Of a stretch of 64,000 bases of DNA, positions 1 to 64,000 are shown one piece after another; the stretch's first letter is position 1, and every line of letters starts with the position of its first letter. Location: positions 1-64,000 of IMG/VR virus record IMGVR_UViG_3300005253_000487; one strand, 5' to 3'. The translations under genes were made by a program, and so were the position numbers. Under the pieces are notes generated by a model. The model worked only from the letters and a program-made list of their open reading frames with translations, ran no database searches and was not told the DNA's origin. The DNA is from a virus.

Positions 1-548
1 ACGAGTCGTTCGTGCTCTGCCAGCCCACTTGGCGTCCCACCCTCCAGTAATTCAGTCACACCAAGGATGTTTTTTAGAGCATCCTGCGTTGGCGGCTCTC
101 CAGTAGGGGCGGGCTGTGGGAGCAACCTACGTCCATGCACAGGGCAATTCGTGCCCATTGAGTCAGGGTATCCTTCAAGTACCCAACGCCCAATGTCGGA
201 GAGTTTGCAGCTGCATCCAGCAGGGGTGGGCTCTGCCTCTGGCTGACATCTACCTCCACATTCTCCATAGCAGGCCGCACCCACAGCACCCATCCGACCG
301 CAGCGATCACACCTTGCAAGCGGGGCGGGCTCTGCCTTACGCCGCCTGTTCTTCTGCCGACGCTGCAGCGCCTCGAAATCATTGTGATCCGGTGGGGGCT
401 CTGCCCTGGACAGCGCTGTCCGATACTCCTGCAGCGCCAGGCCAAGGTGGTTTCGCGTGTCTACCCACACCATCTGGTCGGCACTGTACTTGACTCCGAC
501 CATCTTCTCCACACAGTTGATTAGTTCTCGCAGCGATACGGCACTCAT
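1..548 (-). CDS. Partial cysteine-rich protein with AEPxP linker repeats
   Basis: The frame is open from an ATG at 548 to the window edge, so the C-terminus is missing (at least 182 residues seen). The ATG overlaps the stop of the gene before it (ATGA), as is usual in this genome. The protein has a helical N-terminus (MSAVSLRELINCVEKMVG), then short cysteine clusters (CDRCG, CYGEC, CSC) separated by a recurring Ala-Glu-Pro-x-Pro linker seen four times in degenerate form. It looks like several small zinc-binding modules on proline-rich linkers. Function is unknown. Confidence 0.7.
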   Translation of the reverse strand, partial: MSAVSLRELINCVEKMVGVKYSADQMVWVDTRNHLGLALQEYRTALSRAEPPPDHNDFEALQRRQKNRRRKAEPAPLARCDRCGRMGAVGAACYGECGGRCQPEAEPTPAGCSCKLSDIGRWVLEGYPDSMGTNCPVHGRRLLPQPAPTGEPPTQDALKNILGVTELLEGGTPSGLAEHERL

Positions 549-850
549 GCGGCCACCATGCGTTTATATCTTGTTAGCGCCCCATGGATGCGACGGTGAC
601 ACGGCAGGTACAGCCACTGTACCTCAAGTGGTTCGTTGTAGTCCCAGTGGTGCTGTCGGCCGAGAGACACAAACTCCAACACCTTACGGATGTCTCTCAA
701 CCCATCCTCACAGGGCGTCACCTGTGCGGCTCCCCCACCGTCTTCTAGCGTGCAACGAAACTTTGCGTTTGGATCGGCGGGAGACACATTCTTGGAATCG
801 TCCAGGAGGGCTTCACGTGCCTGAACCGCAATTTGTAGTTTGCGTACCAT
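545..850 (-). CDS. Small HNH-like protein
   Basis: 101 residues from an ATG preceded by GAGAGG. The C-terminal half reads HHWDYNEPLEVQWLYLPCH followed by RRIHG. This is the pattern of small phage HNH-like proteins (HHxDYxxPLxVxWLCxxCHxxxH), where the histidines and the cysteine form the His-Me/zinc site. Only one cysteine of the usual pairs is clear, so nuclease activity is uncertain. An upstream TTG start giving 141 residues is possible but has no good ribosome-binding site. Confidence 0.6.
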   Translation of the reverse strand: MVRKLQIAVQAREALLDDSKNVSPADPNAKFRCTLEDGGGAAQVTPCEDGLRDIRKVLEFVSLGRQHHWDYNEPLEVQWLYLPCHRRIHGALTRYKRMVAA

Positions 851-863
851 GTGTTTTTGCCTC

Positions 864-983
864 TCAATCCACTCTGTTCGTCCATCCAATAAAGATCCAC
901 CAGCGCCAGAGCATGAATCCGATCCCGAGACTACGCTCCCTGCTCTTGCGCCCTTCCGAACCTGTTTCAATACCGAAGTGCAT
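864..983 (-). CDS. Possible 39-residue small protein
   Basis: A short ORF starting at ATG 983, with GGAGG about 13 bases upstream, ending 14 bases before the HNH-like start. The C-terminal half is tryptophan-rich and hydrophobic (LWRWWIFIGW), which could be a membrane peptide. Evidence is only the frame, a loose ribosome-binding site and gene spacing. Confidence 0.3.
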   Translation of the reverse strand: MHFGIETGSEGRKSRERSLGIGFMLWRWWIFIGWTNRVD

Positions 984-1369
984 TGACATCCTAAACCTCC
1001 ATTCGTGGCGGGGGCTTTACCTACCTGACCTTCGTGGTCCGGTAATGTAGTCGGGAGTACATGGCTTGTTGATTGTAGCAGTAGCAGGCCTCATACGATA
1101 GCTACCTACGGTTGTCAACTAAGCAAAGTGTTTTTCCGTGTTCAACGCACGTCGTAACCGGTGAAGCCGGGGCTTTCCCCTATTCGACTCGCCTAGCCGT
1201 GGGGCCTGCCGTCTGTGCCGAGAGTGTGTGACAGTTCCACCCCCCGCGCTTCCTACGCATCTAACGTCCTCACGCTTAGATACTGTCCTCCGGTCCTGGA
1301 CCTTACGGTGTGGTTCGGTGAGCCCCTGGTCTCTCATTCCAGGGGTAGTCAGCCCGTGCACCTTCCACA
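984..1369. other. Gene-free region with hairpin potential
   Basis: About 390 bases with no convincing ORF on either strand. The frames that stay open give low-complexity, Arg/His-rich translations. On the minus strand there are several short perfect hairpins: ATCTAA with TTAGAT near 1255-1285, GGGG with GCCCC near 1165-1180, and self-paired CCGG near 1160. It could be an untranslated RNA or a spacer. I recognise no family. Confidence 0.35.
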
Positions 1370-1612
1370 CTAGGGCGCCACTCTACGGTCGGAGTCCATG
1401 GCGCCCGCACCTCCCGTTAGTTTTCCACTGTGACGTGCTTCACGTGGTACGCGAGAACGGTGACAGAACGATCGCGTAGTAAAGAAAGTATGGGAGGCCG
1501 AGACCCCCTGAACTAAGGCCTCGCTTGCGTCCGTGTCGCCTTTGACTTCGGCGGTAGGCGAACGGAACCTCCCTGTTAGCAATGCAATTAGAAACTTGAG
1601 TGCTATGCCCAT
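1370..1612 (-). CDS. Possible 80-residue protein
   Basis: Starts at an ATG sharing TAATG with the stop of the preceding 49-residue gene, which supports coupled translation. The N-terminus is hydrophobic (MGIALKFLIALLTGRF) and plausible as protein. The second half (from about residue 41) looks unlike protein, and the region around 1378-1410 has a GGCGCC inverted repeat. A decayed or frameshifted gene is possible. Confidence 0.35.
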   Translation of the reverse strand: MGIALKFLIALLTGRFRSPTAEVKGDTDASEALVQGVSASHTFFTTRSFCHRSRVPREARHSGKLTGGAGAMDSDRRVAP

Positions 1613-1761
1613 TACTTCCGCATCTCTCTTAGCTTGTCAAGGATAAGGCAAAACTGTCTGGCGCTCGTGGCAGCCTGCGCCGTCGCGGCAGCAAGGGCAC
1701 ACATACTTTTTTGTGCGTGTTTGATAGCTTCGATCATACGCGCCAAACGTTCATCGGTCAT
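1612..1761 (-). CDS. 49-residue helical protein, unknown
   Basis: A complete short ORF, MTDERLARMIEAIKHAQ... ending LDKLREMRK. It starts by overlapping the stop of the 1758-1994 gene (GATGA) and ends in TAATG with the next one. Alanine-rich and amphipathic, it is probably a helical bundle or coiled-coil peptide. No family recognised. Confidence 0.6.
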   Translation of the reverse strand: MTDERLARMIEAIKHAQKSMCALAAATAQAATSARQFCLILDKLREMRK

Positions 1762-1994
1762 CGAAACTTCCTCGGTTGCCGTTTCAATTCTACCAGCGCC
1801 GCCTTGTACCGCTCCAGCATACGGGGCAGATGTTTGTACCCTGTCGCATCAGTCAAGTCTGCAATGCGCCCCTTCACGTACTGTAACGTTGCATCGTAGC
1901 TAGGACGTGTAGAGCGCAGAGTGTGGGCGAACTCGTGGGCAGTAGCGTGCAGGCGGCGCTTAGGCACGGTGGTCTTGTTGCTCCTCGAAGACAC
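1758..1994 (-). CDS. Basic protein of 78 residues, unknown
   Basis: Starts at GTG 1994, with AAGGAGG close upstream. A second in-frame GTG a few codons later is possible. It overlaps the end of the 1960-2214 gene. The protein is basic and mostly helical by composition (KRRLHATAHEFAHTLR near the start, LERYKAALVELKRQPRKFR at the end). HATAHEFAH resembles but does not match an HExxH metal site. Function unknown. Confidence 0.55.
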   Translation of the reverse strand: MSSRSNKTTVPKRRLHATAHEFAHTLRSTRPSYDATLQYVKGRIADLTDATGYKHLPRMLERYKAALVELKRQPRKFR

Positions 1995-2214
1995 TTTCCT
2001 CCTTGAGAAGGCGCATCATGCGATTCATTGAATTGGTAGCCTCCTCGGCACGGATACCGCTTGCTTTGACTGCACGTTGTATGGCAAGGATGCCCTCTTC
2101 TAACTCTGCATCCGTGAACTCTGTTGTGTCGACACCCCAGAACGACAGCTCGCGGCGAACGCGAGCGAGGGCCTCGCGCCGTTGTCGTTTCTGCCACCAT
2201 GCTCTAAGTCCCAT
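1960..2214 (-). CDS. 84-residue charged helical protein
   Basis: ATG start inside the end of the DUF3310-like gene. Very basic N-terminus (WWQKRQRREALARVRREL) followed by an acidic helix (FTDAELEEGILAIQRAV). Small phage accessory protein of unknown role, in the same minus-strand operon as its neighbours. Confidence 0.6.
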   Translation of the reverse strand: MGLRAWWQKRQRREALARVRRELSFWGVDTTEFTDAELEEGILAIQRAVKASGIRAEEATNSMNRMMRLLKEESVFEEQQDHRA

Positions 2215-2464
2215 CAGGTCTCGGGGCGGGAATGATCGTTACATTGTGCACTGAGTCTGCGAGCTTCTCGCCTTCCACTTCGATGAGTTTCTTGAGATAC
2301 CAATCCGCTTTCAAAAGATCGCCGACCGGTTTGCCCTTGTATCGGTAGCGGGCGAGGTACTTGACAACTTGTCCTGCAAGGAAATTAAAGTCTTGATCCA
2401 GGATGTAGTCGATGGTTTCGATCGACCCCTGGTTGTAATGGGAGGGGTGGTTTACGTTGCTCAT
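2204..2464 (-). CDS. DUF3310-like phage protein
   Basis: 86 residues starting MSNVNHPSHYNQGSIETIDY, with later KYLARYRYKGKP and DLLKADWYLKKLI. The NHPSHY start, the ExID motif, the central K(Y)xxRxxxK stretch and the DLxKAxWYL segment are the marks of the DUF3310 (SaV-like) family, common in phages. Some members are annotated as nucleotide kinases without proof. The ATG overlaps the preceding stop (ATGA). Family call is firm; biochemical role unknown. Confidence 0.85.
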   Translation of the reverse strand: MSNVNHPSHYNQGSIETIDYILDQDFNFLAGQVVKYLARYRYKGKPVGDLLKADWYLKKLIEVEGEKLADSVHNVTIIPAPRPDGT

Positions 2465-2727
2465 ACGTTCGGTTCCGCCTCGTAACTTTTTAGGTCACTC
2501 CATTCCATCTCATGTCCACAATCTCTACACTCCACAGTGTCCCCGGGTTGGATGTCAAGGCACTTGTCAGGGTCATCAACAAACCCCAAGTGTTCACCGA
2601 TCGCTTTGTCCGTTCGCTTGCCCTTCCGTGCATTGAGGCGAAAGATTGCCTCAACGAGAATGTCGGTCGTCAACGTTAGGTCGGTTGACATGCACTCGTC
2701 ACAGCGAAACTCTTTCATGGCGCCCAT
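2461..2727 (-). CDS. Zinc-ribbon protein
   Basis: 88 residues with two cysteine pairs, CDEC near residue 9 and CRDCGHE near residue 68, fitting one zinc ribbon. AAGGA lies 7 bases before the ATG, inside the end of the upstream gene. Probably a nucleic-acid- or protein-binding adaptor; target unknown. Confidence 0.6.
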   Translation of the reverse strand: MGAMKEFRCDECMSTDLTLTTDILVEAIFRLNARKGKRTDKAIGEHLGFVDDPDKCLDIQPGDTVECRDCGHEMEWSDLKSYEAEPNV

Positions 2728-2728
2728 G

Positions 2729-3520
2729 TTAATCCTTTACCACTTGTGCGTCTAGTTGTGCTGCTGTGTGTTGCATATAGTCTTCGCTGCCCGCAAACAC
2801 GCCCCGCAACGAAGCATCCTTGCGTCTACGTTCCAAGGTGTTGGGGTGGAACATGCCGGCAAGGGAAGAGAAGCCTGAGGTGTGGAGGTGACGAATGTAG
2901 GCCTCAGGTGATGGTACTTGCAACATGGATGTGATCACTGTGTCTGCACGGAACCTCTCGCTCTGGTCCACGCTACGACCAGTGATGTGGCGCCACAGAC
3001 GCATGGACTCTGCAACATGGTGTAGACTCTTAGCATCAGGGGGCAACGCGTCCAGTGCCTTGGATAGCCCTACAATCTTCATTCCTCCAGCGTGTCCCTT
3101 GTCCCTGCGGTGTCGACGTGGGGTAAGGAGAAGTACGCGAATTTGGTTGTACGCGTCCACAGCGTCTGGGCTGGTGAGGGGACCCAATGCGGATAGTCGC
3201 TTCGCTAACTTGCGGCGAACAGGTTCCGCTACGACAAGGTGGAAGCGGGCGAGGTGGGTGTTCACTTCCCGTAACCAATCCACTGTCTGTGGATCCAATG
3301 TGGGCTTCTTCACGCGAGGCAGTTCCGCTCCCGGGCCGAGAGCACGCGCACATGACTTGCAGATGCGGGCGCCTTCGGGCAGTGTGTGGACTATATTCTT
3401 GGCGGGGGTAGCGCGTAGGGTGATAACGCTGACGGTGCTGCACATTGTCTGTCGACCGCCTTGGGGCCACGCGTGCCACGGACGTCGCACAGCAAAGCGG
3501 ACCCAAGTAACTCTTGTCAC
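2729..3520 (-). CDS. Hypothetical 263-residue protein with cysteine site
   Basis: Starts at GTG 3520 in a GTGA overlap with the upstream gene. An N-terminal stretch has CSTVSV and CKSCARALGPG, a possible zinc site. The rest is long, basic and helical, with repeated Arg/Lys clusters (TPRRHRRDKGH). The composition would suit a DNA- or RNA-binding protein, but no family is recognised. Confidence 0.6.
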   Translation of the reverse strand: MTRVTWVRFAVRRPWHAWPQGGRQTMCSTVSVITLRATPAKNIVHTLPEGARICKSCARALGPGAELPRVKKPTLDPQTVDWLREVNTHLARFHLVVAEPVRRKLAKRLSALGPLTSPDAVDAYNQIRVLLLTPRRHRRDKGHAGGMKIVGLSKALDALPPDAKSLHHVAESMRLWRHITGRSVDQSERFRADTVITSMLQVPSPEAYIRHLHTSGFSSLAGMFHPNTLERRRKDASLRGVFAGSEDYMQHTAAQLDAQVVKD

Positions 3521-3711
3521 GTAATCTCCACAAGGACACGGTAGACCTCAGTGTCCAAATCGTCTGCCCGCGCTGGAGCGTCTGTGCGGATGTATACCCG
3601 TTCACCAATACTGTTTAAGTCTCGGTGATCCCAATAGTTTGGTCCTACACTGCTAAATAAATCGCCAGGGCGAAGGTCTCGTTTTACACAAGGTTCCAAA
3701 CGAATGTTCAT
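3517..3711 (-). CDS. 64-residue phage protein, unknown
   Basis: ATGA overlap at its start and GTGA overlap at its end place it inside a translationally coupled string. The sequence (MNIRLEPCVKRDLRPGDLF, then RVYIRTDAPARADDLDTEVYRV) resembles short beta-rich phage proteins. No function can be given. Confidence 0.65.
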   Translation of the reverse strand: MNIRLEPCVKRDLRPGDLFSSVGPNYWDHRDLNSIGERVYIRTDAPARADDLDTEVYRVLVEIT

Positions 3712-3911
3712 ATCTTCTCCGCTTTGTGCAGACTTATGAGTAGTGACACCTGAGACTTTACGCAGGCTTGGAGTGTGGACAAAGGAAGATTGACGTCTGG
3801 GCTAGCACCCCCTTTTACCAATTCCCAACCGCTGTTCCCGCCTGTATTTCGGATGTGTCCTTGTAGGGGCTCCATCCATTGAGGCATGGTCCATTTTATG
3901 TGTTTAGCCAT
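3708..3911 (-). CDS. 67-residue phage protein, unknown
   Basis: The best start is the ATG at 3911 (MAKHIKWTMPQWMEPL), with GGAGG 7 bases upstream inside the end of the helicase gene. Longer starts would read through that site. It ends in ATGA with the next gene. Role unknown; its position right after the helicase suggests the replication module. Confidence 0.65.
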   Translation of the reverse strand: MAKHIKWTMPQWMEPLQGHIRNTGGNSGWELVKGGASPDVNLPLSTLQACVKSQVSLLISLHKAEKI

Positions 3912-5451
3912 TGGTAACCTCCACTGTAAAACCCTCATCATGGTAGAGTTGAATGCGTTTGCGTGCTGCCGTATGGAGGTACTTAGCGGCGCGGGCTAAG
4001 AGACGCTCGTGGCTCTTAAATGTGACCCGGTCCACAATGTCTACGAGCCTGAGGAACTCCTTGCCATCTGTGCGTCGCAGCCCACGGCCGATGCGTTGCA
4101 ATGTCTGCTTCGTGGAACCCTCCCCGCTAACGAATAGAAGGTCAGTGGTATGTCCAAGTCGATTGGTTCCGCGGTCTAGGATCTTAGTAACCACAAGGAT
4201 GTGAATGTCTCCACGTCGGAACTGCCGCAGAACGTCTCGGCGTTGCGCCGGAGATGTGGAGCCATCCAAGAACACTGCACCTTTAATGGCCCGTGTAACA
4301 GAGTGTCCATGTTCCACACGGTTGACGATGACAGCGGTAGGTGTGTTGGGGCGGATGAGAGAGGCGATGAAATCATGACGCGCATAGTTGTTCATGACGG
4401 CCTCTTCGTAAACCCACCGTCGGCGTGCGGGTCCACTAAGCTCCCACCACTTCTTCAAGCCTCCGGTCAGCATGGGTGTGACATCGTATTGGTGTAACGT
4501 GACAGTGGGTGTAGCACTTACGTTGCGCTCTATGAGATCAATGTTCTTGGCTGCGAGTAGGATGGGCCCCATTAAGACGTCGAGTCTGAGATCTTCATAG
4601 GAGTCGTTTGGGAAGGTGCCGGAGAAGCCCAGGCGCCAGCGTGATCCTTTAGTATTGCTAAGGATGCGACGCCACGTTGCGACGTCCGCCCTGTCTGCTT
4701 CGTCTAGCAGTACCATTCCATGCCTGCCGACCCACTTGCGCCATACCTTTGCAGTGTCCCCCGTTTTTGCTGCCAATCGTTTCGACAGTGTTGGGACCAT
4801 GGCAATGGAGACAAGGTCTTGGGGCGGACGTTTAATACCTTGCGACACGCTTGCGGGTGAGAGTGAGGTCCACTTGGTAACCTCGTCCATGAGTGCATCG
4901 AATACGGAGATGGTGTCGCATAGGATGAGGACGGGGACGCCGAGTTGTGCGGCGAAGTCTGCCAGCAGTGCAATCACCGCACCCTTGCCCGCGTTGGTGG
5001 CAAGGGCGAAGCGCCCCCATTCATATTCCACGGCCGCTTTGAAAGCGACACGTTGGTACGTCCCTTGTGGTTCCGGTAGCTGTGTTAAGGTGGGGTGGGT
5101 GGGCGTGCAGGTAGGTGGTTGATTGTCTATTGTAATTGTTAACGCCTTACTCATGCGTTCGAGAAGCCCTCGAGACCCCCGGAACTCCCACACCCCTGGG
5201 CGTAACTGACGGCAGTACTTCCCCGGTGTGTAGGTGCCGTCCCAGAATACTGCCGCTGCTTTCTTACGTGCGGACGCCTCAGTCATCCCTCCCTGTATTA
5301 ACCTTCCTACCATGCTAGAGAACTTGCGGAAGCGGGGTGTGAACTGTGCATCAGGTACGGCATGGCGTTGACTCTCACGCCAATCGTACAGTGCCTTCGG
5401 CCCCGTAACAACCATTTCCGCGTGGTTGATGAGGTGGGCAACGGCAGTCAC
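3904..5451 (-). CDS. SF2 DEAD-box helicase
   Basis: 515 residues. Helicase motifs appear in order: motif I TNAGKGAV near residue 152, motif II LLDEADRAD near 250, motif III GFSGTF near 277, and motif VI QRIGRGLRR near 450. This is a full superfamily-2 ATPase of the type phages use in replication, recombination or branch migration (UvsW-like). About 130 residues precede motif I. It starts at GTG 5451, overlapping the stop of the zinc-finger gene. Family certain; pathway inferred. Confidence 0.88.
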   Translation of the reverse strand: MTAVAHLINHAEMVVTGPKALYDWRESQRHAVPDAQFTPRFRKFSSMVGRLIQGGMTEASARKKAAAVFWDGTYTPGKYCRQLRPGVWEFRGSRGLLERMSKALTITIDNQPPTCTPTHPTLTQLPEPQGTYQRVAFKAAVEYEWGRFALATNAGKGAVIALLADFAAQLGVPVLILCDTISVFDALMDEVTKWTSLSPASVSQGIKRPPQDLVSIAMVPTLSKRLAAKTGDTAKVWRKWVGRHGMVLLDEADRADVATWRRILSNTKGSRWRLGFSGTFPNDSYEDLRLDVLMGPILLAAKNIDLIERNVSATPTVTLHQYDVTPMLTGGLKKWWELSGPARRRWVYEEAVMNNYARHDFIASLIRPNTPTAVIVNRVEHGHSVTRAIKGAVFLDGSTSPAQRRDVLRQFRRGDIHILVVTKILDRGTNRLGHTTDLLFVSGEGSTKQTLQRIGRGLRRTDGKEFLRLVDIVDRVTFKSHERLLARAAKYLHTAARKRIQLYHDEGFTVEVTNG

Positions 5452-5597
5452 TTCTTAATCCTTACGCACTCTGCTTCGTGGGCATGATGCTTCTTGGCGC
5501 AGGCGTAGCACAATTGGTCTCCGCACTTGTGGCAAAGGAACGTGGCGTCCTTCCCGCATTTGCTTTTGTGTACGATTACTATGCAATCACAACCCAT
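5448..5597 (-). CDS. 49-residue B-box/AN1-like zinc finger
   Basis: A complete short ORF, MGCDCIVIVHKSKCGKD... with cysteine/histidine pairs CDC, CHKC, CYAC, HHAH and a final C. The spacing (CxC, C, CxxC, CxxC, HxxxH) resembles B-box or AN1 zinc fingers. It sits between two coupled genes (stop of the upstream gene inside its start, GTGA at its end). Probably a binding module; partner unknown. Confidence 0.65.
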   Translation of the reverse strand: MGCDCIVIVHKSKCGKDATFLCHKCGDQLCYACAKKHHAHEAECVRIKK

Positions 5598-5874
5598 CGT
5601 CGTCCTCCTCTATGTAATCATCACTGGGATGGAGTGCAGCGTGCAGACGGCGGGGGTTCCACACCCGCTCTCGTCTCTCGAACAACGCAAGCTCATCCCG
5701 CCGGAAGAAATGCCTAGGCAGACCAACACAACGCACGTCAACTTTCCAATAGCGTTCTGTCATTGTGCCGACAACACCAAGGTCGCCTGCTGACAACTGG
5801 ACAAAGAGGGGGCTGTCTGGGCATGGAGTAATCAACACGACGTCCCACTTACGTAGTCTAGTGCGGTGCTTCAT
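5587..5874 (-). CDS. Basic beta-rich protein, unknown
   Basis: Chosen start ATG 5874 in an ATGA overlap with the upstream stop (a GTG three codons earlier is possible). 95 residues, with an early stretch KWDVVLITPCPDSPLFVQL like a small KOW/SH3-type barrel and an acidic tail (DDYIEEDDDGL). No family confirmed. Confidence 0.55.
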   Translation of the reverse strand: MKHRTRLRKWDVVLITPCPDSPLFVQLSAGDLGVVGTMTERYWKVDVRCVGLPRHFFRRDELALFERRERVWNPRRLHAALHPSDDYIEEDDDGL

Positions 5875-6218
5875 TTCATCCACCGTCGTTGGGTAGACAG
5901 CCCTTCCCCTTCCATTTCTTCTTCAGCGCTTATGTCGTCGACGATATTGATGGTATAGAGTTTGCCCGTTACTGGCTTGCGTGGTGGATGCTGCGGTTGG
6001 GTTTCGAAGCGTGTGTAACTACCAGGTCGTCTTACGCCTGTGGCTAGGAACTCACACTCGGCGCACGTTTGTCCGAACGTCTCAGGTACTGTGACGAAAC
6101 CTTCTCCAAGCCATTCATCGCAGATGGCCTTGTTGAGGTCCGCGGTGTAGTGGGCCTTACTCTGGAAGCCCCCACGGCTTCTCCATGCGACACGGACGAG
6201 GTGATCGGGAGTTGGCAT
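5871..6218 (-). CDS. 115-residue phage protein, unknown
   Basis: Starts MPTPDHLVRVAWRSRGG, with AGG upstream of the ATG, and ends in ATGAAATGA with the next gene. A central CAECEFLATG could be half of a zinc site; the C-terminal 20 residues are acidic. First gene downstream of the tRNA-like RNA. Function unknown. Confidence 0.6.
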   Translation of the reverse strand: MPTPDHLVRVAWRSRGGFQSKAHYTADLNKAICDEWLGEGFVTVPETFGQTCAECEFLATGVRRPGSYTRFETQPQHPPRKPVTGKLYTINIVDDISAEEEMEGEGLSTQRRWMK

Positions 6219-6231
6219 AGTGCCCTGCCTT

Positions 6232-6344
6232 GCAAGTGAGAAAGCCGATGACCAGGAATTGAACCTGGACGCTCTAGGGTCATGTGGTCCCTCGAGCCAT
6301 GCCTACATCGGCCGCGCCCACAGTGTCTCCGCCGTCTCACTTGC
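6232..6344 (-). ncRNA. tRNA-like structured RNA with long outer stem
   Basis: On the minus strand a 10-bp outer stem (GCAAGTGAGA at the 5' side, pairing with 6232-6241) encloses a tRNA-like fold at 6244-6312. This has a 7-bp acceptor-type stem (GCCGATG/CATCGGC), a perfect T-arm (CCAGG, loop TTCAATT, CCTGG) and a long central hairpin (GCTC and AGGG paired with CCCT and GAGC). There is no D-arm, no clear anticodon and no encoded CCA. It is therefore not a normal tRNA. The outer stem plus tRNA-like module recalls bacterial Y RNAs (YrlA type); a decayed tRNA is the alternative. Confidence 0.6.
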
Positions 6345-6418
6345 TTGAGCCACCGTACACGACTTCGGCGCTTTGTGCCCTTGCCGGCGCGCCGCGTGCC
6401 GTTCTAATAGTCTGCCCG

Positions 6419-7057
6419 CTACGCCTTGCGGTAGCGTAGCACGTTAATGGGTAGTGTTGCTGGGTCCAACATACGTTCCGCAAGGTAGTCTGCTGTGAAT
6501 TGCCGAATGCGGTGTAGCGTACGATGCCATTCCGTGCGCGTTAACTTGAATGCGGTTCGGAGTTGCACATGGGATGGGCGGATGTGTTTGCTGCCCCGTT
6601 GCTTCAACCTTGCCTTGCGTCGTGCAGTGATGCGAAGGAGTTTGCAATAGCGTTCGTCCTGGGGCTGGAGCAAGTTCTCTGCCACGCGTCGTGCAAGCAT
6701 CCCTTCCATCACCTCGAGGGCGTTGAGGTAAGCGTCGAGGTCGAGCGCGTTGTTCCACGCCCCTTGTGGATCCTGTAGCATCTTGTCCGGGGGGGCTGCG
6801 GTGAGGGGGAAGTCCTCGCGGTGACGGGCGCCGGAGTAGCGCCAGCCCCCGCTCCAGTAAATCCACATGCATCGTTGCAACAGTGTCCGCGCAAGTGCAA
6901 ATGATTTCTTGTGGACAGAGCTGCGGTGGTAAGAGAACAGAGCTTCCTGTACTAGGTCGTCTACGTCAGCTGGTTGCTGTGTGATGCGTCGGGCGAGTGA
7001 GTGGGCGAGGACGTTCAATTGTTGCGGTGTTGGAGACGGTGATTTGATTGTGGGCAC
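6419..7057 (-). CDS. Phage RNA polymerase sigma-like factor
   Basis: 212 residues. Region 2.2 of sigma-70 is visible as LAHSLARRITQQPADVDDLV followed by QEALF, the DDLxQEAL core-binding helix. The C-terminal part has a helix pair (RPSHVQLRTAFKLTRTEW) that could be region 4. AAGGAG lies 8 bases before GTG 7057. A phage sigma would redirect host polymerase to phage promoters, for example those carrying the repeats at 17049-17150 (inference). Divergence is high, so it is called sigma-like. Confidence 0.65.
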   Translation of the reverse strand: MPTIKSPSPTPQQLNVLAHSLARRITQQPADVDDLVQEALFSYHRSSVHKKSFALARTLLQRCMWIYWSGGWRYSGARHREDFPLTAAPPDKMLQDPQGAWNNALDLDAYLNALEVMEGMLARRVAENLLQPQDERYCKLLRITARRKARLKQRGSKHIRPSHVQLRTAFKLTRTEWHRTLHRIRQFTADYLAERMLDPATLPINVLRYRKA

Positions 7058-7068
7058 GATGGAACTCC

Positions 7069-7503
7069 TTAAGGGTTAAAGATTATAACTTGCTTACTTA
7101 ATTGACGAGCGTATCTAACTGTTGCCCATGTTCCAGAACGCACCACCTCCCCCTCTTGTTTTGGTGCCGCTAACATGACGTCACAGGCGGCAGCCATGTC
7201 GCGGTTGCGTTGGAGGTATGGTCTGGGAGGCATGATACGTTGGGCTGGTACTGGACAGTAGGCGCGCTTTCTAGCATCACTAGGCGGGTGTAGTATGACG
7301 AGGTGCTCTAAGCCTGTCTCCTGTACTATGGTAAACATCTGTTCGTCTGCCATGATGCAATCGCCCAAGTGGATTGAGCGCAGTGCTGCGCGATACTCAA
7401 TTAGGTAGTTGGTGAGATCGAAACATTGACGAGTGGTTAGGTCCCGGTGTTGGGTGCCAGTGAAACTTATGTCTAATTTGTTGTGCATAATTTTGCTGTC
7501 CAT
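7069..7503 (-). CDS. SLOG/DprA-like Rossmann protein
   Basis: 144 residues. The C-terminal stretch reads VMLAAPKQEGEVVRSGTW, then ATVRYARQLSKQVIIF. This is the nucleotide-binding signature of SLOG-fold proteins (DprA, YspA and lysine-decarboxylase-like families): an A-P, a Ser/Thr-Gly-Thr-W-x-T loop, then a helix. Such proteins bind or cleave nucleotides or nucleotide signals. No ribosome-binding site is seen. A TATACT box about 8 bases before the ATG, with TTGCGC upstream, suggests a leaderless message. Confidence 0.65.
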   Translation of the reverse strand: MDSKIMHNKLDISFTGTQHRDLTTRQCFDLTNYLIEYRAALRSIHLGDCIMADEQMFTIVQETGLEHLVILHPPSDARKRAYCPVPAQRIMPPRPYLQRNRDMAAACDVMLAAPKQEGEVVRSGTWATVRYARQLSKQVIIFNP

Positions 7504-7578
7504 GCGACAGTATATGCAGACTTACAAAGGCGCAAGGGTTTTACTCTAACCCAAAAATTCGTATCGTATAAGTAGCGC

Positions 7579-7600
7579 ATAGGAATGCTATAGGAATGCT
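7579..7600. promoter_or_regulatory. Tandem 11-bp repeat, likely RHH operator
   Basis: ATAGGAATGCT occurs twice head to tail (7579-7589 and 7590-7600), directly upstream of the ribbon-helix-helix gene. RHH repressors typically bind tandem or inverted short repeats as dimers and often control their own operon, so autoregulation is likely. An intervening GTATAAG near 7566 may belong to the promoter. Confidence 0.5.
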
Positions 7601-7623
7601 TGCTAAAAGGGGGAACAACAACT

Positions 7624-7797
7624 ATGGTGATGCCGAAGCTGCCACCTGGAGAACGGAGAAGCGAACCTGTGTTCGTGCTTCTTCGTCCACGTGAGTTGCA
7701 ACAGGTGGATAAGATTGCCGAGAAAGAAGGGAAGAGTCGCGCCCAGGTACTGCGCGAGAGCTTCCTCGATAGGCATACGCAGGTCGATGCGCCTTGA
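7624..7797 (+). CDS. Ribbon-helix-helix (CopG-like) regulator
   Basis: 57 residues from ATG 7624, with an AGGGGG Shine-Dalgarno. The segment PVFVLLRPRELQQVDKIAEK followed by EGKSRAQVLRESFLDR is a textbook RHH fold: a beta strand, helix A, a Gly-x-Ser/Arg turn and helix B ending in RES. It is the first gene of the only plus-strand operon in the left arm, next to a tandem repeat that is probably its operator. The longer start at 7600 lies before the Shine-Dalgarno and is unlikely. Confidence 0.75.
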   Translation: MVMPKLPPGERRSEPVFVLLRPRELQQVDKIAEKEGKSRAQVLRESFLDRHTQVDAP

Positions 7798-8009
7798 GGC
7801 TCGTGCCCTTGCGTGTCGTAATTCTAATTGTGGTTGCGGCTGTGGCTCTGACCGTAGGTGGGATGCTGTTGATGCTATGGGGTGGCTACCAATTAGGATT
7901 GTCCGCACAACTTATGAGTAGGCAAGAGGAGTTGACTGAGGAGGCAATCACACTCGTCAATAGTGTTGATGAGGCTGTGCGTTGCTTCCTGGGAGATTGT
8001 CCGCCGTGA
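7794..8009 (+). CDS. Small membrane protein
   Basis: About 70 residues from TTG 7794 (overlapping the RHH stop) or GTG 7803. One strong transmembrane segment, VVILIVVAAVALTVGGMLL, is followed by a charged helix and a final CFLGDCPP. The C-terminal helix probably lies outside the membrane, with a possible disulfide. Role unknown; coupled to a regulator and a secreted protein. Confidence 0.5.
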   Translation: MRLVPLRVVILIVVAAVALTVGGMLLMLWGGYQLGLSAQLMSRQEELTEEAITLVNSVDEAVRCFLGDCPP

Positions 8010-8101
8010 GGTCATCAGCACACGAACCTTGCTAAAATGTCCGTGGACGCGTAGACTAAGACTGTTGCAGTATGGGGAAGCAGTTTCAATCGAAGGAGGG
8101 C

Positions 8102-8440
8102 ATGATGCGAAGAATGCTTGGCAGAGTTGTCATGCTTGTGGCCGTACTGATGCTCAGTGCGGGGCTTCCACGAGCAGGTCCCGACACTGATGTAGGGATC
8201 GAACAGTACATTACCCAGGCCCAGGACGCGCAATACACCTTCGGTGCGATCGTTCCTCCCGCCGTTGACCTACGTGTCACAGAACAATTCGTGGCGGGTG
8301 CGTCGTTGGCAGAATCAAGATCGCCTCTGGTGATAACGCGGACGCAACGCTACGTGGATACTGTGCACACAAACACCGCCACGGCGACGTCCCGCTTTAT
8401 ACACCGGACCGATAACGGCTGGCGAACTCTGCGGACTTAG
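8102..8440 (+). CDS. Secreted protein with signal peptide
   Basis: 112 residues from the ATG at 8102, placed by GAAGGAGGG just upstream. The N-terminus is a classic signal peptide (MMRRMLGRVVMLVAVLMLSA, then GLPRAG). The mature part is about 90 residues, polar and Thr-rich, with no recognised domain. Last gene before a strong terminator. A periplasmic or secreted effector, for example in host defence or superinfection exclusion, is one possibility. Confidence 0.6.
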   Translation: MMRRMLGRVVMLVAVLMLSAGLPRAGPDTDVGIEQYITQAQDAQYTFGAIVPPAVDLRVTEQFVAGASLAESRSPLVITRTQRYVDTVHTNTATATSRFIHRTDNGWRTLRT

Positions 8441-8474
8441 CATAGGCGCGTGAGTTAGGAACATCCTGCTCACT

Positions 8475-8514
8475 AAAAAAGGCCACCAACACATTGCGCG
8501 TTGGTGGCCTTTTT
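8475..8514. terminator. Bidirectional rho-independent terminator
   Basis: A 10-bp perfect stem (GGCCACCAAC with GTTGGTGGCC), loop ACATTGCGC, flanked by A6 on the left and T5 on the right. It can terminate the plus-strand RHH operon and, from the other side, the minus-strand ribozyme operon. Confidence 0.9.
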
Positions 8515-8516
8515 GT

Positions 8517-8669
8517 AAGTTCGAGGGGGCCTGCTCCCCGCCGTCTAACTACGAGACGGGAAGCAAGGAGCAACCCTCCCCCTCTGGTGCCCGGAGTCCA
8601 CTTTCTAATGGAACGCCCGTTGACGCAGACCGCCTGGGTGGGCCATCCCATCCAGACACCATTGTCTAC
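8517..8669 (-). other. Structured 3' untranslated region
   Basis: 150 bases between the VWA gene stop and the terminator, without an ORF. On the minus strand two strong foldbacks are visible. The first is CTGG-A-TGGG, loop ATGG, CCCA-C-CCAG near 8630-8655. The second is a longer nested one at about 8524-8585 (GAGGGGG with CCCCCTC outside, GCTCC with GGAGC, and CCGTCT with AGACGG inside). It lacks the hammerhead core. It may protect the 3' end of the operon message. Confidence 0.45.
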
Positions 8670-9947
8670 CTACTCCTCTGCGGAAACAACTTCCCCGAAC
8701 GGCACTCTATCTTGTGCGTGGTATGTGGGCGTGACCCACAGTACCGGCACGTCCGGTGCCTGTTCCGCCGGAGGGAATGTACCATACAGGTCCGTAAGGT
8801 ACAGCACGCAGGCAGGCGGTTCGTCTAGCCCCTCCAGCGCTGCGAACACTGGACGGAAATCTGTGCCTCCTCCACCTGCTGCCTCCAGGACAACCTGCTC
8901 GCCCTGTTCGAACGTCTCTTCCTTCTGGAGTGCCGCATCGCAATACATGATGTGGATACGGCGGGGCCTCATTTCTTCTGCCACTGCTTGCACCTCCGCA
9001 CCAAACAACGCGAGGAGCGTAGCGTCTATCGATCCGCTTGTGTCAATACCAATTACAATTGGACCAAGCTCCCGACTGTAAAGGGACGGGAGATACAAAC
9101 CCAACGGCATGTATCTGCGGTTGGGCTGCTCCCAGGAGTAATCACTGTTCGTGATCTCCTGTACGAAGCGCCGCAGCACGGAGCGCCAATCAACGCGTGC
9201 TCTTGCCGCTTGCTCCGCGAGGCGCGCGAGTCCGCCGGGCAGCTTGCCCTGTCCCTCGGCAAGTGCGGCGGCCTGTTGCACCGCTTCCTTCCAATCTTCC
9301 TCCGTGGGTGTTTCCGTGTCGTCGTCTCCGTTTGCTGCCGGAGCGTCTCGAACCTCACCGCCGAAGGGATCTTCTTGTTCTTCCTGCTCTTGCTCATCCT
9401 GATCATCTTGCTGCTCGTCCTGGTCTTCGTTTCCATCCCCGTTACCCTTGCCACTGCCACCGGGTTGCGACTCGTCGTCGCTGTCTCCACTACCGTCTTC
9501 GTCCCCTTCGCCCTCGCCTTCCTTGGGCTGTGGTTTCTGTAAACGATTGTAGATCCATTCGGCGGACTTACCAACGTGGCTGGGTTCGAGTTCGTACAAC
9601 ACATTGTCCGGAAGCTGGAACGACGCGTCACGTAACACTGGATTCAGTGCACGGTCAGCAGCTTCGTTCCATTGCCCCGCCTCGCGCCCAGCACGCCGCC
9701 AAGGATGCCCAAGGACACAGTGTCCAACTTCATGGGCAGTCAATGCGACGCGGCGTGAGTGCGAAGGGAGACTGTTGATGTACGTGGGATTGAAGCCCAG
9801 CGTCTTGCCATCCACCCATGCGGTCTTGCACGATGGATCTTCTCTCAGCTTCAGCTTCAATGTCAACGTACCCCAGAACGGTTCTCCAAGGACGAGCGCC
9901 GTACGTGCGGCAACCATCCTCTTCATTGCTTCTGACTGTTGCTTCAT
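8670..9947 (-). CDS. VWA-domain protein with HExxH metallopeptidase-like domain
   Basis: 425 residues from ATG 9947, placed by GAGGAGGCAAAG. The N-terminal third has HEVGHCVLGH near residue 71, a zinc-metallopeptidase motif. A long acidic Glu/Asp/Gln-rich linker follows (about 185-245). The C-terminal half is a von Willebrand A domain with the MIDAS start DTSGS near 300 and later GGGTDF. This matches the DUF2201/VWA-like partners of MoxR ATPases, and the MoxR gene lies in the same operon. Together they probably act as a metal-linked chaperone or remodelling complex; the target is unknown. It is the last gene of the ribozyme operon. Confidence 0.82.
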   Translation of the reverse strand: MKQQSEAMKRMVAARTALVLGEPFWGTLTLKLKLREDPSCKTAWVDGKTLGFNPTYINSLPSHSRRVALTAHEVGHCVLGHPWRRAGREAGQWNEAADRALNPVLRDASFQLPDNVLYELEPSHVGKSAEWIYNRLQKPQPKEGEGEGDEDGSGDSDDESQPGGSGKGNGDGNEDQDEQQDDQDEQEQEEQEDPFGGEVRDAPAANGDDDTETPTEEDWKEAVQQAAALAEGQGKLPGGLARLAEQAARARVDWRSVLRRFVQEITNSDYSWEQPNRRYMPLGLYLPSLYSRELGPIVIGIDTSGSIDATLLALFGAEVQAVAEEMRPRRIHIMYCDAALQKEETFEQGEQVVLEAAGGGGTDFRPVFAALEGLDEPPACVLYLTDLYGTFPPAEQAPDVPVLWVTPTYHAQDRVPFGEVVSAEE

Positions 9948-9970
9948 CTTTGCCTCCTCGTAAAGTGTGG

Positions 9971-10040
9971 GTTGCCTCATCAGTGCATGGGTACCCAACC
10001 CATGCAGACCGGACACCAAGCGGTGCCCGGTTTCGGCTAG
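9971..10040 (-). ncRNA. Hammerhead ribozyme copy 1 (open stem II)
   Basis: Minus strand order: CTAGCC, GAAA (10034-10031), a 9-bp stem III with GCTT loop, UC (cleavage expected after position 10007), a perfect 9-bp stem I (TGCATGGGT/ACCCATGCA), CTGATGA (9983-9977), GGCAAC. GCC pairs with GGC to close stem II. The TAG stop of the upstream gene lies in the stem II strand; GAGGAGG for the VWA gene follows 3'. Confidence 0.9.
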
Positions 10041-10312
10041 CCGCGTAGTTCTTGCAGCTCTTGGATAGTTGGTATGTCTTCATCCCAACAACCAATGATG
10101 TTTTCGTCAGTGAAGCCTGCTGCCATCATGCTGACGAATAGACGCTTACGATTCTCTGGTGTTGGATCCTTCATATACCTTTCTAGCTCTACCATCATTG
10201 CGTCATCTGGTGCGGCGATGGCATTACCTAACGCCACTCCGAATGCGTAAGGAGTACGCTTGTGTGGGTGAGCAATCTGCTCCCGTACAATCTCCTCCGG
10301 CGTGTTTGCCAT
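10037..10312 (-). CDS. 91-residue acidic protein, unknown
   Basis: Starts one base after the stop of the DUF3150-like gene, with GGGAG upstream, so the two are probably co-translated. The sequence is helical and acidic (MANTPEEIVREQIAHPHKRT at the start, DEDIPTIQELQELRG at the end). Its TAG stop forms part of ribozyme copy 1. Probably an accessory subunit of the MoxR/VWA system; no family recognised. Confidence 0.65.
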   Translation of the reverse strand: MANTPEEIVREQIAHPHKRTPYAFGVALGNAIAAPDDAMMVELERYMKDPTPENRKRLFVSMMAAGFTDENIIGCWDEDIPTIQELQELRG

Positions 10313-10313
10313 G

Positions 10314-11216
10314 TCAAGCTCCCTTCTTGGCAGGCTTCTTCTTCGGCGGAGTGTAGACGCCCTTCATGCTTGCCAAGATGGCGTCGGCCTTGCGTGCGGT
10401 GTCCTTGCGGAACTTCTCATCATCACGCAACGACTCCACGTCCAGGGTCGACAGGTCCAGTAGCACCTGCTTCCGTGCCTTCTCCAGCTTCGCGTCCCCG
10501 GTGAGGTTAAGGCGGCCAATGATCTCCGCCATCTCACCGACGCGTGCTATCATTGTCGGCCGCAGATACTTCCCATCACCCAACTTGGTCCGCAGGTCTG
10601 TCACTGTGTCGCCCAACCGCTGCCACACATCGCCCATGGCGTCTGCGACTGCCTGCTTGACTCTGTCTTCCACTCCACGTGTCATGGCCTTTAACTGCTC
10701 CTTGGGTAGAGTGACTCGAAAGTCATCCCCGGAAGGAACAGGACCGTACTGGATAGTGAAGTGGAACTTAGTCCGGACCTGGCTTGTGGTGGGGTAGTCT
10801 GAACGTTTATACATCTGCCCCAACCGTTCCTCTGCTGTCCGTACGAGCGTTGGATAGTCCCTGAGGAACTTCTCCAGCGCCGTCTCATACCTGGTCTGCA
10901 CTGTCCGCATCGCTTCGACATACTCGAAGTAATTGGCAGTAGGTAAGAGACGCCAGCCCGCGTCCTCCCAGGGCAAGGTATGTTTGTAGTGCGTTACCCT
11001 TGCGACCTGAGTGGCGTTGACGAGCATCGAGTGTGACGGAGCGTCGCCCCCGAACAGTCGTTTGTGGTAGCGTCCTGCACGATCGTTCTTGGCCATCTCC
11101 GTATTCACTTTGTCGGTGACCTCTGCGTCGTGCTTCCGGGCGCTCCACAAGCCGATCCACACGTTGACGAGCATTGCTCGCCCCAAGATAGATGTGGACT
11201 TCTTTGTTGTGGTCAT
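10314..11216 (-). CDS. DUF3150-like protein
   Basis: 300 residues from an ATG placed by AAGGAGGCAAGC. The N-terminal pattern (LGRAMLVNVWIGLWSARK followed by HDAEV) and the long helical body resemble DUF3150 proteins, which occur beside MoxR ATPase and VWA genes in phages and bacteria. The C-terminus is a basic tail (PPKKKPAKKGA). It probably works with the ATPase and the VWA protein. Family assignment is moderate; the neighbourhood supports it. Confidence 0.6.
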   Translation of the reverse strand: MTTTKKSTSILGRAMLVNVWIGLWSARKHDAEVTDKVNTEMAKNDRAGRYHKRLFGGDAPSHSMLVNATQVARVTHYKHTLPWEDAGWRLLPTANYFEYVEAMRTVQTRYETALEKFLRDYPTLVRTAEERLGQMYKRSDYPTTSQVRTKFHFTIQYGPVPSGDDFRVTLPKEQLKAMTRGVEDRVKQAVADAMGDVWQRLGDTVTDLRTKLGDGKYLRPTMIARVGEMAEIIGRLNLTGDAKLEKARKQVLLDLSTLDVESLRDDEKFRKDTARKADAILASMKGVYTPPKKKPAKKGA

Positions 11217-11244
11217 GCTTGCCTCCTTGTGTAGTTCAGTGTGG

Positions 11245-11313
11245 GTTGCCTCATCAGTACGTGGGTTCCCATTCCACGTAGACCGCCCACGACGTGTGGG
11301 CGGTTTCGGCTAC
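11245..11313 (-). ncRNA. Hammerhead ribozyme copy 2
   Basis: Core elements CTGATGA (11257-11251), GAAA (11307-11304) and UC (11282-11281). Stem III is CCGCCCAC with GTGGGCGG; stem I is TACGTGG with CCACGTA. Stem II is GTAGCC with GGCAAC (one A-A mismatch). The upstream stop TAG sits in the stem II strand, and AAGGAGGCAAGC for the DUF3150-like gene follows. Confidence 0.9.
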
Positions 11314-11486
11314 CTCGCAATCATCTCCGCTTCCATCTTCTTCATGGCGTCGCTAAGTTGTTCCCACCAAGAACGTATTCCAAGGTGAGGGTCGCCAGTT
11401 AACTGGACGATGGTTGATGCGATAGCATGAATGCGTTTGACTTGGGCTTCCTGGTCCTGTAAAGACCATTGCTCTCGCCCAGCCAT
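11310..11486 (-). CDS. 58-residue protein, unknown
   Basis: A short complete ORF, MAGREQWSLQDQEAQVKRI... ending MKKMEAEMIAR. Its ATG overlaps the stop of the MoxR gene (TAATG) and its TAG stop lies in ribozyme copy 2, so it is enclosed by functional signals. Mostly helical and amphipathic. Probably a small partner of the MoxR ATPase. Confidence 0.65.
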   Translation of the reverse strand: MAGREQWSLQDQEAQVKRIHAIASTIVQLTGDPHLGIRSWWEQLSDAMKKMEAEMIAR

Positions 11487-12514
11487 TACGCCGTACCGGA
11501 GATGAGCTGTCCAAGCTCACCGGACATCAATCTGACAAACTCCGGGGTGTTAACCAACTCCGGGTTGTTGCGTTCCGCATCCTTGATCAACAGTGCAGCG
11601 AATTCGCCGTGTCCTTCCTCGACGAGCCTCTCGGCGTAACGCGCCACGCGGCCAAAGTTCTGCTCGTTGGCCTTGATGGCGAGCCCTGTCACTGTAGCAT
11701 ACAACGCTGACAGGTCTGTCGGGATGTCCTGTCCATCCGGATTGATTAAGATGGCGTCGATGCTGGGTAGCTGACGGAACATCCGTAAGAAGGCGCGCAA
11801 CTCTACCGAGGCGCCTTCACCTACGGCGCCCGCTAGTGCTTCACCTTCCAGTGTGTCAGGTAGCCCAAGCTCCAGGACGTGTCCAGCGTTGCTCCAGGTG
11901 CGCGGTAGCGGGCAGTTCGTCATGTCCGCTGTCGGTGTGAACTGGCACAGCAACTCTGGGCGGAACCGAAGGAATGCAATCAGCTCCGGCGGGATGTGCG
12001 TTTGCGTGAACGCCCATTGACACCAGTCGTCCAAGTCCTCAACCAACTCTACGATGGATATGAACCTACTCTTCACGGGCTCCAGTATCCCACTGACGTT
12101 CGCACGGTCCGTGCGCCGGTTCGTTGCTGCAATGAACGACACTACATCGGGCAGCCTGTGCCCGTTGATTTCACGCGCCAAGATTAACTGCATCTTGGCC
12201 GCCTGTACGGCGCCCGGTGCTTGACCAAGATCGTCCAGGAACCATACCGTGTCTACTGTTGCGGCAAGTGCTTCAGCGAACTGCCCGAACGGTAGGAACT
12301 GAGCGGTCTTCTTGTCCGCCGACGGCCAAGGAAGCCCCTTGGAGTCCGTCGGATCTTCCACCGCGGGGTGCGACAGTATCATCCGCGCACCTGCGGTGTC
12401 ACATGCCTGTGCCACTACGTCACTCTTACCTACGCCAGGCTTCCCAGTGATTAGCACTGGGTGACGCTTTGGAATGGCGAGTGCGAGGAACATGGCCAGT
12501 TGTGATGGTTTCAT
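11486..12514 (-). CDS. MoxR-family AAA+ ATPase
   Basis: 342 residues from ATG 12514, preceded by AAGGAGGCAAAG. Walker A GKPGVGKS lies near residue 26 and Walker B VWFLDDLGQA near 92. A sensor-1-like FIAATNRR follows near 130. This is the MoxR/CbbQ type of AAA+ protein, which remodels or inserts cofactors into target proteins together with a VWA protein, here encoded three genes downstream. The operon arrangement supports a functional pair. Target unknown. Confidence 0.85.
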   Translation of the reverse strand: MKPSQLAMFLALAIPKRHPVLITGKPGVGKSDVVAQACDTAGARMILSHPAVEDPTDSKGLPWPSADKKTAQFLPFGQFAEALAATVDTVWFLDDLGQAPGAVQAAKMQLILAREINGHRLPDVVSFIAATNRRTDRANVSGILEPVKSRFISIVELVEDLDDWCQWAFTQTHIPPELIAFLRFRPELLCQFTPTADMTNCPLPRTWSNAGHVLELGLPDTLEGEALAGAVGEGASVELRAFLRMFRQLPSIDAILINPDGQDIPTDLSALYATVTGLAIKANEQNFGRVARYAERLVEEGHGEFAALLIKDAERNNPELVNTPEFVRLMSGELGQLISGTA

Positions 12515-12537
12515 CTTTGCCTCCTTGTAGTGTGTGG

Positions 12538-12606
12538 GTTGCCTCATCAGTACGTGGATTCCCATTCCACGCAGACCGGATGCACAGTGCATCCGGTTTC
12601 GGCTAC
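12538..12606 (-). ncRNA. Hammerhead ribozyme copy 3
   Basis: CTGATGA (12550-12544), GAAA (12600-12597), UC (12575-12574). Stem III has CCGGATGCA with TGCATCCGG around a CAG/CTG loop. Stem I has UGCGUGGA with UCCACGUA, including a G-U pair. Stem II is GTAGCC with GGCAAC. The upstream TAA stop directly precedes the ribozyme; AAGGAGGCAAAG for MoxR follows. Confidence 0.9.
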
Positions 12607-13500
12607 TTACTTTGGTGGCCACATGTACGTGAACTCCGGGCGTCCATACCACGTGACGTAGTGTCCGAGGGCGTCCTCGATGTTCTTGCTTCGTGGTTTG
12701 GACATGCCGTCGTTGTTACGGAACCACCTCCAGAATTCAATCTTCCAATCCCACCATATCGAATCCTGTGGCGTGCACAGGTCGTCCAGGGTGACCTCAT
12801 ACTCATGCCCGTCTCGCCGGCACCGCATGAACTTCTTGCGCTCCGCGGGTGGGAGGCTAAGGAACATGAGCGACTGTTGCATACCGAAGAACAACTGGCC
12901 GCGCATTACATCCTCGTTCCAACACCTGGGTATCTCTTCCACAATGTCCTCGGACAACGTTAGCAGTGGGCAGACGGTGTGGAAGAATGTATCCTCACTA
13001 TCGCTTTGCCAGATGTCGTAGAACGCCATGTCAAACGTACCGGGTGTTCTGTCCTTGAGGTATTCGAATAGGTCCGCACAGACTACAGTGATCTTCCCAT
13101 CGTCATCAGGCAGATGTTGGTTGACTAGCTTGATGACCTCTGATGAGATCTCTACGACGGTGACCTGCTCCACGTCTGGGTTGGCTGCTAGGTTTGCCGC
13201 AGCATAGCCTAGCCCCAGTCCACCAACCAACACCGTGCCGTAATAGCCCTCGAGAATGTTGTTGGCTTGCGCTTGTTCCACGGGCTCGTCTGTCATCCAC
13301 ACCCCTTGGTCCTCTTGGACTAGTTGGTGGAAGCGCACCCGCTTGTCAAATTTGACAGCCTTACTCTGCTGGCCAAAGAGTGCCGTGCGTGCGGTGGCGG
13401 TGTGGAATTTGTGTCCCACCTTGAAGTGAAGATGCTTGATGCTGTAAGCACCTTCCACCCCTTCAGGGATGTCGAGGACGGGCCAATACTTCTGTTTCAT
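12607..13500 (-). CDS. Class I SAM methyltransferase (spermidine-synthase-like)
   Basis: 297 residues. The Rossmann glycine loop is TVLVGGLGLGYAAANLA near residue 90, then VTVVEISSEVIKLVNQH with the acidic ribose-binding residue, and FDMAFYDIWQSD as the motif IV region. This pattern is closest to spermidine-synthase-like methyltransferases. The substrate cannot be read from sequence. It stands alone between ribozyme copies 3 and 4, so its message would be released as a single-gene RNA. Confidence 0.75.
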   Translation of the reverse strand: MKQKYWPVLDIPEGVEGAYSIKHLHFKVGHKFHTATARTALFGQQSKAVKFDKRVRFHQLVQEDQGVWMTDEPVEQAQANNILEGYYGTVLVGGLGLGYAAANLAANPDVEQVTVVEISSEVIKLVNQHLPDDDGKITVVCADLFEYLKDRTPGTFDMAFYDIWQSDSEDTFFHTVCPLLTLSEDIVEEIPRCWNEDVMRGQLFFGMQQSLMFLSLPPAERKKFMRCRRDGHEYEVTLDDLCTPQDSIWWDWKIEFWRWFRNNDGMSKPRSKNIEDALGHYVTWYGRPEFTYMWPPK

Positions 13501-13524
13501 TGTTGCCTCCCTGTAGTGTGTTGG

Positions 13525-13593
13525 GTTGCCTCATCAGTACGTGGATACCCATTCCACGTAAACCGCCCATGGAGTGTGGACGGTTTCGGCTGC
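13525..13593 (-). ncRNA. Hammerhead ribozyme copy 4 (U17 variant)
   Basis: CTGATGA (13537-13531) and GAAA (13587-13584). Stem III CCGTCCA pairs with TGGGCGG using a G-U pair where copy 2 has G-C. The cleavage-site base is U instead of C (plus-strand AA at 13561-13562), which still fits the UH rule. The stem II strand is GCAGCC, with weaker outer pairing. The upstream TAG stop abuts it at 13594-13596. Confidence 0.85.
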
Positions 13594-14433
13594 CTACTTC
13601 TTCCGGCGCGTGCTTTTCTTCTTCCGCCGCTTGTCCGCAGTGGGCGTGGCCTTCCTACGTGTCACCTTCTTCTCTTGGCGTGGTGCTGCGGCCGTGTGTT
13701 CTGTGACGTGCCCATCGCTATTGTTCTGGGCTACGACGCGTGCCCGCTCACCCTGTGCTTGCACGCGTGCTTCTTTGCGTGCTGCCCGTTCCTTAGCACT
13801 TGTCTCCCGTCGGCGCCAGCGTGAGCGCCCCAGGTCTGGGAAACGTACTGTGTGGTCTACGATCAAGTCCGCCCGCTCGTTGGCTTGAGCACGCACATAC
13901 TCCACACCTTCTGGATCAATTACAACGTCGTGTGACTGACCATGTACGTCCATCGTTGCGCCACTCCAACCCTCAGTGCAGCGGCTGGATGTATTGACGG
14001 GAACGTCTGCGTCACTAACCTGCGGAATGCCAGCCGCGCGCTGTGGACCCAACCTCTGTTCCAGTAACGCGAAGTAGGCTTCCTTACTACCTAGCACCAC
14101 GAAGAGTGCCTCACGGAGTGGACGGTTGCTGCTGAACCCTAAGCGGTCGCGCTCAGCACCCATGGTCGTCTCTCCCGCTTGTAGACGGGGGAGGACTTCG
14201 CGTGCTTCCTGCAAGAGCGTCTCATCAAGTTGCTTACCGCCTTTGGGCTTCGCAGCTTTCTTCTTGTCTGCCTTCGCCGTGTCATTGACCCGCTTGTCCG
14301 CGTCCGCCTTCGCTGTGTCATTGACCCGCTTATCCGCCTTAGCTTGCGCGGACTTAGCGGGCGCCTTCTTCTTCCGTTTAGGGAAGGCGTTCTTGGCTGT
14401 AGCTTTCTTAGTACTCTTTCTCGGTCTTGCCAT
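13594..14433 (-). CDS. Lysine/arginine-rich histone-like protein
   Basis: About 279 residues, starting at the second of two adjacent ATGs for better spacing from GGAGG. Both ends are highly basic (KKATAKNAFPKRKKKAPAK near the start, KRRKKKSTRRKK at the end), like histone H1 or AlgP tails. A 12-residue unit DKRVNDTAKADA is duplicated near residues 35-58, also at the DNA level (14270-14340). The middle part is a neutral globular segment. It probably binds DNA or RNA non-specifically. Confidence 0.6.
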   Translation of the reverse strand: MARPRKSTKKATAKNAFPKRKKKAPAKSAQAKADKRVNDTAKADADKRVNDTAKADKKKAAKPKGGKQLDETLLQEAREVLPRLQAGETTMGAERDRLGFSSNRPLREALFVVLGSKEAYFALLEQRLGPQRAAGIPQVSDADVPVNTSSRCTEGWSGATMDVHGQSHDVVIDPEGVEYVRAQANERADLIVDHTVRFPDLGRSRWRRRETSAKERAARKEARVQAQGERARVVAQNNSDGHVTEHTAAAPRQEKKVTRRKATPTADKRRKKKSTRRKK

Positions 14434-14455
14434 CATTGCCTCCTTGTGTTTGTGG

Positions 14456-14523
14456 GTTGCCTCATCAGTACGTGGATACCCATTCCACGCAGACCATCCA
14501 CTCCGGTGGATGGTTTCAGCTAC
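14456..14523 (-). ncRNA. Hammerhead ribozyme copy 5
   Basis: CTGATGA (14468-14462), GAAA (14517-14514), UC (14493-14492). Stem III is CCATCCAC with GTGGATGG around CGGA. The stem II strand is GTAGCT, giving a G-U instead of C-G closing pair. Three consecutive in-frame TAG codons of the upstream gene run into it. AAGGAGGCA for the histone-like gene follows. Confidence 0.88.
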
Positions 14524-14525
14524 TA

Positions 14526-14843
14526 CTACCTAGGTGGTGCGTCGACCGTCCGTCGGTACGTCCCTTCGCACAGGTAGCTTGAGTGCGAGATGCGCTGGAG
14601 CCTCAGCCGCAGTGCCTCAACGTCCTTGCACGCCAGCAACAGTTCTAGATCCTTTGCCGTCATGCATTGTGCAAGGACGCGAGCACCAATGCGGACATCC
14701 AGTAAGTCTACGTCTTCCGCCCGTGCCAACTTGCCGTCCGTGAAGCAATGGATGTTCCCGGTGCTGTGTTCCAGGATGCGTCCAATCATCTTCACGTACC
14801 TGTTCTTGACGATGACGACATCGCCTTCTTCGAAGACGCGCAT
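14526..14843 (-). CDS. 105-residue protein with KOW/SH3-like start
   Basis: ATG 14843 shares TGATG with the upstream zinc-finger gene, which is better supported than the longer GTG start. The N-terminal part (MRVFEEGDVVIVKNRYVKMI) reads like a small beta-barrel. The rest is helical (KDLELLLACKDVEALRLRL). It ends in TAG TAG TAG just before ribozyme copy 5. Function unknown. Confidence 0.6.
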   Translation of the reverse strand: MRVFEEGDVVIVKNRYVKMIGRILEHSTGNIHCFTDGKLARAEDVDLLDVRIGARVLAQCMTAKDLELLLACKDVEALRLRLQRISHSSYLCEGTYRRTVDAPPR

Positions 14844-15064
14844 CACCCACCACCCTTCGGTCCTTCGGTCTTGCAAGCGCGTCCGCAGAAGATGTGATTG
14901 TCGTGCGCGAGGATTGCCGTACCCGCTGGCAGATTCTTGCCACACGCTGCACACTTGCGATCGACTTGCGCCCGGAACATTGCCTGTCTACGCTCGACTT
15001 CTTCGATGTTCGCTAGGAGCCCGCGTGCTCGCCCGGACTCAGTACCGCTTGTTCGTTTGTTCAT
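14843..15064 (-). CDS. 73-residue zinc-finger protein
   Basis: Starts MNKRTSGTESGRARG at ATG 15064, with AAGGAGGCACAC upstream. It has CAACGKNL near residue 46 and CGRAC near 66, a four-cysteine zinc site like an FCS or MYND-like mini-finger. Its TGA overlaps the next ATG. Probably acts with the product of the following gene. Confidence 0.6.
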   Translation of the reverse strand: MNKRTSGTESGRARGLLANIEEVERRQAMFRAQVDRKCAACGKNLPAGTAILAHDNHIFCGRACKTEGPKGGG

Positions 15065-15084
15065 GTGTGCCTCCTTGTGCGTGG

Positions 15085-15158
15085 GTTGCCTCATCAGTAC
15101 ATGGATTCCCATTCCATGCAGACCGGACAGCGTAACACGGCTGCCCGGTTTCGGCTAC
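15085..15158 (-). ncRNA. Hammerhead ribozyme copy 6
   Basis: CTGATGA (15097-15091), GAAA (15152-15149), UC (15122-15121). Stem III is CCGGGCAGC with GCTGTCCGG and a larger loop. Stem I is UGCAUGGA with UCCAUGUA, where an A-U pair replaces the G-C pair of copies 3-5 (a compensatory change). Two tandem TAG codons of the upstream gene lead into GTAGCC. Confidence 0.9.
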
Positions 15159-15697
15159 TACGGTCCGCCTATCTGCGGTCCGCTTATCTGGTGGACGTTC
15201 TGCTCGTGCGCCTGTCGCATGAGTTCTTGCAGCACTTCAATCGTTTCGCTTGCGTGCGTCTCCACCTCGCCCCAGTCGACGTCGACGACCAGTATGTCGA
15301 TGAGGCCCGCAACGCGTTGCTCCGCGTCGTTGACTGTGAGGATGGCCTTGTCCACTTCGTCGGACCCATCGTCCCATTCTGAGAGGATGCTGAAGAGTGT
15401 GTAAAGCTCATCTGGTAGCTCGTCACGCGCCGCAGTGTCCAACTTGTCTGCAAACTTGGCTACCTTGCGGAGCTTGTTGAAGTTTACCGTGCCGTTAGCG
15501 ATGCACGCCTTTTGCACACGGTCCAAAATCTTCTGGTAGGCGTCGCAACTCATCCTCACCGTTGTCGTGGTACAGCCCCCGCTGTCGTCGCACGCTTGTA
15601 TCATGCGCCTGTGTCGCACTATCAGTGCCTGCATCGCACGAATCGTTGCTGCCCGTAGCTTCCTGTTCCGCGCCGGGATCTTCGATGGACGTTTCAT
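15158..15697 (-). CDS. Hypothetical 179-residue protein
   Basis: ATG 15697 with GGGAGGCAAG upstream. The N-terminus is basic (MKRPSKIPARNRKLRAATIR), then helical and increasingly acidic (VVDVDWGEVETHASETIEVL). It has no recognisable motif. It lies alone between ribozyme copies 6 and 7. The charge pattern suggests a scaffold or adaptor protein, which is only a guess. Confidence 0.6.
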   Translation of the reverse strand: MKRPSKIPARNRKLRAATIRAMQALIVRHRRMIQACDDSGGCTTTTVRMSCDAYQKILDRVQKACIANGTVNFNKLRKVAKFADKLDTAARDELPDELYTLFSILSEWDDGSDEVDKAILTVNDAEQRVAGLIDILVVDVDWGEVETHASETIEVLQELMRQAHEQNVHQISGPQIGGP

Positions 15698-15724
15698 TCT
15701 TGCCTCCCTGTAGTGGTGTTGTGG

Positions 15725-15793
15725 GTTACCTCGTCAGTACGTGGGTACCCAACCCATGCAGACCGGATGCACTGTGCACCCGGTTTCGGCTAC
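15725..15793 (-). ncRNA. Hammerhead ribozyme copy 7 (C7 variant)
   Basis: The core strand reads CTGACGA (15737-15731) instead of CTGATGA. Position 7 is the one free position in the hammerhead core, so this supports the identification. GAAA 15787-15784; UC 15762-15761. Stem III is CCGGGTGCA with TGCATCCGG. Stem II is GTAGCC with GGTAAC, using a G-U pair. The upstream TAG is in the stem. Confidence 0.88.
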
Positions 15794-16416
15794 TGCCGGT
15801 CCAACGGGTACTGGAACTTCTCCAACACTACTGCCCATGCTGCTGCTGTCTGCTGCTCGATGATGTTGTGCACTGGGCTAGTGGAGTACGAAGGGGAACG
15901 CGTGGCGCGTACAACTTGCTCCAACGCTTCGACGCGGATCTTTTCATTCATCTCTTCCGCTGTGTCCCCATCCTTCCTGAACTGTGCGATGTACTGTAGC
16001 ACACCTCGGCACACGGTACCACTTGCGGCGCGCCTTATCACGTCCATGCTCGAGCCGAACCCGTAAGTCATGTCCGCTTGTGGCGCGTCCACTTGCTCTA
16101 GCAAGCGTGCCGTCCACTTCCGTATCTCCTTCTCACAGTAGCCAACTTCACGCTCCAAGTCTTCCACTCTGTGTACCCACCGCTCTGCTACTGTGGCAAT
16201 GTACTTGAAGTGGAGTTGCGTGCGCGTCTTGTTGTCGAACCCAATGAGATACTGCCCTTCCCCCAGGATCTTCTCTTCCCTGGTGAAGGCTTCCAACAAC
16301 GCCTTCTGTGTTCCATACTGCCACGGCGGATGTAAGTCCACGCGTGCCATGTTGGGTGTGCCGTCCGGCATCGCTTCGGCCTGGACGTCATGCTGCTGGT
16401 GTAATGTGTAACGCAT
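15790..16416 (-). CDS. Hypothetical protein, first gene of the ribozyme operon
   Basis: 208 residues from ATG 16416, with GGGAGGCAAG upstream. Helical and charged, with one notable segment (GYCEKEIRKWTARLLEQVD). No catalytic motif is visible. As first gene it follows the leader ribozyme (copy 8), and its TAG stop lies in copy 7. Function unknown. Confidence 0.6.
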   Translation of the reverse strand: MRYTLHQQHDVQAEAMPDGTPNMARVDLHPPWQYGTQKALLEAFTREEKILGEGQYLIGFDNKTRTQLHFKYIATVAERWVHRVEDLEREVGYCEKEIRKWTARLLEQVDAPQADMTYGFGSSMDVIRRAASGTVCRGVLQYIAQFRKDGDTAEEMNEKIRVEALEQVVRATRSPSYSTSPVHNIIEQQTAAAWAVVLEKFQYPLDRQ

Positions 16417-16441
16417 TCTTGCCTCCCTGTAGTGTGTGTGG

Positions 16442-16532
16442 GTTGCCTCATCAGTACGTGGGTACCCAACCCACGCAGACGTAACACGCATCCGCTAGGC
16501 AAGCGGTTGAGCGCGTGCTACGTTTCAGCTTT
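16442..16532 (-). ncRNA. Hammerhead ribozyme copy 8, in the operon leader
   Basis: CTGATGA (16454-16448), GAAA (16526-16523), UC (16479-16478). Stem I has UGCGUGGGU with ACCCACGUA. Stem III is extended: a 10-bp helix (CGTAGCACGC with GCGTGTTACG) capped by an inner hairpin (CCGCT with AGCGG). The 5' flank can form an alternative hairpin, GTTTC AAAGCT GAAAC, that would hide the catalytic GAAA. No gene precedes it, so it cleaves the 5' leader. Confidence 0.85.
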
Positions 16533-16560
16533 GAAACTTTACAAGGAGGAGGCATACTAG

Positions 16561-16944
16561 ATGCGCCGCCGTATCCCGTCTGTCTGCAATCTTGTGCCCG
16601 TCGTCCACGTCTCAATACGTACGAGCTGTGAACGCCGTGCACGCCGCAAGCACTTAGCGGAGGGGGTCGGTTGCTGTCGCTGGCTGAACGCCCTTAACGC
16701 GCATCTAGTTTCTGTTCGACTTCCGCGTCCCATTGTTGTGCGTGCTGCACACCCACCTTCCGTCCAGCCACTTAGCACGTCCTCGGGCTCCCGTTCCCTT
16801 AAGCATTCCGCTGGCGCTCTAACTTCCCCGTCCATCCACGCGCTACAACTTCTGTGTACCCCCGCGCTGACTGTGCTGTCTGCGTCGTCTATGGATCCGG
16901 GGTCGCAGTTTCTAACTGCATCGGCAATGCTGCCATCCCCGTAG
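16561..16944 (+). CDS. Doubtful 127-residue ORF with strong ribosome-binding site
   Basis: The ATG is preceded by AAGGAGGAGGC at good spacing, which argues for translation on the plus strand. The protein (MRRRIPSVCNLVPVVHVSIR...) is Ser/Pro/Cys-rich and unlike a folded protein, and the plus strand here is pyrimidine-rich, as on the template side of genes. An opposite ORF at 16557-16964 is equally unconvincing. The stretch 16533-16960 may instead be a long leader of the minus operon. Confidence 0.3.
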   Translation: MRRRIPSVCNLVPVVHVSIRTSCERRARRKHLAEGVGCCRWLNALNAHLVSVRLPRPIVVRAAHPPSVQPLSTSSGSRSLKHSAGALTSPSIHALQLLCTPALTVLSASSMDPGSQFLTASAMLPSP

Positions 16945-17048
16945 TGCGCGTCCACGTAGCGCACCCTCCAACATCCACCCCTAACTACATGCTACTACAC
17001 CTACACTTACAATCTACGACACGCAACCCAAGGACGCAAGTGTTTTGC

Positions 17049-17150
17049 AAGTGCTTATATAGCAACCACTTACAGCGTCGCTCCCGTTGGATCGGTCGAA
17101 AAAGGGGAGCTTTTAAGCGATGCTATAAGTGCTTATATAGCAACCACTTA
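17049..17150. repeat. Perfect 24-bp direct repeat in the divergent control region
   Basis: AAGTGCTTATATAGCAACCACTTA is written here only as AAGTGCTTATAT followed by AGCAACCACTTA. It occurs at 17049-17072 and 17127-17150, 78 bp apart. Each copy has AAGTG/CACTT inverted ends and a TATATA core. Position between diverging operons suggests twin promoters for the phage sigma-like factor or operator sites. AT-rich flanks are consistent with either. Confidence 0.6.
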
Positions 17151-17228
17151 GCTATGCTTTACTCAGGGAAGGCACGTAAGTCCTTTGTTTCGTCCCATTT
17201 ACCCGATCGCTTGCGGTGCTGCACTGTA

Positions 17229-17251
17229 GCGTCAAGCGGGGTGACGCTTTT
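17229..17251 (+). terminator. Terminator or attenuator before terminase
   Basis: GCGTCA, loop AGCGGGG, TGACGC, then TTTT. A compact hairpin with a short U-tract, 45 bases before the terminase small-subunit start. It would block read-through from the upstream control region, or attenuate late transcription. Confidence 0.6.
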
Positions 17252-17258
17252 GACACGC

Positions 17259-17288
17259 TTGCGTTGCACTTGTATGACGCCGTATTGT
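17259..17288 (+). promoter_or_regulatory. Possible promoter of the terminase operon
   Basis: TTGCGT (17259-17264), an 18-base spacer and TATTGT (17283-17288) resemble a sigma-70 promoter. The expected start site falls within a few bases of ATG 17297. No Shine-Dalgarno precedes that ATG, so the message may be leaderless. Confidence 0.35.
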
Positions 17289-17296
17289 GCGCGGAC

Positions 17297-18097
17297 ATGC
17301 CGAAGCAGACAGTAAAGAAGAAACGGCGCTCGAGTAAAGGGCGCAAGCATCATCCACACACTTGTGGTCCAAAGTGTAGACACAAGTGTGGTGACGTTGG
17401 TGGGCGCACGCAGAGTGGTAGGCCTTGTAGGCACCTCGGTGGTAACGGTGTGGAGGGCAAGGTGAAGGGCGTGTGGGCGCTGTGCTGGGATCACGATCCG
17501 GATAACACTGCACCCGCACCAACACAAGAGCAGGCATTCGAAGGTGGGCTGACGGGGAAGGAAGCTCTCTTCGTGTTCTACTATCCGGGGAGCGCCAATT
17601 GCAATGCGACGGAGGCGGCTAAGCTGGCGGGCTACACCGGCAGCCGCGCCACATTGCAAGCGACGGGGGCGAAGCTGATGACGAAGCCCAAGATTAAGGC
17701 AGCCATCCTCAAACGCTTCGATGAACTCTCGGCACCAGGCGAGGAGATCATTGCACGCATGACGGCGGATGCGCGGGGGAGTATGCTGCCGCTAGTGAAG
17801 TTTGACGAGAAGGGACGCCCCCAGGTTCACCTCACAGCGGAACTCCTCTTAGAGTTTGGCACGCTTATCAAAACAATAGACTGCGACCCGGAGACAGGGT
17901 ACATCCGCAAGCTGACGCTTAACGATGGACAGGCAGCACGAAGGGACTTGGCTAAGATACGCAAGCTCATGAGTGATGCACCGGAGGTCAACATCCTCAA
18001 TCTCCAGGACCTCTCGGACGATGAGCTGGCGAAGAGGTTAGCAACGCTCGCCGCACGCCTGCGCCCTAATCCACAGCATGAGTTGAATGGGGCATGA
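17297..18097 (+). CDS. terS: Terminase small subunit
   Basis: 266 residues. The core LTGKEALFVFYYPGSANCNA followed by TEAAKLAGY is the Terminase_2 DNA-binding helix-turn-helix. An unusual N-terminal extension of about 75 residues has a cysteine/histidine cluster (HTCGPKCRHKCG, then CRHL and CWDHD), probably zinc-binding. The ATG at 17297 is chosen because upstream codons cross a terminator hairpin. It ends in an ATGA overlap with the large subunit. Confidence 0.85.
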   Translation: MPKQTVKKKRRSSKGRKHHPHTCGPKCRHKCGDVGGRTQSGRPCRHLGGNGVEGKVKGVWALCWDHDPDNTAPAPTQEQAFEGGLTGKEALFVFYYPGSANCNATEAAKLAGYTGSRATLQATGAKLMTKPKIKAAILKRFDELSAPGEEIIARMTADARGSMLPLVKFDEKGRPQVHLTAELLLEFGTLIKTIDCDPETGYIRKLTLNDGQAARRDLAKIRKLMSDAPEVNILNLQDLSDDELAKRLATLAARLRPNPQHELNGA

Positions 18098-19680
18098 CAG
18101 TGAGCTATGCTTCGCGGAGAGACCCGGCGCTGGAGGAAGCGTTGGCGTTGGCAGAGGAGGCGCAGAGCAGGGGCGTCCCCATTCCAGATACCTTAGCACA
18201 CGAGCTTCATGTGAGAGAGTCTGTACGTAGGGGCATCAACCCATGGTCTACCTTCCGGAGCTATATCGAATATGTGAACCCCGACCTGTTGCGCTACGAG
18301 CATATTGATCTGTTGGTAGAGCAGGCGGAGCGTCTCATCCGGAGAGAGATTCTGAGGCTGATGGTCCTGTTGCCCCCCCGGTACTTCAAGACGGAGGTCT
18401 TTAGCAGGCTGCTCTGTAGTTACTTCCTCCGCAAGTTTCCACGGAAGCTGGTGGGCGTGGCTAGTTATAACGCCTCTCGGGCCTGGGAAGTCTCAGAGCA
18501 GGCGCGCACGTACTTCACCTTCAGCGGGGGCGTGCTAAGGGCAAGCGCTCAGGCAAAGAAGTTCTGGGGTCCTCCTGAGGGTGGGGAGCTATGGGCGGCG
18601 GGGGTACAGGAGGGTACACTAGGGCATGGTTATCACTTAGGGGTGGTAGACGATCCAGTGGACCCGGAGAAGGCACGGAGCCCAGTGTATCAGAGGAGGT
18701 TCCAGGACTGGTGGCCTGAGAAGTGGATTAGCAGGCAGGAGCCCAATGCAGCCATCGTCCTGGTGATGCAGCGCCTGGGTGTGGAGGACCCGGTGGACTT
18801 TTTGTTCAGAAGAGAGATGGGTGAGAACACAGCACTGGCGCAAGAGGAGTGGACGGTGTTGGTGATGGATGAGCTGAAAGAGAACACCCCATTAGGTAGA
18901 TGGAACGGGCCACAAGGGTTGCCGCCTAGCTGCACGCTGATCAAAGACAAGCGGAAGGTGGGAGCATTGCTGTCCCCGCGGAGGTTTAACGCTCAGCAGG
19001 TGAAGAAGATACGGGCTGGAAGTGGTACATTGACCACAGCGACACAGCGGCAGCAAAGGCCATCGAACCCGAAGGGAGACTTCTGGGCTAAGAAATGGTT
19101 CCGGAAGTATGATACACTCCCGGCGGATGCCTTCGACGGTGGCCGGGATTGGGATACAGCGTACACGAAGGAAGAGGCCAATAGTGCGACGGCTTGGATA
19201 GAGAGCTACAGGGGCCCCAGCGTAAGGGTAGGCAATGGGGAGGGTCACCCAAGCGTGGAACGCTTCCCTATCTACATCCATGACGTGGACTGGGACTGGA
19301 AGGAGTTCCCGGACCTAGTGAAGTGGATGGCAGAGCTGGAAGGGCTGCCCCATTATGTGGAGGAGAAGGCTAGCGGGAAGAGCGCTATACAGGCCCTTAA
19401 GCCTCATGGCATAGTGGCTGAGGGTGTGGCGGTGAAGGGCGATAAGTTTGCCAGAGCTTCTGCCGTGCAGCCCGCCGTGAGTACTGGTCGCATTTATGTC
19501 AGAGCCTCCGAATATGATTTACTGTTAAGTGGAGAGGGCCAGGGCTTGCTTCGCATTACATCCGAGGCGTTGCAGGCGGGGATAGGGGGGCTGGACGTGA
19601 ACGATGCCTTTGTCCAGGCGCTGCACAGGCACATGAAGTTGTATGGGAAGACGGGCAAGCGGAAAGTGATGTGGGCATGA
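18094..19680 (+). CDS. terL: Terminase large subunit
   Basis: 528 residues. The ATPase domain shows a Walker-A-like LPPRYFKTE near residue 93 and an acidic VVDDPVD near 184. The nuclease domain has GGRDWDTAY near 349, giving the first metal-binding Asp, and later DVNDAF. This is the motor that packages DNA into the prohead. The arginine-rich Walker variant is common in phage terminases. Start overlaps the small-subunit stop (ATGA). Confidence 0.92.
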   Translation: MTVSYASRRDPALEEALALAEEAQSRGVPIPDTLAHELHVRESVRRGINPWSTFRSYIEYVNPDLLRYEHIDLLVEQAERLIRREILRLMVLLPPRYFKTEVFSRLLCSYFLRKFPRKLVGVASYNASRAWEVSEQARTYFTFSGGVLRASAQAKKFWGPPEGGELWAAGVQEGTLGHGYHLGVVDDPVDPEKARSPVYQRRFQDWWPEKWISRQEPNAAIVLVMQRLGVEDPVDFLFRREMGENTALAQEEWTVLVMDELKENTPLGRWNGPQGLPPSCTLIKDKRKVGALLSPRRFNAQQVKKIRAGSGTLTTATQRQQRPSNPKGDFWAKKWFRKYDTLPADAFDGGRDWDTAYTKEEANSATAWIESYRGPSVRVGNGEGHPSVERFPIYIHDVDWDWKEFPDLVKWMAELEGLPHYVEEKASGKSAIQALKPHGIVAEGVAVKGDKFARASAVQPAVSTGRIYVRASEYDLLLSGEGQGLLRITSEALQAGIGGLDVNDAFVQALHRHMKLYGKTGKRKVMWA

Positions 19681-19931
19681 GAGTGTTCATATTTATTGCG
19701 GGTGTCATGGAGTGGTTGGCAGAGCGGAACTGTAACTTTTGGCTATGGGTAATGCAGTATAAGATTGTGTTGCCAAAAACATTATGCAGAACGCGTGGTT
19801 GTTATGTGGGACCAACTAATCCAAAACCGATGCAACCGCAACAGATGATCTATCCTTATGGCAGGCCGTCACGACCGCCACCGCCGCCCGCACCACCACC
19901 TAGAAATAATCCAGGAGTGACTGTACAGTGA
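19677..19931 (+). CDS. Small membrane protein with proline-rich tail
   Basis: 84 residues from ATG 19677 (ATGA overlap with terL). The N-terminal hydrophobic stretch MRVFIFIAGVMEWLAE is followed by a Cys-containing middle and a proline-rich tail (RPPPPPAPPPRNN). Function unknown. Confidence 0.55.
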   Translation: MRVFIFIAGVMEWLAERNCNFWLWVMQYKIVLPKTLCRTRGCYVGPTNPKPMQPQQMIYPYGRPSRPPPPPAPPPRNNPGVTVQ

Positions 19932-20074
19932 GTAGGCAACGTGTAGTGCGTGTCGATCAATCACCATTGAATGCAAAGAGATGGTGTCTGACTTTGGCAT
20001 GTGGGCATGAAGTGTGGATAACGGCTGTAAGACGGCCAGCGCGTCAGACCTTCGATTGTGAAGCGTGCAGATGA
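19928..20074 (+). CDS. 48-residue zinc-ribbon protein
   Basis: Starts at GTG 19928, overlapping the previous stop (GTGA), and ends in ATGA with the next gene. It has CLTLACGHEVWITAVRRPA and then CEAC near the end, the layout of a phage single zinc ribbon (C...CGH...CxxC). Small DNA- or protein-binding adaptor. Confidence 0.65.
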   Translation: MSRQRVVRVDQSPLNAKRWCLTLACGHEVWITAVRRPARQTFDCEACR

Positions 20075-20361
20075 GAGGGCAGGTGTTAGCACGGAAGCTG
20101 ATTGCACGGTTCAAGGCCGCAGGACACCCATGGCCTTATGGGGATGATGCAGTAGTGGTTCGTACGTATGCGGGACGCCATCAACTTGCCGCCGGCGCCT
20201 TTCGTTGGCACTTAGCACGACGGAGTAAGGTTGGCATCGTGCAGGGCATTGAGTACGGCAAGTATGGTTCAAGTGAGCGGGCGGGTGAGGTGGCTAGAGC
20301 AGCTACCGTGACCGTCGATACCTGTATGGGGGATGTCGATTTGGTAATAGAGAGGTCCTGA
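20071..20361 (+). CDS. 96-residue phage protein, unknown
   Basis: ATG 20071 overlaps the upstream stop. The protein is basic (RGQVLARKLIARFKAAGHPW early) and ends acidic. It lies between terminase and portal genes with coupled translation on both sides, suggesting a role in packaging or prohead assembly. Confidence 0.6.
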   Translation: MRGQVLARKLIARFKAAGHPWPYGDDAVVVRTYAGRHQLAAGAFRWHLARRSKVGIVQGIEYGKYGSSERAGEVARAATVTVDTCMGDVDLVIERS

Positions 20362-21815
20362 TGGCAAGACAACGAACTAAGCTACCCGGAACGAAATACT
20401 TGGGCGGTGGTTGGTACATGACGCCCACAGGTAACAAGGTCCAGGGGAAGGATGCCCTCATTACGGCCATGGCCAACCTGCCGACGGACATGACCACTGG
20501 ACGCTTCAGCTTCCTTCGTAAGGCGGGCCTCCAGTACCAAGGGGCGCGGGACGTCTATGCGTCCGCCGGTTACATCAAGGAGGGGACAGAGAACTTCGAT
20601 CACTACAAGGCGCTCTACGAACGTGACCCCGTAGCGGGGCGTATTGTAGACATGCCCGCTAAGACAACGTGGCGCACGCCGGCGGAGATCATAGACGGCA
20701 CGTTGTCGAAGGACAAGCGGGAGAAGAAGGAGGATACGGAGTTCGAGAAGGCATGGATAGCCTTAGCCCCACGGTTGAAGGTGTGGCGACACTTCGAGAA
20801 GGTAGACCGCCTCAGTCGTATTGGACAGTATGCGGTGCTCTTGATCGGTAGGCGGGAAGAGGATGACATGTCCTTGAAGACGCCGATGGAGGTAGTGACG
20901 GGGGGCGATGACATCTTGTTCCTGTCCAGTTACAATCAAAAGCGGGCGGAGATTGCTTCGTGGGTTACTAATCCAGGGCATGAGCGCTTCGGTTTCCCTG
21001 ACACCTATAAGCTCAACTTGAGTACAGGTGTTAAGGAGTTCGGAGATAAGAAGCTCCTCGTACACCACAGCCGCATCATCCATGTGGCCGAGGACCCGTT
21101 GGAGGACGAGGTGTTTGGACGCCCAGCGCTGAAGCGGGTGTTGAATGCGTTGACGGACTTGCTGAAGGTGACCGCCAGCACAGGAGAGGCGTACTGGCAA
21201 CTGGCGAGTAGGTTGTTGCAAGCCAAGGTCGATCCGACGCTGGAGATAACACAGGCGCAGATAGATGAGATGGGCGTAGCGTTGGAGGCCATCGTACATG
21301 ACCTCCGCCGCCAGTTCGTAGGCCAAGGCACGGAGCTGGAGTGGAAGACGGGTGAGGTGCCCAAGCCTGGGGACGCATTGGAAATGTATAAGAACATCAT
21401 GGGCGTAGGCTCCGGCATCCCAACCCGCGTCCTGTTCGGAAGTGAGATGGGGGAGTTGGCCAGTGCCCAGGACGAACGGAACTACTTCGGTATGGTCAAC
21501 GAACGGCAGGAACAGCACGCAGAGCCCAACATCTTGCGCGCCTTCATCGACAGGCTGGTAGGAGTGAAAGCGCTACCGGCGCCAAGCAAGGAAGGGTACA
21601 CGGTCGTATGGCCCACGCTCTTCGAGCTATCGGACAAGGACATTGCAGAGGCCAACCTTACGCGGGCGAAGGCGGCGAAGGAGCTGACGCCAATGGGTGG
21701 CGACCCACGGAAGTTGATCGAGGTGGACTCGGATCGTAATGTGTGGCTCTTGCAACGCGAGCCAGGACAAGTGGACGAGCCGCCCTTGGGTGCAGCTGGT
21801 GGAGGGGACGAGTAA
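20361..21815 (+). CDS. Portal protein (DUF1073-like)
   Basis: 484 residues. The N-terminal segment ASAGYIKEGTENFDHYKALY and ERDPVAGRIVDMPAKTTW, and the later GIPTRVLFGSEMGELASAQD, are typical of DUF1073-type portal proteins. Twelve subunits form the DNA entry channel of the capsid. The start shares TGATG with the upstream gene. Its position after terminase is canonical. The next head gene (MuF-like) is displaced by about 9 kb of cargo. Confidence 0.85.
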   Translation: MARQRTKLPGTKYLGGGWYMTPTGNKVQGKDALITAMANLPTDMTTGRFSFLRKAGLQYQGARDVYASAGYIKEGTENFDHYKALYERDPVAGRIVDMPAKTTWRTPAEIIDGTLSKDKREKKEDTEFEKAWIALAPRLKVWRHFEKVDRLSRIGQYAVLLIGRREEDDMSLKTPMEVVTGGDDILFLSSYNQKRAEIASWVTNPGHERFGFPDTYKLNLSTGVKEFGDKKLLVHHSRIIHVAEDPLEDEVFGRPALKRVLNALTDLLKVTASTGEAYWQLASRLLQAKVDPTLEITQAQIDEMGVALEAIVHDLRRQFVGQGTELEWKTGEVPKPGDALEMYKNIMGVGSGIPTRVLFGSEMGELASAQDERNYFGMVNERQEQHAEPNILRAFIDRLVGVKALPAPSKEGYTVVWPTLFELSDKDIAEANLTRAKAAKELTPMGGDPRKLIEVDSDRNVWLLQREPGQVDEPPLGAAGGGDE

Positions 21816-21867
21816 CAATGGGCGGAATTGCTAAGGATTATATAGTGTCCACTAATGTCGTGTTCGG

Positions 21868-22089
21868 ATGCGGACGATAGGGGTGAAGGGCGTGCCTGGG
21901 TGGCAGAGTCGTAAGACGCATTGCAAGCACGGACACCCGTTGACGGGAGAGAACCTCGTGGTGATTGTTTCGCTGCATCATCATAACTATCGTAGATGTG
22001 TAACGTGTCATCGTGCAAGGCTACGAGTGTGTGCAGCCAGGCGAAGGTTGGCCAATAAGCGAAAGGCGTTGCGCTGTGTTGCACCCTAA
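21868..22089 (+). CDS. Small HNH-like or zinc-binding protein
   Basis: 73 residues with KTHCKHGHPLTGENL and RRCVTCHRARLR, the CxxGHPxxGxN ... CxxCxRxR pattern of short phage HNH-associated proteins. Basic C-terminus. The ATG at 21868 lacks a clear Shine-Dalgarno; a GTG at 21892 after GAAGGGC is an alternative. It lies at the left border of the cargo region, where homing-type genes are often found. Confidence 0.5.
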   Translation: MRTIGVKGVPGWQSRKTHCKHGHPLTGENLVVIVSLHHHNYRRCVTCHRARLRVCAARRRLANKRKALRCVAP

Positions 22090-22849
22090 GCACGTACTCA
22101 TAGTGATCCCAGCGAGGCGGTTGTCGCGACGCCTGGTAGACAAGCCCCTGCGGTCCTTGTGGCACAGTACGGTGATTGAACATGTGGTGGCGGATGTACT
22201 GGCGTCCGCGGGGGAAGCGAAGGTGGTATTGTCAACCGACAGTCGTAAGGTTGCCCAGGCGGTGGAACATGTGGTGGAAGTGTGTATGACGCCAGGGCAG
22301 TATCGCAATGGTACAGAGCGGGTGGCGGCAACACTGGACAACTACCCAGAGTATCAGACGGAGCGGGACATCATTGTGAACGTGCAAGGGGACCAGCTAT
22401 TCGTTTCCAACGAGCACATTGAAGGGGCCGTCGAGCAGGTGCAGGCGGGCTTTGATGTGGGGACGATGGCAGCGAAGCTTTTGCCTGACATGCTAACTAA
22501 TTCCAATCGGGTGAAGGTGTTGATAGATGATCGAAAGTGCCTGGACTTCTTCAGGCTGGAGTCACAATCGAAAGAGATGAGACTATACCATCCGTCTTCC
22601 GTTGTGGCGCACCACTTGGGTATTTATGCCTACCGGCCGCAGACGTTGGCGCAGTGGATAGCATGGCCGAAGGGTCATCGCGAGTCTTTGTGGGGACTGG
22701 AGCAATTGCGTCCATTGGACCACGGAATGACTTTTGGTGCAGGAGAGACGAAGGTGATGCGCCCGCAGAGCGTGGACAGCTTAGAAGATTTGGATCGGTT
22801 GCGTGGCATGAGCGTCGGTGATGTCTTTAAGCTAGCGGCAAGGGCATGA
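22076..22849 (+). CDS. kdsB: CMP-Kdo synthetase-like cytidylyltransferase
   Basis: 257 residues from GTG 22076. The order of motifs is that of KdsB: VLIVIPARRLSRRLVDKPL at the start (nucleotide-binding), VVLSTDSRKVAQAVE, then YRNGTERVAATL and DIIVNVQGDQLFV, where Asp of QGD binds metal. KdsB activates 3-deoxy-manno-octulosonate with CTP for transfer to lipid A. QGDQ replaces the usual QGDE. Another CMP-sugar is possible. A KdsD-like gene lies 360 bases downstream, which supports a Kdo-type sugar. Confidence 0.8.
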   Translation: MLHPKHVLIVIPARRLSRRLVDKPLRSLWHSTVIEHVVADVLASAGEAKVVLSTDSRKVAQAVEHVVEVCMTPGQYRNGTERVAATLDNYPEYQTERDIIVNVQGDQLFVSNEHIEGAVEQVQAGFDVGTMAAKLLPDMLTNSNRVKVLIDDRKCLDFFRLESQSKEMRLYHPSSVVAHHLGIYAYRPQTLAQWIAWPKGHRESLWGLEQLRPLDHGMTFGAGETKVMRPQSVDSLEDLDRLRGMSVGDVFKLAARA

Positions 22850-23034
22850 CGCCCCAGACACAGGCTGTAGTGGTGCATTTGAAAGTAACACCACACCGGG
22901 CGACGGATGAGTGGAAGGTGCGGTGGTGTGGTGGGTGCAGACAATACGAGTATGACACAGGCGCTCCGCGTGGCTGGGTAATGTTAAAAGGATCACCACC
23001 GGAGGGTGTGCGTTTAAACCAAGGAAGAGAGTGA
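22846..23034 (+). CDS. 62-residue protein, unknown
   Basis: ATGA overlaps at both ends. Contains RWCGGCRQYEYDTGAPRGW, a single CxxC in a Trp/Tyr-rich setting that may bind metal. Lies between the kdsB-like and kdsD-like genes. Function unknown. Confidence 0.5.
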   Translation: MTPQTQAVVVHLKVTPHRATDEWKVRWCGGCRQYEYDTGAPRGWVMLKGSPPEGVRLNQGRE

Positions 23035-23210
23035 TGACTTATACCTATGTCGTGCTTGAGGTGTCGGAGGAAGCTTATCGAGAGATCCGGACTAAGCTAG
23101 AGGAGGCGGACTATCAGTATATAATGTCTCGTCCCTCTGACCCAAACTGTATCATCGACATGCACGGCATTGCAATCCAACCGAGGACTAAGGAAGAGAG
23201 TGGTCAATGA
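23034..23210 (+). CDS. 58-residue protein, unknown
   Basis: A short complete ORF (MTYTYVVLEVSEEAYREIRT, ending EESGQ) with GTGATG and CAATGA overlaps to both neighbours, so it is coupled to the kdsD-like gene. Beta-strand then helix, like small phage accessory proteins with a ferredoxin-like fold. No family assigned. Confidence 0.6.
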   Translation: MTYTYVVLEVSEEAYREIRTKLEEADYQYIMSRPSDPNCIIDMHGIAIQPRTKEESGQ

Positions 23211-24178
23211 CTTTAACAGAGCAGGAAATCGTAGCAGAAGGGAACCGCGTCATTGCTGAGGAGGCACAGGCGTTGGAGGGTCTGGAGGTGGGTGCGTCCT
23301 TTGTGGCAGCGGTGCGGTTGCTTGCGAGCTACCCGCCGGGGCGCGTGGTAGTTGCGGGAGTGGGCAAGAGCGGGTTGGTGGCACAACGTATCGCTGCCAC
23401 GCTCACAGTGACAGGGACGTGCGCCTGGTACCTCAGCCCCGCGGGCGCCCTGCACGGTGACATGGGTAAAATGATGAAAGGGGATATACTGTTGATGGTA
23501 TCCCGGAGCGGAGAGAGTGATGAGTTGCGAGGGATGGGAGCGTATGCGGATCGGTTGGGCTTGCCTATTGTACTTATCACAGCCGCACCTGAATCAGTGT
23601 TGGCTAAGTGGGCAGACATAGTGCTGGAGCACAGTGCGGAGGAGGCATGTCAATACGGACTGACGCCAACAAGCTCAGCGACACAGGCAATGGTCCTTGG
23701 GGATGCCCTCGCGCTTGCATTACAAAAGGAACGTGGCTTTGGTCCAGAACAATTCGCCGCACTACACAAGAGCGGCAGCCTCGGTAGGCGTTTAACGTTG
23801 ACTGTGAAGGATGTAATGGTGACAGGGCAAGACGTGGGCTACGTGATGCCGCAGGACACGCTGCTGACGGCAATGGTGCGGTTGGGGGTGCACCGGGGCA
23901 CGTTAATCGTATCGAGAGCGGGAGTGTTCCACGGTGTAGTGACGGCGGGTGATGTGTCGCGTTACATTAAACGCTATGATGAACGGTGGGCGAAGGCGGA
24001 AGTGGCCGATGCTACAGCTAGTGTGCCTGCGGAGATTACAGGTCCCGCATTATTGGTGATGGATGTAATAACGCAGATGCAAACGGCGGGCGTGATGGCG
24101 TTGCCGGTGCTAGATGAGATGCGGAACGTGGTAGGAATGATCCACTTGCATGATGCATTGAAGGCGAGGGTGATATGA
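23207..24178 (+). CDS. kdsD: Arabinose-5-phosphate isomerase-like protein
   Basis: 323 residues. An N-terminal SIS domain has VVVAGVGKSGLVAQRIAATL near residue 46 and LLMVSRSGESDEL near 102 (phosphosugar binding). LTPTSSATQAMVLGDALALAL near 155 is the KdsD/KpsF signature. Two CBS repeats follow (DVMVTGQDVGYVMPQDTLL and the C-terminal LPVLDEMRNVVGMIHLHDAL). KdsD makes arabinose-5-phosphate, the first committed step to Kdo. With the kdsB-like gene it covers the first and last steps; KdsA and KdsC would come from the host. Confidence 0.9.
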   Translation: MTLTEQEIVAEGNRVIAEEAQALEGLEVGASFVAAVRLLASYPPGRVVVAGVGKSGLVAQRIAATLTVTGTCAWYLSPAGALHGDMGKMMKGDILLMVSRSGESDELRGMGAYADRLGLPIVLITAAPESVLAKWADIVLEHSAEEACQYGLTPTSSATQAMVLGDALALALQKERGFGPEQFAALHKSGSLGRRLTLTVKDVMVTGQDVGYVMPQDTLLTAMVRLGVHRGTLIVSRAGVFHGVVTAGDVSRYIKRYDERWAKAEVADATASVPAEITGPALLVMDVITQMQTAGVMALPVLDEMRNVVGMIHLHDALKARVI

Positions 24179-24258
24179 GGTATTTTATTGGGGTAGTGTT
24201 TGTTCTATTGTGGAAATGGTGGGTGGGCTTGGTAGCGTTATTTGGCATGGTGCTGTGA
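24175..24258 (+). CDS. 27-residue membrane peptide
   Basis: A very short ORF with ATGA overlap to kdsD and GTGA overlap to the glycosyltransferase gene. Nearly all hydrophobic, one transmembrane helix (FIGVVFVLLWKWWVGLVALF). The double overlap argues that it is translated. Confidence 0.45.
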   Translation: MRYFIGVVFVLLWKWWVGLVALFGMVL

Positions 24259-25019
24259 GGTTACGTGATTTAGATCCAGGCGTCACTGTGGTATGCGTGC
24301 TGCGAAGCGGCAAGGACTTTAAGCCTGCCCATGTCCGCCAGCTCTATGATGGCCTAGTAAGGTGGTGGCCGTTTCGCACCATGCCCTTCCGCTTCGAAGT
24401 GCTATCTGACGTGCGCGAGGCGGACAACGACGTGCCCTTAGTCACCCCCATCCCGTTGAAGCATAATTGGCCGGGATGGTGGAGTAAGTTGGAACTCTTC
24501 CGTCCGGACTTGGACTACCTTGGGGACATCCTCTACTTCGATCTCGACACGGTGGTGGTGGGTGACTTGACAGACATCGTGTTGGTCAATCAATTGACTA
24601 TGCTCGATGACTTCTACAACCCAGGAATGTTGGGCAGTGGGCTGATGTATCTACCCATGGACGTGCGCCACGTGGTGTGGGACAAATGGATTAGAGACCC
24701 ACGGACGCCGATGATGCGCGTGCGGGGGGACCAAGAGTTTATAGGCGGGGCGTTTGGGTATGACCGTCCGCGTCGGTGGCAGCGCTTACTCCCTGGGCAG
24801 GTGATCAGTTACAAGGCAGACATACGTGAGCCCAAAGAGAAGACCATGCCCCAGGATGCCCGCGTCGTGTGCTTCCATGGACGTCCGCGTCCGTGGCAAG
24901 TTACATTACCTAGAGGAGGGGGACAGCATGAAGCACATACCCAACGTCCCTCGCGCAGGTCTGCTTGTAAGACATCCGCCGTAAAGGGAAGTGGGTGCCT
25001 GCGTGAAACACAAGACTGA
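24255..25019 (+). CDS. Glycosyltransferase with DxD motif (GT8-like)
   Basis: 254 residues from GTG 24255. The fold is GT-A: VTVVCVLRSGKDF at the start, KHNWPGWWSKLELFRPDL, then ILYFDLDTVVVGDL with the metal- and sugar-nucleotide-binding DLD. RGDQEFIGGAFGYD resembles the acceptor-site region. The last 35 residues look unstructured. It likely transfers an activated hexose. The neighbours make modification of host surface glycan, virion protein or DNA possible. Confidence 0.75.
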   Translation: MRLRDLDPGVTVVCVLRSGKDFKPAHVRQLYDGLVRWWPFRTMPFRFEVLSDVREADNDVPLVTPIPLKHNWPGWWSKLELFRPDLDYLGDILYFDLDTVVVGDLTDIVLVNQLTMLDDFYNPGMLGSGLMYLPMDVRHVVWDKWIRDPRTPMMRVRGDQEFIGGAFGYDRPRRWQRLLPGQVISYKADIREPKEKTMPQDARVVCFHGRPRPWQVTLPRGGGQHEAHTQRPSRRSACKTSAVKGSGCLRETQD

Positions 25020-25437
25020 AGGGTGGGACGGCAACCCGGCGCGGATATTGCGGAGCTGGTTGAAGGAACAAGGCTTCACTATAGACCAGGCCCTTGCAGA
25101 GTACTTCGATGAGATGGAACGTTACTGCGATGAGCTGGTGGACATACCTGTGGAGACATACTGGAATGGGGAGAGGACGGAGTGTACGAAGGTAAGGGTG
25201 GTGGTTGGGAAGTCTGGAGCACCAACGTGGTGGTGTGCGGAGCTGGAAGGGCAAGAGCGTAATGCGGTCAAGGTGCGCTACAATAATCAGACGTTCTACT
25301 TGGACGATGATGCGTTTCCGGAAGATGCTTTCACACAAGAACATAAGGCGGGGGCGGGTTGGCGGAAGGTAACGGAGGGGCATGGGTGCCCGGACTACTA
25401 CCACGCAGAGTTACCTGTGAAGTGGGAAGTGCACTAG
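24991..25437 (+). CDS. Hypothetical 148-residue protein
   Basis: GTG 24991 after AAGGGAA. Overlaps the end of the glycosyltransferase frame by 29 bases. Acidic N-terminal helix (LAEYFDEMERYCDELVDIP), then a beta-rich part (CTKVRVVVGKSGAPTWWCAEL). No recognised family. The stop is one base from the next GTG (TAGTG). Confidence 0.55.
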   Translation: MGACVKHKTEGWDGNPARILRSWLKEQGFTIDQALAEYFDEMERYCDELVDIPVETYWNGERTECTKVRVVVGKSGAPTWWCAELEGQERNAVKVRYNNQTFYLDDDAFPEDAFTQEHKAGAGWRKVTEGHGCPDYYHAELPVKWEVH

Positions 25438-26036
25438 TGAGTAACCGAACGGCAGTGCTTCGTACGGACGCCGTGCTTAATCGCATCCGCTCGCGCCCCA
25501 GCCCAGTGGGTGTAGAGGTGGGAGTGTTCCAGGGTAGGATGTCTGCTGTGCTGCTTCGTGGTCATCCAGGGTTGCGACTCTACATGGTAGACAATTGGTT
25601 GCCAATGACTGCGCAACCTGTGGCATACGTAGCGTCCAAGGACTATCATGCTAGGCTAGATGAGAGTAGGCAGTATGGAAACAAGACACAGGCGCTTAAG
25701 GTGGTGCAACGGTACCGAGGACGTGCTATCCTATTGCATCAGACCTCGGTGCAAGCGGCGATGGGTTTCGAGGATGGACAATGTGACTTCGTGTTCCTGG
25801 ATGCAGACCACAGTTATGAAGGCGTGAAGGCGGACCTCGAAGCGTGGTGGCCTAAGGTAGCTTTTGGTGGGTGGTTATGTGGGCATGATTATTACAATGC
25901 GGAGCAAGAGGCGCGGAGTAGGGGTGCGGGGCAATGCTTCGGCGTGCGTGTTGCGGTGGATGAAGCGGCAGTGAGTATGGGTTGGGCAGTACAGAAGGAC
26001 GCAGACGGCACGTGGTTTGTGCAGAAAGAAGAGTGA
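25437..26036 (+). CDS. Class I methyltransferase (Methyltransf_24-like)
   Basis: 199 residues. VGVEVGVFQGRMSAVLLRGH is the SAM glycine loop region and CDFVFLDADHSYEGVKADLE, then WWPKVAFGGWLCGHDY, is the hallmark of the TylF/Methyltransf_24 branch (LDADHSYxxVxxDxxxWxPxxxxGGxxxGHD). This branch includes sugar and small-molecule O-methyltransferases, which fits the sugar-related neighbours. Confidence 0.82.
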   Translation: MSNRTAVLRTDAVLNRIRSRPSPVGVEVGVFQGRMSAVLLRGHPGLRLYMVDNWLPMTAQPVAYVASKDYHARLDESRQYGNKTQALKVVQRYRGRAILLHQTSVQAAMGFEDGQCDFVFLDADHSYEGVKADLEAWWPKVAFGGWLCGHDYYNAEQEARSRGAGQCFGVRVAVDEAAVSMGWAVQKDADGTWFVQKEE

Positions 26037-26071
26037 TGCGGGAGACCGCGCAATGAAGAAAGTAAAAGTGT

Positions 26072-26480
26072 AAATGACCATTCACCTGGCTCATGACTCA
26101 TCTAACCGCGCGCCGGAAAGGAGTACAGAGTCATGAAGACGTACCGTAAGACATACGTGGTCCTTGAGAAAGGGGATCACCTGGAGGTGGGTTGTGGTGA
26201 CGTCACGTTGCAAATTGAGATGGACCAGTTGGGAGCACTTGTGGAAGTGAGAGCCCAGCGTCCAGCAACGGACGGGCGTTTCATGTTGGCATCCTGTAGC
26301 ATATTGGACAGTGGTGGAGAAACGCGGAATCATTTGGTTCGTGTCAATGGCGTTCTAAGTCTCTCTCCCATTGCGGATTCGTGTAAGCTTGGTGCCGAGG
26401 TTGTAGGTTCAACTCGTCGTTAACTTAGACTCGGGCGTGAGCGGTTAAGTAGATCATGAGACCAGGTGAATGGTTATTTG
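26072..26480. repeat. Inverted repeat flanking a single gene
   Basis: AAATGACCATTCACCTGG plus TCATGA at 26072-26097 recurs in inverted form at 26453-26480 (CCAGGTGAATGGTTATTT preceded by TCATGA), with one mismatch and one inserted base. The two arms bracket the 26133-26423 gene exactly. It may be the ends of a mobile or invertible segment, or arms of a long RNA hairpin. Confidence 0.65.
26133..26423 (+). CDS. 96-residue protein inside an inverted repeat
   Basis: ATG 26133 with AAAGGAG upstream. The sequence (MKTYRKTYVVLEKGDHLEV at the start, DVTLQIEMDQLGALVEVRAQ) predicts a small beta-rich fold. Unlike most genes here it does not overlap its neighbours; gaps of about 70-95 bases hold the inverted repeats. 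Function unknown. Confidence 0.55.
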   Translation: MKTYRKTYVVLEKGDHLEVGCGDVTLQIEMDQLGALVEVRAQRPATDGRFMLASCSILDSGGETRNHLVRVNGVLSLSPIADSCKLGAEVVGSTRR

Positions 26481-26493
26481 GAAAGAGGGGTAG

Positions 26494-27039
26494 ATGAAGA
26501 AGCCTAAGAAGAAGACTGGACTGCTCCGCCATACCCTACCACGTCCGAAGGGTGTTATCGAGTGTGACGTGGTGATGGATGTAGGTGCAGGCATCCGTCC
26601 GTTCAATTGGTATAAACCGAAGCACCACGTTTGCATTGAGCCTTATGAGCCGTACTGCGAACTCCTCGAGGCGGCCCAGTTTGAGGTGTATCAGATGACG
26701 GCTGTGGAAGCATTGGACCTGCTTATGTTTGATCGCATCGACGCTGTGTACCTCTTGGATGTGATCGAGCACATGGAGAAGGAGCCTGCACTCCATGTCC
26801 TCGAGCAGGCGAAGGCGATGGCAAGGGTGCAAGTGGTCATCTATACGCCTTGGGGCTTCATGGAGCAGACGAAAGATGGTTGGGGGTTGGGTGGGCATAG
26901 CTGGCAGACGCATCGCAGTGGTTGGCTGCCCGAGGAGTTCACAGCAGCGGATGGATGGACCACGCAATCGTTCCGTCCGGATCGTCATCCACATCCACAA
27001 GGATTGTATGCCATATGGGACAATACTACTCAGAACTAA
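26494..27039 (+). CDS. Class I SAM-dependent methyltransferase
   Basis: 181 residues with GAAAGAGGGG before the ATG. CDVVMDVGAGIRPFNWYKP is motif I, HHVCIEPYEPYCELLE carries the acidic residue of motif II, and AVYLLDVIEHMEKEPAL is the motif IV region typical of Methyltransf_11/23. Substrate unknown. Its last 25 bases overlap the radical SAM gene. Confidence 0.8.
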   Translation: MKKPKKKTGLLRHTLPRPKGVIECDVVMDVGAGIRPFNWYKPKHHVCIEPYEPYCELLEAAQFEVYQMTAVEALDLLMFDRIDAVYLLDVIEHMEKEPALHVLEQAKAMARVQVVIYTPWGFMEQTKDGWGLGGHSWQTHRSGWLPEEFTAADGWTTQSFRPDRHPHPQGLYAIWDNTTQN

Positions 27040-28091
27040 AAGCGGCATGGCACATTGATCGCATCGCACAGCTACGCGCAGGGGAGCAGATCGCCCCGGT
27101 GGAGCTTCAATTCATTCTCTCTGATCTATGTAACCAGGCCTGTCACTTCTGTGCCTACCGTGCGGAAGCTGGTCTCTCCTCTGAAGGTTTCGTGGAGTGG
27201 GAAGATGGGAAGCGCAACCATAATCCTAACCGCATGATTGGGCGGGACAAGGCCTTGGAGATTTTGGACGATGCGGCGCGTATGGGGGTTCGGAGTATTA
27301 TCTTTACCGGCGGTGGTGAACCAACAGTGCATCCAAACCATTTGGAGATCTTCCAACATGCACTTGACTTGGGTCTCGAGTGCTCACTCAATACCAATGG
27401 TATTCTGTTGCGAAAGGGATGGGAAGAGGTGTTGAGCAGATTTACGTATGTGCGTTTCTCAATTGATGCGGGTACGGCGGATGAGTACGCTGCTATACGG
27501 CGTGTGCCTTCCGAACAATACCAGTGTGCTCTTACTAACCTGGCGCAGGTTGTGGAGGTGTGTGCTCTGCGGAGTTGTGTGGTAGGGGCGGGATATGTTG
27601 TAACACCGGAGAATTATAAGAATCTAGTGGAAGGGGTGCGTGCTATTCGTGCAACTCAGGCGCAGTACGTGAGGCTCGCTTCCATGCAATCTACCGCCCA
27701 GGGCGCGCCGTTTGCTCATGTGCTTTCCGAGGTACATCACTACTTGCATCTGGCGAAGGGGGAGGCGACGTCGGATTTTGAGGTTATTGATTTATTCGAT
27801 TTGGTCTTGGGACGTACACCCGCTGAATCCTTGTGCGGGATGCAGCATTTTGTGCTCTATATTGGTGGTAACCTCAGGGTCTATCGCTGTTGTTATACAG
27901 CGTATACGCAGCTTGGTGAGATTGGGGATCTACGTGAGCAATCCTTTGGTGATTGGTTCAAGAGCACTGCGAAGAAAGAAGCTATAGCAACGTTTGACGC
28001 AAGGGCGTGTGCGGTATGCCCACTTGAGCATAAGAACGAGACAATCAGATACATGGTTAATCAAAATCCTTCACACGTCAACTTCGTTTAA
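27015..28091 (+). CDS. Radical SAM enzyme
   Basis: 358 residues from ATG 27015. The iron-sulfur motif is CNQACHFC near residue 39, preceded by FILSDL. IIFTGGGEPTVHP is the GGE SAM-binding motif and LNTNGILL the next strand. The C-terminal cysteines (CGMQ, RCC, CAVCPLEH) suggest an auxiliary cluster of SPASM/twitch type. Such enzymes modify peptides or sugars. Among glycosyl- and methyltransferases it may act on a sugar or a peptide; not determinable here. Confidence 0.85.
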   Translation: MGQYYSELKAAWHIDRIAQLRAGEQIAPVELQFILSDLCNQACHFCAYRAEAGLSSEGFVEWEDGKRNHNPNRMIGRDKALEILDDAARMGVRSIIFTGGGEPTVHPNHLEIFQHALDLGLECSLNTNGILLRKGWEEVLSRFTYVRFSIDAGTADEYAAIRRVPSEQYQCALTNLAQVVEVCALRSCVVGAGYVVTPENYKNLVEGVRAIRATQAQYVRLASMQSTAQGAPFAHVLSEVHHYLHLAKGEATSDFEVIDLFDLVLGRTPAESLCGMQHFVLYIGGNLRVYRCCYTAYTQLGEIGDLREQSFGDWFKSTAKKEAIATFDARACAVCPLEHKNETIRYMVNQNPSHVNFV

Positions 28092-28105
28092 GGAAGGGAG
28101 CCTTT

Positions 28106-28435
28106 ATGTATCGTCGAACATGGTTAGGAAACATACTATTGGCATTGGTGGGTTGGTGGACAGGCCTTACCATTCGTCCACCATCGGCACCCGTTGTGAA
28201 GAAGCAGACAGTGCACGTAACAATACAGGCCCTAGGGGCAGAGAAGCTCCAGGCGACGTTGGAAGCTGCGGCCTCTACTAGCATCCGCGTGGCCATAGGT
28301 AGGTATCCGACAGCGGCAGAGATGACGATGGAGGAAGTAGACCTCAGCGGCAAGTCAATCTATTGGGGCAGCAAGCTCCCGCTGCCGATCGGTCCGGGGG
28401 AAACGGTATACGCGAGAGCGCAGGCCTACAAGTGA
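28106..28435 (+). CDS. Membrane-anchored 109-residue protein
   Basis: AAGGAAGGGAG precedes the ATG. N-terminal hydrophobic segment (TWLGNILLALVGWWTGL), then a beta-rich domain (KKQTVHVTIQALGAEKLQ, SIRVAIGRYPTAAEM). Likely anchored in the inner membrane or exported. It ends in GTGA overlap with the glycosyltransferase gene. Confidence 0.55.
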   Translation: MYRRTWLGNILLALVGWWTGLTIRPPSAPVVKKQTVHVTIQALGAEKLQATLEAAASTSIRVAIGRYPTAAEMTMEEVDLSGKSIYWGSKLPLPIGPGETVYARAQAYK

Positions 28436-29148
28436 AATATTCCGTCTGTGTGCCTTACTGGAAGCGCCAAGGGGCGCTGGATAAGATGGTGGAACAGTAC
28501 GACCGCCTGTATTCGGACTTTGACCTCGAGTACTCGATTTGCGATGATGGATCACCTAAGCCTGCAATAGTGCCACGCATGACGCGGAGTGGACGACTGT
28601 GTGTTATGACAAGACTTTCGGAGAAGAAGCACGCGTTGAACCCGTGCGTGCCCATCAACAAGGCGGTGGAGAAGTCGACGGGGGACATCATCATCCTAAC
28701 GAATGCGGAGGTGGTACACCTAGAGGCCATCTTGCCTGAGATGCGTGGGTTGTTGACAGACGCCACGTCCTATGTGATAGCACGGTGTTGGGACACGCGG
28801 GGGAAGTGGATAGCAGGTCCGGAGACGGACTACTCCATACATGGTCCGCGGGAGCCCTGTCCACCTGGCGGACACATGCACTTCTTGACCATGCTGCGGC
28901 GGGAATTGTGGGAGGCGGCGGGTGGGTTCGATGAGGAGTATCGTAACGGGCAGGGCTGTGATGACAACGATTGGTTGTGGCGTCTATACGCTGTGGGCGC
29001 CCAATTCAAGACAACGCTTGGGCATGTGCAGCACGCTCCGAGTAAAAGTGTCCGGTGGGGCCTTCCGCACAACCGCGCTCTCTTCCATCGCAAGTGGCCC
29101 TCGGAGATGCGTACTCATCTCATTGCAGCAGGTGGAGGTTTGAGGTGA
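28432..29148 (+). CDS. Family 2 type glycosyltransferase
   Basis: 238 residues. YSVCVPYWKRQGALDKMVEQ at the start and EYSICDDGSPKPAI are the GT2 nucleotide-sugar strands, with DDGS as the first acidic pair. DIIILTNAEVVH is the DxD-equivalent region. GGFDEEYRNGQGCDDNDWLW is the acceptor/catalytic segment shared with galactosyltransferase-type GT2/GT7 enzymes. Probably adds a sugar to the product of the cargo pathway. Confidence 0.82.
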   Translation: MKYSVCVPYWKRQGALDKMVEQYDRLYSDFDLEYSICDDGSPKPAIVPRMTRSGRLCVMTRLSEKKHALNPCVPINKAVEKSTGDIIILTNAEVVHLEAILPEMRGLLTDATSYVIARCWDTRGKWIAGPETDYSIHGPREPCPPGGHMHFLTMLRRELWEAAGGFDEEYRNGQGCDDNDWLWRLYAVGAQFKTTLGHVQHAPSKSVRWGLPHNRALFHRKWPSEMRTHLIAAGGGLR

Positions 29149-29152
29149 AGGG

Positions 29153-29365
29153 ATGACGTTTATACGCGTGGGTTACGTGGGGTTTTCATATTGCCGCTGG
29201 TATCAGCCGGCGCTCGGCCTCACGAGATGGTGGCTCCCGACCTTCCGGATCTACCGATCGCTGTGGCTGGGAAAACTGGAGATCAGACTGTACCGTCCCA
29301 CCGCCCTGCGTGCGATTGGAGCTGTAATGAGCGTGCGGAATATATGGGAGACGACAGAACAATGA
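29153..29365 (+). CDS. Small basic protein, unknown
   Basis: 70 residues, aromatic- and arginine-rich (YCRWYQPALGLTRWWLPTF). ATG 29153 lies 4 bases after the glycosyltransferase stop, with AGG upstream. It overlaps the next ATG (ATGA). Function unknown. Confidence 0.5.
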   Translation: MTFIRVGYVGFSYCRWYQPALGLTRWWLPTFRIYRSLWLGKLEIRLYRPTALRAIGAVMSVRNIWETTEQ

Positions 29366-30906
29366 CATTACTGGGTGGGGACTACCAGACCGCCGTGCGG
29401 ATGTCTGCAAAACTTGCAGCGATACCCTTGCCGAAGGACATGACAGGGATGCGTGTACTTGATGTTGGGTGTGATTTTGGTGCATTTTGTAAGTTGGCCA
29501 GTGACCGGGGGGCACGGGAGGTAGTAGGTGTAGACCGTGGACGCATTGTACGTGGTAAGGGTTTCGTAGACTTGGTTGCACATAACACAGCGCAAGGCTG
29601 GGAGCGGTGTACGTTTGTAGAAGCAGACTTGGGGGTGGAGTGGCCTGACTTGGGCAGTTTCGAACTGGTGCTGTGCTTCTCCCTGTATCATCACTGGTAT
29701 GGACAGTGCGCGGACCACTATCTTATTTGGCAATGGCTTGCACAACATACGGCGGCGGACGGACTATTACTGTGGGAGGGTCCGTTTAGCAGTCTGGACG
29801 GAACGGCGCGGCAGGTGACGCAACGCGTTGGTGATTACAATCGCAATGCCATCCTTGCCGCAGCCGAACAATTCTTCGACATCGAGGTGGTGGGACCAGC
29901 ACAGCATAGGGCTAATCGAGAAGTGTGGCGTGGGTTTCTGCGGAGGATGGATGTTATTACGAGTATGCGGGACGTTGAGGAGCGGCGCCGGGAAAGCCTC
30001 GGCCGCGTTCAGCGAACAGCGGATGCGCGAGGTGTACGAGATGATGGGGTGGTGGCCGTTCGCCGGCACACTGAACTTGCAGCCGAGGTGGCCAGAAGGG
30101 ACGAGGCCGAGCAACTTCGGGGAGCTGAAGCTCTTACTCGGACCCCCGCTGCGGGAAACGGAACACGACACCAAAATAGGACCGCTTCAGTGGTGGCCAG
30201 GAAAGTTAGAACTGCCGGAAGGCGACACAAGAAACGCCCTCCTGGTGCGGGGTGTACACACCGCAACCAACTACTTGGAATTAGTGACGCAGTTAGCAGT
30301 GAGATACTCGACAGACAACGGGATAAGGAACGGCGACAGGATTTGCTTTACCCATACCACGCTCTAATCTTAGGGGGTGGTCAGGGTGTGTGGGATGAAG
30401 TGTTGGCGTGGGAAGAGATGTACGGCGGGAGGTGGGACGGCCTTGTTGTAGCGGCGAATGATGTAGGCAGTCATTGGCCCCGGGCATTGGACCACTGGGT
30501 TACTCTCCATCCAAATAGACTTATCAGCTGGATAGCAATTCGCAAGAGCTACGGCTTCGTCGATGGGTTTGAGACGTGGGGTCGGCGCAAGTTGAATGCG
30601 ATTGACCATTACATCCAACCGTGGGCGGGTGGATCGAGTGGTATGCTCGCCGTCCAAGTTGCACGTCAGCTGGGATGTACGCGAGGGATATTGTGTGGGA
30701 TACCGATGACACCCTCGCCTCACTTCATAGAAAGTACGGTGCACCCGGGCACGAAGAACTGGAACGAGGTGGCGGGACATTGGCGCTCGTGGGCCCGGCA
30801 CATGAATCGTATGACGGGATGGGTGCGCTCGATGAGTGGGCGGACGGCGGACGTGTTGGGCGTACCTGACGTAGATTGGTTGTTGAGTGAAGAGGAGTGT
30901 GTGTGA
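29362..30906 (+). CDS. Methyltransferase whose frame stays open through two further genes
   Basis: From ATG 29362 the first 200 residues are a class I methyltransferase (MRVLDVGCDFGAFCKLASD as motif I, VVGVDRG, FELVLCFSLYHHWYGQ as motif IV). The frame then has no stop for another 318 codons. Residues about 200-325 of this frame look like non-protein (RRRESLGRVQRTADARGVR...) because the riboflavin kinase gene is read there in another frame. The frame becomes protein-like again as the MptE-like protein. Either a real 514-residue fusion with an overprinted linker exists, or separate starts are used and the missing methyltransferase stop is tolerated. Confidence 0.65.
   Translation: MTLLGGDYQTAVRMSAKLAAIPLPKDMTGMRVLDVGCDFGAFCKLASDRGAREVVGVDRGRIVRGKGFVDLVAHNTAQGWERCTFVEADLGVEWPDLGSFELVLCFSLYHHWYGQCADHYLIWQWLAQHTAADGLLLWEGPFSSLDGTARQVTQRVGDYNRNAILAAAEQFFDIEVVGPAQHRANREVWRGFLRRMDVITSMRDVEERRRESLGRVQRTADARGVRDDGVVAVRRHTELAAEVARRDEAEQLRGAEALTRTPAAGNGTRHQNRTASVVARKVRTAGRRHKKRPPGAGCTHRNQLLGISDAVSSEILDRQRDKERRQDLLYPYHALILGGGQGVWDEVLAWEEMYGGRWDGLVVAANDVGSHWPRALDHWVTLHPNRLISWIAIRKSYGFVDGFETWGRRKLNAIDHYIQPWAGGSSGMLAVQVARQLGCTRGILCGIPMTPSPHFIESTVHPGTKNWNEVAGHWRSWARHMNRMTGWVRSMSGRTADVLGVPDVDWLLSEEECV
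29951..30367 (+). CDS. CTP-dependent (archaeal-type) riboflavin kinase-like protein
   Basis: 138 residues from ATG 29951, preceded by CGGAGG. The order VCGTLRSGAGKASAAF, then YEMMGWWPFAGTLNLQP, WWPGKLELPEGD, LLVRGVHTATNYLELVTQL and NGIRNGDRICF follows the RibK/DUF120 cradle-loop barrel. In that family the Thr and Asn of PGTLN bind metal, and here AGTLN is kept. The enzyme makes FMN from riboflavin with CTP. It is read in a different frame from the methyltransferase ORF that covers it. Specificity for riboflavin is inferred. Confidence 0.72.
   Translation: MLLRVCGTLRSGAGKASAAFSEQRMREVYEMMGWWPFAGTLNLQPRWPEGTRPSNFGELKLLLGPPLRETEHDTKIGPLQWWPGKLELPEGDTRNALLVRGVHTATNYLELVTQLAVRYSTDNGIRNGDRICFTHTTL
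30343..30906 (+). CDS. MptE/DUF115-like Rossmann protein
   Basis: About 187 residues if started at TTG 30343, after AGGAT inside the riboflavin kinase end. HALILGGGQGVWDEVLAWEE opens a nucleotide-binding strand-loop-helix. LVVAANDVGSHWPRALDHW, VTLHP, GGSSGMLAVQVARQLGCTR and ILCGIPM follow. This set occurs in phage proteins related to MptE (pterin diphosphokinase) and sialyltransferase-like folds. Exact reaction unknown; a nucleotide- or sugar-nucleotide-using enzyme fits the neighbourhood. Confidence 0.6.
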   Translation: MLYPYHALILGGGQGVWDEVLAWEEMYGGRWDGLVVAANDVGSHWPRALDHWVTLHPNRLISWIAIRKSYGFVDGFETWGRRKLNAIDHYIQPWAGGSSGMLAVQVARQLGCTRGILCGIPMTPSPHFIESTVHPGTKNWNEVAGHWRSWARHMNRMTGWVRSMSGRTADVLGVPDVDWLLSEEECV

Positions 30907-31085
30907 ACGACCTGGGTCTGCAATCCCTGGCATTTGCCAAGCGGTACGTGTCGTTGACAGACGCATTGATGTCCCAGGGTGTTGCCGAGGCCAAGGCGCG
31001 GGAGGAAGCGCGAGCTACGGCATTGATAATGATGTATCATGAGAATCCAGATAACCCTTGTCCTTTGTGTGGTGGTGATGCTTAG
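30903..31085 (+). CDS. 60-residue protein with C-terminal CxxC
   Basis: GTG 30903 overlaps the upstream stop (GTGA). Helical (SLAFAKRYVSLTDALMSQGV, EAKAREEAR), ending NPCPLCGGDA. Its end overlaps the MuF-like start. Probably the last cargo gene or a small head-module protein. Confidence 0.5.
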   Translation: MNDLGLQSLAFAKRYVSLTDALMSQGVAEAKAREEARATALIMMYHENPDNPCPLCGGDA

Positions 31086-32070
31086 CCTCGCGGATGCGAT
31101 TGTTGTTAATCAAGGCGACAGCGAACACCTAATGTTCCGCTTCCACAATACGGCGCGCCGGATCGCGGATCAGTTTGGTCCGCAGACAGCGAGGGCGTGG
31201 GCGCGTGCAGTAGCCAATGTGCAGGACGCTATTGATGAGAAGGCCTTGCGCGCCGCGTTGGCTGCAAAGGATCTCGCGCAAGTGGACGCCGCTGTGAGTG
31301 CCTCCCGTTTCGGGAAGGCGTTGCAAGCACTGGAGGACCCATTTGCCCGCACGGCTGGTGCGACAGGGACAGCGAGTGCCGAGACGTTGGAGGAGGCGGG
31401 CTTCATCATGCAATTCAACGCCACGCATCCCAACGTGATTCTGTTTGCACGTGACCAGGCGGCGGCGCTAGTAGTGGACGTGACGGCAGATGTACGTGAA
31501 GCGATACGCACGGTGGTGGCGTTGGGGGCGCAAGAAGGGCTAACCATAGTAAAGCAAGCGCAGGCCATACGGCAGGTCGTAGGGCTACCCCCTCCCTGGG
31601 CTGAGGCACCCTTGCGCTTAGGTAAGGAGCTTAGGGAGGGACGGGCGGCAGCGGCCACAGGAAGGCGCTTATCTGCTACCACTAAGCAAGAGATCCGCCG
31701 TCGCATCTCTCGCGGGACAGTCACGGAGGCCTTCATCGAGCGGATGCAAGAGCGGTACAGTAAATCCCTTATCAATAGACGGGGTTTGAACATTGCGCGG
31801 ACCGAGAGTCTGCGTGCGGCCAATTTTGGACAGCAAGACAGTTGGGTGCAGGCGATGAGGCAGAAGGTCTTGCCACGGGACAGTAGGCGCTTCTGGATCG
31901 TTACCCCGGACGAGAAGCTCTCCGAAACACATGCACGCATTCCTGGTATGAATCCAAACGGGCGAAGTATGACCGAACCATTTCAAACAACTGAAGGTCC
32001 TTTTATGTTTCCACCTTCAAGGCCAAACTGCCGTTGCGGTATTGGCTTGGGGATAGGGCAGGGGCGATGA
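31078..32070 (+). CDS. MuF-like head morphogenesis protein
   Basis: 330 residues from ATG 31078. The C-terminal third is the diagnostic part: IARTESLRAANFGQQDSW, then RRFWIVTPDEKLSETHARIP and FPPSRPNCRCGIG (phage Mu F / SPP1 gp7 domain). These minor capsid proteins assist DNA entry and prohead assembly and normally follow the portal gene. Here the cargo block separates them. Confidence 0.85.
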   Translation: MLSLADAIVVNQGDSEHLMFRFHNTARRIADQFGPQTARAWARAVANVQDAIDEKALRAALAAKDLAQVDAAVSASRFGKALQALEDPFARTAGATGTASAETLEEAGFIMQFNATHPNVILFARDQAAALVVDVTADVREAIRTVVALGAQEGLTIVKQAQAIRQVVGLPPPWAEAPLRLGKELREGRAAAATGRRLSATTKQEIRRRISRGTVTEAFIERMQERYSKSLINRRGLNIARTESLRAANFGQQDSWVQAMRQKVLPRDSRRFWIVTPDEKLSETHARIPGMNPNGRSMTEPFQTTEGPFMFPPSRPNCRCGIGLGIGQGR

Positions 32071-32315
32071 AGAAGAAGGAGACGGCGGCGGAGTTGGTGA
32101 CGAGACACATGAGTACCCTTACACGGTTGACGGACTTGTGGCCAAGTCTCTCGGTCTCGGCACAACAGATGTTGTTGAAGCAGGTGCAATTGTTGGTGGG
32201 TGAGAAGTATAATGGCGTTATGGAATTGCATTGTACGATGGGTGGTGTGCGCCTGTTGCGTGCACCACGGGACTTCCGTCCTACCAATGGCGAGGGGTCA
32301 AGCAAAGAAAGGTAG
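32067..32315 (+). CDS. 82-residue helical protein, unknown
   Basis: ATGA overlap with the MuF-like stop. Charged N-terminal helix (MKKKETAAELVTRHMSTLTR) and a basic C-terminus. Probably a structural accessory. The 80 bases after it hold no convincing gene. Confidence 0.5.
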   Translation: MKKKETAAELVTRHMSTLTRLTDLWPSLSVSAQQMLLKQVQLLVGEKYNGVMELHCTMGGVRLLRAPRDFRPTNGEGSSKER

Positions 32316-32396
32316 GTCTTGTTCTCAGTGCAAGATGCTACTATTGTTCGTTTGAATGGAGCCGCAGTTTTCATCACAGAAGGGGAGAAGTAGACC

Positions 32397-32909
32397 ATGA
32401 CTACACAGACAAGGACGCTGGGTGTTGGGGAACCAGTGCTCCGCAATGGAGAGATGCATTTGGTTACTGACATGGTGAAGCGGTTTTCCCAGGAGGACGG
32501 GACACCCTTCATGCTGGTCGTGTATGAGAACACGGCCCACAAGGTCACAGCGCTTGCGAGCGATCAACGGTGGGACGATGAGCTGGGTTGTTGGTACTCG
32601 TGGGGTGTGGTGATTAGTAAAGCGGATCGTGCAATCGTGGCAGAGTTGCGCGATCGGGGTTTGTTACCTTGTCGTAAAACGCGCACACCAGGTAACCCAC
32701 CCGCCGGTGGAGAGCACCTCAATTTGTTCAAGGCGTTGTTCCACTTGAAGCCCGCGCAGTTTTGGAACGCTGCGATGGCGGAAGTGCGGAAGGGTGGCGA
32801 CCTCCCGGTTGAAGCACAGGCGGCCGTTGCGGCCTATACTGAACGTTACAAGCAACCTCTCAGCGAAGGTTACGCTGATCCAGATGCCGACGACTCGGTG
32901 GGGGAGTAA
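32397..32909 (+). CDS. Hypothetical 170-residue head-module protein
   Basis: AAGGGGAGAAG upstream of ATG 32397. The N-terminal half is beta-rich (RNGEMHLVTDMVKRFSQEDG, FMLVVYENTAHKVTAL); the C-terminal half is helical and acidic at the end. No firm family. Placed between MuF and a decoration-like gene. Confidence 0.5.
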   Translation: MTTQTRTLGVGEPVLRNGEMHLVTDMVKRFSQEDGTPFMLVVYENTAHKVTALASDQRWDDELGCWYSWGVVISKADRAIVAELRDRGLLPCRKTRTPGNPPAGGEHLNLFKALFHLKPAQFWNAAMAEVRKGGDLPVEAQAAVAAYTERYKQPLSEGYADPDADDSVGE

Positions 32910-32912
32910 ACC

Positions 32913-33380
32913 ATGGCAGACTTTCATTACAACGAAGCGGCGAAGAAGGTTTACGACCAGACGTTGGATATGGTTGCCGACGCTGCGGTCAAGGTAGGCC
33001 TGTCTACGTCTGTACACGTTCCTATCAGGGACGACGACTTCCTGGACGAAGTGGGCGCCGATGATTTCATCGACGGCGAACTCACCGGTACGGGGTACAC
33101 CTCCGGTTTTGGTAACTCGGGGCGTAAGGCGTTGGCTTCTCGCGCCATTGTTGTTGACAAGCCCAACAACCGCGCCGAGTTTGATGCCGCTGATGTTACA
33201 TGGACTGGTATCGACGCAGGTACGGCAGCGCAAGCAACGATCATGAAAGAGATTACGAACGACGCTGCAAGTATAACGATTGCGAACATTGATTCGGGAG
33301 GCTTCCCAATTGTGACCAACGGCGGTGACCTCACGATTCAATGGAACGCGGAAGGCATCATTCAATTGCGGACCACTTAA
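32913..33380 (+). CDS. Phage structural protein, head or tail decoration-like
   Basis: 155 residues. The segment TGYTSGFGNSGRKALASRA, then AEFDAADVTWTGIDAGTA and GGFPIVTNGGDLTIQWNAEG, is a recurring pattern in phage virion proteins of unknown structure near tail-fibre or head-decoration genes. Beta-rich, no cysteines. Virion role likely. Confidence 0.6.
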   Translation: MADFHYNEAAKKVYDQTLDMVADAAVKVGLSTSVHVPIRDDDFLDEVGADDFIDGELTGTGYTSGFGNSGRKALASRAIVVDKPNNRAEFDAADVTWTGIDAGTAAQATIMKEITNDAASITIANIDSGGFPIVTNGGDLTIQWNAEGIIQLRTT

Positions 33381-33400
33381 AAAGGCTAGATTGCCGAGGA

Positions 33401-34024
33401 ATGAAAATCTTCGTACAGTGGGCCAAGGCAACACGTCGGGCTTATCGGCAGATGGATTCTGCCGATTGGCCTAGCCTCCCCCGTAAGGCGGAACCCAAGG
33501 CGACTCGCACCCCGGTCTTTGATGAGGCTGGGCGTGTGGTGGACTTCAGCGGCGGTAAGGAAACCCTAGACGACGCGGACGGGTGGATTGATGGTGTGTG
33601 CGTCATGGGACGGCGGTGTTGGGGGGACCACGTTGCTGTTGAGGAAGTCGGGGATACGTTGCGGGTTATTATGTGGAACAACGATCCCGGCGACTACGCT
33701 CAGGATGAGATGACGGCGATGGTCTGGACATTTTATCCCGAGATCGTGGATTGGACTGTACGCTCAGGTGACGGAACGCTCCGCAACGTGGGGCCGCGTG
33801 AGGACCTCGATTGGTACATGAGTCCCACACGCAAGGCTGAGTTGGCAGCCGCAGGAACCTTGCCACTGCTAGTTGGTAGTGGTGAGTTTGCTCGCGTCCT
33901 TCCCTATGTTGATTTCGTGCCGCCTCCTCCTGCAAAAACACTTCACGGTATTTGGCTCCTTCAAGACGTGAGTGACGCTTTGGCGGCAGTACCGACTCCA
34001 GGTTATCGGGAGTGGTTCAAGTGA
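33401..34024 (+). CDS. 207-residue virion-associated protein
   Basis: ATG 33401 with GAGGA directly upstream. Contains DHVAVEEVGDTLRVIMWNND and WTFYPEIVDWTVRSGDG. Beta-rich with many Trp/Tyr, consistent with a carbohydrate-contacting or structural domain. It ends in GTGA overlap with the next gene. Confidence 0.5.
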   Translation: MKIFVQWAKATRRAYRQMDSADWPSLPRKAEPKATRTPVFDEAGRVVDFSGGKETLDDADGWIDGVCVMGRRCWGDHVAVEEVGDTLRVIMWNNDPGDYAQDEMTAMVWTFYPEIVDWTVRSGDGTLRNVGPREDLDWYMSPTRKAELAAAGTLPLLVGSGEFARVLPYVDFVPPPPAKTLHGIWLLQDVSDALAAVPTPGYREWFK

Positions 34025-34569
34025 CCATTACTTATGAGTTTGATGGTGCTACTGGTTTTGATAGTGGTTGTACACCGGCAACAGCTTTTAACAAAAATGC
34101 GCGCCTGGGGCGAATTGACTCGACCTTTTTAAGCCGACTCATTCCCCCGGCCACAACAGATGAAATCAGTATGTCTTGGACGACACCTGGGGGCGAGCCC
34201 GGCTTTGCCGACTGGCCTCTTGGTGCTTATGTCGCGCGCATTAATATCAATGCTATTGACTCCGTCGCCAGTATTAAGTTTCAGCTTTTACGCGTGCAGT
34301 CTGGGTGTACAGTAGACGAGACGTTGGGAACGTCCGGCTCTGTCTCTACAACAGGCAATAAGACTTTTACTGTTAACACGGACCCCACGTCTGGGGCGGC
34401 GGGTGATAGATTTCAGTGCCGGATCCTTGGTTCTAACAGCGACCTACACATGACCCAAAATTTCACTATTAACCCAGATATTTCGACCCGATCTGTGATC
34501 GAAGGGCCTTGGTCAGTCGGGGGCATTGCTATTCCTATTGTTTATCACCACCGCCAGAGGAATTTTTAG
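34021..34569 (+). CDS. Beta-sandwich virion protein, unknown
   Basis: 182 residues from GTG 34021. Composition (Thr/Ser/Asn/Ile-rich, LGAYVARININAIDSVASIK, TTGNKTFTVNTDP) predicts a jelly-roll or Ig-like domain, as in phage head fibres or tail fibre tips. Base composition is more AT-rich than the surrounding genes, hinting at separate origin. Confidence 0.5.
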   Translation: MTITYEFDGATGFDSGCTPATAFNKNARLGRIDSTFLSRLIPPATTDEISMSWTTPGGEPGFADWPLGAYVARININAIDSVASIKFQLLRVQSGCTVDETLGTSGSVSTTGNKTFTVNTDPTSGAAGDRFQCRILGSNSDLHMTQNFTINPDISTRSVIEGPWSVGGIAIPIVYHHRQRNF

Positions 34570-36168
34570 ATGAGCTTCCAGGGTTTTCTAAGACAATCCA
34601 CAGCCGTAGATGTGAAGATTGGGCCGTTCGTTGATAGTGGTGACGGCGATGCGGAGGAAACTGGACTGACAATAGCTCAGGCCGATGTGCTTCTTAGTAA
34701 GAACGGGCAGACTGGGGCGCAAAAGAATGATGCGACTTCCTGTGCGCATGCCGAAGACGGGATGTATAACTGTGAGTTAGATGCGACTGACACGGACACC
34801 GTAGGGCAACTCACGCTGGGAGTTCATGTGGCAGGTGCTCTCTTCGTCCGTCACGATTGGCAGGTTGTTGAGGAGGCCGTGTATGGTCGGGATTACGCTT
34901 CTGGAGCAACTGGGGTTGATCCCGATTGGACAAACGCCGGTCGGTTGGATGCGATCTTGGACATTATCGCCGCCGATGTGGTCAATATCGACGGCGCGGC
35001 AATGCGGGGCACGGACGGTGCCAACACCACAACACCACCGACAGCCGGTACGATAGCCGACGCGGTACAGGATGAGCCTATTGAGGGTCATGTTGTACAA
35101 GGTACTACGGGTTGGGCAACGGCACTTGCTGTCTACGCCGGTCCCGATGGTCCAGGTATTTACATTGATAGCGGCGCGGGCAATACAAATACCGTTGTTG
35201 GTACAGACGGTACTGAGATCAATCCCGTCTCGACGTTTGCAGCAGCCCGCACACTGGCTAACGCATTGGGCTTGAAGATTTACTACCTGGAGGGTAATTC
35301 CGATATTACTCTCGCGGCCACACATGTTGACTGGGAATTTATAGGCATCGGTAGTGTGTCTGATAACGTTGTCAATCTCGGAAGCCAGGACGTGAGTCGG
35401 TCCTTGTTCCGAAACCTGACACTCGAAGGCATACAAGGCGGCACGGGTAGGATCACCGCCCGTGACTGCGCACTCCAAGACCCCGGTGCGGGTGCTACAA
35501 CACTACATATGTTCGCTGAGCGGTGTGGATTTGTTGACCGTATCGAAGTGGATACGAGTAACGACAACGTGTTCGATCAATGCTTTTCATTGGTCGCAGG
35601 CACCGCTGCTCCCGTGATTGTTGCGACGGGTGCAGCGGGTACAATATCGGTGAGACACTACAGCGGTGGACTAGAGTTTGAGTCGTTATCCGCCTCACAT
35701 AACGTCACGTGGGAGGGCATTGGTCAGATCATCTTCAACGCCAACTGCAACGTTAATGCAAATGTCAGTGTTCGTGGTGTTGGCGCGATTATCGACAACA
35801 CGGCCGGAATGGCTGCGCTGACCGAGACGTCATTGGTTAACATGACCAAGATCAACACCGAGTGTGATACAGCCCTCAGTGACATGGGGTTCTCTTCGCC
35901 TAGGAAGAACGTCGCGCTGGCGGACATCTCTGTCTTCATGGTGGCCTCAAGCGACCATGTTACGCCAAAGACGGGGCTAACCCTCACGGTAACCCGATCG
36001 CTCGACGGGGGTGCGTTTGGCGCGGGCACAGGGTCTGCTGCCGAGATCGCCAATGGCATGTACCAGTACGACGCCAGCCAGGCCGATATGAATGCCGATG
36101 TGGTGATCTTCCGGTTCACCGGCACTGACGCGGACGATACCTTCCTCACCATTCATACGCGCTCGTGA
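34570..36168 (+). CDS. Beta-helix fibre/spike-like protein
   Basis: 532 residues. The N- and C-terminal domains resemble each other: both start with a TGLT(I/L) strand and continue NGMY/DGMYNCELD and QYDASQADMN patterns, BppU/Ig-like. Between them (about 200-430) is a region of short beta strands and turns (TLEGIQGGTGRITARDCALQ, NVNANVSVRGVGAIIDN) typical of a right-handed beta-helix. Likely a receptor-binding or capsid-fibre protein. Confidence 0.65.
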   Translation: MSFQGFLRQSTAVDVKIGPFVDSGDGDAEETGLTIAQADVLLSKNGQTGAQKNDATSCAHAEDGMYNCELDATDTDTVGQLTLGVHVAGALFVRHDWQVVEEAVYGRDYASGATGVDPDWTNAGRLDAILDIIAADVVNIDGAAMRGTDGANTTTPPTAGTIADAVQDEPIEGHVVQGTTGWATALAVYAGPDGPGIYIDSGAGNTNTVVGTDGTEINPVSTFAAARTLANALGLKIYYLEGNSDITLAATHVDWEFIGIGSVSDNVVNLGSQDVSRSLFRNLTLEGIQGGTGRITARDCALQDPGAGATTLHMFAERCGFVDRIEVDTSNDNVFDQCFSLVAGTAAPVIVATGAAGTISVRHYSGGLEFESLSASHNVTWEGIGQIIFNANCNVNANVSVRGVGAIIDNTAGMAALTETSLVNMTKINTECDTALSDMGFSSPRKNVALADISVFMVASSDHVTPKTGLTLTVTRSLDGGAFGAGTGSAAEIANGMYQYDASQADMNADVVIFRFTGTDADDTFLTIHTRS

Positions 36169-37658
36169 TCCTTTACTGGCAGAACCACGTCGCGGCTTTT
36201 GTAGGTGCTCACCGTTACCTGACGGTGGGCATTTTCACACAACCCTTGCAACATGCTTCCGCGCTTGCAGCGACCACCGTTACACCTTCACCAGTGGTCC
36301 TGACGTTGGTGCCAGCAACTCCGACCTTGGTGGCGGGCGCTGTAACCGTTACGCCTAGTCCGGTTGTGGCTACCATCACCCCCGTCGCGCCCACGTTGGT
36401 CGCAGGGGAAGTAACGTTGCTACCTGATCCAGTCATTGCTTCGTTTGTTGTTGGTATACCCACGTTGGTGGCGGGGGAAGCAACACTCTTACCTAATGCC
36501 GTCGTGGCCGCATTTGTTGTTGCCTCGCCCATCGTTACCAACGCGCAGACGATTAATCCCAGCGCCGTCATCGCAACCTTTGCGATAGGAGCACCAACGT
36601 TGGTGGCGGGAGTAGCAACGCTGACGCCGAGTGCTGTCGTGACTACGTTTGTAATTGCGGCACCCATATTAGTAGCGGGAGTAGTAACGTTGACACCTGA
36701 TGCTCTGGTTGCTACGTTTGCAATCGCAGCACCTACGTTGACCCCAGGTGTAGTGACGTTGACGCCCGATGCTGTGATTGCGACATTCGTAGTCACTGTG
36801 CCCACGGCTGTCTTTATCCAGTCACCCAGTCCAGTGATAGCAACGTTTGTTGTGGTGACACCGGCTATACTCACAGGTGGTGCGCTAACACCTAATGTGG
36901 TGGTCGCGTCATTCGTAATTACTGCGCCCACGACTATCTTTATTCAGACGCCTAGTCCAATCATTGCCACGTTTGCGCTAGCAGCACCTACTCTTGTTCC
37001 TGGAGGCATTACAGTTACACCGGATGCAGTGATCATAACACTTGTGATAGGGGTGCCAACTCTTGTTGTGGGGACTGTAACAATGGCACCGAACGCCGTG
37101 GTGGCCACGTTTGCGTTTGTGCCGCCCACCGTCCTCCTAGGTCAAACTGTAACGCCAGGCACCGTAGTCACAACATTCGCGCTCGCTACTCCGACGATGG
37201 TGGCAGGTCCCGTAACAATGATGCCCGCTGCGGTGGCCACTACGTTTGCTGTTGCAGGGCCAACACTCGCTGTAGGAGCAGTGACGTTGACGCCAAGTGC
37301 CATTGTGACAACGTTTGTGGTGCTTGCGCCTACTACAATCTTCATCCAACAACCTAGTGCCATTGTAATGACGTTTGCTATTACAGCGCCAGCATTGATA
37401 GCAGGTGAAGCCACGCTGTTACCCGATGCTGTAATAGTCACATTCGTTATCGCTGTACCGCAGCTCCGGGAGACGGTGAAACCCAGCGTCGTTGTTGCGA
37501 CGTGGTTTGTTGCTGCACCTACTACAGTGCTTGGAACAGCACTTACCCCTTCCGTTGTGTCTGCCACACTTGCCATCACTGCTCCCGCTTTAGTGGCGGG
37601 AGCAGTGACGTTGACGCCCAATGCAGCGATTGCGCCTTTTCCCATTGTCACCCCATAA
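36165..37658 (+). CDS. Long repeat protein, first part (21 units)
   Basis: 497 residues made almost entirely of 20-23-residue units with the consensus T-L-x-P-(S/D/N)-A-V-V-A-T-F-x-I-A-A-P-T-L-V-A-G-x-V. I count 20 full units and most of a 21st before TAA 37656-37658. The unit is two short hydrophobic strands joined by Pro turns, suggesting a regular beta-fibre. Composition is extreme (Val/Ala/Thr/Pro), with almost no charged residues. The repeat continues in the same frame after the stop. Probably a virion fibre. Confidence 0.7.
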   Translation: MILYWQNHVAAFVGAHRYLTVGIFTQPLQHASALAATTVTPSPVVLTLVPATPTLVAGAVTVTPSPVVATITPVAPTLVAGEVTLLPDPVIASFVVGIPTLVAGEATLLPNAVVAAFVVASPIVTNAQTINPSAVIATFAIGAPTLVAGVATLTPSAVVTTFVIAAPILVAGVVTLTPDALVATFAIAAPTLTPGVVTLTPDAVIATFVVTVPTAVFIQSPSPVIATFVVVTPAILTGGALTPNVVVASFVITAPTTIFIQTPSPIIATFALAAPTLVPGGITVTPDAVIITLVIGVPTLVVGTVTMAPNAVVATFAFVPPTVLLGQTVTPGTVVTTFALATPTMVAGPVTMMPAAVATTFAVAGPTLAVGAVTLTPSAIVTTFVVLAPTTIFIQQPSAIVMTFAITAPALIAGEATLLPDAVIVTFVIAVPQLRETVKPSVVVATWFVAAPTTVLGTALTPSVVSATLAITAPALVAGAVTLTPNAAIAPFPIVTP

Positions 37659-37691
37659 CCCTTTGTTGATTTTACCGCCACACCTTCGCCC

Positions 37692-38198
37692 GTGCTAGCG
37701 AGCTTCACTGTAGCATCCCCAACATTGGCGCTCGGTGCGGTAACACTCACACCCACACCCGTGTCAGCGGTATTTGCAGTCACCTCCCCCACGCCTAAAG
37801 TTACAACAACCCCGGGCACAGTGATTACGCGTTTTGTTGTCACAACACCAATTGCCCGTCTTACAGTAAAGCCCGCGGCGGTGGTAGCAACGTGGACGGT
37901 AGCAAGTCCGACATTGGTGCCCGGAGGGGCGACACTATCCCCGGGTGCTGTGGTCATGCGTCTTGTGGTCACGACGCCTACGTTAGTATATCATATCATT
38001 ATCTTTGGAGGTGTAGCTGCCGCTGTTCCTTGTTTCGGTGGGAGTGTGGCAGTATCGGCGGCCTGCTTTGGGGGTAATGTGTTAGAGGCGGTGGCCTGCT
38101 TCGGCGGTAGTGTGGCAGTATCGGCAGCCGTAGAGGGGGGTGGAGTGGCGGCATCTGCCGGCGTACAAGGTGGTGGTGTAGCGGTGCCAGAACCTTAG
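37692..38198 (+). CDS. Repeat protein, second part after in-frame TAA
   Basis: Same reading frame as the upstream gene. From 37659 the repeat resumes (PFVDFTA, then five more units such as TPSPVLASFTVASPTLALG). There is no ribosome-binding site at the first GTG (37692). After the last unit a second repeat type starts: six 10-11-residue units of the form CFGGSVAVSAA, with C/E/Q-GG-V at the start. The product would need stop-codon read-through, or this is the broken end of a once continuous 677-residue protein. Confidence 0.5.
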   Translation: MLASFTVASPTLALGAVTLTPTPVSAVFAVTSPTPKVTTTPGTVITRFVVTTPIARLTVKPAAVVATWTVASPTLVPGGATLSPGAVVMRLVVTTPTLVYHIIIFGGVAAAVPCFGGSVAVSAACFGGNVLEAVACFGGSVAVSAAVEGGGVAASAGVQGGGVAVPEP

Positions 38199-38207
38199 GA
38201 GAGGTTG

Positions 38208-38522
38208 ATGACTATATATCGTACTAATGACACCAATTTAGTTACCGATGTGCTGACGGACCCGGCTGGCGATCCTATCACCGTTGGTACGGTGAACGCC
38301 GAAGTTTTCAATGAGGCGGGAACGGAGAGCTTGATTGCTAGTGCAGCGATGGTGCATGACGCGGGCGGGGTGTGGAAGAGGAAGTTGGAAGCGGACGTGG
38401 TTGATACCATACCCGTAGGCACCAAGCGTGTTCTTGTTCGGGTCACCGTTGGGAGCCCAGTAGACGCCACGTTTGAACGTATCGAACAGGTGCGTGACAG
38501 ACGTGCAGCAGAAGTGGTATAG
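38208..38522 (+). CDS. Ig-like virion protein of 104 residues
   Basis: AGGAGAGG lies just before ATG 38208. DPAGDPITVGTVNAEVFNEA and IPVGTKRVLVRVTVG fit a BppU/Ig-like beta-sandwich, similar to the domains of the 34570-36168 protein. Likely part of the same fibre assembly. Confidence 0.5.
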   Translation: MTIYRTNDTNLVTDVLTDPAGDPITVGTVNAEVFNEAGTESLIASAAMVHDAGGVWKRKLEADVVDTIPVGTKRVLVRVTVGSPVDATFERIEQVRDRRAAEVV

Positions 38523-38634
38523 CTTTAACGAAGGGACATTGGACAATCCCTACGACTTGCACAGTAGGCACGTATCATACTATGTTCACGTCCTGGGCGT
38601 AGTTAAACGATAGGACAGCCTGCCAACTCCTTGA

Positions 38635-40514
<1,880 letters not shown>

Positions 40515-40515
<1 letters not shown>

Positions 40516-41966
40516 TGCCGAACACCATCCTGGTGAAAGGCGATTTGGTTGCGAAGGAGGCGGAGGCGTCCAGCGCCATCACCCCGGGCGACCTTGTGGA
40601 GTACGGGGGCGTCAATGACCTGCAGACGCACGGCACAGCGGGTGGGCCGGCGCGTAAGGCATTCGCCCTCGAGAACGATCTTGTCGGTAAGGGCGTCGGC
40701 CTCACGGGCGACGACTATGCGGCCGGTGAGACCGTGCGGTACGGGATTCCTCAGCCTGGCGCGGAGGTCAACGCCATCCTGAACTACCCCGAGAATGTAA
40801 CCAAGGGTGATCCCTTGGTCAGTGGAGGCGACGGCGGACTGGTTGCCTTCATCGAGTCCACCCACGAAGCGGGTGTCATTGTGGCATACGCGGCGGAAGA
40901 CAAAGACAATTCGGCCGGTGGTGCGGCGGTTCGCATCATTGCTGAAGGAGCGGAGGCGGAAGGGGGATCTGTCATGGAACAACAGTTTAGACTAGTTGGC
41001 GCAGAGGATCTGCTCGCTCGAGGCGTAACTAACCTCGCACAGCTACGGCCGATCCTTGCAGCAAACGCCGATCCGCTTCAAGTCCATAACGCTACCCTGC
41101 GGAAGGACGAGTGGGAACAGATCGACGAGCGGGTCAATCAGGTGATGCGGGAACGCCTCACCGTCGCAGACGACCTGCGCGCCAAGGGGCTTGTGACGCC
41201 TGTTGGCTTGGGCACCACGTTGCGTGTAACGGAGCGGTTGGAAGACTTCGAAGACGCGGACGTTTCCTACGATGGCGACACAGCACCGACGAAGGACCGT
41301 CCCAGTTTCCTGCGGGACACCATCCCGGTGCCTGTTGTGTCGAAGGACTTCTCAGTCAGTTGGAGGCAACTCGAAGCGTCTCGCACGCGTGGAGAGCCTC
41401 TCGACACCACGGCCGCAGGTCTTGCGACCCGCAAGGTGCGGGATAAGTTGCAGGACTTGATCGTGAACGGGTTTGGACACGGACCGGACGGGTCCACCAT
41501 CCCCGGGCTTGCTAACGCGGCCAATAGGCAACAGGTGTCGTTGACCATCGATTGGGACGCGTCGGGCGCAACGATCATCGCCGATGTACTGCGGATGTTG
41601 GAAGCAGCATACGCGGTCAGCCTCTTCGGACCCTTCACCCTGTACGTACCCAAGAACTACTGGGCGACGTTGCAGGATGACTACAGTACGGACAAGGGTG
41701 AGAAGACGTTCATCCAGCGCATCCTGGCTTTCGAAGATATCGAAGCCGTGCGGCCGCTGGACACGTTGGCGGATGACAACGTGATCATGGTGCAGATGAC
41801 CGAGGACGTGATCGACTTGTCCGAGGCGCAGTCCATCACCACCGTGCAGTGGGAGAAGAACCCGTTCGTAACGATGTTCCGGGTTCTGATGGTTGGAGGT
41901 CCGCACATCAAGTCGATCGAGAACGAAGCGGGCACCACCATTCATGGAATTATACATCTTTCGTAA
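40515..41966 (+). CDS. Major capsid protein with N-terminal decoration-like domain
   Basis: 483 residues. The first 150 resemble DUF2190 capsid decoration proteins (LVAKEAEASSAITPGDLVEY, GVGLTGDDYAAGETVRYGI). The rest is an encapsulin/HK97-type capsid protein (NLAQLRPILAANADPLQVHN, LGTTLRVTERLEDF, SIENEAGTTIHGI). At the junction an ATG (40974) is preceded by GGAAGGGGGA at good spacing, so a separate 330-residue capsid protein could also be made. The virion would then carry plain and decorated subunits. Confidence 0.8.
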
Positions 41967-41977
41967 ACGGGCGGACG

Positions 41978-42322
41978 ATGCCGCGGTATAAGAACATTGG
42001 GCATTCCTTGTGGCGGCGGCCGACTGGTGAGGCGGTCCCGCCTGGGGGAACCTTTGAGGCAACACCCCGAGAGCACCAACGGATTAAACGCCGTGGGTAT
42101 CACGGGCGATTGCAGCGGGTGGAGGATGTACCCGCTGCCTCCTCAAGTGGTAGTGACAAGCCCACAGATCAATCACCTGCTACAAGCTCCGCTGCCAAAG
42201 AGTTGCGCGCCGAGTGGACGTTGCGTATGGAGCCCGCAAAGTATTTGAAGTTGCACGGCAGCGGAGGACATGCACCACTCGCCCGGCAGATCGTGGCCGC
42301 GGAGGAAGAGGGCGCCTCATGA
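41978..42322 (+). CDS. 114-residue head protein, paralogue of the next gene
   Basis: Basic N-terminus (MPRYKNIGHSLWRRPTGEAV), a Ser-rich linker, and a C-terminal 35-residue motif (EWTLRMEPAKYLKLHGSGGH, then APLARQIVAAEEE). The same motif ends the next gene, which shows a local duplication. Starts 10 bases after the capsid stop. Confidence 0.55.
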   Translation: MPRYKNIGHSLWRRPTGEAVPPGGTFEATPREHQRIKRRGYHGRLQRVEDVPAASSSGSDKPTDQSPATSSAAKELRAEWTLRMEPAKYLKLHGSGGHAPLARQIVAAEEEGAS

Positions 42323-42657
42323 CGCTATACCGGAATCGAGGCGCCCGCTTCCCGCGGGATGATGAACAAGGTCATTGGGAGACGGACGCTGTGCACGAGC
42401 CCACGGAACATGAGTTGCGGACGCGTGCGCACAAATTGGTTGCCGTCTCCGCACTGGACCCCGAGTATGTAGAATCAGTATCGGCAACACTCGCAGAGGA
42501 GGTTATTGATCCCTCAACGGGGCTTGCCGAATGGCCTATACAGATGCGCCCGGAGATGTATGTGCGTCTGCATCCTGAAGGCAAACATGCTGACCTTGCT
42601 CGTGCCCACGTGGCGCAGGCTGAGGAGGATGCAGACCCTGATGCCGAGGACATCTGA
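42319..42657 (+). CDS. 112-residue head protein, paralogue of the previous gene
   Basis: ATGA overlap with its paralogue. The N-terminus differs (MTLYRNRGARFPRDDEQGHW) but the C-terminus EWPIQMRPEMYVRLHPEGKH plus ADLARAHVAQAEED aligns with the previous gene almost position by position. Acidic. Probably a head accessory protein. Confidence 0.55.
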   Translation: MTLYRNRGARFPRDDEQGHWETDAVHEPTEHELRTRAHKLVAVSALDPEYVESVSATLAEEVIDPSTGLAEWPIQMRPEMYVRLHPEGKHADLARAHVAQAEEDADPDAEDI

Positions 42658-43042
42658 GACAGCCGTCAAGGCTGTAATATCCACGTCGTTGACCACGACG
42701 CAGGTTGAACAGTTTATCGGTGACGCCTCGTTGTGGGTGGATGAGGAGTTAACCTCCTCGGGCCTATCCGCAGGACGCCTGGAGTTGATTGAACGCTACT
42801 TGACCTGTGCGCTCATACGTCTACGTGACCTTGGGTTGACGCAAGCCAAGTTCGATGACATCACTGAGCACTATCAGGTGGACAAAGAAGTCACGGACTA
42901 CCTGTTACGTGCTGCGGCAATGGATCCTACAGGTACAGTGCGCCGCTACTTCATGGCGCCCGCAGATGTGCGCCCAGTGCAGTACCGCGTAGCCACACGC
43001 TTCGTGGACGACACGGCCACTAGCCCGGCAGATGATGTATGA
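42641..43042 (+). CDS. Head-tail connector (gp6-like)
   Basis: 133 residues, mostly helical: VEQFIGDASLWVDEELTSS, LELIERYLTCALIRLRDLGL, and a C-terminal part. Size, helical content and position after the capsid gene match HK97 gp6-type connector proteins that dock on the portal. It overlaps the previous gene by 17 bases. Confidence 0.6.
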   Translation: MPRTSETAVKAVISTSLTTTQVEQFIGDASLWVDEELTSSGLSAGRLELIERYLTCALIRLRDLGLTQAKFDDITEHYQVDKEVTDYLLRAAAMDPTGTVRRYFMAPADVRPVQYRVATRFVDDTATSPADDV

Positions 43043-43368
43043 GTGTCCTACTCAGTCGGCACGCGACACTGGAAACAGTGGGTGTAGAAGCACGCTCCGG
43101 TGTTGATGGGGAAGGTGCGCCTAATTACGCTGCTTCCGTAGACATAAAGTCACGTGTCACTCGATCGGAGAAAGTAGTTCTTAACGAAGAGGGCACGGAG
43201 GTCCGCACGGTGTTGAATGTGTGGACGCCCTCAACGTCAGACACACTACCCGGACGTAAGGCTCGTCTAACGTTTGGTGGTGAGAAATTCATTGTCGTTG
43301 ACCTAAAGGATGTGAAGGGGCTTGATGCCACTGCTGAACACCGACGCGTGCGTTGTCGCCGCGAATAA
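43039..43368 (+). CDS. Head closure / head-tail adaptor protein
   Basis: 109 residues, beta-rich (ATLETVGVEARSGVDGEGAP, NVWTPSTSDTLPGRKARLTF, FIVVDLKDVKGLDATAEHRR). Fits SPP1 gp16 / head-tail adaptor proteins by size, fold and gene order. ATGA overlap with the connector. Confidence 0.6.
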   Translation: MSVLLSRHATLETVGVEARSGVDGEGAPNYAASVDIKSRVTRSEKVVLNEEGTEVRTVLNVWTPSTSDTLPGRKARLTFGGEKFIVVDLKDVKGLDATAEHRRVRCRRE

Positions 43369-43382
43369 CCTTGGGGGTGTAG

Positions 43383-43619
43383 GTGGGCACAGAGCAATGG
43401 ATGGTGGTCGCGGTGCTTTTCGGTCCTTTGGTTGGGGCGGGCATAGGAACATTCTTTGGGTTACGTGGGGCCATTAACGGTCTTGCACAACGTTCGAAGC
43501 GGATGGAAGGGACGTTGGTTGAGGTGCGTGACTACACGCGCGACACGTCCAGGTTGCTGGAAGGAACACTTGGTAAGCAAGTCGGTGAAATCCATACGGA
43601 GGTCACGCGGGGTGACTAG
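43383..43619 (+). CDS. Small protein with one membrane segment
   Basis: 78 residues from GTG 43383. WMVVAVLFGPLVGAGIGTFF is a transmembrane segment, followed by a charged helix (LVEVRDYTRDTSRLLEG). Unusual inside the connector/tail module, where membrane proteins are rare. A moron-type gene or an early holin-like function are options. Confidence 0.5.
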   Translation: MGTEQWMVVAVLFGPLVGAGIGTFFGLRGAINGLAQRSKRMEGTLVEVRDYTRDTSRLLEGTLGKQVGEIHTEVTRGD

Positions 43620-44092
43620 TGGCTAGAGGTGCCCAGAAGACGCGCAAGAGTTTTAAGGCTGCCGCAAAGCAGATTGAGAAACTGCGAAAGAACCTTGGGA
43701 AGAGAATGGCCTCGGGTCTTAGACTCATTGGTGAAGAGATCATGTTGGATGTGAAAGCTTCTCGGCCGGGCGCTGGAGTACCAGTGGACAAAGGACCATT
43801 GCGTGCAAGCGGTAGAGTGGAAGGTCCGGTGGCGGATCAAGTGTTCTTGGACTTTGGGGGCAGTGCGGCGCCTTACGCTGTGGTGCAGCATGAAGATACA
43901 ACGTTGCAGCATAGCGTTGGTGAACCGCGCTATTTGGTACGAGGCATTGAACGGTGGAAGAGAAATGGGGAGAGTGTGCGGCGGGCAATGGCTCATTTGA
44001 AAGTGGCCGTAGACCGGGTGGCTAAGGGGCAGCGTGCATCCACGCGTGGTGTGGGTATAGGAAGTGTGCGGCGAAGAGGAAGGGTGCGTTAA
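43619..44092 (+). CDS. HK97 gp10-like minor tail/neck protein
   Basis: 157 residues, GTG start in TAGTG with the upstream stop. RPGAGVPVDKGPLRASGRVE, then FGGSAAPYAVVQHEDTT and HSVGEPRYLVRG, match the HK97 gp10 family (VDTGxLRxS ... YAxxxHE ... G...FL). Needed for head-tail joining or tail completion. Very basic C-terminus. Confidence 0.8.
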   Translation: MARGAQKTRKSFKAAAKQIEKLRKNLGKRMASGLRLIGEEIMLDVKASRPGAGVPVDKGPLRASGRVEGPVADQVFLDFGGSAAPYAVVQHEDTTLQHSVGEPRYLVRGIERWKRNGESVRRAMAHLKVAVDRVAKGQRASTRGVGIGSVRRRGRVR

Positions 44093-44511
44093 TGGGTGCC
44101 GTCGTTGATGTCTATCAACATCTCATCACCCAGGGACATGCGGAAGGTTCTACAGGCTGGGACATTGTGAAGCGGATGTTGTCGGATGTGGATGTCAATG
44201 ATCAATTGATCGTTGTGACAGATGATGGGGGGGCACTTCCGGAGATTAAAGAAATCTTAGGCATTGGTGACAGTGCCTTGCATGATATTGGTGTGTTGGT
44301 GTTGGTGCGTGGTGCACCCTTCAAGGGTGATGCAAATTTGACGAAAGCATTGGACATCTTTATTGAGTTACACGGTAAGCGCGACGTGACGTTGAACGGA
44401 ACGCAGTACATGCGGATTAAGGCCATGACGCCTGAGCCTATCTTTATTGGCTTTGACGATAAGAATCGTCCGCGCCATACGACAGGCTATATGCTATTGG
44501 TAGACGCATGA
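44092..44511 (+). CDS. Tail terminator protein
   Basis: 139 residues; start shares TAATG with the upstream stop. Layout DVYQHLITQGHAEGSTGWDI, LIVVTDDGG, DIGVLVLVRGAPFKGDANLT and YMRIKAMTPEPIFIGFDDK is that of lambda gpU / minor-capsid-from-bacteriophage tail terminators. It caps the tail tube and joins the head. Position before the tail tube gene agrees. Confidence 0.7.
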   Translation: MGAVVDVYQHLITQGHAEGSTGWDIVKRMLSDVDVNDQLIVVTDDGGALPEIKEILGIGDSALHDIGVLVLVRGAPFKGDANLTKALDIFIELHGKRDVTLNGTQYMRIKAMTPEPIFIGFDDKNRPRHTTGYMLLVDA

Positions 44512-44546
44512 GAAACCATTCAGGTAGGAGGAGGGGGTAAAGTAAA

Positions 44547-44975
44547 ATGCCAAAATATCTTCCGCACGGCACTACGTTCAGCATCGGGAGCAAGTTGGTG
44601 GGGGGCCTTATTTCCATCGGCGTTCCCGATCGCTCGCGCGGAGAGGCAGAAACAACGGACACCGATTCTGCAGGGGACCGGGAGTGGATAGCCGGTCTAA
44701 GAGAAGGCGGCGGTGTGGAGTTGACATTTCGGCACGATCCGGATGACGTTGGTCAGCTTCAATTGGAAACCAACTTCAATGCGTCTGTGGCTGCATCGAA
44801 GGAAGAGTGTATCATCACCCTACCGGAGGTGGCTACTGCGGCGTCGGGATCGCGCACGTACACCTTCGACGGTTTCGTAACCCAGCCGCCAACCGGTGAC
44901 TTGGGTCTAGCGGATGATGACGCGGCCGAGCAGACAGCGGTTATCAAGCTGTCTGATAAAGTCACCATCGCATAA
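44547..44975 (+). CDS. Major tail (tube) protein
   Basis: 142 residues. TTFSIGSKLVGGLISIGVPD, then the conserved REWIAGLREGGGVELTFRHD and EECIITLPEVATAASGSRTY with FDGFVTQPP fit the tail tube fold. Gene order (terminator, tube, chaperone, tape measure) is canonical. Good ribosome-binding site (GTAGGAGGAGG). Confidence 0.82.
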   Translation: MPKYLPHGTTFSIGSKLVGGLISIGVPDRSRGEAETTDTDSAGDREWIAGLREGGGVELTFRHDPDDVGQLQLETNFNASVAASKEECIITLPEVATAASGSRTYTFDGFVTQPPTGDLGLADDDAAEQTAVIKLSDKVTIA

Positions 44976-45003
44976 GTGAAAGGGAAGAAAGGAAAGGCTT
45001 AGG

Positions 45004-45447
45004 ATGAGTAAGGTAACGCAGTCTACGCCAACCCCAACCCCAACCCCAACCCCAACCAGGGGTGTAGTGATCGTCCTTGATAAGGAGCGCAGGTTACGCT
45101 ACTCGTTGGGCACTATTAGAAAGATGCGCGAGGAGTTTGGCGATAACGTCCTCGAATCAGGTTTACCCCACGACGCTATAGGCAAGCTGTTGTGGTTTGG
45201 ACTTGTCCATGACGATGAGAACCTCACGCCTGGAGATGTAGAAGAGCTTGTGGATCTCGAACACCTGGATGAGATCATGAAGGCTGTGACTAAGGCGACG
45301 GGGGGGCGGTCTCGAATTGAATTGATCGAGGCGGGTACGAAGTTGAGTCCCGCCCCCCCTCCTCAGCAGCCCGTAGCCAAGACGACGGAGGCTACGGGCG
45401 AGGAGACGAAGGACGAGGAAGTGACAGTGTCGACGCCGCAGAGCTGA
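45004..45447 (+). CDS. Tail assembly chaperone, short form (G-like)
   Basis: 147 residues. Residues 8-18 are a Thr-Pro tract coded by CCCCAA-type hexamer repeats (45031-45056). The chaperone domain follows (LDKERRLRYSLGTIRKMREE, KLLWFGLVHDDENLTPGDVE), then a Pro/Thr/Glu-rich tail. The length, the helical core and a C7 run near the end match lambda gpG-type chaperones with a frameshifted longer product. Confidence 0.78.
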   Translation: MSKVTQSTPTPTPTPTPTRGVVIVLDKERRLRYSLGTIRKMREEFGDNVLESGLPHDAIGKLLWFGLVHDDENLTPGDVEELVDLEHLDEIMKAVTKATGGRSRIELIEAGTKLSPAPPPQQPVAKTTEATGEETKDEEVTVSTPQS

Positions 45448-45758
45448 AGTGGTGGGCCGGAGCAATGGCTTGCGGCATTTCTGATGCATTGTATTGGAGT
45501 CTGACACGTGAAGAATTGGTGGCAGTGCTTAAGGTTCACGCGGCACGGGAAAGGTCTGCAAATCTGCGGGCGGGTTTGGTTGCGGCTACAATTTGTAATA
45601 CGAACCCGTATAGGAAGAAGGGTGCAAGGCGCATACAGCCTGGAGACTTCTTCCGTTCTGCAAAACGGGAACACATGTCTGTAGCAGAAGCACAGAAGTT
45701 CATGAATGGATGGGCTAGCACTATTAACAAAGACGCCGCTGCTCAAGGGGGCAAATGA
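45004..45758 (+). CDS. Tail assembly chaperone, frameshifted long form (GT-like)
   Basis: Reading shifts by -1 near 45354-45360 into a frame that is open from there to 45758. The extension includes ELKWWAGAMACGISDALYWS and LTREELVAVLKVHAARERSA, a lambda-T-like domain. An independent start at ATG 45465 would cut off the ELKWW part and has no good ribosome-binding site. The long form normally bridges tape measure and tube subunits during tail assembly. Confidence 0.7.
45354..45360 (+). promoter_or_regulatory. Probable -1 frameshift site CCCCCCT
   Basis: In the chaperone frame the codons are GCC CCC CCT, so both tRNAs can re-pair after slipping back one base within C7. The -1 frame has no stop from here to 45758 and codes for the T-like domain. 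Frameshifting at this place in tail genes is a known conserved feature. Confidence 0.65.
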
Positions 45759-48412
45759 CTGTTCTTGCAGTAGCCCGTATCGTTCTTACGGGAGACACGA
45801 TTGCGTTAACCAAATCGCTCCATGGTGCGTCGGCAGCCATGGAGCAAGCTGGACGGCGCATGACGAAGATTGGCAAGAGCTTAACTACTAAAGTCACGCT
45901 GCCTATTATAGCGATCGGTGGCGTGAGTGTGAAGATGGCTGCAACCTTCGACGCCTCCATGCGAAAGATTGTAGGTCTGGTGGGTGTGCAAAGGGATGTT
46001 GTGGATGGGTGGCGCGATGACGTCCGAAAGTTGGCCGTGCAGTATGGCTCTTCTGCTAATGAAGCAGCGGAAGCGTTGTTCTTCATCACCTCCGCAGGCT
46101 TGCGTGGCTCCGATGCAATGGAAGCCCTCGAGGCGTCACTGAAGGGCACGGCGGCGGGCATGGGGCAGACGGCAACATTGGCGGATGCTGCCACCTCGGC
46201 AATGAACGCGTATGGTGCTGCCAACGTAAGCGCGGAACGGGCGGTGGAGATCCTCACCGCTGCCGTGCGGGCTGGTAAGCTAGAGACGGCCGCGTTGGCG
46301 CCTGTCATTGGTAGATTGTTGCCTACAGCATCTGCCATGAAGATTGGCTTCGCAGAGATTGCGGGCATTTTGGCCGTATTCTCCCGTACCGGTTTGCAGG
46401 CGGCGGAGGGTGCGACGTCTTTGAATAGTGTTATGACAACACTACTCAAACCTAGTCAGTTGGCGACGGAAGCGTTGGCGGAAGTTGGGCTTACGATGGC
46501 GCAACTCCGTGAGACGGCCGCAGGTCCGCAGGGTCTTATTGGAGTGATGCGGTTGTTGGCTGATACGTTTGCGGATGATGATGAGAAGTTGACTGCCATT
46601 ATTCCAAACATTCGTGCGTTCCGTGGCGTGATGAATGTGTTGGCGCAAGATGCAGACATCGTTGATCAAGTGATGTCTGATGTAGCAAACTCCCAGGGTA
46701 TCTTGTCAGAGGCGTTCATCGCATCCATGGGCCCACTCTTCCGGATGAGGCGGGCGTGGGAACAGTTTAAGGAACTCCTACTCAGTGTAGGCTTTGCAAT
46801 CATTCCCGTCATCGTGCCCATCTTTGTAAAGATGGGGAAGGCGTTTGATGTGGTGGCGCATGAGATAGGGAATATGTCTACGACCACCAAGACGGCCGGT
46901 GTGGCCTTAGTAGGGGCGGCTGCCGCCATAGGTCCCGTCCTTGTTGGTCTGGGGTCTGCCGTGTTGGTGATGAAAGCGTTGGGTGTTGCAACGTTGACAG
47001 TGACGACTAGGTTGTTTGGGCTTAGCGCGGTAATGGGAGCAGGTAGTATACTACTCGTTGCTCTTGGCTTGACGGCGGCGGCGATGCTGAAAGTTAAACT
47101 TGCTGCTATTGAAATGGAAGCGTCAACGTTGCGTGCCACTGATAGCATAAAAGCGGGTTTCGCTGATTTAGAACCGGAGGCTGCGGCGCGTAAGGTCGCA
47201 CGCCTTAACATGGTCATAAAGACGATGGAAGGCGATGTAGACAATCTACGCACCCAGGCTGTGATGGCGCAGGCTGCGATGGTGGGTGTAGCGGATGCAA
47301 CAGCAACACAGGCTACCCCGGCGTTTCGTGAGAGTGCAGACTCTTTGCTTGCGGAGGCGGATGCGATAGAAGAAACTATTGCTAGGACGAAAGCGTTTCG
47401 TACTGCATTGCAGGCGGTGGCAAACACAGCGGTTGAGACGGCGAAGGTAGTTGATAAAGGGGCAGGTGGTGGTACTGCACCCGCCGCTTGGATGGTGGCT
47501 GCGAAAGAAGCTATGGAGCTGTTGTCAGCCTCATTACGTGAAACGGTGGTGTTGAATGAGTTGATGGGTGAGAGTTTTGATCTACCCGCTGCACAGGCTG
47601 AGGCCTACGAAGCGGCTATCGTGTCTATGGTTGAGGCAGGTGTGGACCTTGACGTGGCGGTTGGCCAGAATGGAGAAAACCTCCGAGTACTGACTGAACG
47701 TTATTTGGTATTGGCGGCGGGCGTGGACGAGGCAGAAAAGAAGACGAACGCGTTGACGGCAGCACAGGAAGACGCGAAGCGTATTATTGAAGGCATCCGC
47801 ACGCCGACAGAACAGTACGATGCGACGGTAGCAAATCTGCAAAAACACTTGGATGCAACACTGCTCACGCAAGTAGAATTCGATCGGGCGGTAGGGTTGG
47901 CAAAGACTACGTTGGCGGAGGCAACGGCAAGTGGGCTTGAATGGGGTGAGACAATGGAGCGCGCGAGTGCGCATGCATTGGACAGCTTTATTCAGTTCGC
48001 AACGACAGCCGGTGGTGAGTTTAGCGACTTTGTGAACGGGGTTATCCGAGACCTTGTACGTATGGCTGCTAAGATGGCCATTACAGGCGCCTTCAAAAGC
48101 CTTACGGCGAGCCCAATACCCGAGCTGGCGCACGGTGGGTTCCTCCCTGGAGGTAGCCTAGGGTTGGTGGGGGAGCAGGGCCCGGAGTTGGTGCAAGCGG
48201 GGAGGCAAGGGGTGACGGTGCAACCGATGAGTGGCTTGGTGGCGGCAGGAGCGGCGGACACGGGCGGTAACATTCGATTGGCGGTGACAATCCAGGCCAA
48301 TGATGCTAAGAGCTTTAAGGAGATGGTTGAAGCGCATCCGGATGTTGTCACAGCGCCTGTGATGCAGGCGCTTGCGCGTGGCCAAAATCTACGAAGACGT
48401 CTACAAGGGTGA
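45755..48412 (+). CDS. Tail tape measure protein
   Basis: 885 residues. N-terminal SLHGASAAMEQAGRRMTKIG, then TFDASMRKIVGLVGVQRD and long Ala-rich helices, with a hydrophobic stretch GVALVGAAAAIGPVLVGLGS near 385 and later coils. The C-terminal part has PELAHGGFLPGGSLGLVGEQ followed by GPELVQ, typical of tape measure ends. Length would predict a tail of roughly 130 nm by the usual rule. ATGA overlap with the chaperone extension. Confidence 0.9.
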   Translation: MTVLAVARIVLTGDTIALTKSLHGASAAMEQAGRRMTKIGKSLTTKVTLPIIAIGGVSVKMAATFDASMRKIVGLVGVQRDVVDGWRDDVRKLAVQYGSSANEAAEALFFITSAGLRGSDAMEALEASLKGTAAGMGQTATLADAATSAMNAYGAANVSAERAVEILTAAVRAGKLETAALAPVIGRLLPTASAMKIGFAEIAGILAVFSRTGLQAAEGATSLNSVMTTLLKPSQLATEALAEVGLTMAQLRETAAGPQGLIGVMRLLADTFADDDEKLTAIIPNIRAFRGVMNVLAQDADIVDQVMSDVANSQGILSEAFIASMGPLFRMRRAWEQFKELLLSVGFAIIPVIVPIFVKMGKAFDVVAHEIGNMSTTTKTAGVALVGAAAAIGPVLVGLGSAVLVMKALGVATLTVTTRLFGLSAVMGAGSILLVALGLTAAAMLKVKLAAIEMEASTLRATDSIKAGFADLEPEAAARKVARLNMVIKTMEGDVDNLRTQAVMAQAAMVGVADATATQATPAFRESADSLLAEADAIEETIARTKAFRTALQAVANTAVETAKVVDKGAGGGTAPAAWMVAAKEAMELLSASLRETVVLNELMGESFDLPAAQAEAYEAAIVSMVEAGVDLDVAVGQNGENLRVLTERYLVLAAGVDEAEKKTNALTAAQEDAKRIIEGIRTPTEQYDATVANLQKHLDATLLTQVEFDRAVGLAKTTLAEATASGLEWGETMERASAHALDSFIQFATTAGGEFSDFVNGVIRDLVRMAAKMAITGAFKSLTASPIPELAHGGFLPGGSLGLVGEQGPELVQAGRQGVTVQPMSGLVAAGAADTGGNIRLAVTIQANDAKSFKEMVEAHPDVVTAPVMQALARGQNLRRRLQG

Positions 48413-48419
48413 TGCTTAG

Positions 48420-49040
48420 ATGCCTGCCTTTCCGCGTGCGATAGCTTCGAGGCTTAGTACCCCGCCAGAATTCCCTGAAGGGTTTGCAAGTTGGGGACAG
48501 TCAGGGAAGGGACAGTTCCGCTCCTTCGAAAACGTGGGTAGGATTTGGACGGAGATTTATCCGTCCTGGAATTACCTGACGACGGAAGGACGAGCACTTA
48601 TTCGCGCCATCAATTTAGCGCGGCGTGAATTAACGATCTGGACCATTCAACATCCGCACCTTATTGCCAACTATGGTGCACAAGGCGGATCTCCTTTGGT
48701 GGACGGTGCAAGCCAGGCAGGAGACACTATTCTTATTGATGGTGCGCCTGCGAGCACCCTCAATTGGTTGCGGGATGGGGACATCATTCTCATTGCAGGT
48801 AGCACACTCATCCTCGATGTCAAGGCGGACGTGGACACAGATAGTGCGGGGGATGCAACCATTCCCATCCATCCGCCCATCTTCACTGGTGGTAGTCCTA
48901 GTAATAATGCCGTCGTTACTATTGACGCATCCGCCATCAACTTCACTGCCGTGTTAGTAGGCACACAGATGCCCGACATTGAGGCGCACGGGGTGGTGGC
49001 AGCAGGCATGACGCTAACGTGGCGAGAACAACCATCATGA
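48420..49040 (+). CDS. Distal tail protein-like
   Basis: 206 residues directly after the tape measure. FASWGQSGKGQFRSFENVGR, then LTTEGRALIRAINLARRELT and beta-rich GDTILIDGAPASTLNWLRDG. Position and the beta-rich C-terminus fit a distal tail or hub protein. No certain family. Confidence 0.55.
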   Translation: MPAFPRAIASRLSTPPEFPEGFASWGQSGKGQFRSFENVGRIWTEIYPSWNYLTTEGRALIRAINLARRELTIWTIQHPHLIANYGAQGGSPLVDGASQAGDTILIDGAPASTLNWLRDGDIILIAGSTLILDVKADVDTDSAGDATIPIHPPIFTGGSPSNNAVVTIDASAINFTAVLVGTQMPDIEAHGVVAAGMTLTWREQPS

Positions 49041-49050
49041 GGGTGTTAGC

Positions 49051-49704
49051 ATGAGTCCAGGTACACGCACACTCGGCTCAGGCATCGCTGCGGAGCTTAC
49101 CAGTCTCAATGCGGAAGCAGTGCACCTTGTGGAGATTGTATTCTCCAGCGGTACTGAGCGTCTCAGTACGGGCACACGTGATATTGATTGGGATGGGTTT
49201 ACGTGGAGTGCAGTAGGTGGGATACTGCAGATTGGTGCTGTTGAAGAGGCGCAGTCGCCGAAGAATGCAGGCATGGATATTGCGCTCGCAGGTATTGACC
49301 AAACGATTGTCAGTGCTCTGCTGAGTGCTCACTACCGGGGACGCTCCCTTAAGTTATGGCGGGCGTATCTTGACCAAGCGACTGGCCTCATTATTGTGGA
49401 CCCCGTTCCTTTGATAGACCACTTGCAACTTGAGGGCTATCGGATTGAGGAAAACATCAGTCGTGGGAGTCCGTTGACTGTTACGATTAAGACGCGGGTA
49501 TCCTTACGTGCAAGTATCCCGGAGCGGCGGGGTATCCAGTGCAATCTGATAAGTCATCAGAGTGTACACACGGATGAGACGTTCATGCAACACGTTGCAG
49601 GTCTTAAAGGGAAGTTAAACTATTGGGGCACGGAAGCGCCAACGCGCATTGGTGGTGGGGGTGGTGGTGGAAACCAAGACGATGGTCCGGATGAGAGGCT
49701 GTAA
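49051..49704 (+). CDS. Tail protein (DUF2163 / BR0599-like)
   Basis: 217 residues. AVHLVEIVFSSGTERLSTGT, DIDWDGFTWSAVGGILQIGA and LWRAYLDQATGLIIVDPVPL correspond to the DUF2163/BR0599 group found before the cell-wall peptidase and J-like genes in many tails and gene transfer agents. A Gly-rich tail ends the protein. Likely a hub or baseplate ring. Confidence 0.65.
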   Translation: MSPGTRTLGSGIAAELTSLNAEAVHLVEIVFSSGTERLSTGTRDIDWDGFTWSAVGGILQIGAVEEAQSPKNAGMDIALAGIDQTIVSALLSAHYRGRSLKLWRAYLDQATGLIIVDPVPLIDHLQLEGYRIEENISRGSPLTVTIKTRVSLRASIPERRGIQCNLISHQSVHTDETFMQHVAGLKGKLNYWGTEAPTRIGGGGGGGNQDDGPDERL

Positions 49705-50154
49705 ATGATTCTTCCCCGCGTACTGGATTGGCGTAGCAGGCTTGTCCCTTGGGCGGAGGGGCTACGTGGGGAACCCTACGAATGGGGGCTTACGGACTGT
49801 GGTAAGATAGCGTGCGCCGCATTGGCTGAGATGTTTGGACAGGACATCGCAGCGCTGCCCCCGTACACTACGGCCGCGGAGGCTGTCCGTGTACTGTCCG
49901 CTGCCGGTGGCGCGGGAGGAATCATGCAACGCCTCGGTGCGGAGCCCGTCACATCCATGTTCCTACAGTCAGGTGCGATTGTAGTGGACCCCGACAAGGG
50001 TGATGAACATTTTCCAGGTATCTATGTCTACGTTGAACCAATATTGATAACAAGTCATCTAGAGACGGGTGTTGAGTGGTACGAACGGGAGGGCGTGCTG
50101 GGAGCTAACGCCGTCGTCTTCAATCTTTGGGAGGCACTACTCCCCGATGGGTAG
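49705..50154 (+). CDS. Tail peptidase-like protein (DUF6950 / NlpC-like)
   Basis: 149 residues. YEWGLTDCGKIACAALAEMF gives the DC near residue 31, at the place of the catalytic Cys of NlpC/P60-like proteins; FPGIYVYVEPILIT follows. The position between the DUF2163-like gene and the J-like gene is that of tail-associated peptidases that cut peptidoglycan during entry. The histidine of the active site is not obvious, so activity is uncertain. Confidence 0.6.
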   Translation: MILPRVLDWRSRLVPWAEGLRGEPYEWGLTDCGKIACAALAEMFGQDIAALPPYTTAAEAVRVLSAAGGAGGIMQRLGAEPVTSMFLQSGAIVVDPDKGDEHFPGIYVYVEPILITSHLETGVEWYEREGVLGANAVVFNLWEALLPDG

Positions 50155-53100
50155 TAAAGTTGGAAGAATTGTTGCGGGCGTAATTCTCACGGCAGGAAGT
50201 GTCGTTGCTCTTGCGTTTGGGCAACCACAGCTTGCCTACGCGTTGGGTTCGATCGGCCTTGGGATGCTTTACAACGAGGCTTTTGGTGCACGTGGCCTCA
50301 ATGATCGTCAAGCTACGGTGATGGAAAACCGGACGGACGTGCGCGAACATATCCCGCTCATCTACGGAGAGACGCGTGTCGGCGCGAACATGATTGACAT
50401 CCGGGTGGATGATGCAAGCCCCGATAACAAGAGATTGGCACTCGTGGCAGCCTTTTGCTTGGGCTCTTCTGATGGTGGGGACATTGAAGGCGTCCAGACT
50501 ATCTACTTGGATGATAAGATTGCGTGGACAAAAGGCGCCGGTTTGGCGGGAGTGTACAACGGTTTCCTGCCAGTCAGTGATACCATTCAGTCAAAGTTCT
50601 TAAAGGTAACGGTGCACGAAGGTGCTACATCACAGACAGTAGATGCTGATTTAACTGCTCTATTCCCAACGGAGCATCCTAGCACGTCACGTGGGCGTAG
50701 TGTGTGCTATGTTACACTATTGGCGTGGGCAGATTCAGATGTCTATCCAAATGGTATTCCACGCATCAATGCCTTGATTCGCGGGCAACGGTGTTTCGAT
50801 CCACGCACATCCACAACGATCTATACGCAGAACCCTGCGGTCATTATTCGAGACTATCTTGTTTCCACGGTCTATGGGTTTGGAGTACCGACAGCTGACA
50901 TCATTGAGCAGACCTTCATAGACATGGCGAATTACTGTGACGAGATCGTCTCACTCCCTTCAGCTGGATCGCAGAAGCGTTTTGTGGCCAATGGTTGGGT
51001 TGACACGTCGAAGTCCTTGTCTAGTAACCTCGCAGACCTCGCCACATCTTGCCGCGCCCAGGTCTTTGAAACGGGCGGGAAGTGGCAAATCCATATTCGG
51101 CGCACGCTTGCTGTTAGCGGTCTCAAGTTGGACAAGGGCAACACGGTGGAGGGAAGCTGGAACTTCTTCCTCCCAGGTTCGCGGGATGTACCGAATGTCA
51201 TGCGTGCAACGTACCTGGATCCCGCGAGGGACTACCGCCCGGATACAGTGCAGTGGCCTGACCCAGGTGCAGCTAACCCCGCACTGACAAACGACAACGA
51301 TTTCGAGAGTCGGTTTGCAATAGACCTACCGTATACGGACAACCGACTGCGGGCGCAACAATTTTGCTTGACGTTGACGAAGGAAATGCGCGAAGGGATT
51401 ATGGTTACCCTGACCGCGAAAGGAGAATTGCTCCAAGGCAAGATTGGTGACATTGTCGAATTGACATACTTGACGCCAGGGTGGGTGGATAAGCCCTTCT
51501 GGATTATTGCAATGAACATCAAGTCTGATTTCAACATAGATATGGTTCTTGTTGAATATGAGTCTACGGTCTACGACTTGGATGCGCAGGTAGACCAACC
51601 TGCCATTCCCAATACTAATCTTCCTGATCCGCATGCCGCACCACCACCTACAAGCCTTGTGCTTACCGCTGATGCCTCAGTGGCGCAGGAAACAAATGCT
51701 GGTGTTTATATCCCACGCATCCGGGCGACCTGGGTTGATGCTGATCATAACTTTGTGGCCCAATACGACCTTGAAGCCAAGCCATCAAGCGTCAGTGAAC
51801 TGTGGGATTCTTTTGGTCCGGTTCCTGTAGGTGAGGAATACTTTCTAGTCTATCCTGTTGATGAACAATCGTGGGACGTTCGTATACGCACGGTGACAAA
51901 GAGTGGGGTTAAAAGCGACTGGGTAGAAGAAACTGTTTCTGTAGACCTTGGTCCACACGCGCAGATTGGGGCGCTTGGTACGACGGTTAAGCGTACAGAT
52001 GGGTCGGCGGTAGTTCGTGCAGAGCTTGATCCTGCTGTAAAGTCGGTTCGTTATGTCGCGATTGTAGGTGTCGCTCCCTCGTGGCCAAATGATGCTGCGG
52101 TTGAGGCTGGTACAATTATTACTCCAACAGCAACCTTTGTTGATATCGCTTTTGGCGCGGGCACCGTTCTTCCTGGCGAGCGGCTGCTCATTCGTATGGT
52201 GCCCTATGCTGCTATTAACGGCATTGGGCCCGATGGGTCTGCGGCGACACATGGATCTATTGTTGCTGACCTCGATGGGACGGATCAACCTGAAGTACGG
52301 TCGATTGCGTTTCGTGTGAGCGCTTTAGGTGTTGTTGATCTTATAATTCGGACGATGCAAGCGAAGTCAATTAAGTGGGCAGTATCAAACTCCTCTTTCC
52401 CAACACCTGTTACAAACGCTAATACGGACAGCGAAGGTGTTGTTGAACTCTTAGGTGTAGACACCCTCATTACTGGCGAGACTTTGTTTGTTGCAGTTCT
52501 CGCCTATGAGGCAATCAATCAGGGCGGTGTTGTTGGTACAGTGGAGGGGCGTGATAAGTATCTCTATGCACTCGAACCCACGGTCGAGAGCGTTGGGACG
52601 ACGGTTCACACCGCTGACGGATCGGCTACGGTCCGCATGGAACTCTCGCCGCTTGTGTTGTCGATTCGCTATGCAACGGCGGTTGGTGCGAACCCCAGCT
52701 TTCCAAACGATGCTGCGGTAGAAGCAGGCACGATCGTTAACACAACCGACACCGAGGAACTTACGTTTGCGCCGGGTACCGTAGCCCCAGGAGAGCGCCT
52801 CTTAATTCGAATCGCGCCTTATGCAGCAACTGGTGGTGTTGGGCCAGACTCTTCTGCAGCGACACACGGTAAGATAGTTGCCGACCTGGATGGCGAGGAT
52901 CAGCCAGAGGTATTCGGACTTGAGATAGAGATTGACGACAGCGGTGTTGCGGATCTCGCGGTTCGCACAAGCAAGACCGGTAGTGTTAAGTGGGTAGAAA
53001 ATACCACGGGTTTTGTGTCGAAGGCCACGGTACGGTCCTCCGGGACAACGAGTAACGTAGATGCTGATGGGCTGTTTGAGACGGCGGGGTATCGCACACT

Positions 53101-54958
53101 TACTGCAGCTCAGACAAGTTATATCTCGATGCTTGCCTTTGCCGCCTCGGGTGCGGGTGGCGTAGAAGGTCCAGTTCTAACGAAGCGGAAGCGGGCGTAT
53201 GAGGGTGGCGGTGGAGGATCAAGTATCAATGCGCCGCGGGCGACGGCCGAGGTTACGTCGCAAACGACTACTGACGAGACCTTCACGCTGAAAGCGATCG
53301 CCGGCCCCGGGGGATCTTCCAACCTCCAAGTGAAGCACCGGACCCAAGTATCGGGTTCAGCCTTTGGGGGCTTTAGTGCGTGGTTCACCGCACCGAGAAC
53401 CAACGTCACCATTACCCGGCACGCCCGGTTGACGACTATCCTTGAAGTTGTGGCACGCGATGTTAACCGCGGCAACATCGAGTCATTCCCCTATCAATAT
53501 CAGGTGCGTGGGGCAGAACAGCATGTCTTAGACACCGGCAAGAAAAAGCGTGATTGGCAGTTCGACGACAATGAATATGCCGTTATGGCGAGTGCCTCAG
53601 ACGGGAAGACCGCCAACGCGGCTGTCAAGGAGTCCGGTGGTAGGGCCGTCAACCTCCTTTACGCGAAGGCCCTCATCGGCGACCCCGACACGGCCGACGC
53701 AATTGCTAACGGTGCAGTAGCTAGGGTTACTACGAATAATGAAGCGACGGGCGGAGGTCGGGGATTCACTGGGTTAGACTCGTCCGCCAGGTTGGTGACG
53801 GGAACGGTTGTAAAAACGGTGGCGGAGATTGATGACGGTGTCGGTCGTTCTGTAACAGGGCTCTCGGTCTCAGGTGAGGTTACGGTAGGCACCGTTGCAA
53901 AGTCAGTATCTGAAATAGATGATGCTGTTGTTCGGGCAACAGATGGGCTTGATAATGTTGGGCAAGTTAGAAAAGGCTTTCAGTTTGATGAGCGTGTAAT
54001 GGCGCTTACGGTGGAGAACAACGACGATGTGGCAACAGGTACCGTTACGCTTCAGCGCCTCACGACAGTCCACCCCGACACTAAAATTAGCGGCTTCGCG
54101 GGTGGTGCTGCTGGACGCGTGATTGTCATATACCATGCGTCAGGGCCTCCCGCAATACTTCTGAATCTTACAACTTCTGCGGCTGCCAATCAACTACGAC
54201 TCCCGGACAGCCTGCACCACCACATAGAACCGAACACGGCGGCCTGGCTCCACTACGACACCTCCGATTCCAAGTGGCATGTTCTGGGCGTGAGAACACA
54301 CGTCTTCACCGATGACATCCGAGCGGGACAATTTGGTGGCGGAGCCTATTCGTTTGCAGGCGCCTTAACCGTTAATGGAGACTTATTCGCTGGTGCATTC
54401 TTAGACGTTGTTAACGACATAACTGGGGATAGAGTCTTTGCTCTGTCCGACGGTTCCGTGCTCAAAGACACGACTGTTGACCGACTTACTGCTGAAAGTA
54501 TTGTTAAGGTCACAGTTCCGAAAGCTAGTTCTGGTGGTCCACAGGCTGATCTAAGTTGGCATCGGTTCTTTCGGTTTGAGAAAACCGGTCTTGCTGAAAA
54601 TGCCACCCACAACATCTTCAAGATTACTCTTGGAGGTATTAGAAGATCCGTTCATGTCAGAGCTGTAGCTGTCTGGCGATCTCCTGGAGGGTTTGTTTTC
54701 GGTCGTGAGTCTGGTGTTCAAGAGGGAACCATCTGGACCAATGACGGCCCAACCGCAGCCTTTATCCAACTGTCGAATCTTAACTCTGGTACGGGCTCGG
54801 GTGACTCCTACTGGGCAACGCCATCTATTTTCGGGGCAGTGTGTACGTTCAAATTCCATATTAGAGACAACGGTGGGAGCACCACAAACAGCGTAGTAGG
54901 TGCCTATGTCGAGATATGGGACGACGATGTAGACCAGGCAACCGTAGCAATAGTATAG
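50147..54958 (+). CDS. J-like tail tip / host specificity protein
   Basis: 1603 residues from ATG 50147, overlapping the peptidase gene. N-terminal hydrophobic helix, then NDRQATVMENRTDVREHIPL and IYGETRVGANM, the start of the tail-tip J domain (hub). A fibronectin-like pair follows: two roughly 130-residue copies starting GTTVKRTDGSAVVRAELDP and GTTVHTADGSATVRMELSP. The C-terminus is beta-rich and likely contacts the receptor. It is the largest gene in the window. Confidence 0.85.
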   Translation: MGSKVGRIVAGVILTAGSVVALAFGQPQLAYALGSIGLGMLYNEAFGARGLNDRQATVMENRTDVREHIPLIYGETRVGANMIDIRVDDASPDNKRLALVAAFCLGSSDGGDIEGVQTIYLDDKIAWTKGAGLAGVYNGFLPVSDTIQSKFLKVTVHEGATSQTVDADLTALFPTEHPSTSRGRSVCYVTLLAWADSDVYPNGIPRINALIRGQRCFDPRTSTTIYTQNPAVIIRDYLVSTVYGFGVPTADIIEQTFIDMANYCDEIVSLPSAGSQKRFVANGWVDTSKSLSSNLADLATSCRAQVFETGGKWQIHIRRTLAVSGLKLDKGNTVEGSWNFFLPGSRDVPNVMRATYLDPARDYRPDTVQWPDPGAANPALTNDNDFESRFAIDLPYTDNRLRAQQFCLTLTKEMREGIMVTLTAKGELLQGKIGDIVELTYLTPGWVDKPFWIIAMNIKSDFNIDMVLVEYESTVYDLDAQVDQPAIPNTNLPDPHAAPPPTSLVLTADASVAQETNAGVYIPRIRATWVDADHNFVAQYDLEAKPSSVSELWDSFGPVPVGEEYFLVYPVDEQSWDVRIRTVTKSGVKSDWVEETVSVDLGPHAQIGALGTTVKRTDGSAVVRAELDPAVKSVRYVAIVGVAPSWPNDAAVEAGTIITPTATFVDIAFGAGTVLPGERLLIRMVPYAAINGIGPDGSAATHGSIVADLDGTDQPEVRSIAFRVSALGVVDLIIRTMQAKSIKWAVSNSSFPTPVTNANTDSEGVVELLGVDTLITGETLFVAVLAYEAINQGGVVGTVEGRDKYLYALEPTVESVGTTVHTADGSATVRMELSPLVLSIRYATAVGANPSFPNDAAVEAGTIVNTTDTEELTFAPGTVAPGERLLIRIAPYAATGGVGPDSSAATHGKIVADLDGEDQPEVFGLEIEIDDSGVADLAVRTSKTGSVKWVENTTGFVSKATVRSSGTTSNVDADGLFETAGYRTLTAAQTSYISMLAFAASGAGGVEGPVLTKRKRAYEGGGGGSSINAPRATAEVTSQTTTDETFTLKAIAGPGGSSNLQVKHRTQVSGSAFGGFSAWFTAPRTNVTITRHARLTTILEVVARDVNRGNIESFPYQYQVRGAEQHVLDTGKKKRDWQFDDNEYAVMASASDGKTANAAVKESGGRAVNLLYAKALIGDPDTADAIANGAVARVTTNNEATGGGRGFTGLDSSARLVTGTVVKTVAEIDDGVGRSVTGLSVSGEVTVGTVAKSVSEIDDAVVRATDGLDNVGQVRKGFQFDERVMALTVENNDDVATGTVTLQRLTTVHPDTKISGFAGGAAGRVIVIYHASGPPAILLNLTTSAAANQLRLPDSLHHHIEPNTAAWLHYDTSDSKWHVLGVRTHVFTDDIRAGQFGGGAYSFAGALTVNGDLFAGAFLDVVNDITGDRVFALSDGSVLKDTTVDRLTAESIVKVTVPKASSGGPQADLSWHRFFRFEKTGLAENATHNIFKITLGGIRRSVHVRAVAVWRSPGGFVFGRESGVQEGTIWTNDGPTAAFIQLSNLNSGTGSGDSYWATPSIFGAVCTFKFHIRDNGGSTTNSVVGAYVEIWDDDVDQATVAIV

Positions 54959-54970
54959 GGGGGGATTTTA

Positions 54971-55231
54971 ATGAGTCTCAGAGAAGAACTTCTCAGTGAA
55001 CCCGTCAATATCGTACGGGATAAAGAAAGATTGGTTGATGTAACCATTCGGAGTTTACCGGATGGTGACTCTTTGGTGGGTAGTTGGGAGGCACCCGACG
55101 TCCACGGCCAGATGCTGCGCTATAACCGCACGGTAGACGAAGTGTTGGCCGCGGATCTCATACGACGATTCGACACACTTACAGTGACAGCATTGATAGA
55201 CGCGGTGGCAGAGGACACTAAACAAAAGTAG
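54971..55231 (+). CDS. 86-residue protein after the tail tip gene
   Basis: GGGGGG lies 7-12 bases before ATG 54971. LLSEPVNIVRDKERLVDVTI and SLVGSWEAPDVHGQMLRYNR suggest a small virion or tail-completion protein. Unknown family. Confidence 0.5.
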   Translation: MSLREELLSEPVNIVRDKERLVDVTIRSLPDGDSLVGSWEAPDVHGQMLRYNRTVDEVLAADLIRRFDTLTVTALIDAVAEDTKQK

Positions 55232-55238
55232 GGGTGTT

Positions 55239-55787
55239 ATGGCTGATCGAATTGGGAAACTGTGCGACGATTGTCAGAAATGCGGCGAGGAGAAGGTGAT
55301 CGGACTTTGCAGTTGCCCGGTGATGTATATGGTGGTTGGGACGTTCGAGAGCGGCTATATCGAGGATGATGTTGTACTGCCGCGGTTTGGCTGGGAAATC
55401 TTTGCCGACTACCACGAAGATACCGATCGCCTGGTGCAGCTGAATTTGACCCGTGTGGAATTGTGTGGGTGCTGTTGGGTCAAACGGCTCTCGCGACCCA
55501 AGGCGCTCGAGGAGGTCACGGGGGCACAATACTGTGTGGAGCGGAGGGCGGCTTACTGGAAAGCGAATCCGGCGGCGGCGAAAGCAAAGGCGGAGAGAGA
55601 AGCGGCGGCGGAGGCGGAGGTGGAGAGGGTGGAGGCGCATAGGGTGGCAGTGGCGAGGGCGGCAGCAATGGCAGAGTTGGAAAAAGAGGCGTACGCCGAA
55701 GCACGCGAGCGGGTGGCGCTGGAGGCAGCGACAGAGGAGTCTACAGAGGGAGGAGACGATGGCACGGAAGATCAAGGCGACGGTTGA
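55239..55787 (+). CDS. Cysteine-rich protein with Ala/Glu coiled coil
   Basis: 182 residues. The N-terminal 100 contain many cysteines (CDDCQKCGEEKVIGLCSCP, CGCCW) that can bind zinc. From about residue 112 it is an Ala/Glu/Arg coil (AKAKAEREAAAEAEVERVEA) with an acidic end. Probably a structural or scaffolding factor. It overlaps the next gene by 29 bases. Confidence 0.55.
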   Translation: MADRIGKLCDDCQKCGEEKVIGLCSCPVMYMVVGTFESGYIEDDVVLPRFGWEIFADYHEDTDRLVQLNLTRVELCGCCWVKRLSRPKALEEVTGAQYCVERRAAYWKANPAAAKAKAEREAAAEAEVERVEAHRVAVARAAAMAELEKEAYAEARERVALEAATEESTEGGDDGTEDQGDG

Positions 55788-56022
55788 GACGAACGACGGC
55801 GCCGGCCCGCGCGATGTCGTACACTGCGAGGCGTGTGGTCGGGATGTTGTTATAGATGTTGATGGAAGCCCTGTTGGTTGTGAAATAGACCGCCGCACAA
55901 AGCTACGTGCTCTAGTGGACCGTGGTAAGTATCATCTGCAAAAGGATCTCACTTGCCTAGAATCTGCACTACCTGCGCATTGTGAAACGTGTGATTTTAA
56001 AGAAGGCGAAGAAGAGGGATAA
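55759..56022 (+). CDS. 87-residue zinc-binding protein
   Basis: Start fixed by GGAGGAGACG before ATG 55759. CEACGRDVV near residue 24 and CETCDFKE near 78 could form a zinc ribbon. Acidic C-terminus. Unknown role ahead of the lysis genes. Confidence 0.55.
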   Translation: MARKIKATVETNDGAGPRDVVHCEACGRDVVIDVDGSPVGCEIDRRTKLRALVDRGKYHLQKDLTCLESALPAHCETCDFKEGEEEG

Positions 56023-56075
56023 CTATTCCGTGGGGGGTCCTTAATGCGCCTGCACAGTCTGGGGGGAAGTGAAAA

Positions 56076-56420
56076 ATGAGCACAGCAAACGAACAGTGGT
56101 GGGAACGCCTCGGTCGTATGATAGGTGGCTGGGCACTCGCGCTTCTTGTGATTTGGAAGTATCCTGTGCCACCTGATGGTATTGAGTTCATGGAAGCCAC
56201 GGTGCGGTGGGGCTTCCTTGCCTCACTCATCGCCTTGGGTGTCGGCATGGCGCACAGTACTGTCTTTGGTATTGTGTTGGGTTATATGGGCCGTTGGTAT
56301 TCTTTCTTGCGCCGGGGTAAGCGTAACGGTGGACCCGTGGCGCCCACATCTGTAGAGGAAGGCACGCGTGTCCAATCTGCTGTTACAGGCAGTGACAAGA
56401 AACAACGAGGGAGCAAATGA
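56076..56420 (+). CDS. Holin-like membrane protein
   Basis: 114 residues with two hydrophobic helices, MIGGWALALLVIWKYPVPP and WGFLASLIALGVGMAHSTVF, then a basic Lys/Arg tail. Size, topology and the ATGA overlap with the endolysin gene fit a holin. It would form the membrane lesion that releases the endolysin. Confidence 0.7.
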   Translation: MSTANEQWWERLGRMIGGWALALLVIWKYPVPPDGIEFMEATVRWGFLASLIALGVGMAHSTVFGIVLGYMGRWYSFLRRGKRNGGPVAPTSVEEGTRVQSAVTGSDKKQRGSK

Positions 56421-56995
56421 CACCTCCGACAATCATAGAGCAGCTGGTCGAGTGGCATGGTATTCGTCATCGCAACGTCGAAGGCATTGTGACGCACGCG
56501 ATGGGTGAGTATATCGTCGTGCCAGGTAAAGGGACCTTCCATGCTACGGAATTCCTCGAACGCTCCCCGGAGCTGGTTGGGAAGACGCTATCGGCACATT
56601 GTCTTGGGCAGCCCAACGGTGAGATTGTTCGCCTGGTGCCTGATGATAGACTTGCCTGGCACGCAGGTGAGTCGCGCTTGGGTGACTTGATTGGGTTGAA
56701 CAAAACATTCCTTGGGTACGAGTGGTTGGTGCCCGGAGAGTGGCACATTACAGCGTTCAACGACGCCATGCGAACAGGGAAGGCGCAGTTTACGCCCGAG
56801 CAGTATGAGAGTGGTGGATGGCAATACGCTCAGTGGATGAACGCCTACGATTTTGGGAGGCACCGTGTAGTAACGCACGCGCAGGTCGCCGGTGATGATG
56901 TGCGTGGACCTGGTCGGGGGAAGCTAGACCCCGGCGTTGGTTTCAACCAAGGGCGCTTGTCCATTGCCATTGACCGTATACGTGCAAACGATTAG
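56417..56995 (+). CDS. Endolysin, N-acetylmuramoyl-L-alanine amidase
   Basis: 192 residues. Amidase_2 layout: IVTHAMGEYIV with zinc-ligand-like His27, TLSAHCLGQPNGEIVRL with His61, LAWHAGES with His82, and RHRVVTHAQVA with GRGKLDPG at the end (second zinc site and catalytic Lys/Asp). It cuts the peptide from muramic acid in host peptidoglycan. No signal peptide, so it depends on the holin. Confidence 0.82.
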   Translation: MTPPTIIEQLVEWHGIRHRNVEGIVTHAMGEYIVVPGKGTFHATEFLERSPELVGKTLSAHCLGQPNGEIVRLVPDDRLAWHAGESRLGDLIGLNKTFLGYEWLVPGEWHITAFNDAMRTGKAQFTPEQYESGGWQYAQWMNAYDFGRHRVVTHAQVAGDDVRGPGRGKLDPGVGFNQGRLSIAIDRIRAND

Positions 56996-57003
56996 GAGGT
57001 AAC

Positions 57004-57747
57004 ATGACAGGGCAACAAAAGGTCATCGTTGGGTTCACTATCGTGCTCGTGCTTCTAAGCACAGTGCTGGGTCTCGCGCTTCGTGCCAAGCAACGTGCAG
57101 AACGTGACCTGGATGTTGCTGTAGCTAACACCGCGGCGGCCCAGACGGCACAGCTACGCATGGAGGAGGAGGGTCGGGCAACGGTCCTTCGGTTGCAGCT
57201 ACAGCACGACTCGGACAGCATTGCACAATTGGCGCTCGCTAATGTATCGGCAGCACTCCTGCGGATGAATGATTCCTTGGGTGTGCAGGTCAAGGCGTTG
57301 ACGGAGGTGAAGGTAACGTTCGAAGCGCGGATGCAAGAGTTTGATGAAGCGTTAGTAGAGATGGCGGACGCGGTAACGCCGCAAGGGGATACGGTGCGGA
57401 TAGCAGCCTTCGTAGAAGAGGGGCCGCCCGTGGAAGGTGAGATCGTGGTCGAGGTACCCAAGAACCCCGCCGCTCCCATCATGTTGACGACAGTGCTGCG
57501 GCCCACGCCATGGGACGCCACGCTTCAGTTAGGCTGTACGAAAGACAACGTAGCCAGCTTTGCATTAGACTCCCCGGACTGGGTCCCGTTAACAATTGAG
57601 TTAGGTGTAGTAGACCAGGAAGTGTGCCTGCCCCTCGCCAACACTACCTTCGCGGGCAAGTTGTTCAGCCTGGACGTGTCGAAGGTAGTGTGGGCAGGCG
57701 CCGGAGGGTTAGTGGCCCTATTACTCCTTGGCACGTTGGGTAATTAG
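57004..57747 (+). CDS. Spanin-like membrane coiled-coil protein
   Basis: 247 residues. N-terminal transmembrane helix (VIVGFTIVLVLLSTVLGLAL), long periplasmic coil (about 30-130), a beta-rich part, and a second C-terminal hydrophobic helix (VWAGAGGLVALLLLGTLG). N-terminal anchor plus coiled coil after the endolysin gene is the pattern of inner-membrane spanins. The second helix is atypical and may mark a different topology. Confidence 0.55.
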   Translation: MTGQQKVIVGFTIVLVLLSTVLGLALRAKQRAERDLDVAVANTAAAQTAQLRMEEEGRATVLRLQLQHDSDSIAQLALANVSAALLRMNDSLGVQVKALTEVKVTFEARMQEFDEALVEMADAVTPQGDTVRIAAFVEEGPPVEGEIVVEVPKNPAAPIMLTTVLRPTPWDATLQLGCTKDNVASFALDSPDWVPLTIELGVVDQEVCLPLANTTFAGKLFSLDVSKVVWAGAGGLVALLLLGTLGN

Positions 57748-57751
57748 AGCG

Positions 57752-58177
57752 CTACCGGTGGGTGCTAACAATGGACCGGCCCATACGCGTAGTGGTTGCT
57801 CCACGGGGTATGGGCGTGTCGTCCGTGCCCGCCACCATCAACTTACCATTAAGGAAGAACACCGCGCATTTATAACGCGGGTGTCTGTCTGATAGTAATG
57901 CGTACCAATACAAGCCAGGCTTCGTTGGCGGTGTTGCTGTCCATCTGGGTGTCCTAGTCCTAGCTGGCGGTATTGCTGCCTCACTTGTGTAACCATCTAA
58001 GCGTAAGGCTTCCTCGAGGTCGTCTGAGAATTCTGCGTCCACGGGTCGACGCCACACAGCATAGGTGGCTAGAATATCCTGGGCCATGGGATCCTTAGTA
58101 CTCAGTGGTACCTTACCCGCGGGACATCCTGGATACTTGTCACTCTTAAACTCGCCGTTGACTAAATGTGCGCCCAT
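57752..58177 (-). CDS. Hypothetical 141-residue protein
   Basis: GGAGAG upstream of ATG 58177. It ends 4 bases from the end of the spanin-like gene, so the two operons converge with no room for a separate terminator. TPPTKPGLYWYALLSDRH resembles a small beta-rich domain found in phage early proteins. Function unknown. Confidence 0.55.
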   Translation of the reverse strand: MGAHLVNGEFKSDKYPGCPAGKVPLSTKDPMAQDILATYAVWRRPVDAEFSDDLEEALRLDGYTSEAAIPPARTRTPRWTATPPTKPGLYWYALLSDRHPRYKCAVFFLNGKLMVAGTDDTPIPRGATTTRMGRSIVSTHR

Positions 58178-58180
58178 GAA

Positions 58181-58432
58181 TTACTCTCCAGGCTTATGGT
58201 CAATACAGTAACAACAATACTTCCCAATCTGTGCCACGGATACGTCACACACGATACACCAACGCTTTCCTATGCGTGCTACCTCACGCGTGTGATAGAC
58301 CTTACCTTCAGGTAGCCTACGGTGACAGAATTTGCACAGGGTATAGAGTGTGGGGTTGTCTGGTAGCTCTACTGCATTGCTCTCCTCCAGCTTGCACCTT
58401 GCACAGATCACCGAGGCGCCCCCGCGGACCAT
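58181..58432 (-). CDS. Double zinc-finger protein
   Basis: 83 residues with four cysteine pairs: CARCKLEES, CKFCHRRLP, CIVCD and CCYCID. This is enough for two zinc sites, in a layout like bacterial DksA/TraR or HNH-associated ribbons. Upstream, 58433-58526 may hold another 28-residue peptide (start 58522) of low support. Confidence 0.65.
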   Translation of the reverse strand: MVRGGASVICARCKLEESNAVELPDNPTLYTLCKFCHRRLPEGKVYHTREVARIGKRWCIVCDVSVAQIGKYCCYCIDHKPGE

Positions 58433-58526
58433 AGCTTAAATCCAAGGAACCCCCCATATAGCGCGGCATTGGACGCGGGTGGGGGGAACACACTGTAGAT
58501 GTACTGTACATGGGAAGCGCATGGGT

Positions 58527-58682
58527 TCACGCTTCCCAACCGTACCAGAACGTTCGGCCGAACAATGCAAACCAACGTTCCCATTGACGAGCATGACGAG
58601 TGAACCCAACCCCAAAGAACTTGCCCCAACCATTGGTCCTTTCAACCTCATTGTGGAAACGAGACCCGGCGTAGAAACCCAT
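58527..58682 (-). CDS. 51-residue Trp/Phe-rich protein
   Basis: Short ORF starting 3 bases after the queD-like stop: MGFYAGSRFHNEVERTNGWG, ending TFWYGWEA. Aromatic and basic. Tight spacing in the operon supports it. Unknown function. Confidence 0.5.
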   Translation of the reverse strand: MGFYAGSRFHNEVERTNGWGKFFGVGFTRHARQWERWFALFGRTFWYGWEA

Positions 58683-58684
58683 TG

Positions 58685-59188
58685 CTACTCCGCGGGGATC
58701 AAATACGTGGCTGTGCAATTGGGCGTTTCCCACACCTCGACAGACGTGAGGCGTGCGCCCTTGATGGTTGTGTTGAGCGCCGTGTGCAAGGGGCCGGCGA
58801 TCAGACCTGCCCAATACTTCGCCAACTCCTCGGCGGTCGGGATGCATGGGACGGGTACAATACTGTTTCCTAGAAGGGCAACCCTCCTGTCGAGGTAGCT
58901 CACCAGTCGGTCTTCAGGATGTCTTGCCATTACTAATGGGTCAAGCTCCCATAGCATGAAGCAGTGATCAAACTTGGCATGAATGTGTTCCATCATTACG
59001 CGTTTGATGGCGCCGAAGTCTATTATCATACCACTGTCAGGTGCGTTGGTGCTGGGCGACACAAGACTGAGTGCGGACACGCTGGCGATGATCTTGTAGC
59101 GATGCCCATGTAGGTGTCGGCACCGGGAGTCGTGGAAAGGAACGCGGTGCCCAGCGTCGATCTCAATTGTGCGACGGACGACGTACAT
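58685..59188 (-). CDS. queD: 6-carboxy-tetrahydropterin synthase-like (QueD)
   Basis: 167 residues from ATG 59188, with AAAAGGAG upstream. Zinc ligands His14, His27 and His29 and the catalytic Cys23 are in IDAGHRVPFHDSRCRHLHGH. DFGAIK, the FDHCFML pair, PTAEELAKYW and VEVWET are all QueD landmarks. It converts dihydroneopterin triphosphate towards preQ0. In phages such genes supply 7-deazaguanine for DNA modification. No other queuosine gene is in this window. Confidence 0.85.
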   Translation of the reverse strand: MYVVRRTIEIDAGHRVPFHDSRCRHLHGHRYKIIASVSALSLVSPSTNAPDSGMIIDFGAIKRVMMEHIHAKFDHCFMLWELDPLVMARHPEDRLVSYLDRRVALLGNSIVPVPCIPTAEELAKYWAGLIAGPLHTALNTTIKGARLTSVEVWETPNCTATYLIPAE

Positions 59189-59204
59189 GAATGCTCCTTT
59201 TGTG

Positions 59205-59768
59205 TTATGTGACATCAAACATGTCTGGGACACTAGGTAGTCTGTCAAACAATTCATCTGGTGTGTAGTACTCCAGTAACAAGTCGAGGCGGATGATACC
59301 GAAACCCATCGTCTCATCACGATACGTAATGAGGCGGCCTAGTGTTGGACGGTATGCCCACAATGCTTCTGCCAGCCACGTGGGCATGATTGCTAGAACG
59401 GGGCGCACGTTTTGTCTGCAGATGAGGAGTGGGATAAACGTGTTGGAAAGCTTCGCTGCTTCCGCCTCCAACTTGCGCCACCAACCACGGATGTTCTGTG
59501 CGGGTTTCATGGTGTAGAGTTCCCACAGCAGATCGCCCTTTCGATGTTTGCATTCCACAATGAAGCGTCGACGGAACTTCTCCCCCTCAGGTCCATTAGG
59601 CGCAAGGTCTCCAGCTTGTCTCCACTCCTCACCTGCCGCCCACCCTCCACTTAGTCTTGTTGGGATGAGTTGCTTGGCATCCTCCCCATAGGTAAGCCAC
59701 TTGGATAGCTGACGCCCAATGAAATTCTCGAAGCGATTGCCTTTAGACTTGCCCCGTCCTGGTTTCAT
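59205..59768 (-). CDS. PD-(D/E)XK nuclease-like protein
   Basis: 187 residues. KGNRFENFIGRQLSKWLTYG opens the fold. WRQAGDLAPNG supplies the Asp, and RRFIVECKHRKGDLLW gives the E-x-K of the active site near residue 72. Resembles phage Holliday-junction-resolvase or RecB-type nucleases that act on DNA ends or junctions. Exact substrate unknown. Confidence 0.72.
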   Translation of the reverse strand: MKPGRGKSKGNRFENFIGRQLSKWLTYGEDAKQLIPTRLSGGWAAGEEWRQAGDLAPNGPEGEKFRRRFIVECKHRKGDLLWELYTMKPAQNIRGWWRKLEAEAAKLSNTFIPLLICRQNVRPVLAIMPTWLAEALWAYRPTLGRLITYRDETMGFGIIRLDLLLEYYTPDELFDRLPSVPDMFDVT

Positions 59769-59827
59769 ATCGTGTCCTTGTAACCACAGTCACAGAAGTC
59801 ACGGCCGCTTCCATTGTTCACGCCCAT
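59765..59827 (-). CDS. Possible 20-residue peptide
   Basis: ATG 59827 with GGGAG at good spacing; MGVNNGSGRDFCDCGYKDTI ends in ATGA overlap with the nuclease gene. It may instead be the end of a 42-residue ORF from 59893. The gap 59828-59924 also carries a protein-like frame right after the Nudix stop (see findings). Confidence 0.35.
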   Translation of the reverse strand: MGVNNGSGRDFCDCGYKDTI

Positions 59828-59924
59828 CAACTTCTCCCGCGTACCAGCGTGCCGTACACCAACGATGGGGCGGGTCGGCAAAGCATTCGCCATAAACAAT
59901 GCCACCAAATCTTAATAATGGTTT

Positions 59925-60380
59925 TCACACTACCCCATCACTTTCACGTACGACGTAAGGCCACACGTTGCCAACAAGACCGTCTGGGCCTTGCAGCGCC
60001 ATGGGGATGAGCCAGCGGAGGTTGGGCATGATGGGCCAATTGTGCAGCACCTTGATAGGCGTCCAGAGTACCTGTTCGTCCGTCATGCTACGAATGTTGA
60101 CCTGAGCAAATGAACGGTAGAAGTGGACTACTCCTTGCGTCTCATGTCCTGTATCATGGATGGTGCAGAAATGTTCCCAGTCTATAACGTCTGCCTCGGC
60201 TTCCTCGCGGAACTCTCGGCGCATGGCTTCGAGTCCAGACTCCCCGGGTTCTATCTTCCCGCCTATACCGTTACGATGCCCTGCCTGCCACTCGGGATGG
60301 TTTTTGGTAATGAGAACAACCCGTGCGTCGTGTAACGGGCTGTCGAATAGGAAGCCGACGACGTACTCGATAGTCTTCAT
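59925..60380 (-). CDS. Nudix hydrolase
   Basis: 151 residues. The Nudix box is complete: GGKIEPGESGLEAMRREF followed by REEAEA near residues 40-63 (GX5EX7REUXEEXGU, with Ala in place of the last Gly). Nudix enzymes hydrolyse nucleoside diphosphates linked to another group. Coupled by ATGA to the thymidylate synthase gene, it may clean or supply the dNTP pool. Confidence 0.85.
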   Translation of the reverse strand: MKTIEYVVGFLFDSPLHDARVVLITKNHPEWQAGHRNGIGGKIEPGESGLEAMRREFREEAEADVIDWEHFCTIHDTGHETQGVVHFYRSFAQVNIRSMTDEQVLWTPIKVLHNWPIMPNLRWLIPMALQGPDGLVGNVWPYVVRESDGVV

Positions 60381-61285
60381 ACAGCAATGTCTGCCTTGAT
60401 GGGTGGGTGTGGATTGTAATTGTGCAGGATGATGTCCGTGGCTGTGAAGTCGTCAATCTGTTCCACGTTCACGTTCAGGGACACCTTGGGCAATTGCCTA
60501 CTTCCGCGCTCGATTTGTGTCTCCGCTTGTTCAAAATGATTGTGGTAGAGATGCACATCTCCGAATGAGATGGTCAATGTGTTAGCCTTCAGCCCTGTCA
60601 CACGCGCCACCATCATTGTTAGCAGTGCATAGCTGGCAATGTTGAAGGGGACACCGAGGAATACGTCGGCGCTCCGCATATACATATGGCAATTGAGGTA
60701 GACGGGGTGTGGTCCGCCAGCCTGATACGCGTCCGCGGCCTCTGGTGACACTAGCACTGCGGCCCTCATGCGTTCCTCTTCGTGTGCAACTCCAGGGGTT
60801 ACTTGGAATTGGAAGAGTAGATGGCAGGGTGGTAGACCCATCCGTGGGATGAGTGGAACGTTCCATGCATTGACAATGAGTCTGCGGGACCATGGATTGT
60901 TTTTGATCTCATCGATTACTTGTGCAAGTTGGTCAATGCCTTCTTGCCTCCCCACGGTGTAGTCAGGCCAATGCCTCCATTGATAACCGTAGACTGGTCC
61001 AACATTGCCAACATTGTCTGCCCACTCATCCCAAATACGGACGCCCTTGTCTTGTAGGGATGTGATGTTCTGCTCCCCGCGGATGAACCACAGCAACTCC
61101 TCGACGACGCCCTTCCACCAAACCTTCTTGGTGGTGAGGAGTGGGAAGTTGTTGCCAATGTGGGTGAGGTTTAACTGTTCGCCGAAGAGGGATCGGCGCC
61201 CGGTACCCGTGCGGTCGGGCATGTCGTAACCGCGACTCATGATCCGGCGGATAAGATAGAGGTATCCTTGGTCAGCATAATTCAT
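60377..61285 (-). CDS. thyA: Thymidylate synthase family enzyme
   Basis: 302 residues. RTGTGRRSLFG is the phosphate-binding loop, LPPCHLLFQF holds the catalytic Cys near 153, and RSADVFLGVPFNIASYALLT contains the Asn that selects dUMP. It methylates dUMP to dTMP with methylene-tetrahydrofolate. Sequence alone does not exclude a dUMP hydroxymethylase, the variant used by phages with modified thymine. Compared with the common RSCDVFLG, Cys is replaced by Ala. ATGA overlaps at both ends. Confidence 0.9.
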   Translation of the reverse strand: MNYADQGYLYLIRRIMSRGYDMPDRTGTGRRSLFGEQLNLTHIGNNFPLLTTKKVWWKGVVEELLWFIRGEQNITSLQDKGVRIWDEWADNVGNVGPVYGYQWRHWPDYTVGRQEGIDQLAQVIDEIKNNPWSRRLIVNAWNVPLIPRMGLPPCHLLFQFQVTPGVAHEEERMRAAVLVSPEAADAYQAGGPHPVYLNCHMYMRSADVFLGVPFNIASYALLTMMVARVTGLKANTLTISFGDVHLYHNHFEQAETQIERGSRQLPKVSLNVNVEQIDDFTATDIILHNYNPHPPIKADIAV

Positions 61286-62439
61286 GATACGTCTTCCTTG
61301 AAATGTTGTCGTGTAGGATTAAATGTGCGTTTGAGGCGGGAGGTGCCGAAACGGGTTAGCACGTCATCCACTACTGTACCTCCCCATGTTGCAAACTCAT
61401 TTACCGTAATCTCTTCTTGACCTTGTTTGCCAAGTAATGTGGCATGGTGACCTGTAGTTGTCTCTTCATGTCCTTCCGTAGCAACAGCGATGATAGTAAA
61501 GTCTTGTGCCACGCTAAGGATGGGCTGCCTCTTGCCATGTAGTAGTACGTAGCCTTGCTCAGGGTCATGTAAGTGATCCCGCCGCCGCCCAAGTCTTTGT
61601 GGCACACCGTCTGCATATCCAATCCCAAGGACGGCGATGCGGACGCGTTGTTGTAGGTAGGGTGCGTGGTTGTAATAGCCTACCCACTCCCCCCCTTCTG
61701 CTTCGTGCACACTAACGACGCGAGCGTTGACAGACATAACAGGCCACGGTTTTGGAATCTCAGGGCTGGGCCGTCCGCCGTATAAAAACGAACCTGGGCG
61801 TACAAGGTTGCATTCCCGTAGCGCTGGAGCACGCCATACGCCCGCGCTGTTGGCGATGTGGAGGTAGTGGGGCAGTGGCTTGAGATGTTCTAGCGCTAAC
61901 TCGAAGTAAGAGGCTTGGTGTGTTGTGATGCCGTGGTTGCAATCCGCCGCCGCAAGATGAGTGAATGCCCCATCACAGTGTTGGGCAGCGCACACGGCCA
62001 ACTTCCGCTTGTCTTTCCAGTGGATGCCGTTGCGGTTAAGTCCGGTGTCAATCTCGATGTGGAACGGCAGTCCTTTGTGCCACACCATAGCAACCGCAGG
62101 GTCGTCTATTACAGCCCGGAGCTTCCAGTGTGCGTAGGTGTCTAGGTTGGCAGGGACGGCGGGTGTTAGGACGAGGATGGGATCGTGGACGTAATGCCGC
62201 AGTACAATCCCTTCGTCTAACGTTGCTACACCATAACCCCATACTGGGCCGAAGCTGTTGGAGAGTGCTCTGGCAACCTCCTGCGCGCCGCAGCCGTAGG
62301 CATCTGCTTTGACCATAACAAGGAGTTGTATGTCAACCTTCCCGCGCTCTTCTGCTACCGCGTGGAGTATCTTGGCGTTGGCAACAACGTTGCCTATGTC
62401 GATGGACACCCACGCCTGTGGCCATGCTTGGTGCATCAT
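61282..62439 (-). CDS. Alanine racemase-like PLP enzyme
   Basis: 385 residues. LLVMVKADAYGCGAQEVA holds the PLP lysine near residue 44, HIEIDTGLNRNGI, THLAAAD and IANSAGVWR follow, and VLGIGYADGVPQRLG has the catalytic Tyr near 275. RPGSFLYGG fits the alanine racemase branch of fold-type III. Alanine racemase makes D-Ala for peptidoglycan, but the neighbours (SbnB- and SbnA-like) suggest another amino acid, possibly 2,3-diaminopropionate. Confidence 0.85.
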   Translation of the reverse strand: MMHQAWPQAWVSIDIGNVVANAKILHAVAEERGKVDIQLLVMVKADAYGCGAQEVARALSNSFGPVWGYGVATLDEGIVLRHYVHDPILVLTPAVPANLDTYAHWKLRAVIDDPAVAMVWHKGLPFHIEIDTGLNRNGIHWKDKRKLAVCAAQHCDGAFTHLAAADCNHGITTHQASYFELALEHLKPLPHYLHIANSAGVWRAPALRECNLVRPGSFLYGGRPSPEIPKPWPVMSVNARVVSVHEAEGGEWVGYYNHAPYLQQRVRIAVLGIGYADGVPQRLGRRRDHLHDPEQGYVLLHGKRQPILSVAQDFTIIAVATEGHEETTTGHHATLLGKQGQEEITVNEFATWGGTVVDDVLTRFGTSRLKRTFNPTRQHFKEDVS

Positions 62440-63425
62440 AATCCGTGTCCGTGCAACAGTGCCTCCCGCTGTTCACGGAACTCTTGTTGGAACAAAGCAT
62501 ACCCAAGCCCAACATCCCACAGTGCTAGGCCCATGGGGTTCACGATGATGGGATATTTATACTGGAGCTTGGGGTTGACGTCAGAGAACTGTGTGACGTT
62601 GGGCGTGAGTGTTGTTTGCGCTTGCCACGCGTCGTGGTAAGGTGTGTGCTGCGACGCGGCGAATTCCAAATCGTCTACCACGATCCACTTGAACCGATTG
62701 AAGAACCCAGGCGTTACGTCCCGCAAGGATGTATTGATCCATAGGAAGGCATCGAACTTGACATCTGTGGGTACCCACTGTCCTGCGCCCGCAGTGGCAA
62801 GGGAAACAATGTTCGCTACATCTACAACCTCCTGCCACGTATCGAAACAATTGGCCTGTTGGCATTGTTCTACGAAGCGTTGCGCCCGTTCCTTATCGGG
62901 ATCGTAGACAAAGAGTTGCGTGTTAGGCCAAAGTTGGTTGATGTAATGTGCCTGCCACTCATGTACGCGCCCAGCTCCAATGAGTGCGATAGCCGGGGGA
63001 GGGACGCCTCGGCAGAATTCCAAGATGGTCATGATAGCAAAGCCCGCCGTGCGTGCATTGCTCAGGTCCGTGCCGTCGAAGACCAGCAGAGGTAATCCTG
63101 TGTGGGCGCAATTCAAAATCGTTATCGCTTGTCCACGGGGTAACCCACGGGAAGTGTTTGGTGGATGGGACGAAACCCACTTCGCACCGAACACTCCTTC
63201 GGGTTCATCTGGATGCCCAACCCACGCGGACATAGTGATGGCGCGTGAGAAGCCAAAGCCCCCGGTCGTTTCCGGGTGACTAAGGTAACCCTCTTCGCCG
63301 AGGCGCGCCTCACCCGTTCGCTGTAAGGCGAGGAGGAGTTCCATCTGCTTCACCATCCAATGGGCATCCCGCAGGTTGACATACTCCGGCGTCCCTGGGG
63401 CCATCGAAACCCATTTGACGTTCAT
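62436..63425 (-). CDS. Ornithine cyclodeaminase/SbnB-like dehydrogenase
   Basis: 329 residues. GGFGFSRAITMSAWVGHPDE and GVFGAKWVSSHPPNTSRGLP open the family, where Lys is substrate-binding. LPLLVFDGTDLSNARTAGFA and ALIGAGRVHEWQAHYI (NAD loop near 146) follow. This is the mu-crystallin/ornithine cyclodeaminase fold. The AKWVSSHPxNxxxGLPR stretch is close to SbnB, which oxidises an amino-acid conjugate to release L-2,3-diaminopropionate. The next gene but two upstream is SbnA-like, the usual partner. Confidence 0.8.
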   Translation of the reverse strand: MNVKWVSMAPGTPEYVNLRDAHWMVKQMELLLALQRTGEARLGEEGYLSHPETTGGFGFSRAITMSAWVGHPDEPEGVFGAKWVSSHPPNTSRGLPRGQAITILNCAHTGLPLLVFDGTDLSNARTAGFAIMTILEFCRGVPPPAIALIGAGRVHEWQAHYINQLWPNTQLFVYDPDKERAQRFVEQCQQANCFDTWQEVVDVANIVSLATAGAGQWVPTDVKFDAFLWINTSLRDVTPGFFNRFKWIVVDDLEFAASQHTPYHDAWQAQTTLTPNVTQFSDVNPKLQYKYPIIVNPMGLALWDVGLGYALFQQEFREQREALLHGHGL

Positions 63426-63442
63426 GGTCTATGCTCCGTGCG

Positions 63443-63655
63443 TCAATCCACCATTGCTGTGGCACACGCACGGGCTTCATCAATCTTCCCGCCGTCCATA
63501 TCATCCTCAGGCCTTCCGTGCAACTGACGCAGGTTGGCCCACAACTCAACTAAGGCTGGGGCATGTGGGTCGCGCGCGAGTAAGATGAACATGGGTTCAT
63601 CTGGTTCTGCTTTGTCGTAGCAGTCGTTTGGTGTGGGGTTATTCTTCGTTCCCAT
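63443..63655 (-). CDS. 70-residue protein, unknown
   Basis: ATG 63655 after GGGGGCAG, or GTG 63661 in a GTGA overlap. TPNDCYDKAEPDEPMFILLA then DPHAPALVELWANLRQLHG. The EPMFxLxARDxxAPxxVxxWA pattern occurs in many short phage proteins. Function unknown. Confidence 0.55.
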   Translation of the reverse strand: MGTKNNPTPNDCYDKAEPDEPMFILLARDPHAPALVELWANLRQLHGRPEDDMDGGKIDEARACATAMVD

Positions 63656-63657
63656 TA

Positions 63658-63867
63658 TCACTGCCCCCAGGCAGTGGCATTTGCTGCAGAGCCACGTTCT
63701 GTATCATACCAGTCAGTGACAGCGCTTTGGGCAGCGTTGAGTGCGTTAAGTGCATCTGTCTGACGAGACCGTGCAAGGCTTGCCGTCTGCGCCGCTGCCT
63801 CATAGTCGCTCTGCGCGTCAACCAATTCGGCGGCGAGTGTGGCGATGGACTTCTTATCATCTGTCAT
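63658..63867 (-). CDS. 69-residue coiled-coil protein
   Basis: Ala/Gln/Ser-rich helix (TLAAELVDAQSDYEAAAQTA, LNALNAAQSAV), probably a coiled coil. ATGA overlap with the SbnA-like stop and GTGA with the next gene. Unknown role. Confidence 0.55.
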   Translation of the reverse strand: MTDDKKSIATLAAELVDAQSDYEAAAQTASLARSRQTDALNALNAAQSAVTDWYDTERGSAANATAWGQ

Positions 63868-64000
63868 GGTGTTAACTCTGGAAAGCCTTTCTGCCGTAAC
63901 CAGGCAGGAGAATAGATAGTCTCCTCGTACATGCGTCCACCGTCTGGGAATAGTGCAATTACAATGTCTTGGGCAACGAAGTGGTGGGCCTTCTTGTGAA
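63864..64000 (-). CDS. C-terminus of an SbnA/cysteine-synthase-like PLP enzyme (partial)
   Basis: Only the last 45 residues are in the window: FVAQDIVIALFPDGGRMYEE, then TIYSPAWLRQKGFPEL. The FPDGGxxYxxxxYxxxWxxxxGF ending is that of cysteine synthase relatives, closest in pattern to SbnA, which joins O-phosphoserine and glutamate on the way to L-2,3-diaminopropionate. The family call rests on this tail and on the SbnB-like neighbour. Confidence 0.6.
   Translation of the reverse strand, partial: HKKAHHFVAQDIVIALFPDGGRMYEETIYSPAWLRQKGFPELTP

Follow-up and report, generated by a model that had tools for sequence, protein, structure and literature searches.

Eight type II hammerhead ribozymes stand at the separately started genes of a phage operon and probably divide its transcript into one- and two-gene messages

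The window analysed here is a stretch of 64,000 nucleotides from a tailed-phage record (IMG/VR IMGVR_UViG_3300005253_000487), and its minus strand carries an operon of genes gA to gK, which lies between a candidate promoter region and an intrinsic terminator:

17049-17071 and 17127-17149, minus strand: two perfect 23-bp repeats, candidate promoter/operator (the sequence occurs just twice in the window, with 0 expected)
16531-17048, minus strand: leader of ~500 nt with no coding signal (in ORF 16557-16964, G+C is flat across codon positions, which it is not in the operon genes)
15790-16416, minus strand: gA, 208 aa, no assigned function (ORF with a GGGAGG Shine-Dalgarno sequence)
15158-15697, minus strand: gB, 179 aa, ORF with no assigned function
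14843-15064, minus strand: gC, 73 aa, possible zinc-binding protein (weak LIM/Endonuclease_7 match)
14526-14843, minus strand: gD, 105 aa, start overlaps the gC stop, junction without ribozyme
13594-14433, minus strand: gE, 279 aa, lysine-rich ORF, no assigned function
12607-13500, minus strand: gF, 297 aa, methyltransferase/spermidine synthase-like (phrog_15480, E 3.9e-17; Spermine_synth, E 6.8e-5)
11486-12514, minus strand: gG, 342 aa, MoxR-like AAA ATPase (phrog_1297, E 1.1e-66)
11310-11486, minus strand: gH, 58 aa, start overlaps the gG stop, junction without ribozyme
10314-11216, minus strand: gI, 300 aa, DUF3150 (PF11348, E 7e-6)
10037-10312, minus strand: gJ, 91 aa, start 1 nt past the gI stop, junction without ribozyme
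8670-9947, minus strand: gK, 425 aa, DUF2201 metallopeptidase plus VWA-like domain (PF13203, E 2e-52; PF09967, E 2e-26)
8475-8515, minus strand: intrinsic terminator, operon end (17-bp hairpin and T run, -29.4 kcal/mol, z -5.95)

The 23-bp repeat is absent from the next 20 kb, and we take the pair as the putative promoter/operator of the operon. Along the same strand, from 9966 to 16530, lie eight type II hammerhead ribozymes (Rfam RF02276, Hammerhead_II covariance model; bit scores are against this model):

16437-16530, minus strand: hammerhead 1, long stem III, full core, predicted cut 3' of C at 16478; 32.8 bits
15720-15791, minus strand: hammerhead 2, CUGACGA, GGUAAC, stem I mismatch, predicted cut 3' of C at 15761; 33.3 bits
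15080-15156, minus strand: hammerhead 3, predicted cut 3' of C at 15121; 41.8 bits
14451-14521, minus strand: hammerhead 4, predicted cut 3' of C at 14492; 44.8 bits
13520-13591, minus strand: hammerhead 5, predicted cut 3' of U at 13561; 48.9 bits
12533-12604, minus strand: hammerhead 6, predicted cut 3' of C at 12574; 41.7 bits
11240-11311, minus strand: hammerhead 7, predicted cut 3' of C at 11281; 51.4 bits
9966-10038, minus strand: hammerhead 8, predicted cut 3' of C at 10007; 45.5 bits

An earlier note on this DNA had proposed eight minus-strand hammerheads with stem II open, and the covariance check bore out both the number and the identity: all eight intervals matched, six of them above the gathering score of 37 bits (41.7-51.4 bits) and hammerheads 1 and 2 below it, with complete cores and E = 2-3e-6 over the 88-kb record. 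A Hammerhead_II scan of that record returned zero matches beyond these eight. The motif details given in the note also proved accurate on inspection of the copies, with CUGAUGA in seven and CUGACGA in one, GGCAAC in seven and GGUAAC in one, GAAA preceded by GCC or GCU, and C at H17 in seven copies and U in one. All eight thus show the type II core, defined by CUGANGA and GAAA, an A15.1-U16.1 pair and a nucleotide other than G at H17.

Structurally, stems I and III are loop-closed and stem II is open, as in the type II form, with 3 bp in stem II, 8-12 bp in stem III and 7-9 bp in stem I, except in hammerhead 2, where an A-C mismatch interrupts stem I. Standard pairs make up 95.7% of cells in the eight-copy alignment, against 85.4 +/- 1.4% with shuffled partners and 26-42% with slid partners, and 10 pairs are altered on both sides; the compensatory change that the note had described in stems I and III is therefore present, apart from that mismatch. 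The eight copies are paralogues and hence not independent of one another. Predicted folding departs from the note's picture in hammerheads 1 and 2, which may be weak ribozymes, because their lowest-energy folds swap stem I for tail pairing. A feature absent from the note is a pseudoknot between loop I and the 3' tail (UGGG/CCCA), kept in all eight copies; among 68 array copies, tail complementarity was 2.84 with own tails vs 1.12 with other-genome tails.

The placement of the ribozymes follows the gene boundaries, with one at each of the eight non-overlapping gene starts and none at the three overlapping or 1-nt junctions. Within each unit the order is upstream stop codon, ribozyme, GGAGGCA ribosome-binding site and ATG; the invariant GGAGGCA-ATG occurs at exactly these eight minus-strand genes, and the upstream stop codon lies no more than 7 nt from the ribozyme in 7/7 cases, forming part of the ribozyme 5' end in three. 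Promoters within the array were not above chance in number.

Clustered hammerheads have precedents, although the earlier note had treated bacterial and phage hammerheads as solitary elements and knew of no described operon cut up in this way. Perreault et al. 2011 (PMC3088659) contradict both statements: the clustered prophage hammerheads described there flank single genes or short blocks, and processing into single-gene mRNAs is proposed. The same study reports that three tandem arrays were cleaved in vitro and one in E. coli, and that 4 of 18 hammerheads assayed were inactive, some of which the authors suspected to be false positives. The prophage clusters of Clostridium scindens, Azorhizobium caulinodans and Agrobacterium tumefaciens described there resemble the present one in being type II, pseudoknotted and gene-flanking, and this operon fits among clustered phage hammerheads, having eight same-strand copies that flank single genes or short blocks in a tailed-phage record. 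Unlike those clusters, of which a triple array is the largest with a copy number stated in the text consulted (PMC3088659), it has eight copies, which together serve all of its separable gene starts, and each copy is linked to a ribosome-binding site that never varies. The idea of message separation was thus already published in 2011, and the present operon is an unusually complete case of it. HHphage of haloviruses HF1/HF2, as described in the same source, places a hammerhead 13 nt before a start codon, with a transcript whose mapped 5' end lies close to the cut site, but differs in being a single copy with a variant core in an archaeal virus (PMC3088659). Repeats with inverted arms are likewise found at the translation starts of many non-structural genes in Cluster K mycobacteriophages (start-associated sequences, PMC3203893). 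We rejected that assignment for the array: the 13-bp Cluster K motif GGGATAGGAGCCC had 3 matches at 2 mismatches (1.3 expected), none at these translation starts, and TM4 (Cluster K) gave no hammerhead match.

Beyond the 2011 work, we observed arrays in other virus contigs (4-10 hammerhead copies) and, with covarying stems, in R4-group Streptomyces phages (Arquatrovirinae). Close relatives of this phage were not found by DNA in the phage collection, the gG search yielded one contig (L011, 56% identity, without ribozymes), gK and terminase searches of viral contigs gave no match, and the terminase was <30% identical to those of cultured phages among the matches listed. Because of this lack of close relatives, the R4-like phages were used instead for the orthologous-junction test: 13/13 examined carry 8-12 copies at orthologous gene starts, and pairing is preserved in 700/823 double changes. 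Their arrays, like this one, are type II and on one strand, and each ribozyme sits after one gene's stop codon and before the ribosome-binding site of the next; they differ in their genes and ribozyme sequences, and in that some genes lack a ribozyme. The pseudoknot test in these phages (own vs random tails, 3.27 vs 3.05) is uninformative, since the copies share the motif. In the open literature we found no paper linking R4 to ribozymes. Short junctions in the other arrays had a ribozyme in 0/42 cases, a figure that is partly trivial, as a ribozyme lengthens the gap, and that comes from a simple gene caller that erred; the coupled-junction rule is accordingly that of the hand-checked window.

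Building on the observed motif, structure, covariation and placement, we consider it probable that the eight pseudoknot-stabilised hammerheads cut the operon RNA co-transcriptionally, yielding eight messages of one or two genes that share a uniform leader. Transcription would run leftward from ~17.1 kb to termination at ~8.48 kb, and each ribozyme would fold on the nascent RNA and cut between stem III and stem I, removing the ~500-nt leader ahead of the first message and giving messages gA, gB, gC-gD, gE, gF, gG-gH, gI-gJ and gK, so that translation-coupled pairs would remain on one message. Each message would open with a 5'-OH and the stem I hairpin of 23 nt, and would carry a near-uniform leader of 56-64 nt with the common GGAGGCA site; all but the last would finish in the stem III hairpin, bearing a 2',3'-cyclic phosphate. 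Such processing fits the operon anatomy, and we infer it with more assurance in the light of the comparative evidence; self-cleavage in this phage is expected by analogy with homologues tested by others. The likely benefit would be insulation, in that protected ends and a standard leader for each gene would make stability and translation independent of neighbours. Phages that have homologues of gG, gI and gK but lack ribozymes count against a need for them, and because of such homologues we conclude that these three genes do not require ribozymes. Also counted against this explanation are the two below-cut-off copies with competing folds, the paralogy of the eight copies and the four inactive hammerheads of the 2011 study.

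Other roles can be envisaged for the same anatomy. A ribosome finishing the upstream gene could block ribozyme folding, such that cutting reports translation of that gene; the stop codon does overlap or abut the stem II strand and GAAA core (within 7 nt in 7/7), yet the stop-to-ribozyme distance is highly variable in R4-like phages and no coding gene precedes the first ribozyme, and we regard such a regulated switch as unlikely. In a variant of it, cutting would free a ribosome-binding site otherwise paired to the GCC upstream, and RNAalifold on the eight copies does pair this GCC with the invariant GGC of the site; that alternative pairing is just 3 bp, however, and we rejected release by cutting because calculated accessibility of the site changed in no consistent way.

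The units could also act as DNA, their identical linkers permitting cassettes to be shuffled by homologous recombination with ribozyme activity incidental. The repeated unit spans stop codon to start codon, adjacent genes are not paralogous, and gG and gI are adjacent in L011 without ribozyme or gH, all of which would suit this role, but stem sequences that diverge and still pair are not expected from selection on DNA similarity, leaving it very improbable. We give hardly any weight to the copies being mostly inactive remnants of a spread repeat, as the two low-scoring, possibly misfolding copies might suggest, because decay would not spare a core that is complete in 8/8 while stem III varies widely with pairing kept. 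It is scarcely credible that the ribozymes, or a ligase of the host, join cut segments to give circular or spliced RNAs: segments between two ribozymes would, as known for the class, bear ligation-ready 5'-OH and cyclic phosphate ends, but the operon genes need ordinary 5' leaders, and the account by Perreault et al. of their search for circular or spliced products records none (PMC3088659).

A 2023 paper regarded the biological reason behind the gene associations of bacterial and phage hammerheads as unknown (PMC10085705). The present array, with a ribozyme at every separable start and at no coupled junction, together with a fixed ribosome-binding site, favours message separation and leader standardisation over scattered mobile elements. 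More tentatively, hammerhead message separation could be the standard way in which entire operons of non-structural genes mature in several phage lineages that are unrelated to one another (this virus, the R4-like Streptomyces phages and other metagenomic phages), a generalisation of which we are slightly more doubtful than confident. Engineered insulators of the RiboJ type place a hammerhead ahead of a ribosome-binding site and so give a uniform 5' leader; RiboJ is a single engineered unit, whereas the present array is natural and repeated along an operon. If that generalisation holds, a module of ribozyme and ribosome-binding site for each independently started gene would be the natural, operon-wide counterpart of such insulators. 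Unlike this virus, the R4-like phages are cultured and have laboratory hosts, and because they carry similar arrays, function becomes testable in phages of Streptomyces coelicolor and S. lividans.

A search of the 88-kb virus record with the Rfam Hammerhead_II covariance model (RF02276) returned eight matches and no others, and these were exactly the minus-strand intervals that the earlier note had read as hammerheads, with six of the eight above the curated cut-off and the copies at 15720-15791 and 16437-16530 below it, though with complete cores. There is a mismatch in stem I of 15720-15791, and stem III of 16437-16530 is very long. In each of these two copies the lowest-energy fold competes with the hammerhead by pairing the 5' side of stem I with the 3' tail. 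Structurally, 95.7% of pairs were formed by the named structure in an alignment of the eight copies (paralogues, not independent of one another), with both-side changes at 10 pairs, and only 26-42% when partners were slid by 1-3 columns. In every one of the eight, UGGG of loop I is matched by CCCA of the 3' tail, giving a pseudoknot that according to Perreault et al. (PMC3088659) is common among type II hammerheads. Across 68 copies in 12 arrays, complementarity between a copy's own loop and tail had a mean run of 2.84 vs 1.12 with the tails of other genomes (maximum of 1.65 in 2000 across-genome draws). Two arrays in other virus records, L251 (2569-7558) and L028 (10787-13098), lack this pseudoknot in every copy and have stem I loops of 3 nt, which suggests some other tertiary contact in its place.

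In the window, a ribozyme is present at all eight gene starts that neither overlap nor abut the preceding gene, and absent from the three junctions at which genes overlap or lie 1 nt apart (gC/gD, gG/gH and gI/gJ, genes being lettered in operon order). Each of the seven ribozymes that follow a gene begins within 7 nt of the upstream stop codon, with a UAG stop forming part of the ribozyme 5' end in three, and the ATG lies 14-23 nt after the ribozyme, with GGAGGCA in that gap in 8/8. Among minus-strand sites of the window, GGAGGCA with an ATG 0-6 nt downstream occurs at these eight genes only. Because stop proximity, motif and spacing recur, we describe these elements as a unit, ordered as stop codon, ribozyme, fixed ribosome-binding site and start codon.

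The operon comprises 11 genes, ends at a strong intrinsic terminator (8515-8475), and is divergent from the plus-strand virion genes of a tailed phage (terminase, portal, head morphogenesis, tape measure and tail fibre, from 17.2 kb onward). Two features precede the first ribozyme:

17049-17071 and 17127-17149, divergent promoter region: AAGTGGTTGCTATATAAGCACTT, 23 bp with inverted ends, repeated perfectly at the two sites
16531-17048, upstream of the first ribozyme: transcribed-looking leader of ~500 nt without coding signal

The repeats occur nowhere else in the window; the operon probably starts near them, and they are possibly a phage-specific promoter or operator. Promoter-like and terminator-like sites within the array were not above chance, and a long hairpin at 8525-8605, downstream of gK and ahead of the terminator, was no more stable than shuffles.

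Scanning virus contigs with a strict DNA pattern gave at least 120 stretches, and four or more RF02276 matches were found in 11 of 123 source records (top counts 10, 9 and 7), which is not a frequency because nearly all records were picked for a ribozyme-like match. The stop-ribozyme-Shine-Dalgarno-start order was seen again in these multi-copy contigs. No hammerhead matches were found in N4, phiFa and Vibrio 1.025.O, which carry gG or gK homologues, or in virus record L011, where a gG homologue (56% identical) adjoins a gI homologue; no relative close enough for testing orthologous junctions was found.

Cultured phages offer such a comparison in the R4 group of Streptomyces phages, where all 13 examined carry 8-12 copies on a single strand, mostly above cut-off. 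Grouped by following gene, two ribozyme positions are filled in 13/13 phages, with 12 and 11 phages occupied at further positions; the core motif is present in 124/125 copies, and pairing is kept at 700 of 823 stem positions at which both bases differ between orthologues (22-42% with partners shifted by one). Together, these sequence comparisons indicate selection for keeping the ribozyme structure intact at fixed gene starts. Three tiny annotated genes of phage R4 (NC_019414) coincide with hammerhead matches and are probably ribozymes, not genes:

41762-41845: gp60.1
44125-44217: gp67.1
47073-47174: gp75.1

For some R4 genes (gp81, gp72) the annotated start precedes a ribozyme and seems to be set too far upstream. 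In the open-licence literature, no paper linking phage R4 to ribozymes was found, and in the one paper mentioning both Streptomyces phage and hammerhead, the ribozyme appears only through a citation on aminoglycosides that bind a hammerhead.

Most likely, then, the operon transcript cleaves itself co-transcriptionally into eight messages, a reading based here on the motif with its structure, covariation and placement, and on recurrence under selection in other phages. Tandem arrays of this class cut in vitro and in E. coli, according to Perreault et al. (PMC3088659). By inference from these, the window's phage would do likewise. Cutting would give message leaders of 56-64 nt, each opening at its 5' end with a hairpin of 23 nt; the stem III hairpin (computed at -11 to -24 kcal/mol) would close the 3' ends, and cleavage by the first ribozyme would free the leader as a separate RNA. 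The benefit may be insulation, end protection and a uniform leader. Since the stop codon contacts the ribozyme, a translation-sensitive switch is the main rival; repeats serving DNA-level recombination, circular RNA production and inactive repeats are all less likely. The earlier note's claim to know of no described operon processed this way is wrong, given the prophage clusters of Perreault et al. (PMC3088659), whose kind the present array joins as another member. It is the most orderly array in this analysis, covering the whole operon with one fixed ribosome-binding site joined to every ribozyme, and a cultured model group, the R4-group phages, accompanies it.

Among the operon products, a MoxR-like ATPase and a DUF2201 metallopeptidase/VWA protein are related to the N4 gp24/gp25 pair; others are a DUF3150 protein and one that is methyltransferase-like. 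Among the plus-strand virion genes, the one at 23207-24178 has a match (E 2.9e-21) to phrog_5670, a phage family resembling arabinose 5-phosphate isomerase. The family of gK (8670-9947), phrog_1314, is labelled HNH endonuclease in PHROGs, a label that looks wrong, Pfam giving DUF2201 metallopeptidase and VWA-like domains, and that has passed on to many RefSeq phage records, e.g., N4 gp25.
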